Of a stretch of DNA of 64,000 bases, positions 1 through 64,000 are shown one piece after another. The stretch is from Arctopsyche grandis (taxonomy: Eukaryota > Arthropoda > Insecta > Trichoptera > Hydropsychidae). The position numbers and the translations under genes were made by a program. The stretch spans positions 1,180,501 through 1,244,500 of the forward strand of contig NC_135358.1 of the NCBI RefSeq assembly GCF_051622035.1. Direction: 5' to 3'. Every line of letters starts with the position of its first letter. Position 1 is the first letter of the stretch. The notes beneath the pieces are model-generated. The model was given only the letters and a program-made list of their open reading frames with translations. It searched no databases and had not been told where the DNA came from.

Positions 1-566
1 CGACGCTTGCTGCTGTGGGTCGTGTGGCGTTGTTTGGGTTGTACCTCCTTTTATAGTGTTTCTGGAATCACCTGACCCATGGTGGTGGTTTGTTGATGCG
101 TAAGCGAGGAATTTACTTTTGTCGAGGGGTAGAATTTTCTGGAACGATTGGCGCCGTTCCGCTCGATGTAGTTTAATGGTGGCGGCGTGTTTCGACCGTT
201 TTGGTTCCGCTCGACTGGTAGGGGCGTTCCGCTTGATTTTAATATAATGGCTGCAGGTGTGCGTCGTCTGGGTTTCGTTCCGCTCGAGTGTGAGGGGTGG
301 AACATTCTCGAAGGATTTGGCACCGTTCCGCTTGAGTTGGATTTGGCACCGTTCCGCTTGAGTTTAATATAATGGCTGCAGGTGTGCGTCGTCTGGGTTT
401 CGTTCCGCTCGAGTGTGAGGGGTGGAACATTCTCGAAGGAACTGGCGATTGATTCCAAGAAGTGCACGTGTTGTGTACGTGTGGTGAGTTCTGCAAGGAA
501 TGTGGTTTGTTGTTGTGGAATATTCTCGAATGTTTCGATGACGATGACGATGACGAGATTCCTACA
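1..566 (-). mobile_element. LTR of retrotransposon, cut by window start
   Basis: Reverse-oriented copy of the LTR family seen at 878-1727, 2029-2587 and 4141-4852. Its 5' terminus (TGTAGGAATC on the minus strand) ends at 566. The inverted TATA box (TATAAAA) is at 49-55. The U3 part carries repeated GC-rich blocks and four perfect 13-bp heat-shock-element matches. It is inserted in the Harbinger relic that continues at 567. The duplication expected at 567-570 (ACTG) cannot be checked because the other flank is outside the window. It could be a solo LTR or the end of a longer element. Confidence 0.85.
132..530. promoter_or_regulatory. Heat-shock-element cluster in LTR U3
   Basis: Perfect three-unit matches to GAAnnTTCnnGAA are at 132-144, 300-312, 425-437 and 518-530, all upstream of the minus-strand TATA box at 49-55. 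HSF trimers bind inverted GAA/TTC pentamers of this form. Binding is inferred from sequence only. Confidence 0.6.
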
Positions 567-877
567 ACTGTATAAGGAGCTTGTGGATGATGACAAAATT
601 TTTTTAAATATTTCCGTAAAAAATTTTAATTTTTTTTAAATATTTGCGCCAAAACCATGTCGAAAGATTGAACAGCTGTCAACTGTCACTATCGATAATT
701 GGTCCAAAACAGCAAAGCGGCAGACTCATGGCACGTAATTCGCGTGTATATTTCCACGATGGCCAAAAAAACGGATACGATACGTTGACGGATGTTGCTG
801 TAAGGTATGAACAGTAAATGTTGGGTACTGCTGTAAGCCTGCCGTGGTGTAAACGTGACGGTTGGTATGAATATACC

Positions 878-1727
878 TGTAGGAATCTCGTCATAGTCAT
901 CGTCATCGAAACATTCGAGAATATTCCGCAACAACAAACCACATTCCTTGCGGAACTCACACACGTAAACAAACATTCCCGAAAACCAGACGTCGCACAC
1001 CTGCAACCATTATATTAAACTCAAGCGGAACGCCCCTACCAGTCGAGTGGAACCAAAACGGTCGAAACACGCCGCCACCATTAAACCACATCGAGCGGAA
1101 CGGCGCCAATCATTCCAGAAAATTCTACGCCTCGACAAAAGTGCATTCCTCGTTCACGCATCAACAACCACATGCGCTTACGCATCAACAACCACTTCCA
1201 TCAATCGTTCCAGAAAATTCTACGCCTCGACAAAAGTGCATTCCTTTCTTACGCATCAACAAACCACCACCATCGGTCAGGCGATTCCAGAAACACTATA
1301 AAAGGAGGTACAACCCAAACAACGCCAGTCGACCCACAGCAGCAAGCGTCGACACACAGCAACAGACCAGTCGACCCACAGCAGCAAGCGTCGACATACA
1401 GCTCCTGACCAGCCACCACTACACTACGCGGACTTGGAAGATCAACCAGCCGGACGAGCCAGCAACACACTGCCGTATCCAGAGACCTTCCGAACATAGC
1501 CGAACACCGAGCCAGCAACACACTGCCGCATCCAGAGACCTTCTGAACATAGCTGAATGCCGAGCCAGCGACACTCTACCATATCCAGAGACCGCTGAAC
1601 GACATACTTTTGCCCACAAATACCATACCTTTGTACAACCATAGGCAAACAATAAAACTTTATAAAACTAGCACAACAGTGTTTCGTTAGGCCGGGATAC
1701 GGTCAACACATCGCTACCCCGCCTACA
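878..1727 (+). mobile_element. Solo LTR, 850 bp
   Basis: Starts TGTAGGAATC and ends CCGCCTACA (TG...CA), flanked by a perfect 4-bp duplication TACC (874-877 and 1728-1731). No internal region is present, so it is a solo LTR from LTR-LTR recombination. TATA box at 1297-1303 and poly(A) signal AATAAA at 1651-1656 define U3-R-U5. The flanking host sequence rejoins cleanly with the Harbinger copy at 16.15 kb, which confirms the insertion. Confidence 0.92.
914..1303 (+). promoter_or_regulatory. LTR promoter: three HSEs plus TATA box
   Basis: Perfect TTCnnGAAnnTTC sites at 914-926, 1113-1125 and 1208-1220, a two-unit TTCnnGAA at 1285-1292, and TATAAAA at 1297-1303. The spacing resembles heat-shock gene promoters. 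Function is inferred. Confidence 0.6.
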
Positions 1728-1817
1728 TACCCATAAAAAATGTACCAAAGAATACTTTTCGTACGGCCGGATACCTGCTGAAGTCGGTACGTGCCGACTA
1801 GGTATGAACAGACCTTA

Positions 1818-2028
1818 AAGTGGCTGGTTTAGGGGTCGAGCTTCTTCCTTTGGAAGGTCACGCCCTGTACCTGTTTAGTGGTCAACTTTACTTTCTCTGG
1901 GGGTCCTGTTTTGTATTTTAGTTACGCTCGATTTTGCACAATTTTTTTGCAAAAATTTTTGTACAATGTTTACAATACATGCATTTTTGGTGCGTAGTAC
2001 ATATGTACGTGTTTACCATGTATTCCTA
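1818..2028. other. Spacer between Harbinger relic and LTR element
   Basis: No gene or recognisable repeat. It ends with the target duplication CCTA (2025-2028) of the next element. Confidence 0.5.
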
Positions 2029-2587
2029 TGTAGGAATCTCGTCGTCGTCATCGTCATCGAAACCTTCGAGAATATTCCGCAACAACAAAATACATCGAGC
2101 GGAACAGCGCCAAGCATTCCAGAAAATACTACGCCTCGACGAAAGCAAATTCCCCTTGTACGCATCAATAACTAAATGCTCGTACAACCACTTCCATCAA
2201 GCATTCCAGAAAATACTACGCCTCGACAAAAGTGCATTCCTCTTGTACGCATCAACAACTAAATGCTCGCACGCATCAATAACCACTTCCATCAAGCGTT
2301 CCAGAAAATTCTACGCCTCGACAACAGTGCATTCCTTTCTTACGCATCAACAAACCACCACCATCGGTCAGGCGATTCCAGAAACACTATAAAAGGAGGT
2401 ACAACCCAAACAACGCCAGTCGACCCACAGCAGCAAGCGTCGACATACAGCTCCTGACCAGCCACCACTACACTACGTGGACTTGGAAGATCAACCAGCC
2501 GGACGAGCCAGCAACACACTGCCGTATCCAGAGACCTTCCGAACATAGCCGAACAACGAGCCAGCAACACATTGTACCCCGCCTACA
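2029..2587 (+). repeat. 5' LTR, internally deleted
   Basis: 559 bp from TG to CA, against 712 bp for the 3' LTR. About 153 bp is missing between the last GCCAGCAACACA and TACCCCGCCTACA, removing the poly(A) signal. TATA box at 2388-2394. The true old LTR end may be the third end repeat at 2743, whose context is most like the solo LTR end. Confidence 0.85.
2065..2394 (+). promoter_or_regulatory. 5' LTR promoter with HSEs
   Basis: Perfect TTCnnGAAnnTTC at 2065-2077 and 2299-2311. Two intermediate repeats have the third triplet mutated (TAC). TATAAAA at 2388-2394. Confidence 0.55.
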
Positions 2588-2760
2588 TTGGTGACCCCGA
2601 CGTGATCTACGCAACCTTCTGATCATTCAACAGTGCTGTCAACACACATGTACCCCGCCTACATTGGTACTACCCCGACGTGATCTACGCAACCTTCTGA
2701 TCATCCAACAGCGCTGTCAACACACATCGCTACCCCGCCTACATTGGTGACCCCATCTTT
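2575..2760 (+). repeat. Triplicated LTR-end/primer-site unit
   Basis: TACCCCGCCTACATTGGT occurs at 2575, 2651 and 2731 (periods 76 and 80). The first copy is followed by the full tRNA-Trp match, the second by a disrupted one (TTGGTACTACCCCGACG), and the third by only about 10 matching bases. Confidence 0.85.
2589..2606 (+). promoter_or_regulatory. Primer binding site, tRNA-Trp
   Basis: TGGTGACCCCGACGTGAT is the complement of the 3' 18 nt of eukaryotic tRNA-Trp including CCA. It begins one base after the LTR end. Avian retroviruses are known to use the same primer. Confidence 0.9.
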
Positions 2761-2850
2761 GAACTACGCAGCCTTCATAGCAGTCAACAGCGCAGTCAAC
2801 ACGGCAGCCCACAGTGCAGCCTCCACAACAACCAACAGCCGCCACGACAG

Positions 2851-3066
2851 CAGCCCACAGCGCAGCCTACATAGCAGCCCACAGCGCAGCCTACATAGCA
2901 GCCCACATCGCAGCCTACATAGCAGCCCACAGCGCAGCCTACATAGCAGCCCACATCGCAGCCTACATAGCAGCCCACATCGCAGCCTACATAGTAGCCC
3001 ACATCGCAGCCTACATAGCAGCCCACATCGCAGCCTACATAGCAGCCCACATCGCAGCCTACAAAG
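2851..3066 (+). repeat. 24-bp minisatellite, 9 units
   Basis: Nine head-to-tail 24-bp units built on CAGCCCACATCGCAGCC plus TACATAG, differing mainly at AGC/ATC. The unit is a multiple of three, so it keeps frames open on both strands and produces low-complexity open frames that need not be proteins. Confidence 0.95.
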
Positions 3067-3130
3067 CAGCCAACAAACGCCACGACAAGGCAACAGCCAG
3101 AAGCCTTCACGCAACCGCAAGCTTCGAACA

Positions 3131-3870
3131 ACCAACGTTCTTCACGCAAGACCCGCTGTCGAGACAACTAACTCCAGCACAACCAACGAAGACCAGCACT
3201 CAACGCACTTCGTCAACCAACGTTCTTCACGCAAGATCCGCTGTCGAGACAAATAACTCCAGCACAACCAACGAAGACCAGCACTCAACGCACTTCGTCA
3301 ACCAACGTTCTTCACGCAAGATCCGCTGTCGAGACAACTAACTCCAGCACAACCAACGAAGACCAGCACTCAACGCACTTCGTCAACCAACGTTCTTCAC
3401 GCAAGATCCGCTGTCGAGACAACTAACTCCAGCACAACCAACGAAGACCAGCACTCAACGCACTTCGTCAACCAACGTTCTTCACGCAAGATCCGCTGTC
3501 GAGACAACTAACTCCAGCACAACCAACGAAGACCAGCACTCAACGCACTTCGTCAACCAACGTTCTTCACGCAAGACCCGCTGCCGAGACAACTAACTCC
3601 AGCACAACCAACGAAGACCAGCACTCAACGCACTTCGTCAACCAACGTTCTTCACGCAAGATCCGCTGTCGAGACAACTAACTCCAGCACAACCAACGAA
3701 GACCAGCACTCAACGCACTTCGTCAAACAACGTTCTTCACGCAAGACCCGCTGCCGAGACAACTAACTCCAGCACAACCAACGAAGACCAGCACTCAACG
3801 CACTTCGTCAACCAACGTTCTTCACGCAAGACCCGCTGCCGAGACAACTAACTCCAGCACAACCAGCAAA
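3131..3870 (+). repeat. 85-bp minisatellite, about 8.7 units
   Basis: TTCACGCAAG recurs at 3141, 3226, 3311, 3396, 3481, 3566, 3651, 3736 and 3821, exactly 85 bp apart. The unit is not a multiple of three, so each copy changes frame, which argues against coding. Copies differ at few sites, suggesting recent expansion. Confidence 0.95.
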
Positions 3871-4140
3871 ACAGTCACGCGAATGACTCCACGCAGAACA
3901 CAACAGCCTGCACAACAGCACCATCCAAGCCATCACAAACCTTCACTACCAACGCAGCTCGCCCAAAATAAGCAACCTGGTAGAGAACAAGACTTGGACC
4001 GGCATGCAACACAAGACCCGCTGTTGAGACAACTTTCTCCAGCACAACCGGACAAACAACGACGCCATCGAGTCAATAGACTCCAACACATCAAGATTCC
4101 CACAAAATCACACACATCGCTAACACTCACCGGAGAGCCA

Positions 4141-4852
4141 TGTAGGAATCTCGTCGTCGTCATCGTCATCGAAACCTTCGAGAATATTCCGCAACAACAA
4201 AATACATCGAGCGGAACAGCGCCAAGCATTCCAGAAAATACTACGCCTCGACGAAAGCAAATTCCCCTTGTACGCATCAATAACTAAATGCTCGTACAAC
4301 CACTTCCATCAAGCATTCCAGAAAATACTACGCCTCGACAAAAGTGCATTCCTCTTGTACGCATCAACAACTAAATGCTCGCACGCATCAATAACCACTT
4401 CCATCAAGCGTTCCAGAAAATTCTACGCCTCGACAACAGTGCATTCCTTTCTTACGCATCAACAAACCACCACCATCGGTCAGGCGATTTCAGAAACACT
4501 ATAAAAGGAGGTACAACCCAAACAACGCCAGTCGACCCACAGCAGCAAGCGTCGACATACAGCTCCTGACCAGCCACCACTACACTACGCGGACTTGGAA
4601 GATCAACCAGCCGGACGAGCCAGCAACACACTGCCGTATCCAGAGACCTTCCGAACATAGCCGAACAACGAGCCAGCAACACACTGCCGCATCCAGAGAC
4701 CTCTGAACGACAGAGACCGCTGAACGACATACTTTTGCCCACAAATACCATACCTTTGTACAACCATAGGCAAACAATAAAACTTTATAAAACTAGCACA
4801 ACAGTGTTTCGTTAGGCCGGGATACGGTCAACACTTACCTACCCCGCCTACA
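4141..4852 (+). repeat. 3' LTR, 712 bp
   Basis: TG...CA LTR with TATA box at 4500-4506 and poly(A) signal at 4776-4781. Perfect HSEs at 4177-4189 and 4411-4423. The preceding CCGGAGAGCCA is a weak polypurine tract. It lies in the same orientation as PPM1G, 377 bp before that gene's ATG. Confidence 0.9.
4177..4506 (+). promoter_or_regulatory. 3' LTR promoter with HSEs
   Basis: Two perfect TTCnnGAAnnTTC sites and TATAAAA at 4500-4506, pointing towards PPM1G. Confidence 0.5.
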
Positions 4853-4856
4853 CCTA

Positions 4857-5228
4857 CATTTGTTATTTTGAAAATAGATCCGTAGAGCATGTGGAAGACG
4901 AGATTGGTGAAATACAAAAACAAAATTCCAGTGGTAAATTATATGTACATAGAGGTGGCGAAAAGTGATGCACTCGTGCGGCTATTTGGCGGGCAGGCTG
5001 CTGTGGCGGCTGTCGGATAGCGAACGGCGAGTGCCGGCAATCGGCGAGTAGCGAGTGGCGAGTGTCGAGTGTCGGTTGACAGACGATCGCTTAGAGGCGA
5101 ACGCGCCATATTCGCATCAGCTGCTGGTGGTGGGCGCGAAGTGCGGTATTAGGAGTGCGGTGTGGAGGCCGTGGTTCGGTCCGAGAAGAGATTCCGAGCG
5201 GGTCGTCGTCACCGTCACAGCCACAGCC
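4857..5228 (+). promoter_or_regulatory. PPM1G promoter and 5' UTR region
   Basis: GC content rises sharply relative to the flanks. A heptamer-like minisatellite of GGCGAGT variants lies at 5043-5074, about 155 bp before the ATG. No TATA box is seen. Transcription start is unknown. Confidence 0.45.
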
Positions 5229-8200
5229 ATGGGCGCGTATCTTTCCGAGCCGCGAACCGACAAGGAGTCGACCAACGAAGACGATCATCAGCTGCGATGC
5301 GCTGCCAGTTCTATGCAAGGATGGCGCGTCAAGCAGGAGGTCACCCACACCTACACCTACACCTACACCCTCATTCAATTCATACATTTGCAACATACGA
5401 TACATCTGCACGCTCTATCCCCTCCCCCCCCACCCCTACGCTCGCCTTCCACCCTTCGTCGCACCTACATAACCTCACTTTTAGGTTAGGGTTGCCATAT
5501 CTCCGTTTTCAGTTGGACTGTGCGAAGCCATTTTGCCTTTTTTTTGTAGTGGCAATACTTCCATATATTTTTTCCATAGGCTCTTTCATTCAATCCTATG
5601 GTGACATTCGAATGAAATTTTCTCATTATAAAGAAGTAAAAAAAAAAAAATAGAATAAATTGTTCAAATTGAGACGATGCAATGATGTTCGTTTCATCAC
5701 CGACATTGATGCCTTCCAAACGATTGTCTTTGAATTACTTCCGTCTTCCGTTTATGAGCCTTCACAATCCGATGTTCGATTACATTCTATTTTCATATCG
5801 TAAACATGAATAATATAAAATAAACATTCATATATTTTAAGTACAAACTCATTATAAGATAGACGTATGAAGATGCTAGGCATCTTCAAAAGGCTTTGAC
5901 TCCTTCCAAAACTCATTTATTGTCGTAAGTTTAGACAGTTTTAAAATATGGTGATCCTTAATTGTAAATTTGTATAAAAGACTTTCATTTTGATTTTATA
6001 TACAAACAATATGAAAATTTGCCAACAATTTTATCGCTCGGTGACAAATTAGGAGGCTACAAGTCTTTTCAGGACTCAGAATAGTCTACCAAAAGTTTAT
6101 CATGGTTGAGCCGTTTTGCAAGCACCTATTTCTGATAATTCTTTTATAAACATTCTTCAAAATAAATTACCCGACGAAAATCTTTTATGCTTTTAGGCTT
6201 GTCATTCTATTTGTGGACCATTTATCTTAAGAAAAGTTTCAGTTTTTTTTTTTTTTAAATGTTCATCATAGACAAAAATTCTACTGAATAAATTTCCGTC
6301 TATTAGGCTAATTGAAATGTGATTCATTTCCTATTCTGTAAAAACCGGATCAATTATATAGAAATTATGACCCAAACGGAACTAGATACTTCCACCAATT
6401 AGCAACAATTTGATTATTGCTAATTGGTATTTATATTGAGTCGAAAAATTTAATTTAAAATTTTTATTCAAAATAGATACGTTTTATATATAAAAATGAA
6501 TAAAATACAGATAACTGAATAAATTCAATAATGAATACATCAATTTATATTCAACAATGAATTGAATTTTATGATTGGTTAAGATATTTAATTTCGTAAA
6601 GCAAATCCATCCCTGATATATATGTATATATATATATATATACTTACATATGTTTCAGCAGTATTTTATATAAAATACAATTCCAAATTACCATTTGTAC
6701 CGACGATAGTTTGAAGAGTCGCTGATATTTGACAGTCAACTTCCTGCGTTCCTCGTAAATTATAATATTTTACAATCAGTATTGTTACTTTGAGTAGAAA
6801 AATTAAGTTGAATACAGAATGCTTTATAAGTTCAAAGAAAGCCAAATTATTTTTTCAATTTAATGATCAAAAAAAAAGAAAATTGGGGGGCGCCCTAGGC
6901 ACGTGCCTAGTCTGCTTCACCTTTGACCCGGCCCTGTCTATACGTCATCAAATTTGTCTTTATGTCGCACATTAAATATATGCATTTTATAATTTCAGGA
7001 TGCGCACAACGTTATTCTGGATTTTGATACAGACTCATCATTATTTGCCGTATACGACGGCCACGGGGGCGCCGAAGTTGCCAAATATTGCTCGCAAAAA
7101 TTGCCACAGTTCATCAAATACACCGAAGCATACAAAAAAGGAGACTATGCACAAGCTTTAGAGAATGCGTTTTTAGATATCGATGACACATTGACCCACC
7201 CCTACGTAATACAGACTTTGAAAACGCTATCCGGTAATTATTTAATGATATTTTGATCTTCTTGATCGACACAATGTATGTATGTATGTATGTGTGACGT
7301 TTTAAGGATCGGACGGTGTTACAGATGAGGGTTCGGAGGCAGTGACGGATGACGGGTCAGACGAGGAGGAAAACGTACATAATTTATACGAAGAGTCGCG
7401 GATGCCCCTGGAAGAGCTCATTGCTAGATATCAAAACGAAGTAAATTCGTTCGTTTCGCATTTTAAAAATGAAAATTGCACGAGCAGCAAGCCGATGTCG
7501 CCGAATTTGAGATCGAAGAGAGCCGGAATGTCCAGCGACGGAGCCGGCGGCAGCAGCAGCTCTTCTTCCAGCAAATGCCCAGTCGACGAACCCGAAGTGT
7601 CGAGCGCCTGCAGCTCGAGTTCAAGTAGTAAACCATTGGCGAATGAACCGAGCGTGAGTTTTTTGCATTTTAATTCGGAACAATGTTCACATTATTATTG
7701 TATTATAATTTCACGTGTTGACTGCAGGTTTCTTCTACGACGAACGGCGATCACAATTTACCCGAAAGCCCCGCAGATATTTCGAGCACAAATGATTCAA
7801 ATGAATCGACAAAACCGACAGACTTGCCCAATGATAAAGAAGTTCCCGCAAAAGAAAATTCAGAAGCCTCGGTCAAAAGCGAAAGCAAAGCAAAGACACC
7901 GGAACCGGATGATGCAAAATCGAACGATGCCGAAAGTTCTAAATCAGAGTCGGAAGTGACCGAATCGAAGGCTTCGGAGTGTACAACGAGTCCGTCGACG
8001 ACGGCCGAAATTACACCGGAACAGTCGAGTCCAAGCAGCACGAGAAAACGGTCAACGGCTAATTACAATAGTTTTCTAGGTTTGATCACTGCCGATGATG
8101 ACGACGATGACAGTGATTCAAATGACGAAACGTTCGAGAGCAAAGAAGACGCGAGTTCTTCCGAAGAGGAGAACACTGTTAACGGTGTCAGCGGTGATTC

Positions 8201-10132
8201 GTCCGAAGACGGTAACTAAATGGCGATTTACTTAAAAAATCAGCTGCGTTTAAATGTGTATTATATGTAAATTAAATTTTATAGACGGAGCCGAAGAAGA
8301 AGAATCCAGTGAAGAGGATGAGGATGAAATGAATGACTTCTCGATGAGGATAAAGAATGAACCCGGGTCGAACAGTGGTTGCACAGCAGTTGTAGCATTA
8401 TTACATCGTGAGTTGTTGATTTAATATGTGTCAACGTAAAGACTGTTCAAATCAAGCTGCCCCTATATAGTCAACATGACAAATTGGACTCAAAGCTGCA
8501 GATGTTTCCTTAGATATTGAAATACCGTTGTCGTGGCCTAATTTATTCAAAATTTCAATGAATTTCAGGTGACCAATTGTATGTGGCGAACGCAGGAGAC
8601 TCTCGGTGTGTCGTGTGCCGAAATGGAGAAGCCGTCGATATGTCTATTGACCACAAACCTGAAGACGACATAGAATTGGACAGGATCATAAAAGCCGGCG
8701 GTAAAGTTTCCAAGGACGGCCGAGTCAACGGCGGTCTGAACTTATCGAGAGCGATCGGAGACCTCGGCTACAAGCAGAACAAGAGTCTCGGAGTCAAGGA
8801 GCAGATGATTACCGCATTCCCAGATGTAAAGACTCTCACAATAAACCGAGAGACTGATAAGTTTATAGTTTTAGCATGTGACGGTATTTGGAATTTTATG
8901 TCGAGCCAAAATGTAGTCAATTTCGTGTCAGAACGGCTCGCCGAAGGCAGGGAGAAACTTTCGCAAATATGTGAAGAGGTACTTATTATTGCATTATTTT
9001 CGTGTTATATTGTATTTGGGCGCCTTCACGTTTTTACTTTAATATGCGGTCTGACTGTCTCGGTTCAGTGAGATTGAATAATAGCCAGCAGCATAGCTCG
9101 GTCGTTAAGCTTCTGCCTAATACTGAGGCGCCATGTTCGATCCCATGAGTTGACCTAGATTGAAAAGAATTTTTCTGAGTATATCTGTAGTGCTGCTGGT
9201 TAGACCTGGATATTTGTGCTCCAGGTCGATCGTTTCCTATCAGAGTTTGCCAATCAACAACGGTTCCCGATTAAAAATTGGCTAAAAACCTTCCTACCTA
9301 CTATTTCACCACTATTTGAGTATGATTAATGTACAATAAAATGTATGTACAATTCATAGATGTCTCGTTATTTGCCATTTTTCAGTGTTTCGTAATTCAG
9401 CGACTTGTATAATAAAAATTCTGTATTTGTAATTGGCCAGGAAGGAGCATTGGGGTTTACCTGTAAGGCCTTCCTTGGTATAAAATGTAATAAAATAAAA
9501 AAAAACCGATCCTAAACCTAATCTTAAATGCATAGTGCCAAACCTAACTTAACCTAACCTAACCTGACCCTTAAATAAATAGGTGTTGGCTGCTAAGATA
9601 TGTTTTTTTTGTGAAAATATTGATGAAATAAAACTTAAAAAAAAAACATATCTTAGCAGCCAACACCTATTTATTTAAGGGTCAGGTTAAGTTAGTGTTG
9701 GCCCTATTCATTAGGTTGTTAGGGTCGGTATTTTCTTCGCTGCTGGCGATATTTTGATAGAAATGCTTCGACAACATTATGGGGTGGACATAATAAACAG
9801 GTCGTTGCTACGATACAAATAAAAAAAAATAGTCTACTGCGATTCAAAGGGAGACCGCATACTAAAGTAGCACCGTATTTTGATTGTGTGCTAATTTTTT
9901 TTTTTGTTTTTAGATGTTCGATCATTGCTTGGCACCGAATACACTTGGTGACGGAACCGGTTGTGACAATATGACCGCTTTAATAATTGTATTTAAGTCT
10001 GACAAAACTAGTGAAATAGCAGTGTCGAAAAAGAGACCTTCTGACAATGAAGAAGCGGACAATCAGGAGGACACTCAAGCCAAACGCCTAAAGACTGATA
10101 GTGATGCCGGTTCAGTTTCTTCGAGTGCTTAA
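5229..10132 (+). CDS. PPM1G: Protein phosphatase 1G (PP2C family, Mg2+/Mn2+ dependent)
   Basis: Nuclear Ser/Thr phosphatase of the PP2C/PPM family, in animals linked to histone H2A-H2B and splicing factors. Coding exons: 5229-5339, 6999-7233, 7307-7653, 7728-8211, 8285-8407, 8569-8978, 9914-10132, with GT-AG introns and consistent phases; about 642 aa (human 546). The start MGAYLSEP matches the conserved PPM1G N terminus with its myristoylation-type glycine. Catalytic motifs are all present: GWRVKQEDAH (E37, D38), VYDGHGG (D57, G58), ACDGIWN (D538) and GCDNMT (D588). Exons 3-5 encode the long Ser-rich and acidic insertion typical of PPM1G, here enlarged. The tail RPSDNEE and KRLK suggests a nuclear signal. 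It is convergent with IFT20. Intron 6 holds a SINE and a perfect hairpin. Confidence 0.95.
5340..6998 (+). other. PPM1G intron 1
   Basis: 1659 bp. A C-rich start with CACCTA repeats gives way to AT-rich sequence with a TATATG microsatellite at about 6618-6650. No exon or element was recognised. A GGCGCCCTAGGC stretch near 6890 is the only GC-rich patch. Confidence 0.6.
9084..9505 (+). mobile_element. tRNA-derived SINE in PPM1G intron 6
   Basis: Head GCCAGCAGCATAGCTCGG with box A-like TAGCTCGGTCGTTAAGC and box B-like TTCGATCCC. The body contains TCGTTTCCTATCAGAG and the CCAGGAAGG...CCTTCC hairpin tail, ending in AATAAAATAAAA. The same family recurs at least a dozen times in the window. Confidence 0.85.
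9560..9689. repeat. Perfect 51-bp inverted repeat (hairpin)
   Basis: Arms 9560-9610 and 9639-9689 are exact reverse complements, separated by 28 bp. Left flank has AACCTAACCTAACCT, a CCTAA-type run. It lies in PPM1G intron 6 and so would fold in the pre-mRNA. Confidence 0.9.
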
Positions 10133-10202
10133 TTCGTCGTAGTTTCTAAATGAATGTGTGAAGTGAAATTTAAAAAAAAAATACAACTTTCATATTGAGA
10201 TA

Positions 10203-10208
10203 AATAAA
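10203..10208 (+). terminator. PPM1G poly(A) signal
   Basis: AATAAA 71 bp after the stop codon. A second weaker candidate AATAAA lies near 10238. Confidence 0.6.
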
Positions 10209-11876
10209 ACTATTGAAAAACTGAAAACCAATTTGTAATAAATGAAAATTATTTACTGAAGATTGTTACTGTGTTGTATTTCGTTTCGCTTAAGAAGGCA
10301 TTTCAGAGGCGCATAAAATTTAGATTTTTTTTTTATGATATATGTATAATATTGTCCACATTCACAGCTTAACTTTCAAGCCGCCCAAAGTAAACACATC
10401 GACCAATGGCGTGAAGCTCTGGAGTGCTTTCTTAAACGGAATCAAATATTACATGTGTATCTGTTTCAGTCGGAAATTTTTTAAACTTGTAGATGTATAT
10501 TTTTACAACATTTCCCATGCTGGAATTTCCATTTTACACTAATAACATTGGAAGATTATTTATTTGTCGGCAAACTTTATTTGATACCTTATTATTTAAC
10601 ATGTAAAGGCCTAAGCAGTTTTAAAATTAGCGAAAAAATGTAATATTTCTGTTGTTTATATACTTTTTCTAGTTGTTGCGTTGGCTAGAACAATATTACA
10701 AGCGCCATTTGCATTTTTTTTTTTATATTTTGAATTCAAAATTTCTTTGACACTTGAAAATTGTTCTAGTTAACGTTCCAATTATTAAATCTCACACACT
10801 TAATGAACCGAAATCAATTGCGATAGATTAACGGTTCTTCTAACGGGCCCAATTCTAAACAAAAACACATTCACCAACTGTATTCTGTTGTGCTATGTTT
10901 TATCAATGGAGCAGGCCTAATCTAGCTGTCAATACCATTCTAACGAAACTGTTTCGGTTTAAGGTTATTTTAATTGATGCGTAATGACCATTTAAGCTTT
11001 TTATTCTTTACATATGAATATAAGACACGTGGAGGCTGTATTCCATATTTTAGTGATCTCAGTGTTATATATAGCCAATTTAATACACAGACAAGAAAAA
11101 TAATGATTGAATGTAATACAATCAGTAGCTTTTTGAGTGTGGTGAACTTGTTTTCTTTCAAAGATCAAAATATGTATTGTATTTATTGTTTGCAAATGAA
11201 TCTTTTCGTTCGTAGGGAGCTATTTTTATACAATTTTTTTTTTATTGCGATTTATTTATTGTGATGAAAAATTGAAAGAGTGCATTCCAAGAGTGAGTCT
11301 TTTGATATATACGTGGGATGTTTGTTCCTTGTCGAAAGTTTTAAACCACTGTATGATCAAAGGACTCGGATAAGTGTCGATGATGCACATTCTGTGTGTT
11401 TTTGCCATTTTCGCGGGCTGTACATAATATATATATATATCAAAAATTATTTTTGAGAATCTCGTACCGCCGCGGTCAGAATCTGACCGTTGCGGTAATC
11501 TGAGTGAAAAATTTGTATGTCCGTGACAGAAATAATACCATTTAATCTAAACTTTTATATATTGAACATGTGTGTTTTAATTATCTTTATTTATATAAGT
11601 TTGTATTTACAATGAATGTATACATAAGTAGACGAGAACGATTGCTTCAAAGTGGCAACTTTCATTATTGATCAATATTTTTTTCAGTTGACGTATCATA
11701 TTTATTTGAATTTCTTATGTATAATTAAAATATGACATCTGGGATGTGTTAAGTATTATGTGTAATAATGATGATTCAGTCAATTAAATTGTTTATTTTG
11801 AAATGAAAAATAAAATACCATTTTAGCAGTTACATTTCCATTATTGTGAGTAAATAAAAATGTTCATTTTGTTTAT
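10209..11876. other. Intergenic between convergent PPM1G and IFT20
   Basis: AT-rich sequence with poly-T runs and a short TA microsatellite near 11427. No supported gene or transposon; small open frames lack similarity or codon bias. Confidence 0.6.
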
Positions 11877-12013
11877 TTACCGCATTTCACTTAAATATTC
11901 AATCAATTCCTGCTGCTCTACCTCGACCAACTGTAACGAATGGTATTCCAATTGCAACCTTTCCAATTCCATCGTTTTTTCCATTATCAATGCCTTAAAG
12001 CACCGTTAAATAA

Positions 12014-12095
<82 letters not shown>

Positions 12096-12475
12096 ATTAA
12101 GAAATACTGTACATGGTGTGGAATTTACCTGTAATTTTTGTTGTTGACATTCCCGATCTTTTACTATGGATTTGAGTGAATTTCTCAGACCGATGGCGAT
12201 CATTTTTTCCCTATCTACATTGTGGCCAAGGTCTGATAAGGTTTTTATTAAGGAGTCTATCGTTTGTTGAAGACCTTTTATATCTACAAGGAAATGCATA
12301 AATTTATTTTTATCTTATGCATAATATTCAAACACTAAAAGTAATACTAACTTTCGTCGAATATTTTATAGTTATCTTTCAGGTCATTTGCTTGAGCGAA
12401 TACAGCCGGATCGATGATTCTTATTTTGTTGAATTCGTCCAAAAACAGGCCAACTTGCGCTAATTCGTCTGACAT
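11877..12475 (-). CDS. IFT20: Intraflagellar transport protein 20
   Basis: Small coiled-coil subunit of the IFT-B complex that carries membrane cargo from the Golgi to the cilium. Exons on the minus strand: 12475-12352, 12283-12129, 11993-11877; 131 aa plus stop (human 132). Phases agree (1, 0) and splice sites are GT-AG. Recognisable blocks are FLDEFNKIRIIDP near the N terminus, MIAIGLRNSLKSI in the middle and LIMEKTMELERLQLEY in the last exon, all matching the family order. Most of the protein is predicted coiled coil. Intron 2 contains a 76-bp TA repeat. In insects, cilia are limited to sensory neurons and sperm, so expression is expected there; this is known biology, not seen here. Confidence 0.93.
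12018..12093. repeat. (TA)n microsatellite in IFT20 intron 2
   Basis: About 38 TA units directly next to the exon 3 acceptor region. Confidence 0.95.
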
Positions 12476-12719
12476 TTTAATAAAATGAATTTCACCTATG
12501 TTAGTGTTCTGTTGCTATGACTACTGTTATGTGGACATGATTAAGAAAATGGAAATTTAAACTTTTGGAGGAAACACTCATTAGAATAATATATTAACGC
12601 CAATTAGTGGTATTTGCTCGTTCCAGTTCCCATTTGTCGGAAAAATGCAGACAGCTAACACATTGATCGCGACGCGAAAACATTTGAAATTATAGCGTTG
12701 CAGTTTTTTTTTTTTCACA

Positions 12720-12840
12720 GTAATCTTCCCGGACATGCATACAACAAATCCTGAAAGTTACATCGTAATCGGTTCAGTGGTTTAGGAGCCTATTCGAGAC
12801 ACACACAGACATTCATTTTTATATGTGTAGAAATGAAATT
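12720..12840 (-). repeat. Dispersed repeat, ACTGAACCG family
   Basis: Reverse copy of a sequence also at 13872-14035 and 48560-48700, with CTAAACCACTGAACCG and CATGTCCGGGAAG. It is probably part of an unclassified transposon; the superfamily was not identified. Confidence 0.65.
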
Positions 12841-12917
12841 TTGATATGTTAAGAAATTCTTAAATTCATTAGCTTCCACGTTCACTCAACATTTCAGTTT
12901 TCGATTTGTTCCTGTAA

Positions 12918-13092
12918 GGGCCGGGCCGCACCGCTCAACTCGCGAACAACTTGGCTGAGGGCGACCAGACCAATGCATGCAGGTAGATGGGACATGCCAC
13001 ACTCGTCAACTTGTTTGTCGCACACATTTCCATACATTTTTTCGTGTCGCGCAACAAGTCGGCCGACAAAGTTGCACGGTGCGGCCCGGCCC
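12918..13092 (+). mobile_element. 175-bp MITE, copy 1
   Basis: Terminal inverted repeats GGGCCGGGCCGCACCG, flanked by TAA on both sides (12915-12917, 13093-13095), as for PIF/Harbinger MITEs. A second 175-bp copy at 61878-62052 in the opposite orientation differs at about three positions. Confidence 0.9.
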
Positions 13093-13095
13093 TAA

Positions 13096-13871
13096 GCCCG
13101 TCTTAACATGTGCAGGATGGATTAGACCGGCAGCCGTGCCTGCGCTGGGTACTCAGTTCAATGTTGTATGGTTGGGTATGCATTGCTTCACACGTCCCTT
13201 GCTTAGTGGTCGACGTATGTTCGATAAAAACTTCTCTGTTAGTTTATATTACGGAAATTTTCCTGTGTGACGAATTTTCGTGCGACAGGAGATCCGCGCG
13301 CGCGATTTTCGTAGCGGCGGTTATCCTGGTAGTGATTCATATTTGGGACGTAATCACCGAACCGTGACTGACTTATAAAGCATTTTTAAGTTATAAAACG
13401 ATTCTTTATTTTCTTCAAAATCTTATTTTATTTTATTTATAATGTTATAATAATAGAAGTGGCCTCAGGCGTTATATTATTGTCAAGTGACGATTGTCCA
13501 CAGACATTCCTAAATAATTGTAGCATCAGTCGTATTTGATGCTTGGTGGTCGACGTATGTATGTCCGATAATATTTTTCTGTGCAAGGGGGCAAGTGCAT
13601 CGTTGAAAATTACACGATGCATCCAAAAACACACAATAAACAACATGGGACACATTTTTATAAGTAAATTGATCATTTACATAAGTAACATATAATTCAA
13701 TTAACATCGTATATGAAAGTTTTCATGAAAGCGTCGGCATTCGGCAATAGCATACGCATACGCGTACAATATTGCATAGTTATGGAAACGGTACGCGTGT
13801 TATTGAAACAAGAAATGTATTCGAAAGGGCGCTTCTATTATTATAACACTTATCTGGCTAGCTATATCTAT
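13096..13871. other. Intergenic, no gene seen
   Basis: Unique-looking sequence with a GC-rich patch at 13100-13370 (ends in a run of CGCG near 13300). Short frames show no recognised domain. Confidence 0.5.
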
Positions 13872-14035
13872 ATACATATATATAAAAATGAATGTCTGTG
13901 TGTGTGTCTCGAATAGGCTTCTAAACCACTGAACCGACTATGATGGAACTTTCAGAATTTGTTGTATGCATGTTCGGGAAGATTACTGTGAAAAAAAACG
14001 GGAACGGTATAGGGCGGGTTAAAGGTTTGGACCGT
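13872..14035 (+). repeat. Dispersed repeat, ACTGAACCG family
   Basis: Forward copy of the repeat at 12720-12840, so the two flank the 175-bp MITE in inverted orientation. Confidence 0.65.
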
Positions 14036-14562
14036 TTCCCGGCCTATGGAAATTCAGTTGAATTTTGAAGAGGATCTTTATTTGCTTGATTAATACAGGT
14101 GTATTTGTATGTACAGCGAAGTAGGTAGGGGATTCGCTGGAACGAGTCAGGTCGAGTTTCTGAAGCTCACTGGCATCTGGAGATGATGCGCTGGTTTATA
14201 AAGGTGTTGCTTGAGCAACGTGTAGCTGGGCTGGTGAGATCACGTTCTGGAAGATTCCAACGGGGTCGAGGTCTTCCTTTGTGTTCTATGTTTGATGCGT
14301 AGTTGCGTAGCTCCTTGGGATTTCCCGTGTACTCATGATTGATTACATTTACATATTACATTTCTATTCATATCTACCTACACGTCGCGGTCACGTCATG
14401 CTTACATCACTTTGGCCGAGTGCAAGGCAAAATCGGCTTACTTATACATTACAGGCCATGACAATACGGCACAATATTGCTTACGTCGTATTGTCGAGTA
14501 CTTACAATATGAATGCATACACGTGCATTCGTAGCTACGCGTCAGAATACAAGTCAGCAAAA
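14036..14562. other. Unassigned sequence upstream of Harbinger relic
   Basis: Contains GGTTTATAAAGG near 14195 and the reading frame that runs into the Harbinger fragment, but no match to any family in the window. It may be the 5' part of the Harbinger element. Confidence 0.35.
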
Positions 14563-14940
14563 ATGTTTCGGCGTTTATCGAACGAAAAATTATGTATAAT
14601 CGCGCTGTTGTTGGAAGAAGAAGCTCAAGAAGGCAATAAAAAATCACGAAGGCGTTTTGATGTGCATCCCATGTTAAAAAATAAAAAAAAAACCGAAGGA
14701 GAGCTTTGGACACTGTATAAGGAGCTTGTGGATGATGGACAAATTTTTTTTAAATATTTCCGTAAAAAATTTAAATATTTGCGCCAAAACCATGTCGAAA
14801 GATTGAACAGTTGTCAACTATCACTATCGATAATTGGTCCAAAACAGCAAAGCGGCAGACTCGTGGCACGTAATTCGCGTGTATATCTCCACGATGGCCA
14901 AAAAAACGGATACGATACGTTGACGGATGTTGCTGTAAGG
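14563..14940 (+). pseudogene. Harbinger transposase, N-terminal fragment
   Basis: Frame starting MFRRLSNEKL, then RRRFDVHPM and LWTLYKELVDDGQIFFKYF. This matches the N-terminal region of HARBI1-like DDE transposases (basic RRR-W/F-VHP, then LYKEL...FFxYFR). The catalytic DDE domain is absent: homology ends after about residue 75 and the frame continues into terminal sequence and the hAT insertion. It cannot encode an active enzyme. Confidence 0.8.
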
Positions 14941-16081
14941 CAGCGGTTTCCAAACTTTATGCTACTACGCCTCCCTAAAAAAAATTTTTTTTTCCGCGCC
15001 TCCCTACCTTTTATTTTTTAATAGATATAATAATATAGACACGTTTTAAATAATAAACCTTTGTTTAAAAAAAAAAATACTGAACACTACAATAGACAGA
15101 ATAATAAAAAGGTTTTGCTATAACATAAATTTATACGAACACCTATATTTATTTTTATATTAAATTACTAATTAAACTACCTCTAACACATCAAAATTTA
15201 GTGCGAAGGATGTTGTTGTTTATTGGCACAAAGTTTATCAAATCTTGTGGGGCAATATGGAGAGTGCCACTCGTAACTCCTTTTCGACTATTAACCTGGC
15301 TCGATATTTGGTTTTCATTGCGGCTAGTGCCGAAAAGCCCGTTTCGAATAAATAAGACGTTACAAACGGTCGAAGCACTTGCATTGTTTTGCAATACAAA
15401 GATTCATACTATCCACTAAGATTCATCCAAAATTTAATTTTGGTTTAATTTTGAAACTTTTGTTTTAGTGACCTATCGCATGATAATTCTATCAATTTTT
15501 CTTTTTCGATGGTTGTCAGCTCGAATTCGTCTTCTTCATTGTAGTTTTAATAGTAAATGGATTCTGTATCCACAAAATTTTTGAGAAATCAAGGTCTTTG
15601 AAATAATTGAAAAAATGCAGCACTAAACCATCCAAGTGGTCATTAAAAAGATTTTTACTTGCTTCAATATTGGCTGTGGACAAGAAATCTTTGGAAAGTG
15701 AAAACATATCCAACTCATTCTTTTGTAAATTTGATTTCCATAACTTCAACTTTTTAATGAAAGCTTTTACTTTGTCTTTTTAAACAAGTGGATGTATTTG
15801 TGATCCCTGCATTGCTTTATTTAAACCGCTCAATTTTCCAAAAATTTCAACCAAATAGGCAAGTTCATGTCTCTTCATGTTGGTTTTCTTCGAGAAAGGT
15901 TGCTAATTAAAAATAAACATTCATGCATTGAATTTTTACTGTTAAGCTACGATATGAAGTTTTATTTATTTGAAGGTATTATAGTATGAAAATTATTTTC
16001 TTATTAAAAAGTTTTGGCGCCTCCCCTGGCAATAGTCCGCGCCTCCCCAGGGAGGCGCACCTCCCAGTTTGGAAACCGCTG
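14941..16081 (-). mobile_element. hAT element, 1141 bp, defective
   Basis: Termini CAGCGGTTTCCAAACT and AGTTTGGAAACCGCTG, with a perfect 8-bp duplication CTGTAAGG at 14933-14940 and 16082-16089. Minus-strand remnants of a FAM200/ZBED5-like hAT transposase lie at 15895-15516 and 15390-15186. Recognisable pieces are LFNDHLDGLV, NPFTIKT and, in another frame, ETGFSALAAMKTKYRARL from the hAT dimerisation domain. A stop and frameshifts break the frame. Confidence 0.93.
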
Positions 16082-16311
16082 CTGTAAGGTATGAACAGGA
16101 AATGTCGGGTACTGCTGTAAGCCTGCCGTGGCGTAAACGTGACGGTTGAAATGAACATACTCATACAAAATGTACCAAAGAATACTTTTCGTACGGCCGG
16201 ATACCTGCTGAAGTCGGTTCGTGCCGACTAGGTATGAACAGACCTTAAAAAGTGGGCAAAATGCAACGTCACATTTGGCCGTAAGAGCGGGCATATTAAT
16301 TACGTGTCGAT

Positions 16312-16457
16312 AGCGAGTGGCAAGTGGCGAGTGGTGAGTGGTGTGGCCACCCTGCGACCGGCCGGCCACTTTGACGTTTGAGTGCAGTGTGGAGTGTGGA
16401 GTGTGGAGTGTGGAGTGGTGAGGGGCGATCGAGCAATAGTAGTAGTGAGTGGTGAGG
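16312..16457 (+). promoter_or_regulatory. PRKCSH promoter and 5' UTR with heptamers
   Basis: GCGAGTGGCAAGTGGCGAGT-type repeats at 16312-16345 and a run of AGTGTGG heptamers at about 16385-16425, immediately before the ATG at 16458. No TATA box is seen. Confidence 0.45.
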
Positions 16458-21801
<5,344 letters not shown>

Positions 21802-21869
21802 TTCCTTACCACCGATTACTTATGTTTAGATGTGATAGCGAGAAGAGATCTATCTCTCTGTCTCCGATG

Positions 21870-21875
21870 AATAAA
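21870..21875 (+). terminator. PRKCSH poly(A) signal
   Basis: AATAAA 69 bp after the stop codon. Confidence 0.6.
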
Positions 21876-23562
21876 TATCAAAGACTTAAAAAATATAAAT
21901 GTATCGTAAGACTTTTTTCAGCTGTTGTGTTTATTATTAGGCGAATTGTTACAACATGTTAGTGATTATTTTCTTTTTTCTACTACTACTACTATTTTTC
22001 TTTGAATCAGTTCATGTTGGATATATGAAAGATGAAAGTAAATATATATTGCTTTCATACAGTGTTTCCCAAGTTAAGATATCGCTTTAAGTTACAGTAA
22101 TTGGCCACCTAGAGTTAAATTATATACTGCTATTCATTAGCTGTGTACTAGAGCACACAGAATGTTGTAATCGAGGTGGCCAACCACTGTAATAGACTGG
22201 CCAATTAATGGTACTGAAATTGATAGTTTCAAAAAAAAAAAACCTAATATTATGTATACCTATTTTTTAAATAATTATTCGGTGGTCAAGAATATTATGT
22301 CTACCAATGCTACGTCCAGAAAAGAGTACAGTCGGTAATGTTTTGCTTGTAATTAAGAAGTTCCAGTTTTGAATTTAGGTTAGATGGTTGCAAATGTTTG
22401 ACATCGAAAAAAGAAGTTAAAATGTTTAAAATATTTAAAGTAATAATATAAATATTGTCTACGATATGAAAAAGTTCCGTTGCCGATTTGAATGACATAA
22501 ATTGGGAAACGCTGCTTTGATTAAATTTATATTTTTTTTATATGACTTCCATTTATATTTTGAAATATCACTCAATCCATTTACTTTCACATTTTTTTAA
22601 AATATGTAATGTGTTTGAAATAATTATAGCATCCTCCATATTGTCATGGTTTTTCTTAAAAAGGTTACTTCACAAGGTTTCCATTTATACAAATAGAAAG
22701 GACAAACATTTTTTGGACTGTAGGTTTGTTCATATTGTTCAAATAAAGCCAAATGCTCGTCAATGTTCAGGTGCATATATTCAATGTCAATCGAGGCTGT
22801 CGCGATAGTGACATTTCATATCCAAATCAGGCCCAATCCTAGATAAGAACACTAAGCTAGAGGCTGAGTCCAGCCTACAAATTGATAACCCTGGGAGCAG
22901 GCCTGTCTTATCTGTCACTGCCAATCTATCGCTGCAGACTTGATACAACGCGCTTTTATACCAGATATTGTTTTGATGCACACTTCACTCAATTTGAAAG
23001 GTTTTTGGTTATATTAAGCATATTCCTACTCACATTCCACTCTTACTATTTGTACTATTGAAAATAATGAATATAGTGTGAATTGGTTTTTTTTTTCTTC
23101 GACATAGACCGTGTTTGTGTGTTAGAGTTTGGAGAACGTTTTGTGTATCTTTTGGGTTAGTAGAAAGCGCATCGTATAATTAATATGATAAAATAGCTGT
23201 AGAAATAATGAATCCATTTAAAAATAAATGAATAACTTCCACGTCGTCGTCGTGGATGTGATAATTTTCTGGTCCCAATTTACAAGAAATTATGAGAATT
23301 GTACACTGAATATTTTTACCTAAATAAAATATTTATAATTTTTTTCAAGTTTCATTCGCTTTATTGACCCTGACTCAAAATTCCTACATCCTGAAATCAA
23401 GAATAGCTTTGGATTTGGAACACAGATTCTACAACTGACCAGAACCAAACATCAAAATCGTGCAGAAAAGGTTAAGCTTGGGTTTGACGATAGTCGGATT
23501 ACAACTACGGAAAATCTCCAGCTTACTTCTTTTCAATTTTTTTTTAATTTACATATATCAGG
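21876..23562. other. Intergenic, no gene seen
   Basis: AT-rich unique-looking sequence. A GC-balanced patch at 22795-22985 shows no domain. No transposon termini recognised. Confidence 0.5.
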
Positions 23563-23942
23563 AAGGCCTGACAGGTAACCCCAATACACCTTCCTAGCCA
23601 GAAACATTATACATTTGATACAAGTATTATTATATAAAGTAAATACATATCAATTAACATCTACAGAGACATCTATGGTGAAATTTGTAAATTTGCAGCA
23701 TTTTATACAATTCAGCGAAATTCGAGATTGGTGAAAACTCGAGGTTTGCGAGAAAAAGGGCAAGGTTGCCCATTTACTGGAATCGTTTCAATGAAAATCC
23801 GATAAATTGGCAAATTCTGATAGGAAACGATCGACCTGGAGTCACAAATCCAAAGTCTGGCCAGCAGAAACCTGTGGGATTTGAACCCGTGACCACTTTG
23901 TTCAAAGAATGATATGCTAAGCACTAGCCTATTCTGCTGGTT
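23563..23942 (-). mobile_element. SINE copy
   Basis: Tail AGGAAGGCCTGACAGGTAAC at the low end, body GGAAACGATCGACCTGGAG, head TTTGAACCCGTGACC and CTATTCTGCTGG. Confidence 0.8.
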
Positions 23943-24412
23943 TTTGTTTTAATTTAAGAAGCCCAATTAATAATTGAACCGAATTCTATCATACCTAAAA
24001 AATTTATTCTACAACAAAATGGCATTTTCATTGAAGAAAATAAGTTAAAAAATTTGCAACTATTTTCCAAGTAACCTTTCCTTTCCAAAAATAGTTTCCT
24101 ATATCCGTAAATACGATTATTACGAATTTGAAGGGATCGACAACATTTCCACATGCACAATTTTCTGTATAAATACATACATACATAGAATATGTCTGTG
24201 TCGAATTTTCATATTTGATTTTATCATTGAACCCAAACTGAGTAAAAGAAATTAAATCATCATATATAATATATAATAGCACTATTGTGTGTATCTGTGT
24301 GCGATAACGCTCGCCGTATTATAATAGTCGTTTAGATTCGACATTCACAGTTAAAACTGCCAACAAAACGTACGAATATAATACAAACATAATAACAGAT
24401 CAACAAAAAACT

Positions 24413-24804
24413 TCTATATATACTATTTCTTCTAGGAAAATAAGTCTCTGAGCATTTAGGGCCATCTATTGAAAATTTATTTAATTAATTCATTTTTCTA
24501 TTGGTTTTTTTTATTGTTTATATTTATATTGTAGGTATTTTTTTTTTTCATATTAAACAAGCAGACGCCGAGGGCGGAGCTCAATGGGGCGCACACGCTG
24601 ATGGTGGAGCCCTAGGGGGCGTAGACCCCGGGGGTGTATATATAATTTTTTATAAGAGACTTACTTTATATGTTTGTTTGTTCGTGACAGTCAATTTAAT
24701 AAAAAAAACAAATGAGTATTCAAATAAATTTATATAAAATAAAACTATACATGTTTAAGCTGTTTATATTACAAATACCGACCGAAGCCGGGTAATAAAG
24801 CTAG
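24413..24804 (+). mobile_element. Helitron-like element
   Basis: 3' end has the hairpin ACCGACCGAAGCCGGGT followed by CTAG and a host T, the Helitron signature. The 5' end is taken as TCTATATATA. A GC-rich segment (CCTAGGGGGCGTAG) is shared with the array at 51.2-52.2 kb. Non-autonomous: no Rep/helicase. Confidence 0.75.
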
Positions 24805-25154
24805 TTAAATATAAATATTATATTTAAATGGTATTTGAAAAAAATTCGACCGCGTATGGATCGAACACAGGACCGACACATTTCTTTTAATTTTTTTTTT
24901 TAATTTTTTAGCTTAATATGCCATAAACCATGTGATGACATTTCATCGGGCACCACAATAGCTATTCAATAATGCTGTACAAACAAGTTCATCATTGCAG
25001 TTTGATATGGCCCCCCAACATAAAATAAAAACCACGAACCAAGCTGAAATTAAATGTTTTAACACAAACCATCATAAATACATACATATCTACATATGTA
25101 CATACATATATACATTGTTGTATAATAATTAAAATTTATATGTAAGAAGGATAA

Positions 25155-25390
25155 GGGCGAAATCACACAGCTGTGAATGTGGCACGTGGTTTTTTTAGAC
25201 GTTCATGGCACGCATGCATGACACGTGTTGTCTCAAAACGACACTTTCGACCTATTTCTTTGAAATTGTATGGTAATATTTATCCTTGCTTGACAGTGAT
25301 CTATACCAAAACGACCCTTTGGACCATTTCGGTAAAATTGCATTCTTGCTTAACAGTGATCGATAACAGTATATCCCATATTATGGGATA
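25155..25390 (+). mobile_element. Harbinger-related fragment
   Basis: Starts GGGCGAAATCACACAGC, like the end of the element at 28798, and later has TTGACAGTGATC and CGATAACAGTATATCCCA as in that element's inner arm. Only one side is recognisable. Confidence 0.55.
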
Positions 25391-25482
25391 TTTTATTATA
25401 GATTATTTTTCAATTTATACATCTAGTATTATTTTATGTGTTTATTATCTCTAGTAACTACATATTTATCTAGTAATATAGA

Positions 25483-25735
25483 TTACTTAAACACAATCTG
25501 CTTTAAATCGTCGACTTTAGAGAGATTATAAGAATTGTAAATAGGTTTTTGAGCCCTTTTTCCTATTATGCTGTACATTGACATTAGAATAATATAATAC
25601 TATGATTACTAACAAAATTAAATTAAAATTGTAAAATAGAAAATGATCAGTAGATCAGTAGCCATTAAAATAGATACAAGATGTATTGTGAACATAATTT
25701 TGTAATAATAAAAAGCATTTAAAAATCAAACATAA
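25483..25735 (+). repeat. Dispersed repeat, inverted copy at 53.3 kb
   Basis: Reverse complement of 53340-53640 over about 250 bp (shared GATCAGTAGATCAGTAG and GTCGACTTTAGAGAG). The family is not identified. Confidence 0.75.
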
Positions 25736-25739
25736 TTAT

Positions 25740-25745
<6 letters not shown>

Positions 25746-25801
<56 letters not shown>
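25746..25801. repeat. (TA)n microsatellite
   Basis: About 28 TA units, next to the LINE 3' tail. Confidence 0.95.
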
Positions 25802-25810
<9 letters not shown>

Positions 25811-26120
25811 TTTATATATATTTTTTATTTTTATTTATTTATTTATTCAAATAGCAAAACTGCTAATACATACAATACAAAATAACAACAAAAAATTATT
25901 AATCATCTTCCACAAAGGTATCCATTAACACCCTTCAAGAAAGCAGCAATGTTCTATGAACTTCTAATGCCTTCAGGAAGGGCATTATACATTTGAACAC
26001 CTCTGTGAAAAACACCTCCTGCAGTTTAAGCTTTCTTAACTCTACCTATAATTAATTTATTCCTATTTCTCGTTTTATAATTATGTATATCTCTATTCCT
26101 AACTATATGTAATAGACAAG
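25802..26120 (-). mobile_element. LINE 3' end fragment
   Basis: Minus-strand translation has NRNKLIIGRVKKA and HRGVQMYNALPEGIR, the C-terminal end of a non-LTR retrotransposon ORF2. It is followed by a 3' end with ATTTATTTATTT repeats. 5'-truncated and with stops. Confidence 0.75.
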
Positions 26121-27320
26121 AGTAATTTCATGGCTCTTTAAACGAATATTGCGATTTTTAATACATTCAGAGTTGACACATTTTTGGGAAAGCTTCGAAG
26201 AGATCAGCCACATTTTAAATCAACGATACAGCGAAAAATAAAGAAAAAATCTCAAAATGGACGATAAAGCGCGCGCTCCGTTGCGTTATTATTGTGTAAT
26301 GATCGATTTGTGATAATTTTAGTTTGCCCATATATTATTTTCATACATCCAAACTGACGAGCTTTATGACGTCAATACCCAATAATGGGTTATTCATGGA
26401 ACAACTCAATCGGACTGGATACAAAAACAGAACAAAAAATTTGCGCAAATGTTAGATATTGCAACGGGACGTGAAAATAAATAATAAGTCATCATATTCT
26501 TTGATGTAGACGTGATTAACGGATCTCGGAGAGGTTGCGTCCGATAGATTCGCGATCAATGAATAAGTTGATGTGAAAATATTTGCATGTATGACAGGTT
26601 TGTATCTTTTTGACAATTGTGTCAAAGTAGATAGTGAAAATACGCGACACTACGTTCAACAAGTACTGTTACTAGTGAAAACAAAATGTAGATGTCTCAA
26701 TACGGTCTTATTGTAGAGCTTTCACTGCTTATTTTCGTTCATGGTATATTCAATAATTACATGCAATACATCAATTAATTATTCAGTGATGTGTCCGTGT
26801 TTTAATTCATTATTCCGGTTAATTTTTTCTTGTTTTTTGAAAAGATTCTTCATATACGAAAGCGTGTTTGTCAAACTATTCAGTTACACATATGGAGATC
26901 TGAAGAAGTATTTTTTTTATTTATCTTTTTCCTTTTCGTACAAACTGTACATATCCATTAGTTAATATTAAGTGTTTGTATGCCTTGAAAATTTTCCAAT
27001 AAAAATTTACATACATACATACAACAATTTTCAAATTTTTTTGTTGTTGAAAAAATGATATTCATCGTTTGAGCAAAATTACACCGTAAACGTGGTCGAC
27101 ATATACATATCCATGTATAATTTTATTTTATGAATAGGTGAGATTAGTGTTGCCATAACGTCAACTGTGACGTGCTCAGAAAAATAAGGCATTTGCATCA
27201 CATGGCATTTTCCGTTATTGTGTGCATTATTTTTCAGAGATGCTCTACAAATTAAACTCTTGTAATCAGACTTAGCACTCGTTATTTTAATACATATATA
27301 TTTAAATAAAAAATATTATA
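26121..27320. other. Intergenic, no gene seen
   Basis: Mixed AT-rich sequence. Two short GC-richer patches (near 26265 and 27140) have no recognised feature. Confidence 0.5.
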
Positions 27321-27321
27321 C

Positions 27322-27470
27322 CAGGAAGGCCTAACAGGTAGCCCCAATGCGCCTGTCTGACCAGAAACGTACATTTGATACAAGTATTATTATACAAAGT
27401 ACATAAATACACATACATTAACATCCACACAGATATTTATGGTTATATTTTTAAAACTATTAACATAATT
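27322..27470 (-). mobile_element. SINE tail fragment
   Basis: CCAGGAAGGCCTAACAGGTA and following tail sequence only; 5'-truncated. Confidence 0.75.
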
Positions 27471-27639
27471 GGTTTAAAAATGGAAGAGGACATATTGTCT
27501 ATTGAGAGAAGTGGACATATTGTATACAGGACATTAATCCCTGGACTACTTTCAAAAAATAAATCATAGCATATGTATGTATAGTGCATTTTTGAGATGA
27601 AAAAAACATCAAATGAAAGAACTCTATTAGAGAGGCGAT

Positions 27640-28160
27640 ATTTTAAAAATTAGTGTCTGACAGAGTAAGGGACTTGTTAAGGGAAACATTTTTATTCATA
27701 CTAGTATTCTACATATATTATGATCGGAAAAAGAAATTAAAATTTTTGTTTAAATATATTCGCGCTCTTAATAGTATTGATCATCTAAAAGCACAATTTT
27801 TTACCGATAGTTTTCCAGGCATTATAAATAAAGACAAATTGGGAAAAACAAAGGGTACATTTTTTTTAATACGTTTGTTTGCAAATGAAGTGACAGTGAA
27901 AATATGAAAGCACAGCTCTTTGACAACATTTTCTGAGGCATCTGAGGACCAAAAATTAAAAATGTTTTCCACAGTGGTGTTCAAAGGAGCACTTCTTGTT
28001 AAATTTGCGTAGTGCATACCAATAAGGTAAAATCAATCTAATTACATAAATAATGAATAAAGTTACAAACGGAATAATAAAATTAAACATTTTATTCGAA
28101 TAATCGAAAATCTGAAAGCACAGTTTTTTGGCAAACTTTTTCTTGGGCATTACAAAATAG
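27640..28160. repeat. Three degenerate repeats of a GAAAGCACA motif
   Basis: Related blocks with AAAGCACA then a T-rich stretch and GGCAT occur near 27787, 27905 and 28115. They are spaced irregularly. Origin unknown. Confidence 0.5.
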
Positions 28161-28439
28161 AGCTTTTTTAAAAAAAAAAAAATTATTTTGATGAATAATA
28201 TATAGTCCAGTGATAAAACGAAATTGAATGTTTAAACCTTAAAATGTTTCCTAATCACTTAGTATAATTTTAAGCTTTTAACCAGTGTAGAATTTTATTA
28301 TTCAAGAAAATTAATTCATTTTTTTTTCATAAATGTGCGTCTACGATTCTTTAATCTTCGTTTTAAATAATTGAAGTATTTAGAAATGTTTTTTTGAAAA
28401 AATGTCTCGGTGTTGAATTTAGAAGAAACGGTCACCTTA

Positions 28440-28690
28440 TAATAGTGGGGGAAATTGTTTGTGAAAAGGTTATGAAATCATTTTTAAAATTTATAATTTC
28501 ATGTAAAAAAAATTCAGGATAATTGGGAGATAATTGAATTCAAAAACTTAAAAAACCTATGTATTAGGGGAGGTATAATTTCCGGTCAACTTAAAAAAAT
28601 TAACGTCGTATCGATTTCGAAGTTTCAGCTCGATAGGACGAACGGTGTTCAAAAAATCCCCAAAATACACAGACACATCTATTGTTACTA
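28440..28690 (-). repeat. Dispersed repeat, inverted copy at 53.8 kb
   Basis: Reverse complement of 53815-54010, sharing TTTTTGAACACCGTT and its flanks. Confidence 0.7.
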
Positions 28691-28797
28691 CGAAAAATAC
28701 ATATATAGGGTTGCCAGGCGTCCCGATTAATCGGGGATTGTCACCGGTTATCAGCCCCGTGTCCCAGTGTCCCGAACGAACCTTTCGGGACGTCTAA

Positions 28798-30071
28798 GGG
28801 CGCGATCACACAGCGAGGGAGCGGTATGCTATACGCGGGATATTTTTTTTAGATAGTTTTAAACACACACAAATTGTAGGGTCATACCCGGTACGATACG
28901 CCGGATCTTACGGGATCGTGCGGGATCGGAGCGGTCTCGTTGAAATTCTATAGAATTGTTTATACTAACTTGACGGTGATATATAGTAATTCGTCGACCC
29001 TCGGACGACGCTTGACAGTGATCGATAACGGTGTATCCCATATTTGCAAAAAAATATAGCAGAACTTGTCGGAATAATAAGATTATAGAAAATACAAATT
29101 ACATTAAGGATTTCAAGCTTTTATTGTTTAATAATTCAGTTTTAAACTTAATTAGTAAACAATTAACAAAAATAGACAAACAAGTGTCCGGTTTATAACA
29201 ACAATTGACTAATGTTTCCGGGTAGGTTTAAGAATTAAATACTCATTCGATACTTTCATAAACAAACTCTGCGATCACGGACAAAGATGTATTCAGCATA
29301 AAGGGTTTTATGTAGTACACTAATTGTTTACCGGAACCAATTGTTACTAAATAAACAGAAATGACTAGACAATGGACTCAAGTTTTTTGGTACAAAAACT
29401 AAATACGTACTTAAATCCCTAATACCATCAACAGATAAACGAACAAAGATGTTTTTTACGTAAAGGGCTATAGTGCACTCAATATGGACTGTAACTAATT
29501 GATACTGAATGCATTTCAGTATGAATGTATGTACATGTCGATACAATAACATGTTCGTTTAAAGAGAGCCCATTTTTACTTTATTTTATATCAAGAACAA
29601 AGTATTTTTTATTTATACTTTTTATACTCAAGAAAGTGGTGACTGCAAACAGTTCGTCTTTTGAGCTCGGTCATCGCAGTTCATAATATCGGTACATCGC
29701 AGTTCATAATGTCAGAAAAATTAATAGAAGTTGTGCGACAGTACGAATGTGTCTATGACGTCAGATCCGTAAAATATAAGGACCAAAACATTCGCAATGA
29801 AGCTTGGGAGGAGATGTCAAAAAAAATATGGGATACACCGTTATCGATCACTGTCAAGCGTCGTCCGAGCGTCGACGAATTGGTATATATCACCGTCAAG
29901 TTAGTATAAACAATTCTATAGAATTTCAACGAGACCGCTCCGATCCCGCACGATCCCGTAAGATCCGGCGTATCGTACCGGGTATGACCCTACAATTTGT
30001 GTGTGTTTAAAACTATCTAAAAAAAATATCCCGCGTATAGCATACCGCTCCCTCGCTGTGTGATCGCGCCC
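28798..30071 (+). mobile_element. Harbinger-type element with 250-bp inverted repeats
   Basis: Termini GGGCGCGATCACACAGCG and its reverse complement, flanked by TAA on both sides (28795-28797, 30072-30074). The arms (28798-about 29045 and about 29824-30071) are nearly identical, with only a few mismatches seen, so the element is young. It carries a MADF-domain reading frame on the plus strand. It interrupts older sequence, apparently a hAT-like GTTGCCAGGCGTCCCG element whose GGGAC part resumes after 30074. Confidence 0.88.
29709..29909 (+). CDS. MADF-domain protein fragment within transposon
   Basis: MSEKLIEVVRQYECVYDVRS, then KYKDQNIRNEAWEEMSKKI, matches the first two helices of the MADF (Myb/SANT-like, Adf-1) DNA-binding domain. 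Harbinger elements commonly encode such a protein besides the transposase. The frame then runs into the right inverted repeat and stops after 66 residues, so the third helix is missing. Likely a non-functional remnant or a truncated DNA-binding peptide. Confidence 0.65.
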   Translation: MSEKLIEVVRQYECVYDVRSVKYKDQNIRNEAWEEMSKKIWDTPLSITVKRRPSVDELVYITVKLV

Positions 30072-30289
30072 TAAAAGTCCCAGTTTTGAATTTTTTCTAT
30101 TATGCATACTTTTTAAGCATTCTCAATGGGACAAATTGATGGACTTAATAAAGAAGTAGCAAAGTTTTATGAAACATTGACAGATTATTTAAAACAATAG
30201 ACAATATCAATAAAATTATATTCCGTGTTTTCCTGGATGAGCATGGAAAAAATACGAGAAAGGCTTGATTAAAAAAATAGTTGAATATT

Positions 30290-30965
30290 TAAATACGAAA
30301 CATATTATAACAAATGACACATATTAATTCAATCAATTTGTTGCATTAAAAATATATTAAAAAGATAATTGTAATGGAAAAATAGCTGTATAAAAATGGG
30401 TAGGAAAATTTAAAGTTTAATTGATTACAAATGATAAAAAAATATAATTATTAAAAGATAAACCATTTTAAAATTTTCGCATATACATATGTATGTACAT
30501 ACATATGTTGATGAGAAAAAATTTAAATATTAAAAAATAACAAAGATATAATAATAATATTGACAGCCGTAGTACCAATGATGGTAGTAAAAAATAGTAT
30601 ATTAATAATAATAACAATAATAACCTAGATTATAATTATAATAATAAACTAATAATGATTATAATTCAAATTAATATCTGGAACATTCACAATACCTGGA
30701 ACCGTAACATATTAAATTAAAAAAAGCAAAAATATAGAAAAAAAATTGGGAAAGAAGAATAACAGAAATCCTTTAAGTTTAAGAAATACATCTACGTAGC
30801 TTATTTTTAAAAATATTGAGGTTTTCAGAAATTACTACATTATTGGGAAGACTATTCCAAACATAAACCACTCTGTTTGAAAAGAATGAAGAAGAATATT
30901 TCTATTTGTAGTCTAAGGGGTTACCTCTGAGCGTTTTCAGTGGTGTAGTGCTAAATAAAAAAGTA
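30290..30965 (-). mobile_element. LINE 3' end fragment
   Basis: Minus-strand translation SNRVVYVWNSLPNNVV then NLNIFKNKLRR is the typical C terminus of a non-LTR retrotransposon ORF2. A long AT-rich 3' UTR follows towards 30290. Confidence 0.75.
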
Positions 30966-31376
30966 CCAGGACGGTGTTTAATTTTTACAACCCCCCCCCC
31001 CCGGCATTTTTCATTACTTAAAAAATATGTATCCTAATAATGCTAGTACAAATATTTATAAAAAAATCAAATGCTAATTAACTTGAAAAGTCAATCAAAA
31101 TGGTCTGAGTAAGGTTTATTTTTACATACCTCCTTTACGTTTCACTTCGATTACAATTCAGGAAAAAGTTTGCCTCTTATCCGATCGTTTTCATACTTTG
31201 CCATATTGCTCATTTTGGTCATCAATATAAGTAAATGGATCCTCCGCCATTACGATGGTGCAAAAATATCGTGTAAGACGCGTTTGATATCTGCCCGGTG
31301 AGATAGTCGTTGACGTTTATCCATCGTTTGTTTATTAGTTTTAAACATAGATGGCGGTAGTAAAATAAAATTATTT
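30966..31376. other. Intergenic, no gene seen
   Basis: Starts with a poly-C run near 31000. A segment ending AACATAGATGGCGG at 31355 has no match here. Confidence 0.5.
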
Positions 31377-31466
31377 TTTTTAATCAAAATAATAATTTTA
31401 TATACAAATTATAGAAGAGGTATGTTTTTAAAACACTTTTTTTTTATATTTTGCAATCATTCAATT
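31377..31466. repeat. 90-bp repeat, inverted copy at 35.6 kb
   Basis: Reverse complement of about 35588-35690 (shared AGAAGAGGTATGTTTTTAAA). It touches LINE fragments at both sites. Confidence 0.7.
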
Positions 31467-32862
31467 TCGGCATCATTCAAAGTATCTTTAATTTTTTCAA
31501 TGCGTTGTAGGGCTGCTTTTAAAAAAAATTTGCACTCAAATGGGTTTCTTCACCTTAGCCCTAAAAATATTGAAAGAGTCGGCAAAAATATCGGGACAAT
31601 CATCTAAACCATCATAAAGATGGCTTATATGTATGTATGTTTGTTCGTGCGATTGCACTATTAAAATAAGTGTTATTACGACAAATTGGTGGATAAAAAA
31701 GATTTTTACATCTGGTGAATCGGACATAAACGCTAAAATTAATTTCGTTCAACACAGATGTGTCAAGGATACCATTAGCAATCCTGCATAAAATTAACAA
31801 ATCAGAGACCCTTCTGCGCTGAGACAAACTTGCGATCTTGAAAAAGAGAGTCTGTCATTATAAGTTGGTAACAATTTAACAAGACCAGTCTTATGAGATA
31901 AATGGCGCATAAAATGCTTCTGAATTGTCTCTAAATGATTTATGAAAGTTTGGTAAAAAGGAGACAATATAACTGGAGCATACTCCATATTACTGCGAAC
32001 CAAACTGTTATAGAGCAACATTAGAGTATGCGGATTCTTAAAGGGCTTCGCAACTCGGCAGATAAATCCCAATAGTTTATATGATTTAGTGACTGGGTCT
32101 ACCCACGGGATCAAATTTGAAATGCACGAAAAACCAAATATCGGAAGGCAAAGATCGAAAATCGAAAGATCTTAAGTCAAAAGATAAAAAAAGGGTGCAT
32201 GGTAAACGGTACATACTCACTTAATTTGCGGGAGCAGGATACAACAGGAACAAGAGGAACAGGCTTTTCCTCCCGTATTAATGTGCGCGCGCAGAATGCG
32301 GGAGGAAAAGCCTGTTCCTGTTGTATCCTGCTCGCGCAAATTAAGTGAGTATGTACCGTTTACCATGCCCCCTTTTTTTTGATCTTTCAATTTTCGATCT
32401 TTGCCTTCCGATATTTGGTTTTTCGTGCATTTCACATTCGATCTCGTGAGGTGCACCCTTTATATGATTTAGTGACTATATGGTTAAAATGCTCATTAAA
32501 TGACAGTTTGCAATCTATTAGAATACCCAAGTCTCTGGCACAGTTTTTCTTCATAAGGTCTTCATTATTAATATTGTAAACGAAGTTAATTAGATTATGA
32601 TTTCTGGAGAGTGTCAATAGAAACATTTTGAAATATTGAGATGCATAAGGTTTACACTACACCATTCGGATATTGTATCAATGTCGGATTGTAATTTTAA
32701 GCAATCCAATACACTATTGATAGGATAGAAAACCTTAAGATCATAAGCACCGACAATGCAGATTAGTAATGAGATCGTTAATAAAAATAATAAATAGAAG
32801 TGGTCCAAGGTGAGAACCTTGAGGAAATACATATTAATAAAATAAATAAATAAATACATATT
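31420..32862 (-). pseudogene. LINE reverse transcriptase, broken
   Basis: Minus strand, from RT motif PQGSHLGPLLFIIFIND (about 32820-32765), a degenerate YADD region (AYDLKVFYP), DIDTISEWCSVNLMHLN, RDLGILIDCKLSFNEH, then YKLLGFICRVAKPFKNPH and the C-terminal SQRRRVSDLL. Several frameshifts are present. A Jockey/CR1-type clade is likely but not proved. It is interrupted by the palindromic element at 32095-32458. Confidence 0.82.
32095..32458. mobile_element. 364-bp palindromic element with 19-bp target duplication
   Basis: Nearly the whole element is an inverted repeat. Ends are GGGTCTACCC and GGTGCACCC (reverse GGGTGCACC), arms about 181 and 160 bp, with a short GCGCGC-containing loop near 32280. 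It is flanked by an exact 19-bp direct repeat, TTTATATGATTTAGTGACT, at 32076-32094 and 32459-32477. The duplication lies in a LINE reading frame (VTKSYK repeated), so it is a true insertion scar. No open frame. Known palindromic DNA transposons make much shorter duplications. Confidence 0.85.
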
Positions 32863-33248
32863 TATTTATTTTGTTTGGAAAATTGACAGTTTATTAATTA
32901 CATAAATTGATAATAAAAAACATAATTATTTTAAGTAAAACCATTAAGAATTTTCGCATATAGGTAAAAAAAAAAGAAAAACTTAAACATTTAAAATAAA
33001 AAACAAAAATAACAATAGAGTAAGATAATGAGAGAAAAAAAATTGAAATAATAATATAATAAAAATATCAAAATAATAAGAATAATAAAACTATAACAGT
33101 ATGATAAAAATAATAAAATAATAAATTAATAAAAATAATATATAATAAAAATAAAATAAATACATCAAGATAAAAATTCATAATCACAATTGTAAATTTT
33201 CAATAAAGTTAATCATCGAAAAACATATTTGCAACAATCACTCTAGCT
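32863..33248. other. AT-rich simple sequence
   Basis: Long run of AATAAAATA-type sequence, without gene or terminus. It ends with the hAT duplication CTCTAGCT (33241-33248). Confidence 0.6.
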
Positions 33249-34155
33249 CAGTGGTTCTCAAGCGCGGCCACTAGTGGATTTTACTGCGGCCACCAGCGAC
33301 TTAATAGTAAATAATACTAATATTTAAAAAAAATTAATATATTTTTTCAAAACTACAAAAAAGTAACTTAACAATAATAGAAACCATGCTTATCATTGAC
33401 AAACTAAAAAATATAGCGAAAAGACTTGTGACAGAAGTTTAAAATGACAATTTTTCAATTTTATCTTCTGTTAGTGATTTGATAGATAAGATGACAGACA
33501 CAACTTCAAAATTAAAATTAAAACTAAGTTTTAATATACTAAGTTTCTTTTGTATCTTCCCCTTTTATTATGATGACAAATGAAAATTTCATAGTACTAA
33601 AAAATAGATTAAAATCATTTTAGTATTGAGATTAATTAATTGGGCTAAAATCACAGTATTGAGATTAATTAATTAGAAATTAGGCTAATTAGAAATTAGT
33701 CATGATTAAGTACTTAATAACCATTTTAATAATATTTCGGTTCAAAAATTTCAGTCGGAAATATACGTTGACAATGAAACAAACCAATATAAAGATTTGC
33801 CAATAATTGCTTTATTAATATTATCTATTTTTCCCACTACCCTATATTGCGAAAGATCATTCAGTGTAATGCACTTTATTAAAAACAAATTTAGAAACCA
33901 GCTAACAGACGCAAACTTAGAAGCAGCAATGCGGCTTGCATTGGAAGAAAGGAGTATTGAGCAATTTCCATTTGCATTATTATTAAATAAATAGATACCA
34001 AAATGTTAAAATTTCTTTTATTTTATGAATAAATTGATTCACTTTTTTTGTAACTTTAATTTATTTGATTAAATTTGGTGCGGCCACAAGACATTTCCAT
34101 GGGACCACTATTATCACCTGTGCGGCCACGTTAAAATTTTCCCTGAGAACCACTG
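33249..34155 (+). mobile_element. hAT element, 907 bp, defective
   Basis: Termini CAGTGGTTCTCAAGC and TGAGAACCACTG with a perfect 8-bp duplication CTCTAGCT (33241-33248 and 34156-34163). Confidence 0.94.
33797..33994 (+). pseudogene. hAT transposase C-terminal fragment
   Basis: ILSIFPTTLYCERSFSVMHF and RNQLTDANLEAAMRLAL are the hAT family dimerisation domain (CERSFS and N-x-L-T-D-x-N-L motifs). Only the last about 70 residues survive. Confidence 0.85.
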
Positions 34156-34326
34156 CTCTAGCTTGTATAGCATTAATATTAAATAAGTCAAATATAGAAA
34201 TTGTAGAAATTAGTGTGTTGACGGCGGAGCTTGCACGCCAGATGAATGAGCTTCTTCCATAATTAGAAACCATATTAGGCACGTAAAGGAGCTCATTACA
34301 TCTGGTCATTCTATTTGGATTATATG

Positions 34327-34568
34327 CAAGCGTGGCTCGTGCATAGGAACTGCGGTGCTGCAGCACCCCCAGAAAAATTACAAAAAAATCGCATTTACAA
34401 CTTGTATTTAGATATATTTGACATACTCATTAATAATGATTATGTCAAATATCTAATCATTCTTATTTAAATTATATTCACAAGTTGTAAATGTATACAA
34501 ATGTGATTTTTTTGTATTTTTTCTGGGAGTGCTGCAGCGCCGCAGTTCCTATGCACGAGCCGCGCCTG
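34327..34568. mobile_element. hAT-like palindromic MITE, 242 bp
   Basis: Inverted ends CAAGCGTGGCTCGTGCATAG and its partner (reverse CAGGCGCGGCTCGTGCATAG). The inverted arms extend most of the length around an AT-rich centre. The 8-bp flanks match only partly (ATTATATG and ATTATTAT). Confidence 0.75.
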
Positions 34569-34574
34569 ATTATT

Positions 34575-35815
34575 ATTATTTTTTTTTATTTTTTTTTATT
34601 TATTGAAAAATCAACAGACAGGATGTACATAGATATGTATAAAAAAACAAATAGTAAATAAATAATATATGTAACATCCGAGTCCAATAATAGATTTTTA
34701 CAAAAATGAAAAAGATAAATATAAGGAAAACAAATTAAAAAGTAAAGAATAAAGGCATGACAAAATATGTAGAACATTGCATAATTAAACTATAGTATTA
34801 AAATATTTGGAAAAGGTTATAAAATAGAATATAAGAAGAAATTGAAATTTACAAATATAAAACAAATGAAGAAGGTAAATACAAAATAAACAAATGAAAA
34901 GGAAAAGAATGAAAGCTATAATATGATTAAATAGCACATTACATAACTAAACTAATGTATAAACATATTGGAAATATTGGAAAAATAGAATAGGAGAAGA
35001 AATGAATCAATCGGTCAGGATTCTCTTGATGTTAGACCTGAATTGATGTAGGGAAATACCAAATAGATCAACCTCATTCAGCTCTCCGTTAAACATACGA
35101 TAAACGCGCTGCAGATAAGAATATTTTTGGGAATTAGTAGTGAAAAGAGTGCAACGCGTCTAGAGTACCGAACTGGGATTCTGAAATTAACCTTATTCAC
35201 TAAATCAGAACAATCAAGCAGAACATTTATGAGCTTAAAGAAGAATATAGCATCAGTATGTCGTCGCCTGACAGAAAGATTGTCAAAAGAAAGGATTTTT
35301 AAAACGTCGAAAATAGTAGAATGGGTATAGGTAGGAAAAAGGTAGCGTAAGGATTTAATAAATTTAAGTTGAACTTTCTCAATACAATTAATATGGGATA
35401 AATAAAAAGGTGACCAGATAATTGAGGCAAATTCAAGGTGAGACCTTACAAAGGAAAAATAAAGTAATTTTAGTACATAAGGATCATTAAAGGGTTTTGT
35501 TGAGCGGAGTAGGAATCCAAGAGATTTAAATGCTTTGTTGGTAATAAAAGAAATATGTTCAGAGAAATTTAGTTTATTATTGAGTATTACAATTGAATGA
35601 TTGCAAAATATAATAAAAAAGTGTTTTAAAAACATACCTCTTCTATAATTTGTATATAAAATTATTATTTTGAATAAAAAAAATAACTGACAGAACGATT
35701 GTCAAAAGAAAGGATTTTTAAAATGTCGGAAACAGTAGAATGGGTATAGCTATGTAGGAAAAAGGTAGCGTAAAGATTTAATAAATTTAAGTTGAACTTT
35801 GTAATATGTAAATAA
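34575..35815 (-). mobile_element. LINE 3' end with reverse transcriptase C terminus
   Basis: Minus strand. LNFSEHISFITNKAFKSLGF, then STKPFNDPYVLKLLYFSFVR and SHLEFASIIWSPFY (35590-35080) are the post-RT region of a non-LTR ORF2. The 3' UTR runs to a T-rich tail at about 34575. At 35588-35690 a 90-bp repeat intervenes. A second copy of part of the frame (35690-35815 against 35266-35375) follows. Confidence 0.78.
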
Positions 35816-35929
35816 TGACTTCGATTAAGATTAAGTCTATTTTTCATTCATAACACTATGAAATCATTTGTTTGAAAAAAAAAGTGGAAAACAAATGAAA
35901 AGCGTTATTCGAATTAGTCGGCAGTGGAA

Positions 35930-36771
35930 ATGCGAAATGCGGGAGCGCGCCGGCTGGAAAGGCATCGCTATCGCAAGGGGTTGGGGCGGCGCGGGTGTCG
36001 GGGTGGGGGTGGGGGTGGGGCTGGGCGGCAGTGTGGGGGGGCTGCGCGCGGCGCTGACCTTGGGGCGGGCGCGTGCGCGGGCCTGGAGTGGGGAGCGGCG
36101 AGGGGCGGCGGGGCGTCGGGTGTCGGGCGTCGGGCGTCGGGCGTCGGGCGTCGGGTGTCGGCGTGGCGCAGTCGGCGGAGGAGACGCGCGTGGGTGGGAA
36201 CAGGAACGGCAACGGCACGGCACGGCGCGGCGCGACACGACACGGCAACGGAGCGTCACACCAAAGAGAGCAGCGACGGCAACGGCAAGGCCAGTGGCGG
36301 GCCGAGGGTTGGGGTGGGCGGCGGGAGTGGCAGTGGCAGTGGCAGTGGCAGTGGTAGTGGTGGTAGTGGCGAGGGGGAACCGGAGCCGGAGCAGCCGCAA
36401 CAGCAGCAACAGCAGCAACAGCAGCAGCAGAGGCGAGTGGCGAGTGGCGAGTGGCGAGTGGCGCGCGATGGTGGCCGCCGCGATCGGTCGGCGGATGAGA
36501 TCGGCGCCATCGCCATCGCCGTCGCCGTCGCCGTCGTCGTTGCAGCCGTTGTCGTCGCCGCGCTCGTCCTCCCCGTCGTCGACGTCGTGCCCGCCTTGGT
36601 CGCCGTCGTGGTCGCCGTCGTGGTCGCCGTCGTGCTCGTGCTCGTGCTCGTGGTCGTGGTCGTCGCCGTCAGTCGGATCGGTCTCGTGGACGCGGACGGC
36701 GGTCGAGCGGATGGCCGCCGCCGCCCCCCGCTGAGGGCGATGCGCTCGCCCGACACCTAGCAGCCGCCATT
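35930..36771 (+). promoter_or_regulatory. GC-rich promoter/5' UTR of DGK-like gene
   Basis: Sharp GC-rich island with heptamer tracts (CGGGCGT at about 36113-36161; GGCGAGT at 36431-36464), CAG repeats (36390-36430) and long GTC/CGT triplet runs (36500-36670). Two forward frames, and also reverse ones, are open through it because stops are rare in such sequence. The frame of the downstream ATG is open back to 36358 but has no earlier ATG. Treated as non-coding. Confidence 0.45.
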
Positions 36772-36910
36772 ATGGCCGGAGCGCCCTCGCCCGACGAGCT
36801 CCAAGCCAGAGGACACTCCTTCGCCAAGAAGACCTTCCACAAGCCCACCTACTGCCACCACTGCTCCGACCTCCTCTGGGGTCTCATCGGACAGGGCTAC
36901 AATTGTGAAG
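36772..36910 (+). CDS. First coding exon of C1-domain protein, diacylglycerol kinase theta-like
   Basis: Start MAGAPSPDELQ, then GHSFAKKTFHKPTYCHHCSD and LLWGLIGQGYNCE. This is the first part of a C1 zinc domain with H15-x12-C28-x2-C31-x13-C45. The exon ends GAAG|GTATCG, phase 1, so the next residue would be Val or another G-codon residue, as in the usual CEVCNF. The wording FxKPTYCHHCSDLLWGL is closest to diacylglycerol kinase theta-type C1 domains, which bind lipid and act in phosphatidic acid signalling. PKC and Unc-13 C1 domains fit less well. The other exons are beyond the window, so intron 1 exceeds 27 kb. Confidence 0.75.
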
Positions 36911-39900
36911 GTATCGTATCACCCCCTCCCCTCATTTTCATCACCAGCATTTTCACCATCGCTCGAAAATTCCTATCTCTCATTTGCGCAACGTTCCCCA
37001 CATTGTGCAATGCGCGCAGTTATTTTCGCCGCCGCTGCCGCTTACCGATCGCCCGGCGTCGATTGTGGCGCCGAATTTCGCACGCGAAAATCAACAACGA
37101 GGCGCGAGCTTTCCGACCCGAAAGCCCCTCGGAAAATTCCAATCCCGCTCCCAACAAACCCAATACCGAAAAAATACCAAAAATTCACTCAATGCCTCTC
37201 TCACTCTCACTCACTCTCTCTCTCTCTCGCCCGTGCCTCGCCCGGACGAGTCGAATTGTAGTGCCGAAAATCGACGTGAAAACTCCTCGGAAAATCTACG
37301 CCCGACTACCCTCAAAAGTCCTCAAAATTTACTCACGCTCACTCGCACGTACGAAACGAATCGCGAAATCGACAATTGACGCCGATTTTATCGGAAAATT
37401 TACCGAAAATCTAACGAAAAATGAAAATTTTTTCGTGTTGCTTTATGTATGATTCACATACAATCCAGTTGACATTTTCTCAATTCGAAACAGTGTCGAT
37501 TTATGAAACGGGAGCTTTCCAGTGCAAAAGTGCCTCGGAAAATATACAGCCCAGAATCGACATTATTTTATATTGCCTAAAATTACTTACGTAGAATCCT
37601 ACAATAAGTGAGTCAAATATTAAAATCACTAAATCTGTTTCAAATTATGCACCGTATTAGTATTTTGTGATAATTTGCTGAAAAACACATGCTTTGAATA
37701 GTGTCACCGATCTGTTGAATTATAAAATCAAATATCAACAGCGAGGCGTGAATTTTCCGACGCCAAAACGTCTCGGGAGAATTTTCACCTCAAAAATGCC
37801 CATTTCCATAAAGTTCAAAGAGTTATACACGTATAACGACAGTTTTTTCATCGGTAAAACCTTTCCTATCCAAATATTTTACAAAATACACAATTTTAAT
37901 AGGGATCAAATGTAAAAAATTATGTGGTTTTATGAACGCTCAATAGTCAATGTATCAATTGATAGTTTTGTGTAAAAGCGATGTTTTATCTTTTTTTTCC
38001 TTTCATTCGATTATAAATTCAAGATTGACTTCTGCTGATTTATACATAGATAGTTTGACGATTGACTTGTCACAGTATATCTGTCGTAAAAATGATACAA
38101 AAATTGGCATCACCGAAATCACTCCATCAGCCAATAAAGAAAATGCTTTCTAAATATAATACCTAATTAATGACTTACCCCAAAAAATACGTTCGAAAAA
38201 TGCGCCAAATTCATTGATGAAGTAATACTAATCTGATGTATTCAATTTTCAAGTTGTAAAAGTGAAAATTCGTGCGTAGAATAGTCTCAAAATGGCTAAA
38301 CGCCGAACTGAATTCGCACACTGGAAAAGTGCGTACTTGCCGATGAAAATCGTCGAAGATTCCGTGCATCAAATAGTCGTAGAAAATACCAAATTTAACA
38401 TATAGTATTGATGTTGAGAAAATGCGTCTGATTTAATGCCAAAATTATTTTGATTGCAAAAATAGTGCGTGTTTGCTCTTCAAGTTTGACATAAACGTGT
38501 ATATTGAAATCATCGCATCGCAATGACAATGATTGTGACATGTATGTATGTGAGCTTTTCCAAAATTGATGCAATTTTCATATCGGAAAAGTGGGTGTTC
38601 GTGCTTAGAAAGTGTGAAAATTCATACACATCCAATATATAATATATACATACATAATAGCATTAAAATCAGATTTTAAATTTTCCAGTCAATTGTCGTT
38701 TATGTTTTAAAGGTTGTTTGCATGATGGCTAATGAGAAAATTCATACCACACTGTATTGTATTTCTTGGGCGTGGTTAGGCACTAGTAATAATAAATTAG
38801 AGTTACAAAACACCAATTCATATTTTTTCCGACATCAAGAACTGAAACTTGAAATGGTATCGTAATAAATATTTGTTTTGAGTGTTCACATGCAAATTTA
38901 TGTTAACACATTAGTTTTTTCATTTTCATAATAATGTCAAAACATCTTATAAATATAAACATACATACATACGTTATTATTTACATTTTACATAATTTGA
39001 CATTTGAAAACATATTTGTCTGATGTATCCATATAATCATATTACTTACAGAACTTCATGAATGGAAACCGGTCTATTTTGATGTAACTGCATATCTACA
39101 TATATATGAATATATGAATTATATATGTACATATGTATAGGTATATATATTGTATTTAGTCTCGTCAAATTCATTTTTTACAGATAATGATAGATGTGTA
39201 AGTACAGGTAACAAAAATTTATCTAGAAAGTCATAATAAATTCGGAAAAGTGCAAGTTCAACTGCATTATTGGTTCTTTCGTTGGGAAAAAGTATGAAAA
39301 TAATGAAACGCTCGATACACGAATGGGATTGTTTTTATCTGATATTTATAACTCGTGGTTTACGACACACATCCAAAAAGAGCCACGTACATGTAGTGTC
39401 ATATTCATTAACGCAATCTGTTATCAATAAAACCGTGTCAATGAATGCCCAATTTCGATCGACTCGTCAATTTCGTTCCGACCAATACGTACGTACATAA
39501 TGTGCGTGTGTGTGTGTGCGCGCGCGTTCGAAAGGGACTTTTCCGGGCGATTTTCCGACTCGGCGCGGGGTTTTCTTCGGGTTTTCCGAGCGCAAGTTGC
39601 TCGCACAGAGCAAACCGAATTATGCGTGCAAAATTTTAATTCGGACGAAAAGTGTCTGCGAAATTAATTCGATACAAATCGACGCAAAATAAAATTAACA
39701 AATAAAAACGTTGAAATTTTCATTGAAAATTTTTCCGGGCGTCCAGAAAAATTTTAAAGAAAAACACAAAGTAAGAAATTTTCTACCTAACGCATAAACA
39801 CGGTTGTAATTTAAACGAATTAATTGAATTTGTGAATGAAAAGTCAATGAATAATACTTGAATTGAATTGGAAATTTGTTCCGTTATTTTCTTTAATTTT

Positions 39901-40669
39901 TCGCAATTCTTATGATTAATTTCGAATTTCTAAGATTGTGTTGCTTTTGAAAATCATCTGTGAGATTTAGATTCATCTGCAACAGGTGATTAATTATGTA
40001 CATATATACATATATATGACTAATTATAATGACTTCTGCAAAGTTAATACTACCAAAATAGCTATTTACAACACCACTCTGGTTTTTGCACAACAAGAAA
40101 TTCTATAGTTTTCAAGCCCGTTTCTTCTTATTAAAAACTTATCTATCTAAGTACGATTTCAGATTATACGTCTAGTAAACAGATATCAAATATTAGCATT
40201 AATATCGAGAAATTCAAACATCTGAAGACATTTATCGCCCCTAATCATAAACCAATTTACTCATTTTTAGATGTTCAAAAACTACTACTGTATATCAAGA
40301 TTAGTTCGAGTCTCATTTTGTATTTGATCCATTCGGAAAATCTTAAGCATAAGCTTTTACCACCTAAAATCCAAAGAATAGATGTTGCTTGCTGTCGCTT
40401 TTGTATAATTTTAATTGTTATAATGAAACTATTTTTCATTCAGCACTCTTTATTAAAAAAAAAAACACTTATGCGATCTCAATTCATCAAAGATTTGAAA
40501 TCCCGATGAATTAAAGTGGGTCCGCATTATTAGTCAGTAAATTTAACTGCCTTCTCTCAGTTATTATACGTAATTAACGGTCAGTTCAGTCAGATTAAAC
40601 GATATGTAATTGTAATAAATAAACGGCTAGTTATGTATATTTTCAAATATCATATCTGTAGACACTTAA
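36911..40669 (+). other. Repeat-poor start of the long DGK-like intron
   Basis: No transposon terminus, SINE or LINE was found in 3.7 kb, in contrast to the rest of the window. Diverged blocks with CTCGGAAAAT or TTTCCGA recur near 37110, 37285, 37535, 37755 and 39545. A GT/GC microsatellite lies at about 39500-39530. Possibly regulatory. Confidence 0.5.
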
Positions 40670-41171
40670 GAGGGATGTACACCAGCGCCTTGTCCATACA
40701 AACGTATTACACTGTTATCTTCCTCAATAATGGCACTAGAGAAATTATTTTTTAATATGCTATGGATATCTACCATATGCATGTTTCTATCTTTTTATTA
40801 TCTAGTTATTTTTTATAGGAGCTAGGAGCCGCCAAACATCTATAAAATCGCCTCTTTTTTACACCCACGAAAAGAGTCCAGCGTGCTTATTTAGCGGTTG
40901 ATTTAAAAAAAAATACGCACACAGTTGCATAGAAAATATCTTTCTCATACCGATGATGAATTTTTTTTTTAAATTGGTCCAGTTTCAGAGGAGAAAATTG
41001 GAGAATACGAAACCTCAATTTTGTCGATTTAAAATACGTATTATCTGGCCGAAGTGCAACTGTCGCATTCACCCAATATATATATTGATATATATTGTCA
41101 TATTCACTCAATATATACAATATCGAAGAAAGGAACGGCAACAAAATTAAGGTTTCGGGTGTACAGCCCTC
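40670..41171. mobile_element. TTAA-target element, 502 bp
   Basis: Inverted ends GAGGGATGTACACC and GGTGTACAGCCCTC, flanked by TTAA (40666-40669 and 41172-41175). This is the target of piggyBac- and Kolobok-type transposons. No transposase frame. Confidence 0.85.
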
Positions 41172-42076
41172 TTAAATGAAAATTGCTAATTTATTTTGTG
41201 ACAGTTGGTTCAATAATATGACACAAGAAGTTTTGTTCAAAATCACGTAAATAATTAACACTTTCATGAGTCCAATGAGACCCAACTGACCAAATACGTA
41301 TATATTATATGTAATAATAAATAGCTTATATAATTTTTAATACCATAAAAGAACTGAACGACTACGAACTCAAAAAAAATGATTATAATATCTTATACGA
41401 ACTTGATTCCCGGGATATTTCCCGAAAAATCAACAATGTACGTAGTATACTTTTGTATTATATACTCAATATAATTGTCGATAGTTTATTATTACACTTA
41501 AATGCCAAAGCCGTTGTTCCGAAGTGGCGTTTTGCGGTTTTCGCTCTTCCTTTGTAGATTGTGCGAGACGTTACTATTTTTTCGACAGCGATAACGCAAT
41601 GCGTAATATTTGCATACGTAGAAATAAGATTGAATGAAACATATTATGTGTTTGGATTAGTGAAAAATTGACGTCAATGATTATTAATATCCGTAAATCG
41701 GGGCTTTCGCGATTGTCAAACGTGTCATACTTTTTTGCCAGTACGTGCTATTTTGAAATCATGCGGCTTTGTTTTTCTCACGTTTATCAAACGTGCTTCA
41801 TTTATCTGTAAACATTACTGTTTGATTTAAACTTGGGAATACCTGTTGATGGTCAAAACCGCTCTAGTTCGTGATTTCATCCTTGAAATATTTTTAACTA
41901 TTCATGTTTTCCATTTGTTAAAATGGTTGATTATTAAAGTAGCACGATTTCAGTTCAATTCTACGTTTTAAGTCGTATTTTATTTAAAATATGTTTAGAA
42001 ACTATTCATATATATTTTTTAAATTGCACTCTTGATCTTAAGCATCTATCGAAAATGTCATGCTAATTGATCTATC
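41172..42076. other. Intron sequence, no feature seen
   Basis: AT-rich, unique-looking. Confidence 0.5.
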
Positions 42077-42437
42077 TCAGCGGTTTTCAAGTACAGCTAC
42101 TACAAGATTCTGCTGCGATTATCAATCCATGAAAAGCATAAGAATAGGAATTGATCATACCCGAAGCTTAAAGGAAGCTTTGAAAAATATGTAGATGAAT
42201 TTTATTCATAATTTGTCTACAACGTATTGTACATCCTTCTAAATTGGATTTTTATCCATATATAATTGAAATATTCAACACTGGAATCTATGTATATAAT
42301 TTTAGTCTTTTCTTTTCGTAAAAACTTTTCCTGCTACTAACTTCTTCTAATTTATATTGAAGTATATCTTGAAATGCATATATGTATGGTTGTTAAATTT
42401 TTTGCCCACAACATATGCTTTTCCTTTCATAATTTAA

Positions 42438-43160
42438 CCAGCAGTATAGACTAGTGGTAAGCATATGAAGCTTTGAACAAAGTGGACACATGTTCAAATT
42501 CCACTGGTTTCTGCTGGCCAGACCTTGGATTTGTGACTCCAGGTCGATCGTTTCCTATCAGAATTTTCCAATTTATCTGATTTTCATTAAAACGGCTCCA
42601 ACAAATTGGCAACCTTACCCATTTTCTCGGAAAATTTCCCGTTGTCAGCAATCTGTGATTTTGCCGATTTGTATAAAATACTGCATATTTACACGTTTAA
42701 CCATAAATGTCTCTGTGGGTGTTAATTGATATGTATTTACTGAATTTACAAATCTTATCATGTACATATATGTCTTTGTGTATGTTAACCACTTAATCGC
42801 CACGCGTTTGTAGAAATCGATTCGATTATTTTATTATTTGTTGTTTAGTGTCAACCCTCGACACTACCTCTTGAATATATTACAAACTAACGAAAAATAT
42901 TGACCGTTTTCAATTTCATTAGTATCACAGGATACTTCATTAGTATCACAGGATAAGATGTCACTGTGAAGGAACCAACATTAGTTTTGAGTTATAGCCT
43001 TAAATATTAAGGAGCGCGCACCGGTACGCTTATGGCGATAAAGTGGTTAGTTGATTTGTATTTACCTTGTATAATACTAATAATACTTTTAATAAAAGTT
43101 CAATGTTTCTGGCCAGGAAGTTGCATTGGAGTCACCTGTAAGGCTTTCCTGGTATAAATT
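42438..43160 (+). mobile_element. SINE split by a TTAA MITE
   Basis: Head CCAGCAGTATAGACTAGTGG with box B TTCAAATTCC, body GGTCGATCGTTTCCTATC, tail GGCCAGGAAGTTGCATTGG near 43112. It is interrupted at TTAA by 42789-43046 and continues with TTGATTTGTATTTAC afterwards. Confidence 0.85.
42789..43046 (+). mobile_element. TTAA MITE, 258 bp
   Basis: Ends CCACTTAATCGCCACGCG and GGCGATAAAGTGG, flanked by TTAA on the left and TTAG (mutated) on the right. Second copy at 58832-59072. Confidence 0.85.
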
Positions 43161-43312
43161 AAAAATAAGTATCGAAGCGTATTCTAAAACAAGACCCTAC
43201 CCCTACCAGAAAAGTAAAAATAATAGATCTAGTTTTAAATCACATCGAAGAAAAAAATGGTAAATGTAAATATTACATGGCCACGGTAAAATTTCACGTG
43301 AGAACTACTTTC

Positions 43313-43792
43313 ATATCTAAATTTATATCTCCACACATATGTACATAAATAGGATACTTTCACTTTCATTGCAAGCGGAGATGCATCCAACGCAATTTAA
43401 CTACAAGCCTGTTCAAGACGCATAGCCTATTCCCAGTATACATATATACATACGTATATATGTATATTAATTTATTGCCACATCTTTCTGGATTTAATCT
43501 CGCGAGCGATACAACTCTCCCGATTGACGTGAGTGCGAGTAACTCGATAAACTTTTGCTTACACTGCCAACATTTCAACGTAAACATCTTTGAATGCCTT
43601 CTTCGAATCTCTCGTCTGTTCCCCGCTCGTATAGCATACATACATGCGTACATACCCGTGTAGTATATACTGCATACGTACCATATTTTGTTACTATGGC
43701 GAAATCTCCGGTGTCTGTTTGAACTGTCGAGATACACCGGCTTTACTGCTTTACGGTGCGGTTCCGAATATGAAATGTGTTCCAAACGGTCA

Positions 43793-43865
<73 letters not shown>

Positions 43866-44177
43866 GTCGGTATATTATATGTATGTACGTACGTGTGTGT
43901 TTGTAAGCATCAAAAGGCGGCTAACGGACGTGCCGCAGTGCTATTTCTGAATAAAGCGCTATCTTCGCCCAACGTAGTCTGTTTATTTTAGTAACAGGAA
44001 GACGAACAGTTAGAGAGGAACCGTCAGAACTAACCAAGTCCGTTTGGCATTTTGGTGTCTTTTGTGTCGGTTCGCGGTCGGATCCCCGATACGGTCGAAA
44101 ATCGTGATGTTCGCGTGGATTCGGCCATTCGCGTGTGCGGTTAATTTTTAATGTGGGAAGTGCGTCATATGCGCAGA
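43313..44177. other. Intron sequence with (TA)n microsatellite
   Basis: About 33 TA units at 43797-43862. The flanks 43480-43780 and 43905-44160 look single-copy with balanced base content. No exon supported. Confidence 0.55.
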
Positions 44178-45671
44178 CAGTGGCGGACTGGGACTGAAAT
44201 CAGTGCATGCCAGGAGTCAAAGGGGGCCCCCCCAGGGTTAAAAAAATTTGTCCCCCCCCCCCCATATAACAAAATTTTCTTCTTCTTTCCACCACGCTAA
44301 AAATCAAGGGAAAAAAATAAATGAAATTTTCAAAAATGGGAATAAACAAATTCAGGTACAAGAAAAATGGCAAAAGCAAAATAGATCCACAAATTTCATT
44401 GTACAGATATTTCGTTTTAACCCTTGTCCTGGGTAAATAGAATGCGGCATAAAAGCGGCTTTTACTTTCGGTAGAAAACAATCAGGGACGTCATTTCAGC
44501 TTTTTCTTGGGGGGGGGGGCAGGCAAAGATTGGTCAAATTGAATTTTTTTTCAAAAAATCTTTTTTATATCAGAATAAAAATGGAAAATATCCTTTACCT
44601 TATTGACTTATAAAATATAAAAAAAGGAACTTATTTTTGAAAAAGTAATTATAAAAAAATATTATGTAAAAAGAGAAAAAAGCGCCGCAGGCGAAAATTT
44701 TTTTCCACAAATCTTCACATGGACAACATTAATCGACCATCAAACTGAGTCATCAAAAAACTATCAATTAACTTAATTTCTACCAACTGTCTTTTCACTT
44801 TATCTATGTACATATGTAAGTACGTAATAACAATAGATAAATTTTTGTTTTGTTTTTCTTCAAAGCACATAACAGCGATTATTTTATTAGTTACCCAAAA
44901 ATAACATATGTACATAAGAAATAAACGTAGCATTCATAGATCCATAGTATCTCATTAATCATTAAATTCATAATATTTTCTAAATTCACACTGTTCCTTA
45001 ATTTAGGGGGGCAAGTGCCCCCCTATGGCCCCCCCAAATTACGTCCCTGAAAAAAATGCATAATATTTTCAATTAATGTTAATCGAAAATCGGGATTTTG
45101 GGGAGGGGGCCCCTATCCTATATTTCTATTTACATGGATGTGTCTAGATTAAGAATAGATTTTATATTCGGAAACTGTTTAAAATTGTGTATTTAAATCT
45201 TACTATATCATCGAAGTATAATCAAATGTTATTTTGAAATTATGGAGTAAATTTAAATCGTTGTTTGATGATTAATCGTCTTATCAAAATTCCTTTAAGC
45301 AGTTCTGTTTATATTATTCACGAAAATTTGTTTATTCCCATTTATATTTCAGTAGTTAGTTGTTACATAGGTATTGGTATATACATAATATTGACATTGG
45401 AAATGGGCCCACGCAAATTTTGAAACTTACACGATTCGAGCCTAATAAAAAAAGTTAACCGATCCTTGGGCTGTTAAAGCAGGTATTAGTTGTTTGTGTA
45501 TATAGTAAGAAATTTGTTTTGTTGAAATACCCAAACTTTCGGTCCCAAAGTTGCAATATACTATAAATAGTTAAAAAGTTATTTACTTTTACTGAGGGCC
45601 CATATTTTCTAACTGATAGTGGGGCCCACATGCCATCGGGCATGTTCGCTTGTATGGCCAGTCCGCCACTG
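44178..45671. mobile_element. hAT element, 1494 bp, with nested hAT
   Basis: Ends CAGTGGCGGACTGG and CCAGTCCGCCACTG, with a perfect 8-bp duplication TGCGCAGA (44170-44177 and 45672-45679). Interior contains the second element 44483-45049. No transposase recognised. Another copy starts at 62696. Confidence 0.93.
44483..45049. mobile_element. Nested hAT element, 567 bp
   Basis: Ends CAGGGACGTCATTTCAG and AATTACGTCCCTG, with flanks AAAACAAT and AAAAAAAT (7 of 8). G-run and C-run rich near both ends. Confidence 0.85.
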
Positions 45672-45829
45672 TGCGCAGATATAATTGAATCGTTTTGTCT
45701 TATCAATGTCATTGTAGAACGATTCAATGTTTTTTTTTTCCTTTTTCATTGAATCATTGTTTATAACGAGCGGCGTGGACCTTTGAAGAACGTAGCGTCG
45801 AGTGTCCCGAACCGCGGTCGAGTAAGACC

Positions 45830-46372
45830 GCAGTATTTTTTAATCAAAATACAGCTTTTCTCAATACAAATGGGTTCAATATATATCTTATTAATCATTT
45901 TATACATCAACATAAAAAAAAGTTTTAGTCCTATAGCATGTTTTTGACTATTTTTGTATTAAAAAATAACGACATCAACATGCAAATGCACATAGGTAAG
46001 GCCAACAGGTGACTGCATGAGTCGATAGCCACGCGCCAAAAGCGACGAAAACAATAGCTTACGAAAGTATAGCTGTCTCCTTCTCTCGCATTGATTCATC
46101 GGTCAACAAGAGTATGCAAGCGAACAGTCAAAAACATGACTTATCGCTACTGCCTTTAAATCATACTTTGGAACGTAGAAATGTATAAATGTATTTTTTT
46201 ACCATGTACCCCCTTTTTCTAAATCATACAAAATCTATTAAAATAAATTTCTTGTAGTTCATTCTAGGAATAAAAGAAATATAGGGTGTATAGCTTTGAA
46301 AACCACATAGTTATTACGAAAAACGTAAAAATTGGGGCACATGTATACCCCATTTCGGCGACGGAGGGATAA
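45830..46372 (+). mobile_element. Tigger-like 3' fragment
   Basis: Inverted relative of 16978-17500 (shared GGTCGAGTAAGACC, AATACAAATGGGTTCAATAT and the terminal ACGGAGGG). Carries no coding part. Confidence 0.75.
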
Positions 46373-46530
46373 TATGCTTTCGAGCGGTCACGGGTTTAAG
46401 TCCCACTGGAGTCCCGCTGCTGGCCAGACCTTGGATGGTGACTCCAGGTCGATCGTTTCTTATCAGAGTTTGCCATTTTTTCTTTGATTTTTTTCATTGA
46501 AACGGTTCCTGTAAATCTCCTTGCTCATCT
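46373..46530 (+). mobile_element. SINE fragment
   Basis: TCACGGGTTTAAGTCCCACT (box B-like), GGCCAGACCTTGGA and GATCGTTTCTTATCAGAG. The tail is lost. Confidence 0.75.
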
Positions 46531-47780
46531 CTCTTGTTATCTCAAGTTATTCAGCGTCTTCAGGCTCACCAATATGGTGATTGTATGAATTCACATTGTA
46601 TCTGTATAGGTGCACTCGTTGCTTTGGAGCGATCTGTAAAGGCGTGTGTGTGTTCATGTTCTATGAAATAAAATAAACATAAAAAATGTCGTTCAACGGC
46701 GACGTCTTGTTCCATTTTTGTATTGCGTTGTATTTGATATGTCCCAAAATTTGACTAAATTGTTTATTTACATATGTAGTTGTATCTGTGGCTGCTCATC
46801 GTTTGACATATGTACATGTCTTGTTTAATAAAGGTGTATTTAAATAATTAATAAATAATTATTAATCTGAGTAGACTCCTCTCCTCGCGTAAGAGCAATC
46901 TGCTAGACGAGTTTGCATGATTGATTGAATAAATAAAATAAAATAAAATAAAATGTATGATATAAGACACGATGTGTAATATAATTTAAATCAGAATGTG
47001 AATGAATTGCATTTGCGCAAATGAATTCTTTTTTTTATGTCAGATCTCACTTTGTCTGTAGAGAAAACTTTTCGATCAATATCTTTTATCGTGTAATGAC
47101 TAATGTATATATGTAAAACTTTGACTTCGAATGCTAGTGATATTAAAACAAAATGTCTTAATATCGAGAAGTCCTCGAATGGTACCCAAAAAATGAATTG
47201 GTAAATGAAGTAAAAATGTTTGGACTCGGATGGATGAATGTTGTTTGGAGCAAAAAATAATATACAGAAGTTGGGTGGTTTATCTCCCAATTGATCTCCG
47301 GAAAAATGGATGAGACTCGGGTATGTCAAACTGGTGTCCCAGTTTAAAAATTGAACGATTTTTTAATCGAAAAATGGTCCTGAATGGTACCCAAAAGATT
47401 ATAAAGCGTTACTCTAATAGAGTGGAAGTTATCTCCTTATTTGGAGGATATGCATACACTTTAAATTCAATAAGTAGCAATTTCTACGATTGATACTTAA
47501 ATTCAAAAAAATTTAAATGCTTTATATGTATGTATGTATATAAAATGGAATGTCTGTTAGTCTATTTTTTTTTTTTATTTTTTTTTTTTATTGTTACAAA
47601 TCAATATACACTCGCCATTACAGATTTGCACCAATGCGACGGGTGTACGTTAACGAAATACAGAATACATAAACAATCAGAAATCATAAATACAGTAATA
47701 CATACATATACAATCAGAATATACAGCATATAACAATTTTTTTTATTTTTTTATTTTTTTTTTTTTATTTTACATATATA
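46531..47780. other. Intron sequence, no feature seen
   Basis: AT-rich. A piece near 46610-46660 (TTGCTTTGGAGCGATCTG) resembles the inverse of 19815-19840, probably more SINE-associated sequence. Confidence 0.5.
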
Positions 47781-48192
47781 CCAGGAAGGCCTTACAGGTA
47801 AATCCCAATGCGCCTTCCTGGCCAATTACAAATACAAATGCAGCATTTTTTTATTATAAGTCGTTGAATTGCGAGACACTGAAAAAACTCGCAAATTAAC
47901 GAGACATCTATGAATTGTACATACATTTTTATTGTACATCCATCAAATTTCAAATAGTGGTGACATAGTAGGTAGGAAGGATTTTTAGCCATTTTTTTTT
48001 TCCGGGAACCGTTTCAACAATGAAATCAGAGAAAATTGGCAAACTCTGATAGGAAACGATCAACCTGGAGTCACAAATCCAGGTCTGACCAACAGCATAC
48101 TCTGAAAAAATCATTTTCATTCAGGGATAGAACCCGGCACCTTCTTGACGGTAAGCAGAAGCTTAACGTCCGAGCTATGCTGCTGGCTGATT
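47781..48192 (-). mobile_element. SINE copy, complete
   Basis: CCAGGAAGGCCTTACAGGTA ... CCTTCCTGG tail hairpin at the low end; head with GATAGAACCCGGC and TCCGAGCTATGCTGCTGGC at the high end. Confidence 0.85.
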
Positions 48193-48565
48193 AATTAATC
48201 AGAAATAATAATCATAGAGACATCTATGGATTATTTTTAGATTTTTTTTGTATACAATTTTTATAAATATAATAAATACGAAATTATAGAGATGTCCATA
48301 GAGATATCTATAGATTTCAGATTACTGTGTATAATTGTTACAAATTATACACAGGCAGATTTTGTGACAACAGGATTAGATCTAATACCAATTTTCAGGA
48401 ACCGTTTCAGCAATGATCAGATAAAATTTGCAAACTCTGATAGAGAAACGATCGATTTGGAGTCACAAAATCCCCAAATCTAACCAGCAGATGGCGAGGA
48501 CTCGAACCTTTGACCTCAGTGGTGCTAAATACATATATACGCTACCACTAAGCTAAACTGCTGGC
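48193..48565 (-). mobile_element. SINE copy
   Basis: Body GGAACCGTTTCAGCAATG, head GGACTCGAACCTTTGACC and AGCTAAACTGCTGGC. Directly adjoins the previous copy in the same orientation. Confidence 0.75.
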
Positions 48566-48700
48566 ATTTTTTGGGTCGTATAGGCTCAACAAATTTGTGT
48601 CGTATAGGCTCCTAAACCACTGAACCGATTACGATGGAACTTTCAGGATTTGTTGTATGCATGTCCGGGAAGCTTGCTGTGAAAAAAAAAACGGGAAAAA
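48560..48700 (+). repeat. Dispersed repeat, ACTGAACCG family
   Basis: Third copy of the repeat at 12720 and 13872 (CTCCTAAACCACTGAACCG, CATGTCCGGGAAG). Confidence 0.65.
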
Positions 48701-50388
48701 ACCTCTTAATAATAATATTCGTAATTACGATTTTAACGACGCCAAATTTCGAAGCGCCATTGTGTAGTCAAGGAAATTTGTTCATTGGTATCCACGTTAC
48801 CAGTTGGTTTGAAGAGACACGAGTTGAAACCATCGCTTGAAACGGGAACGGGAACGGATATTGCATGACTTATTCTGGCATTGCAATGCATTCCGGATTC
48901 AGCCAATTGTTAAATATATAATTCATATGTAGTTCCATTTCGTCATTTCCTAATTAAAATTAATGTATGATAAGTTGACAGTACTGCTCGATTGAAATAC
49001 AAATATGGATACCTGATAAGAGATATATCACAATTTAATTTTAGCGTTTTTTTTTTTTTCTGAAAGGTCTATATTGCACTTCATAATAATGTATTAATAT
49101 GAAATATCGCGAATGTGATTTTTTTTTGGTGGATTTAATTGGAAAAATGAGATCCCCTGTTCGGCGCTTTGTGCAACGTCAACCGACGTCATCGTTTCCC
49201 GATTGATGACTATCATATGCTTTACCTCACACCGTCACACACAATCGCCGATTCTCAATTGAAACTCTACCCGAAATATATCTACATATTGCATAATAAA
49301 AATACATAATGTATAAATAAATCAAGCTCCTTATGGTATTATGTAGATATGTGCAGACATTGTTTCGATTACGGTCGCGTTAAAGATCATTATCGTGTGC
49401 AATCTATTTCCATCGTCCGTCATTAAAAACGCAACAAAAGCTCAAAGCTCGTAAAGAAAATGTGGGTCATATTCGCCACTACTGAAAATGTTGACTTTTT
49501 TTAATCCCGAACGAAACATATACATACAGGGTGTATCGAGTGAAATGAGGAAAGCATACGACTAAGTTTGGAAATATTTCTGTATGATTTTAAGCATACA
49601 GAAATTCTGTATGAAGTATGATTTAAAATCGAAATTGTTTTTATTTTTGTTTTTCGGAACACTCATTTTCTAATTTTGATATGCTTAGTAATTTTTTTGA
49701 TGTTATTCTTATGTCAAAAAATAAATAACGATCTAAATAAAATTATATATATACATATGTAGATTTCAATTTGGAATATTTTTAATATACATATATAAAA
49801 ATTACATTTAGAAGTACATATGTATGTACATACATACATACATACTAAGGAGTTCAATTTACCGTAATTTTCGATTACCGGTAATCTAGTATTTTTTTTT
49901 GCCTTGTCATTGGGAGAGATTCCTTTCCAAAACTGACTTCAGTTTTATTTCCAACTGAATTCTTTTTGCCTGATTTCTTTTACTGATAACATATATTCAG
50001 TGGTTGATAGAACAACTGTAATATCATCGAAATCCGAAATTGATTGATTTACTACATCTTCATTTTAAATCCTTTATATAACTTACATACATATGTATAT
50101 GTACTATAATTTTCATTATTTATTGGTGGTATTAAAAATACCATAGTTGTCAGAAGGCAAAATAAAGGAGAGGAATGTGATATGAACACAGCGAATAAGT
50201 TTTATTGATTTACCGGTAAAAGTAATAATTTACCGACTTATTTTTCATGGCATGCAACGGTAAACCGGTTTATTTTAATTAGACTCCCTAGTTCATACGT
50301 TGCAGACGAATTATAAATAAAAACTAACCTGTCTTTCCCAGCATAACTTAAGATTTCACCCATAAGTTTAGTCAATTCTCACTATTAG
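48701..50388. other. Intron sequence, no gene seen
   Basis: 49140-49480 is less AT-rich and looks single-copy (CAACCGACGTCATCGTTTCC), a candidate conserved non-coding stretch. 49540-50330 is AT-rich. Confidence 0.5.
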
Positions 50389-50600
50389 GGCGAAAACACA
50401 CTGTATAGTACGGAACGTCACGTCATTGGCTCCAGGCTGTGACAGTGGGTGTTCCCCAATCCGAATTCGGGTGAAGTTGCACGTGCAGAGTGTATACATA
50501 TGTTTCTTATACATGTATTCAAATATGGGATCATTGTCGAGCAACGATAAAAAAAATCAGCGAAAACACTCCAGCGGGTGATTTTTAGGACTGTGTACCA
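50389..50600. mobile_element. Possible Harbinger-like MITE
   Basis: Starts AGGGCGAAAACACACTG, resembling the GGGCG..ATCACAC ends of 25155 and 28798. A possible inverse (AGCGAAAACACTCC) lies at 50558. Ends not exact. Confidence 0.4.
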
Positions 50601-50605
50601 TGTAT

Positions 50606-51010
50606 AGCCAGCAGCATAGCTCGGTCGTTAAGCTTTTGCCTAGCACCGAGAGGCGCCGGTTTCGATCCCATGAACTGACCTCGATTGAATAGAAATTGAG
50701 TATATCTGTAGTGCTGCTGGTCAGACTTGGATATTTGTGACTCCAGGTAGATCGTTTCCTATTAGAGATGGCCAATTTTTCTGATTTCATTGTTGAAACG
50801 GTGCCCGATTAAATTGGCTAAAAACATTCCTACCTACTATGTTACCACTATTTGAGTATGATTAATGTACAATAAAATGTATGTACAATTTATAGGTGTC
50901 TCGTAAATTTCGAGTTTTCAGTGCCTCTTAATTCAGCGAATTTTGTAATAAAAATGCTGCATTGTTTGTAATTGGTCAGGAAGGCGCATTGGGGTTTACC
51001 TGTAAAAAAA
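50606..51010 (+). mobile_element. SINE copy, same subfamily as 9084
   Basis: GCCAGCAGCATAGCTCGG head, TTTCGATCCCATG box B, body and partial tail GGTCAGGAAGGCGCATTGGG. Confidence 0.88.
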
Positions 51011-51124
51011 TATAAAATTAAATAAGGACAAGGGGTACTGCGTTTTTTCGCACGTTTAACAGTATCTAAAAAAAACAAAAGTACAAAAACAAAACGAACC
51101 ACTCAGTGTGTTCTCGACCTTATA

Positions 51125-51203
51125 CTTTTCGTGGGATAATGGCCGCAGTAAAGTCGTCTAGTGACCGCATTTGGCCAAATTGGCCGCACCTGAAAACCAC
51201 TGT
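51125..51203 (+). mobile_element. hAT right-end remnant
   Basis: GGCCGCACCTGAAAACCACTG resembles the right end of the hAT at 34155. No left end. Confidence 0.4.
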
Positions 51204-51247
51204 TTATCCAATCTGTAATTTATCTATAATTTATTACATATATTATA

Positions 51248-51499
51248 CTAGTGGTTTTACCCGGCTTCGCTCGGTATTTGTAATATAAACCGCTTAAACA
51301 GGATTCTGGAACAGGAACTGAAACAGGAATCTGGATCTGGAACTGAAAAAGGTATCCTGAACCGGAACTGACAAAGGAATCTGGATCTGGAACTGAAAAC
51401 GTAATTGAAATCGATATCGATATCGTCGTCATAGAAAAATATTTTTTTTCTAACCAAACCTTACATACATACATACAAAGTCTTTTTCGAAATTATAGG
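51248..51499 (-). mobile_element. Helitron unit 1 of tandem array
   Basis: Minus strand. 3' end is CTAG (51248-51251) preceded by the hairpin ACCCGGCTTCGCTCGGT (plus-strand reading). Interior has GGAATCTGGATCTGGAACTG repeats. 5' end CCTATAATTT at 51499. Confidence 0.82.
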
Positions 51500-51503
51500 T
51501 ATA

Positions 51504-51804
51504 CTAGCTGTATTACCCGGCTTCGCTCGGTATTTGTAATATAAACCGCTTAAACAGGAATCTGGAACAGGAACTGAAACAGGAATCTGGATCTGGAACT
51601 GAAAAAGGAATCCTGAACCGGAACTGACAAAATAATCTGGATCTGGAACTGAAAAAGGAATCCTGAACCGGAACTGACAAAGGAATCTGGATCTGGAACT
51701 GAAAACGTAATTGAAATCGATATCGATATCGTCGTCATAGAAAAATATTTTTTTTCTAACCAAACCTTACATACATACATACAAAGTCTTTTTCGAAATT
51801 ATAG
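51504..51804 (-). mobile_element. Helitron unit 2 of tandem array
   Basis: Same ends as unit 1, with one extra 50-bp internal repeat, giving a period of 306 instead of 256 bp. Confidence 0.82.
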
Positions 51805-51809
51805 GTATA

Positions 51810-52182
51810 CTAGCTGTATTACCCGGCTTCGCTCGGTATTTGTAATATAAACCGCTTAAACATTACTAATCTAATAGTAAACATTTTATTAAATTTATTT
51901 GAATAGCTTTATTTTACATAAATATATTTGAATACTCATTTGTTTTTTTTATTAAATTGGCCGTCACAAACAAATAAACATATATAGTAAGTCTCTTATA
52001 AAAAATTATATGTACGCCCCCTAGGGGGCGGAGCCCTAGCGCTTCGCCCTCGACGCCTACGCCCCCAAGAACTTCGAATCCTTTGAATTGGAAAAAAGCG
52101 AATTATTTGTTCAATGACGTCACGGATTTCCGCGAACGAAGGATACATATATACAAAGTCTTTTTCCAAATTATATATTAGA
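51810..52182 (-). mobile_element. Helitron unit 3 of tandem array
   Basis: CTAG at 51810-51813 with the same hairpin. Interior differs: it carries the CCTAGGGGGCGGAGCCCTAG segment also in the Helitron at 24.4-24.8 kb. 5' end reads TCTAATATATAATTT, the expected TC start. Confidence 0.8.
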
Positions 52183-52610
52183 TTAGATTGTTAAAATTTT
52201 CGTATTATTTTTTATGTACTGCTGTATGAATGAAAATCATACATCGCCGCCTTTGAAATAATTTAATTTTTTTATTCGCTTTCTTAGTACATATGTAGGT
52301 ATATATGTACATTGATGTGTGTATTTATATTTCTTTTAAACCCTTTCATAACCGGGTTTTATTTGAAGTGTGTACATATGTACCTAGTTTATTTCGTTTC
52401 CATTGCACACGGGTATAAATCGATACTGGAAATTCAGCTCGAGCTCGCTGAAACTTCACACGAAATTAGATTAAATTCGTGCAACCGGAATACGTTCCGA
52501 TTTAATTAACCGACTGACGCTGAAAGCTGAAAACATCTCGAATATTTCATACACACAAAGGGAATGAACATGCATTTGTTAACGTGTGCATATACATGTA
52601 TCTATTTATA

Positions 52611-52642
<32 letters not shown>

Positions 52643-53339
52643 CGCAGGTGGAGTTTTGCAATTAGCGAACCTTCTATTGAGCAACTGAATTTTTCCTGAA
52701 AATATTTCAATGCAATCTCTGAATGGATTGTGAATGCGGTTGGTTCGTGTTTGCACGCAACCTACATATAAATGATTTTACAGAGTAAAAATAAACTCGT
52801 GGCTGCACCCTCGTGAATTGATTATCTGGTGGCAGCAGGCCAAACTCGCCCCATGTTTCTCTATATTGAACAATATGATGAGTTTCAGTGTTGGATATGT
52901 AAGGATGGGTGGAAATTTTCAGACCATTTGACATATTTAGCATGGGGGTTGATAAAAGCTCGTCTCTAAATTTGCCAAAGGTCAAGACGTCTATTTGGGA
53001 AAGTTTGCGGTCGGCGACAAGTGAAAACTTGTGAAAGTTTTCCAAAAATACCAAGTATGTATAGGTATATATGTATATATGGTGTGTGGTGTGAAGCAGT
53101 GTTCAAAATTCTCCACTATTATTAATATTTGGATTTGTTTGAATATGAAATATGTTCTAGACACGTATTGGATGCATATTCTAATGATCAAAATTGGATT
53201 CCTTTATGTATATAAAATTTTGTAATGCACAAAATACGCAATGTACATTAATTAGAAAACAAATTTACAGCAAATATGGCAAAAATATATAAAAATTCAA
53301 CGTAAATCCGTATATTTTGTCTTCTATACATACATATTT
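52183..53339. other. Intron sequence, no gene supported
   Basis: Short TA run at 52617-52641. A 115-codon minus-strand frame (53054-52707) has a balanced residue mix but no recognised domain; it is probably chance. Confidence 0.45.
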
Positions 53340-54440
53340 ATTTTTTGATTTTTAAATGCTTTTTATTATTACTAAATTATGTTCACAATACATCTTATAT
53401 TTATTTTAATAGCTACTGATCTACTGATCATTTTCTATTTTACAATTTTAATTTAATTTTGTTAATAATCATAGTATTATATAATATTATTCTAATGTTA
53501 ATGTACAGCATAATAGGAAAAAGAGCTCAAAAACCTATTTACAATTCTTATAAATGCTCATAATACATCTAATACATAATATTAATTAAAGACTCTCTAA
53601 AGTCGACGATCTAAAGCAGATTGTGTTTAGGTAATCTGTGTTTATACCTGAAGAGTATAGACATTTTGTTGTAATTACTTTTTCTTTCTCTTATTTTATG
53701 TACGTAGTAACAATAGGTGAAGTTTTATGATCATGCGAAAATTCTAACTCGAGATTTTGACTGATTCAAACTTAGAATCGATCACTGATCACGTTTTCAT
53801 GATCTAGAAAAATTAGGTTTGGGTGTCTGTGTATTTTGAGGATTTTTTGAACACCGTTAGTCCTATCGAACTGAAACTTAGTATCGGCTACTGAAATTCT
53901 CAATGATGTGAGGTGATTTTTTTTCAAATTTTTAAGTTGACCGGAATTGGTACCTCCCCTTATAGGTTTTTTTAAGTTTTTGAATTTAATTATCTCCCAA
54001 ACCGCTAACCGAATCAGACTGAATTTTTTACATGCAATAGAAATTGTAAATTTTATACCACAATATTTTTTACTTTTATATACAATACTTTTACTCTAGA
54101 GAATCGAGGTTTTTTATGTTTTTCTTATAAATCTATTGGTTTATTGAACTGAAATTTCATATCTATAAGTATAAGCTTAATACCAAGCTATGTATGTATG
54201 TATAAAATTTGGTAAGCATTCGTCACCCGGAAGTGGAAGTTTACTCTTGTTCGATTTTTCTTCCACTATTTTTTTCGACCCATTAGATATGCGTGCTCTT
54301 CACGAATAAAATCAAGTATAATTCTTGTATTAATGTTATTTAACCGGAAGTGGGATTTTTCCTCTAAGAAAGGTCAAAAATTTTGTGACCATGATTCTGT
54401 CCACACCCCTAAACGTATCAAACTAAAAATTTATATTTGT
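53340..54440 (+). repeat. Dispersed repeat cluster
   Basis: Three blocks are repeated elsewhere in reverse orientation: 53340-53640 (25483-25735), 53815-54010 (28440-28690) and 54100-54440 (63590-63900). Motifs such as CACCCCTAAACGTATCAA and ACCGGAAGTGG recur. Probably non-coding parts of an unidentified transposon. Confidence 0.65.
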
Positions 54441-55814
54441 ACTTTTTACGTGCTAACTCAGAGCTGATAAGGTTTTGTTCAGAATTCGTAAACCGGGAGT
54501 AGTATTTTTTTTTAAACAATATTTCATTATTTTATTTTGACCTTTGAAATTATTTTATTTTCTTGATATTTAATTTATATAATAATGATAGTGATTTCAA
54601 GTATTGAAAAAAATTTGAAGAAAATCTGATAGCTGGAAGTAGAACTTTTGTCTTGTGCAAGTTTCCATACATTTTAGCTCAATTTGTATCGCTGTCATAG
54701 TTATTAGTATTTCATAATCTGTCTGTACGGTTCAATATCGAATTTTTTTTATATTTTTTTGTAACCATCTTATATTCCTCAAATACATAGATAAAGTCAT
54801 GGGTTGGTTTCATTGGGTGATTTTTTTCGTAATGCTAAAGTAAAACCACTGGAGAACATCTTCACATAATTTTGTAGTATCTGAACTGTAAAAATACCTC
54901 GACCATAAGAATTGCAATAATTTAGTCAACACTTGTCGAAAGTGTAAAAGTCGTTTTATTTTCCAAGTCTCTACAAGTCTGATTTAAGATCGAATATCGA
55001 ATCCACACTTCATATTTTAAAATTGACATTTAAAATTTGCGATGATTATAACATGGCCGGCTGTGCTAAAAATACAATCTGATTAAATTTGCGGAAACTC
55101 CATTTATTTACGGTATTCTCGTTCCCATGCTTCCTGAAAATATAGGGTAACGATATTTGCACAGGTGGTGACGTCACGGGAAGGGAACGCTCCCCCACCC
55201 CGTTTCTCCGAACTGAACTACCACTATTAATTGGAGCGCCACATATTCAAAGATTTCTCTGGATTATCTGTGATAGATGGGTCGTGCGGTGGAAATAGCC
55301 GAAACAAACTATATGTATCGTGTATAGTAAATATTTAAAATGATGGATGTAAACATTTGTGTACGAAAATAATTAGGGACAGACTATAAATAGTGGCAGC
55401 TCCAGAGACGAGCTGGAGCTCGCATGCTCGTATGTGTATGTATGGTATACATCATAATACATTTATGTAAGGGATATATTTATGCGAATGATGAAACGCA
55501 TCCTATGACGTCAGCACACGAAGGAAGACGGATGGTGGTGCTCTCCCCCTCTCCAGTACTTGATCAATGAAAATCCTCACAACTAGGTCATTGGTGCTCC
55601 GCCCCACACTCAAGCCCTGGGGCTCTCCTATACCCCAAGCCCGGGAATCGAATCCCTCTTTGGCCTAGGACCGACCCAACGTTCCAAAAGATTTGGCAGA
55701 ATTTTATCACTCTCGAATCAACCTTCTGGAACCACTTACAGTAAAATCCCTTTAAACTTATCAAAAGTCATAGTATTTTGATCGTCATCAACCATTTATC
55801 AAATAAATCTTCTC
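54441..55814. other. Intron sequence, no gene seen
   Basis: AT-rich to 55100, then more balanced (55150-55720) with CCCAAGCCCGGGAATCGAAT near 55640, possibly a decayed tRNA-like SINE head. Confidence 0.45.
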
Positions 55815-56424
55815 CAGTGGCGTAGCTACCGCGCCCGCAGACCCCGCAATGCGGGGGGCGCGCCTTTTTCACAGATTTTTTAATTTGTTCCGTAATTTTT
55901 TTTAAATAACTTTTTTAAAAACTTCTCTTATTTTTCAACCTATTTGTACTATATGTATGTAAATACATTATTATACATGTTTTGAATTCATCCTCATTGT
56001 GTAATTGATCTATGCCAATAGTGCTAGAAAACCAACCTTTTTTCCATCTTTTGAACGTCAGTGCCACTTTTCAACCTATTTTCCGAGAATTCTCTTTTAT
56101 TCTTGTATATATTTTTCCAATGTGTAAACAATAAAACAAAATTATATGATTAAAACCAATAAAATTTGGGAACAGGTGGGAATTTTTTAAGGAAAATTCA
56201 CCATCAGTTACTTTAAACAGATTGTGCACTGCTTGTTGGTCGTCCAGATTAAACTACATATTAATGCACTTCGATATATAGGTACATATACCGATACGTA
56301 AAAAAGGTATAAATTATTAATTTGGAAAGTTATTTTGCTGTAAGTATATAATATGAATATATGGGGGGGGGGGAGCCTTAAAATATTTTGCGGGGAGGCA
56401 CCAGGAATTCACGCTACGCCACTG
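55815..56424. mobile_element. hAT-like element, 610 bp
   Basis: Ends CAGTGGCGTAGC and GCTACGCCACTG, with GC-rich subterminal GCGGGGGGCGCGCC. The expected 8-bp duplication is not evident, so the copy is old or one edge is misread. No transposase. Confidence 0.75.
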
Positions 56425-56830
56425 CTCTTTATATTCAGCCATTCCCTCACTATGTACATATGTATATCAGTCCAACCATTTATTTATTTACTTTTCATAA
56501 CAGAGTCATTCTAATACAATATCTCCTCCCTTATCTTGTAATTGCATTAGCTCTTATGTATCAGCTATCTTCATCATTCTTTTCAAATTAGTATCATCTT
56601 ACTTTGAACAACACTTATCAATCTGACCACATATTTAATTACTTCAGCTCAAAATTATTTGTGATCTGCTTTGTTGCATCATGCATTATCTCAAATGCCA
56701 TTCCCAGTGGTGTCACCCCAATTATAGAACAAAGGGTTTCCAATTTATATACATTTTTTTTCGTCCAAGGCATTACGTGAAAATTTAAATTAAAACGAAA
56801 ATAAATATTAATTTCAATTTTTACATAATA

Positions 56831-58076
56831 ATGACTTGGATGAAACTTTTTCTTATCGTTTTCAAGTTATGTTACAGCCTTTGTTTGTTTATTTTTGCCT
56901 GTTATTTTTATTATTCCAAATATGGTCCAAAATATGTAGCAGGAAGAAATTTTAAAACTATTATATGTTATGGTATAATAGGTATGATATATGAGAGAAT
57001 TTCAGAGGATTTTCAGAAAATATATGAAAAATTAAGCCAACTTTTGAACGCGGTGAGTTGCAATTCTTTTTGAATTGTGAATAGAGGGTTTATGAAAATC
57101 ATAACCGAATTGAAAATCGACAAGGGGAACCATCGTAGTCTGGATAGGTACTGCTGAGCAACGATGAATAGGTAAAATTTTGCCAATATGGCGCAACAGG
57201 CTAGGATCGATGACAGAGCGAACGTAGCATAAAAATTCGCAGCTGAAAACACGACCAAGAGAAGTGCGTTTTAAAAAATTATAAGAATATCGTAAGAACT
57301 ATAGGTATGTATATAAATTTGACTCCAAAACTACCTGCTGATTTCACTATCTATGCAATTTAAGGTTCAATGGAAGGACTGGAAGACATGGCTGTATCAA
57401 CTTTTGTCCTTTCAGTTGAAACGACTGAGCTATTGCTGAATTAAGAGTATTGGAAATCAACTAATTGCATTAATTACACCAATCAATTTATGCTAGAAGT
57501 TGAGTTTTGACGTTTCCCAATCAGCTATACTACCTTTGGTCTAAATTTCAAGAAAATTGGGTTGAAAATTATACTGCTCACTCTTTGTTTGGAGTATGGG
57601 CCACAAAATCTGATACATTTGCACTGCAATGTTGCTTATAAATCAGCATTAAAAACTTTATCAGTTATATTTATCCCTTCGTCTTTCTAAGTATACCACT
57701 ATTCCAACTTGACGATTATTAATATGCAAAAAATTAATCATTTTTACAATAGTAGTGCTTTTGAACTATATTCTAAATTCCAAGAGCTATCCGACTTCTC
57801 AATGAAATCGTTGCTGCTGAACCTGAATGTGATATTTTTCTCCTCATTGAGCGTAGGTTTTCTATTTATTATTAATTTAACCTATTTGTCTGGTAGGTTA
57901 TTTTAACCTTAAATTTGTTTGCTAGCCTGCGATCATTATTTTCATAATTGGATGTGATGTATAAGTGGAATTTTGATCTTCTGTCTTCTATTTCCGCATC
58001 ACAGGGATGTTTTCTATTTGCGGCTGGTTCTTATATACTGGTGCTAGCTGTAGATATAAGAAATTACCTACTTTAA
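56831..58076 (+). pseudogene. Possible gustatory/odorant receptor-like remnant
   Basis: Three pieces on the plus strand. A hydrophobic frame, MTWMKLFLIVFKLCYSLC and onwards, at 56831-57051 ends at a GTGAGT donor. A second piece at 57753-57852 (ELSDFSMKSLLLNLNV) ends at a GTAGGT donor, phase 0. A third at 58005-58076 begins after ACAG and reads GCFLFAAGSYILVLAVDIRN then stop. The last two resemble the C-terminal TM6-TM7 part of insect chemoreceptors, which have phase-0 introns there. The middle of the gene is not seen. It could be a pseudogene nested in the DGK-like intron, or chance. Confidence 0.3.
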
Positions 58077-58504
58077 TATTTTTACTTTATCTGCTATTAT
58101 TATAATGCTTTATTTTTTTTATGATTATGCATAAACATATTTTTTGTCTGTGTATAAATGTATGCATATATTTTTAATTTTATCATCTCTCTTTGTCTAT
58201 TTTTTCGACCATTGTGGTGCATTAGAGACTCCTGAAATACCACAATTGTCCAAACTTGAACTTAAAATAAATAAATGTGCGTTAAATTTGGGATAAAACC
58301 GAACACGAAATACGCATAATAGCATTTCGAATCAATATTTTGAATGTATTTAATTGAAAAAATGATAGCAGGGCCAAAAATGCTTCGCGACAACTTAACA
58401 ACGAAGATTATTTGGCGACGTCAATGAAAGCTGTCGCAGATTCTGGAAACACCTCTCAATCACTTAATCACCACGCATTTTTAGAAACCAATTCGATTAT
58501 TTTA

Positions 58505-58827
58505 TATAAAGCTTTAAACAGAGTGGACACGTGTTCAAATCCCACTGGTTTCTGGTGGCCAGACCTTGGATTTATGACTGCAGGCCGTTCGTTTCCTATC
58601 AGAATTTTTTTGATTTTCATTAAAACGGCTCCAACAAATTGGCAACCTTACCCATTTTCTCGGAAAATCTTGAGTTTTCAGCAATCTCTAATTTTACCGA
58701 TTTGTATAAAATGCTGCATATTTACATATAAATGTCTCTGTGGATGTTGATTGATATGTATTTAAAGAATTTTTTAAAAATGCTGCAAATTTACAAATTT
58801 TATCATTTACATATGTCTCTGTGGATG
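58505..58827 (+). mobile_element. SINE copy
   Basis: GTGTTCAAATCCCACTGG box B, CCAGACCTTGGATTTATG and repeated TGTCTCTGTGGATGTT tail. It ends at the TTAA MITE. A fragment of that MITE family also lies at about 58455-58500. Confidence 0.75.
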
Positions 58828-58831
58828 TTAA

Positions 58832-59072
58832 CCACTCAATCGCCACGCCTTTGTAGAAACTGATTCTAATATTTTATTATATGTATGTGCTTAGTGTCAA
58901 CCCTTGACACTACCTCTTGAATATATCGCTAACTAACGAAAAATATTGACTTTTTTCATTTTCATTAGTATCACAGGATATTTTTAGATGTCCCTGTGAA
59001 GAAACCGAAATGAAATTCGATAGCCTTAAATACTAAGGAGCGCGCACCTGTGCGCTTATGGCGGTGAAGTGG
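58832..59072 (+). mobile_element. TTAA MITE, 241 bp, second copy
   Basis: Ends CCACTCAATCGCCACGCC and GGCGGTGAAGTGG with exact TTAA on both sides (58828-58831 and 59073-59076). Confidence 0.88.
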
Positions 59073-59159
59073 TTAAGGCTCAGAGCACATTACTATGTAT
59101 GATATCGTCGAATCGATAGATGCATTGGACAATGGTCTGGCGACAAATGCACCATTGCA

Positions 59160-59680
59160 GGTTCATATGTAACCTTTGAACTTAAAGCGGATACCTCCGG
59201 GTCGCTCAGGCACCGGTTGCGACCCCGGGAGATGCAGCAGAGCCTGGTAGCAGCGCGTGACGCACGCTTCAGCCCCTGGCCCCCCTGGCCCCTCTGGCCC
59301 CTCCGCCCCTCGGTTCTGGTCGTGCCGGCAGGCATGAACGGGAGGCCTCGTGATCAATGGGGGACCCAATGTAGGTCACAGCCGGCACGGCGGGTCGTTG
59401 CACCGGCCGGGGGCCCATTCAGCTGCGCCCCTTCGTCCCGCGCCCCTCCGGCCTTCAACCCCCCCGCAACCTCCCCTCAGCAGGGTCTCTGCCCCCTCGA
59501 CCACCTCGCGACCCAAATAAAGACTCGACATTATACAACATTGGAGCTAAAAATAGCTCACCCATTCCTCCTCTTGTTGCCAACGTAGCCCCCCCCCCTT
59601 TCACCTCCCCCCCCATCCATTTCCTGCACATAGCCTTCCCTCCATCCACCCCTTCGAACCTCCCTTGACAAGTTCACCTG
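59160..59680. other. GC-rich island of unknown function
   Basis: Abrupt GC-rich segment in AT-rich surroundings, with C-runs and CCCCTGGCC-type repeats. Frames on both strands are open but low in complexity. AATAAA at 59515 on the plus strand. It could be an exon or promoter of an unidentified gene, or transferred sequence. Confidence 0.35.
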
Positions 59681-59921
59681 TTCAATTTTAGCAATGTATG
59701 CATTTTGTTACTTTCATATTGCCATGTGAAAATGAAAAGGGGGGGGGTACAAAATGTATATTTATTTTTGATATTCATTCTAAATTATATTTAAAACATT
59801 TTTTAATATGGGTACCCATCTTCAAAAAATAATAAAACTATCATTGCTTTTGATAAAATAGAATTTAAATTTCACGTTCAATTTAACGATTTGTATTATT
59901 TTTTTTTTAATAAATATAATG

Positions 59922-60126
59922 TATAATTTAGAAAGAGACTTTGTATGTAAATAAGGTTTAAAGGTTTGCGTGGGAGCATCGAAAACAAATCAAAGTTTCT
60001 ATGACGACGATATCGATATCGATGAATATTATTTTTTTTCAACTCAAATAAATTTAATAAAAAAACAACTGAATGTTTACTATAAGATTAGCCATGTTTA
60101 AGCCGTTTATATTACAAAAACCACTA
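59922..60126 (+). mobile_element. Helitron-like element, 205 bp
   Basis: Starts near TATAATTTAGAAAGAGAC and ends CACTAG before T at 60126. Shares ATATCGATATCGAT and GTTTAAGCCGTTTATATTAC with the array at 51.2 kb. The terminal hairpin is lost. Confidence 0.6.
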
Positions 60127-61877
60127 GTAATCAATATATCGAAGTTTGAGTAGTTTAATACTGACAGTTAATAACATTAACTGAATCTTAAAAAAAATAT
60201 GTGCAAAGTACAAATATGTATATGTATACTTCTAAATATAATTTCGATGTGATTTAAATATATCACAAAAATATTTACATATATAATAATATATTTATAG
60301 AAAGATTTTTAAATAAATTTGACTGCGGTGCAACATAATGTGTTGTTTTTGACATTTTTAATGTACATTGAAGGTATTGAAAAAATAATTTTTAACCGCG
60401 GCGCATGCTTTTATATATTTTATACTTATTAAACATATCGAATAAACGGAATGTTTTCAAAATACCAAAATAATAATTGTTTTATACATTTCTATAGAAC
60501 CGCTGCACAGTGTAGTCATTTGCAGATATGCCTAAACATTCACGACTTTTATATTTTAACTATTAAAATATTATCTTTTTATATTGTTAAATACCTATAC
60601 TATGATATAGCATTAATACAATTTTATTTAGTTGTGTCAAAAGCCCATCACACTAGATCAAACTTGGGACTCGAGATATGCAACGAAATAGATTTGTACT
60701 GGGTGCATTTGTGACTTCCGAATTGGAGTTCAATTGTGCTCTAATCGAAAGCTTTTTAACTAACTTTTCGATTGAATATTACTTAAAAAGGTATGCTCTA
60801 ATATATTTAAATAAAATCATATGAAAAATATAATTAATTTTTATAGAAATTTTGATTAGAATATCCACCGCCTGAGTTTGATATATCTTGTAAAAATTAA
60901 AAAGTTCCCAAGGGTTTTTAAAGTAGACCTCTGCTCGACTCCGCCATGAATTTAATTAATTATTAAATTTGAATCATTCAACTATAAGAAACTGCAACAA
61001 TTTACCGTCAAAAATTGTCACAAAGTCTTAATTTTTTAGGTTAAACTCGTATCTTTATTATCAGCGCGCTGATGCCAAATATGCAACCACTATACAATTT
61101 TACCTAAAAGCTACTGGATTAGGTGCATCAGGGTTGCTCAGAAGATAAAAGATAAAACGACAGCATGTTGTAAATAATATTTTTGTGGAATTGGTCCGTG
61201 GATTTCCTTTTGTCAGCACCTATCTTGGGTTAAACATATTTTTTGTCCCGGCCAAAGGTTGCCGACCCGCGACCTAAGTCAATCTGTCACAGTGCGTGCG
61301 AGAACACCCCACATGTGTCTACAAGCCATATACCATGTTCGCATATTACAATGCTAGCCTCCCCCTAATTTTCTTCCTAATCAACCTGTTGACTGGTGAA
61401 TGAGCATACATACGCACACGTGGCTCGTGGAAAAAATGGCCGTTCCTCAATGAATCCTCGTCGTATTGCAACACTTTCAAATCAGCCATGTCATCGTGAA
61501 TCTGTCGGTGCGATAAGCCGGGGAAAAAAGCGTGTATACCTACAGTCTAATCATTTGTGTAAATTGTAGTATGTGCTCATTATCTGAAATGCCAAACAAA
61601 CAATAGACAAAGCTTCGCTCACGTGTGTGACGCATATGTGGAACACATGGGACGTGTTGTACAAATACGTACAATCTAGTATGTGACGGTGTAACAATGC
61701 GAGCATTTTCAGCTATTGATGTTGGACTCGATTTACCTGTCTATCTAGCGACCTCTTTGCGAATTGGACTTTGCGAATTGATTCTTGTTGAATCATTTGT
61801 ACTAGATCTTAGAGGTGAGATTCGATTCATGGAGGGACACGCGGTACAGGTAGTCATTGAGACTCTTTCAGCGCTTT
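60127..61877. other. Intron sequence, no gene supported
   Basis: AT-rich to 60950. 61200-61880 is more balanced and a 60-codon frame before the MITE (61697 onwards) has no recognised domain. Confidence 0.45.
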
Positions 61878-62052
61878 GGGCCGGGCCGCACCGTGCAACT
61901 TTGTCGGCCGACTTGTTGCTCGACACGAAAAAATGTATGGAAATGTGTGCGACAAACAAGTTGACGAGTGTGGCATGTCCCATCTACCTGCATGCATTGG
62001 TCTGGTCGCCCTCAACCAAGTTGTTCGCGAGTTGAGCGGTGCGTCCCGGCCC
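61878..62052 (-). mobile_element. 175-bp MITE, copy 2
   Basis: Reverse-oriented twin of 12918-13092. Left flank TTT, right flank TTA, so the 3-bp duplication is imperfect. Confidence 0.88.
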
Positions 62053-62211
62053 TTACAGTCGCGGTATTACACAATATACCAAGGTAAACTGAATTTGCAT
62101 TCAACACAAACTTATACGTACACTCTTCTGGGTCTGTAAACTAAATTTCGAACAATTTATCTAGAGTCTAAATACTTTATTTTTTACAATTTCGCCATAG
62201 TGACATTACAG

Positions 62212-62535
62212 ATTAGCTCCAGATCGTCACTGTGGCTAATTTATTACAAGACATTGAAAATTCACAATTAACGAGACATCTAAATACATAATTATTACAT
62301 ACATACACATGTATATCGAAACAATACCTGACATCTACAGTCAGATATTACAAACATCGTATAAATACGATTAATAACATTTTTCATGTAACAGTACGAA
62401 TTTTTACATTCGATAAACAACCACAAAGACATCTATGTATGGTGAGAAATCTGGCGAAACCTGAGATATAACAATAACTCAAGGTTTGCAGCAGAAAATT
62501 GGGAAGGAAAAGCCAATTTTACAGGAACCGTTGAA
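62212..62535 (-). mobile_element. SINE copy, truncated head
   Basis: Same subfamily as 19795-20245 (ACCTGAGATATAACAATAA, GACATCTATG); stops at AGGAACCGTTG. Confidence 0.65.
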
Positions 62536-62695
62536 ATTTGGTATGCTATCTCATAATACTCCAACTTTAAACCCTACCAAAACCTTAAAAGGATTTTTTT
62601 TCAACTTTCAAACCTCCAAGCGATTTCGGCTAGTTCATATTTATATGTAAATACATACACATATATTAATTATATGTGATACATATATTTACATA

Positions 62696-63210
62696 CAGTG
62701 GCGGACTGGCCATACAAGCGAACATGCCCGATGGCATGTGGGCCCCACTATCTGTTAGAAAATATGGGCCCTCAGTAAAATTAAATAACTTTTTATTAAA
62801 TTAACTCATCAACCAGCGATTTAAATTAAGTTCATACTTTAAAAATAACATTTGATTATACTTCGACGATATAGTAAGATTTAAATACACAATTTTAAAC
62901 AGTTTCCATCCACACATCCATGTATATAGAAATATAGGATAGGGGACCCCTCCCCAAAATCCCGATTTTCGATTAACATTAATTGAAAATATTATGCATT
63001 TTTTTCAGGGACGTAATTTGGTGGGGGGCATAGGAGGGCACTCAACCCCCTAAGTTAAGGAATAGTGTGAATTTAGAAAATATTATGAATTTAATGATTA
63101 ATGAGATTCTATGGATCTATGAATGCTACGTTTATTTCTTATGTATGTTACTTTTGGGTAACTAATAAAATAATCGCTGCCATGTGCTTTGAAAAAAAAA
63201 ATTATTTTGG
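62696..63210 (-). mobile_element. hAT composite, partial second copy
   Basis: CAGTGGCGGACTGGCC start is the reverse of the 45671 end. It continues to 63005, then the nested CAGGGACGTAATTT element begins at the same junction as in copy 1. Homology fades near 63210. Confidence 0.85.
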
Positions 63211-64000
63211 TTTTTAAGTGGTATGCCGTGGGTAAAATTCTTAGAAATTGTTCATTCTATAGAAAGGTCCCCTTTACTTTATTTCGCCTCAAAAACAGAT
63301 GTGTAACGTTTATTTTTTCAAAAGTTTGTATATTTTTTGTTTTCAAGAAAGATTTTAAATTAATATTTTACTGAATCGGTTCAATCACAATTGATTTTAT
63401 TTTTTGTCGTATTTTTATTTTATGTATTTGCAGACGTCCATTCTCTCACGAAACAACGAATGAGATGAATTTAAACTTCATGTGTAACAGATTCGGTCCA
63501 AAAAAAGTTTTAGTTATTTAATAAAATTGCTTTCTGACCAATACCTTATCAAATTTAGTACACAAAGAATACAAATATAAATTTTCAGCTTGATACGTTT
63601 AGGGGTGTGGTAAAAAATTTTTTTGACTTTTTTAAGAGGAAAAAATTCCACTTCTGGTTAATTAAATTTGACGATTTTTTTTAATTATATTTTCATCACA
63701 TTGATACAAGGAATTATACATAAAATCGTGAAGAGCAGACATATTTAAAGGGTCGATTAAAATAGTGGAAGAAAAATCCGGTAAACAGCCAACAGGAGTA
63801 AACTGTCACTTTCGGTTAACGGGTGTTCACGAAATTTTATATATAACTTGGCATTAGGTTTATAATTATAGATATGAAATGTCAGTTGAATACGTCGAAA
63901 CAAAAGTTTCCGAGAAAAAAATAAAAATACCTCGATCTTATAGGGTAAAAGTACTACTTCTGGTTGAGATAAAAATATTTTTTTATTTACATACATATCC
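63211..64000 (-). repeat. Repeat related to 54.1 kb, to window end
   Basis: 63590-63900 matches the reverse of 54100-54440 (GATACGTTTAGGGGTGTG, AAATTCCACTTC). The first 380 bp hold nothing recognised. No gene. Confidence 0.55.

Follow-up and report, generated by a model that had tools for sequence, protein, structure and literature searches.

An LTR family with arrays of perfect heat-shock elements in the genome of Arctopsyche grandis

The window, a 64,000-nt stretch of Arctopsyche grandis DNA (contig NC_135358.1, positions 1,180,501 to 1,244,500 of the forward strand), carries four long terminal repeats (LTRs; L0 to L3) within positions 1–4852, and in each of these lie perfect three-unit heat-shock elements (HSEs). 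The features are the following:

1..566, minus strand: L0, an LTR truncated at the edge of the window; HSEs at 132, 300, 425 and 518; TATAAAA at 55–49
567..877, no strand assigned: piece of a different repeat, separating L0 from L1; 572–805 matches 14717–14940 and 796–876 matches 16080–16160, each at 93% identity
878..1727, plus strand: L1, a solo LTR with TG...CA ends; HSEs at 914, 1113 and 1208; TATA at 1297; target duplication TACC at 874–877 and 1728–1731
2029..4852, plus strand: LTR element, apparently non-autonomous, with CCTA at either side
2029..2587, plus strand: L2, the 5′ LTR; HSEs at 2065 and 2299; TATA at 2388; 153 bp shorter than L3, with part of R/U5 absent
2065..2077, plus strand: site A, TTCGAGAATATTC, a perfect three-unit core; identical 13-mer in L0, L1 and L3
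2117..2129, plus strand: B-block copy TTCCAGAAAATAC, with 8 of 9 HSE bases; more such copies at 2204 in L2 and at 4229 and 4316 in L3
2299..2311, plus strand: site B, TTCCAGAAAATTC, situated in the final unit of a ~95-bp block that is present 2.7-fold; TATA follows 89 bp downstream
2567..2802, plus strand: 78-bp tandem repeat in three copies, repeating the LTR end and the primer-site-like sequence
2589..2606, plus strand: primer-binding-site-like TGGTGACCCCGACGTGAT, adjoining the LTR end
2767..3075, plus strand: 24-bp tandem array, 13 copies
3129..3865, plus strand: 85-bp tandem array of 8.7 copies, with a period that is no multiple of 3
4141..4852, plus strand: L3, the 3′ LTR; HSEs at 4177 and 4411; TATA at 4500; AATAAA at 4776

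The first-pass annotation of this DNA had placed eleven perfect HSEs in the U3 regions of these LTRs, upstream of a TATA box. All eleven were recovered at these positions, each with a TATA box downstream (11/11), and the same arrangement was seen in genomic copies elsewhere; scanning the whole window added a further perfect HSE at 14245, outside the LTRs. Dinucleotide shuffling (100 shuffles) gave a chance expectation of 1.08 HSEs per window (maximum 5), about twice the ~0.5 first estimated, which leaves the conclusion of enrichment standing. The two pattern phases originally distinguished turned out to be the same site on opposite strands, the eleven sites themselves being real.

When 32 classes of alternating triplets were compared, only GAA/TTC (11 matches) and low-complexity AAA/TTT (6) were matched in positions 1–4852. 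TTC and GAA half-sites are common to STAT sites as well, so that a different factor with the same half-sites, e.g. of the STAT type, might read these units. However, a STAT dimer site consists of two half-sites, usually 3 bases apart, while the GAA/TTC runs occurred only with a 2-base spacer (equal spacers of 0–7 tried), and three alternating units fit an HSF trimer. We regard a STAT-type reader as very improbable.

As judged from their alignment, the eleven HSEs are not independent events: most appear to go back by inheritance to about two (sites A and B), a relationship overlooked in the first-pass annotation. Those of L2 and L3 are not independent since both LTRs belong to a single insertion. 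Site A starts at LTR position 37, near the LTR start, and comprises five units, three of them perfect; the flanking unit on each side has 2 of 3 bases in L1, L2 and L3. The HSEs had been described as lying within an amplified repeated block, and this fits the B sites, whose block is built on CATTCCAGAAAATTC, but not site A, which is outside it. Block copy number does not equal HSE copy number, because two of the three B blocks in L2 and L3 read TTCCAGAAAATAC, one base short of a perfect HSE. The spacers of the L0 sites at 300 and 425, which differ from those of site B, may stem from a single event or from conversion by site A.

The window element has a direct LTR pair, TG...CA ends, 4-bp target duplications and a primer-site-like sequence, as in TRIM or LARD elements. 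Tandem repeats occupy most of its interior, which appears free of gag and pol by repeat content, by a Pfam scan of two frames (no match in either, including frame 2781–3338 across the 24-bp array) and by comparison with fetched LTR pairs (6/6). The 24-bp, 85-bp and pre-LTR parts of the window element recurred in all six pairs, within 1.9–2.8 kb, and the primer-site region was matched in five (the exception being L020). The element thus looks like a non-autonomous LTR retrotransposon with a repeat-only interior, another aspect that the initial annotation had passed over. TGGTGACCCCGACGTGAT at 2589 may be the complement of a tRNA-Trp 3′ end. A tRNA-Trp primer-binding site is a feature of CsRn1-clade Ty3/gypsy elements, and the target duplication of PwRn1 is 4 bp long (PMC2582038); the 4-bp duplications TACC and CCTA fit this clade. 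The clade is further marked by its reverse transcriptase and a CHCC Gag, for which the 20 primer-site neighbourhoods described below offered no coding copy. With a length of 2.8 kb and LTRs of 0.56–0.71 kb, the element falls between the size classes given for TRIMs (<~1 kb) and LARDs (multi-kb LTRs; PMC3532108).

An LTR pair 5.2 kb apart (L009, contig C6), considered as an autonomous partner, turned out to consist of tandemly duplicated interior and 3′ LTR, without a coding element. Inspection of 20 primer-site neighbourhoods (700 bp each, of 41 junction matches) revealed no autonomous partner or coding copy: 15 match the repeat interior and five do not. L115 among the latter carries a reverse-transcriptase domain (PF00078), which from its motifs we take to resemble that of a non-LTR element; L119 contains open reading frames, and in the neighbourhoods of L113, L121 and L129 no forward frame exceeds 71 residues.

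Across the genome, every one of 74 U3s harbored at least one perfect HSE (range 1–4), with a mean of 2.45 compared to 0.0057 in 2,960 shuffles. These U3s (40 L3-type and 34 L1-type) were cut from fetched copies that represent the best-scoring 40 of 971 and the best-scoring 40 of 578 candidates, so that older copies are under-represented. Seven of the 70 fetched loci yielded no U3 (L045, L047, L048, L060, L063, L067, L068), and each of these has two to three perfect HSEs, making HSEs present in every copy examined. Likewise, a 135-bp query containing no perfect HSE found places with two to three perfect HSEs in 41 of 41 cases (the best 40 listed, plus L0). The site A 13-mer occurred in 73 of the 74 U3s, as did a run of five alternating units with at least three perfect. 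Genome-wide, this 13-mer was counted 884 times (9 for its reversed control) and perfect HSEs 10,010 times (3,269 reversed). Among 20 A 13-mers hand-picked from 100 of the 884 listed, all on contig C1, 14 lie in an LTR of the HSE-bearing family and six outside. The family is probably present as hundreds of LTRs. Paired U3s differed by 0–1 bases in 6/6 fetched elements and by one in 400 in the window element (L2 and L3), and this near-identity indicates that the family moved recently.

In 63 of the 74 U3s, the perfect HSE closest to TATA lies 89 bp upstream of it; this distance is at most 131 bp in 68 U3s and at least 184 bp in six. For the B block, 210 anchored copies (69 distinct) were compared, including those of 14 additional U3s whose own HSEs are no evidence as they were found via site A. 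The 13-mer was conserved and the outer flanks variable, but conservation extends beyond the HSE, with spacer and downstream bases equally invariant, and no HSE-specific constraint can be claimed. A perfect HSE was absent from 84 of the 210 blocks, in 78 of them through the identical TTC-to-TAC change; the full third unit is hence not strictly kept. Among the 40 L3-type and 34 L1-type U3s, too little variation exists to show selection on HSE bases, and the first 80 bp of the LTR are nearly invariant throughout.

This pattern bears on whether the HSEs are mere passengers, i.e. whether a founder carried two HSE-like sites by chance that copying and duplication then spread, in an LTR that is silent or otherwise driven. 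Most sites do resemble copies of two, the near-invariance at the LTR start reaches beyond site A, and the B block is kept in its spacer and downstream bases as well as in its HSE bases. However, two different perfect HSEs within a ~400-bp U3 are improbable at the shuffled rate, site A extends to five units, and the L0 sites at 300 and 425 retain 9/9 HSE bases despite their altered spacers. On balance, we consider a passenger origin rather unlikely.

We instead favor, with a probability of roughly 60%, a recently active, apparently non-autonomous insect LTR family in which the one to five perfect HSEs of the U3, bound by HSF, would drive transcription under heat or proteotoxic stress. The U3s contain HSEs with at least three contiguous alternating units, as expected of a heat-inducible LTR element of the ONSEN type, and with such switches of heat-shock genes repeated upstream of the start site, heat may activate the family; the LTR probably acts as a heat-inducible promoter, with an ONSEN-like mode of action. 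Upon stress, a host HSF trimer would bind sites A and B and promote transcription from the LTR TATA box, and the resulting RNA would be reverse-transcribed and inserted by enzymes from another element. A stress response might also derive mainly from heat-released silencing, with little contribution from the HSEs. There is precedent in C. elegans, where loss of the nuclear RNAi factor HRDE-1 allows heat to activate genes that in many cases lie in or near LTR elements (PMC4714518). Released silencing would leave the HSE enrichment unexplained, and we deem it improbable as the main cause.

HSF-driven retrotransposons have been shown in plants (PMC3907296, PMC5059998). ONSEN/COPIA78 and heat-responsive COPIA elements of Brassicaceae have HSEs in the LTR, as here, and the strong HSE of ONSEN arose from a short proto-element by duplication, reminiscent of the duplicated B block (PMC3907296, PMC5059998). 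Predicted 3P/4P elements of plant COPIA correlate with heat response (PMC5059998). These are Ty1/copia elements of plants with demonstrated heat response, HSF-dependent for ONSEN (PMC3907296, PMC5059998), whereas the present family is from an insect, has a repeat-only interior and HSEs spread over several hundred bp, and is known from its sequence. In fungi, the heat-mobilised Cryptococcus LTR elements TCN3 and TCN12 have two and one putative LTR HSEs, respectively, with mobility observed at 37 °C (PMC12810828). Heat-induced activation of transposable elements through host machinery is also documented in animals, according to the same source. Caenorhabditis Helitrons likewise supply many clustered genomic HSEs, with reported HSF-1 binding, but are DNA transposons whose HSEs are not in an LTR promoter (PMC6927752). 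The nearest described insect LTR families, among the matches listed in the literature, are Drosophila copia and gypsy, which show stress-induced expression and one listed predicted HSF site per LTR, without three perfect units or an array (PMC10745035). PbTRIM of the harvester ant is also a non-autonomous LTR element of an insect and likewise combines a primer-binding site with an interior that is non-coding, but it is far smaller (U3 of 61–64 bp), and passages describing it mention no heat-shock element (PMC3532108).

The animal cases found comprise the Helitrons of nematodes and, in fly elements, predicted sites that match only loosely (PMC6927752, PMC10745035), and a young insect family with U3 HSE arrays offers a direct test of HSF-mediated heat mobilisation of an animal LTR retrotransposon, as well as of whether its insertions confer a heat response on adjacent genes. 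More speculatively, and with the odds somewhat against it, the family may be an animal counterpart of ONSEN, transcribed and spread through HSF, in which changes in block copy number would add or remove HSEs and hundreds of strong scattered HSEs could rewire the host heat response. The site A 13-mer by itself accounts for 884 of the perfect HSEs (10,010 in all), and 14 of the 20 that were sampled lie in the LTR of this family.

In the host genome itself, a chromosome-size contig carries an HSF-domain match, and two hsp70 copies form a divergent pair. Up to 450 bp from the ATG, the HSE-like sites of this pair match at most 7 of 9 bases; farther upstream, 868 bp from the ATG, one hsp70 copy has a perfect HSE.

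Scanning the window confirmed all 11 perfect three-unit heat-shock elements (HSEs; nine fixed bases of alternating GAA/TTC with two-base spacers) that the first-pass annotation had placed in its four LTRs, each upstream of a TATA box as claimed. Shuffling the window 100 times yielded 1.08 matches on average (maximum 5), about twice the chance expectation of near 0.5 given earlier. Across the 32 alternating-triplet classes, positions 1–4852 contained 11 matches for GAA/TTC, six for AAA/TTT and none for any other, and of the equal spacers tried (0–7) only two-base spacers returned GAA/TTC matches; units and spacing are thus both of the HSE type. The 11 sites are not independent, as L2 and L3 (2029–2587 and 4141–4852) bound a single insertion and all the LTRs are related by descent. 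The LTRs and their signals are as follows.

LTRs, the element and their signals
1–566, minus strand: L0, LTR truncated by the window edge
878–1727: L1, solo LTR with TACC repeats on either side
2029–4852: element with CCTA on both flanks
5′ LTR of the element (L2): 559 bp, shortened in R/U5
3′ LTR of the element (L3): 712 bp, with TATA at 4500 and AATAAA at 4776
Directly after the 5′ LTR: putative primer-binding site, fitting by sequence
Site A: TTCGAGAATATTC, beginning at LTR position 37
Site B: TTCCAGAAAATTC, in a block of ~95 bp

The HSEs had been described as lying within a repeated block, which holds for site B but not for site A, given its position near the LTR start. In L1–L3, site A is flanked on each side by an additional near-perfect unit (2/3 bases), giving five units, and in all four LTRs the TATA-nearest copy of site B starts 89 bp upstream of TATA. 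Two of the three block copies in L2 and L3 miss an HSE by a single base. The interior of the element consists for the most part of tandem repeats (periods 78, 24 and 85 bp) and gave no Pfam match in the two frames scanned; the element looks non-autonomous. The stretch where the LTR end meets the primer-site-like sequence is repeated three times with a 78-bp period at 2567–2802, and two or three such junctions in tandem also occur at four other genomic places.

To place the family genome-wide, the 475.7-Mb assembly (window included) was searched and scoring was applied to the best 40 of 971 and the best 40 of 578 initial candidates, a sample that gives minimum copy numbers and contains too few old copies. 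The window and 70 fetched loci (seven of which yielded none) provided 74 excised U3s, in which the count of perfect HSEs ranged from one (five U3s) through two (34) and three (32) to four (three). The resulting mean of 2.45 per U3, compared with 0.0057 in 2,960 shuffles, bears out the proposed enrichment over shuffled LTR sequence. As the first query itself held HSEs, the sample drawn with an HSE-free query is the fairer one, and here 41 of 41 places (best 40 of 578 plus L0) had two or three perfect HSEs. The perfect HSE closest to TATA lay 89 bp upstream in 63 of the 74 U3s; for five others the distance was 87, 92 or 131 bp, and for the remaining six it was at least 184 bp.

The 13-mer of site A occurred 884 times in the genome vs. 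nine times for its reversed control, and perfect HSEs 10,010 times vs. 3,269 for the reversed pattern. Among 20 of these 13-mers sampled along contig C1, 14 fell inside the window LTR family and six outside, which, scaled from this small single-contig sample, suggests ~600 LTRs with an intact 13-mer. Perfect HSEs numbered four or five in some of the 14 LTRs, where the spacing of B blocks was 72 to 95 bp, and HSE number therefore follows block number. Including these 14 U3s picked via the 13-mer, one HSE was found in six, two in 39, three in 36, four in six and five in one (88 in total). The HSE arrangement is a real, well-supported sequence feature.

All six fetched LTR pairs shared the 24-bp, 85-bp and pre-LTR interior parts, and the U3s within each pair differed at no or one position; those of the window element differ at one in 400. 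Such near-identity argues for recent insertion, unless the ends were evened out by gene conversion. Since copies differ so little, selection on the HSE is not demonstrable: in 210 B blocks anchored on downstream sequence (126 with a perfect HSE, 78 with TAC in the third unit, six otherwise different), the 13-mer varied far less than the outer flanks, but conservation extended to the spacer bases and to most positions of the 11-base anchor that follows.

Older work has found copia to be heat-induced. Among the matches listed from a literature with few subscription papers, none described perfect-HSE arrays in an insect LTR family. According to PMC5059998, transcription-factor motifs had been described earlier in TE promoters of D. 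melanogaster, and HSF trimers bind runs of at least three nGAAn units; by sequence, sites A and B are therefore good HSF targets. The same paper relates the heat response of Brassicaceae COPIA elements to predicted 3P and 4P elements and describes the strong element of ONSEN as a doubled proto-element. The logic is alike, but the layout differs, the insect family combining a strong distal site (A) with a variable number of block-borne sites (B). In animals, heat-induced TE activation via host machinery has been shown, according to PMC12810828. The family is probably heat-inducible: HSF binding to sites A and B would induce the LTR upon heat, and we put the probability of such HSF-driven induction at roughly 60%. 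Heat-driven movement is rated lower because it would require enzymes in trans as well.

The genome encodes a divergent hsp70 pair. Its HSF-domain matches comprise a good one on a contig of chromosome size and two more on small contigs. HSF-domain and Hsp70 matches on small contigs (C58, C158, C149, C153 and C171) could represent a foreign organism's DNA or unplaced host sequence. Both hsp70 copies have identical HSE-like sites <450 bp from the ATG (best 7/9 bases), including GAATTTTCTGGCG, whose first 11 letters are common with LTR site B on the other strand. Further upstream, one copy has 8/9 sites from 489 bp on and a perfect HSE at 868 bp; the second has no site above 7/9 bases in 1.5 kb. 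The match to the consensus is hence no poorer for the LTR sites than for the hsp70-proximal ones, which is compatible with function without proving it.

Outside the LTRs, the window holds host genes and a further repeat.

Other features of the window
8562–9071: host gene exons, protein phosphatase 2C
20464–21801: host gene exons, glucosidase II beta (best named relatives from insects, at 46–52% identity; one further sequence matches at 92%)
36499–37452: host gene exons, C1-domain protein, perhaps protein kinase C
14717–14940 and 16080–16160: second copy of the repeat between L0 and L1

This repeat fragment (572–877), whose second copy at 14.7–16.2 kb is split by ~1.1 kb, is reminiscent of a Harbinger-type transposase, but the frame at 14311–15018 had no Pfam match. 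Elsewhere, TTCTAGAATTTTC made up 10 of the 100 perfect-HSE sites among the matches listed, and the genome may contain further HSE-bearing repeats. A second repeat, unlike the window LTR, carries a perfect four-unit HSE, GAATTTTCGAGAATATTC, at two fetched loci (L143, 148–165; L150, 151–168), which are 90% identical over 299 bp.
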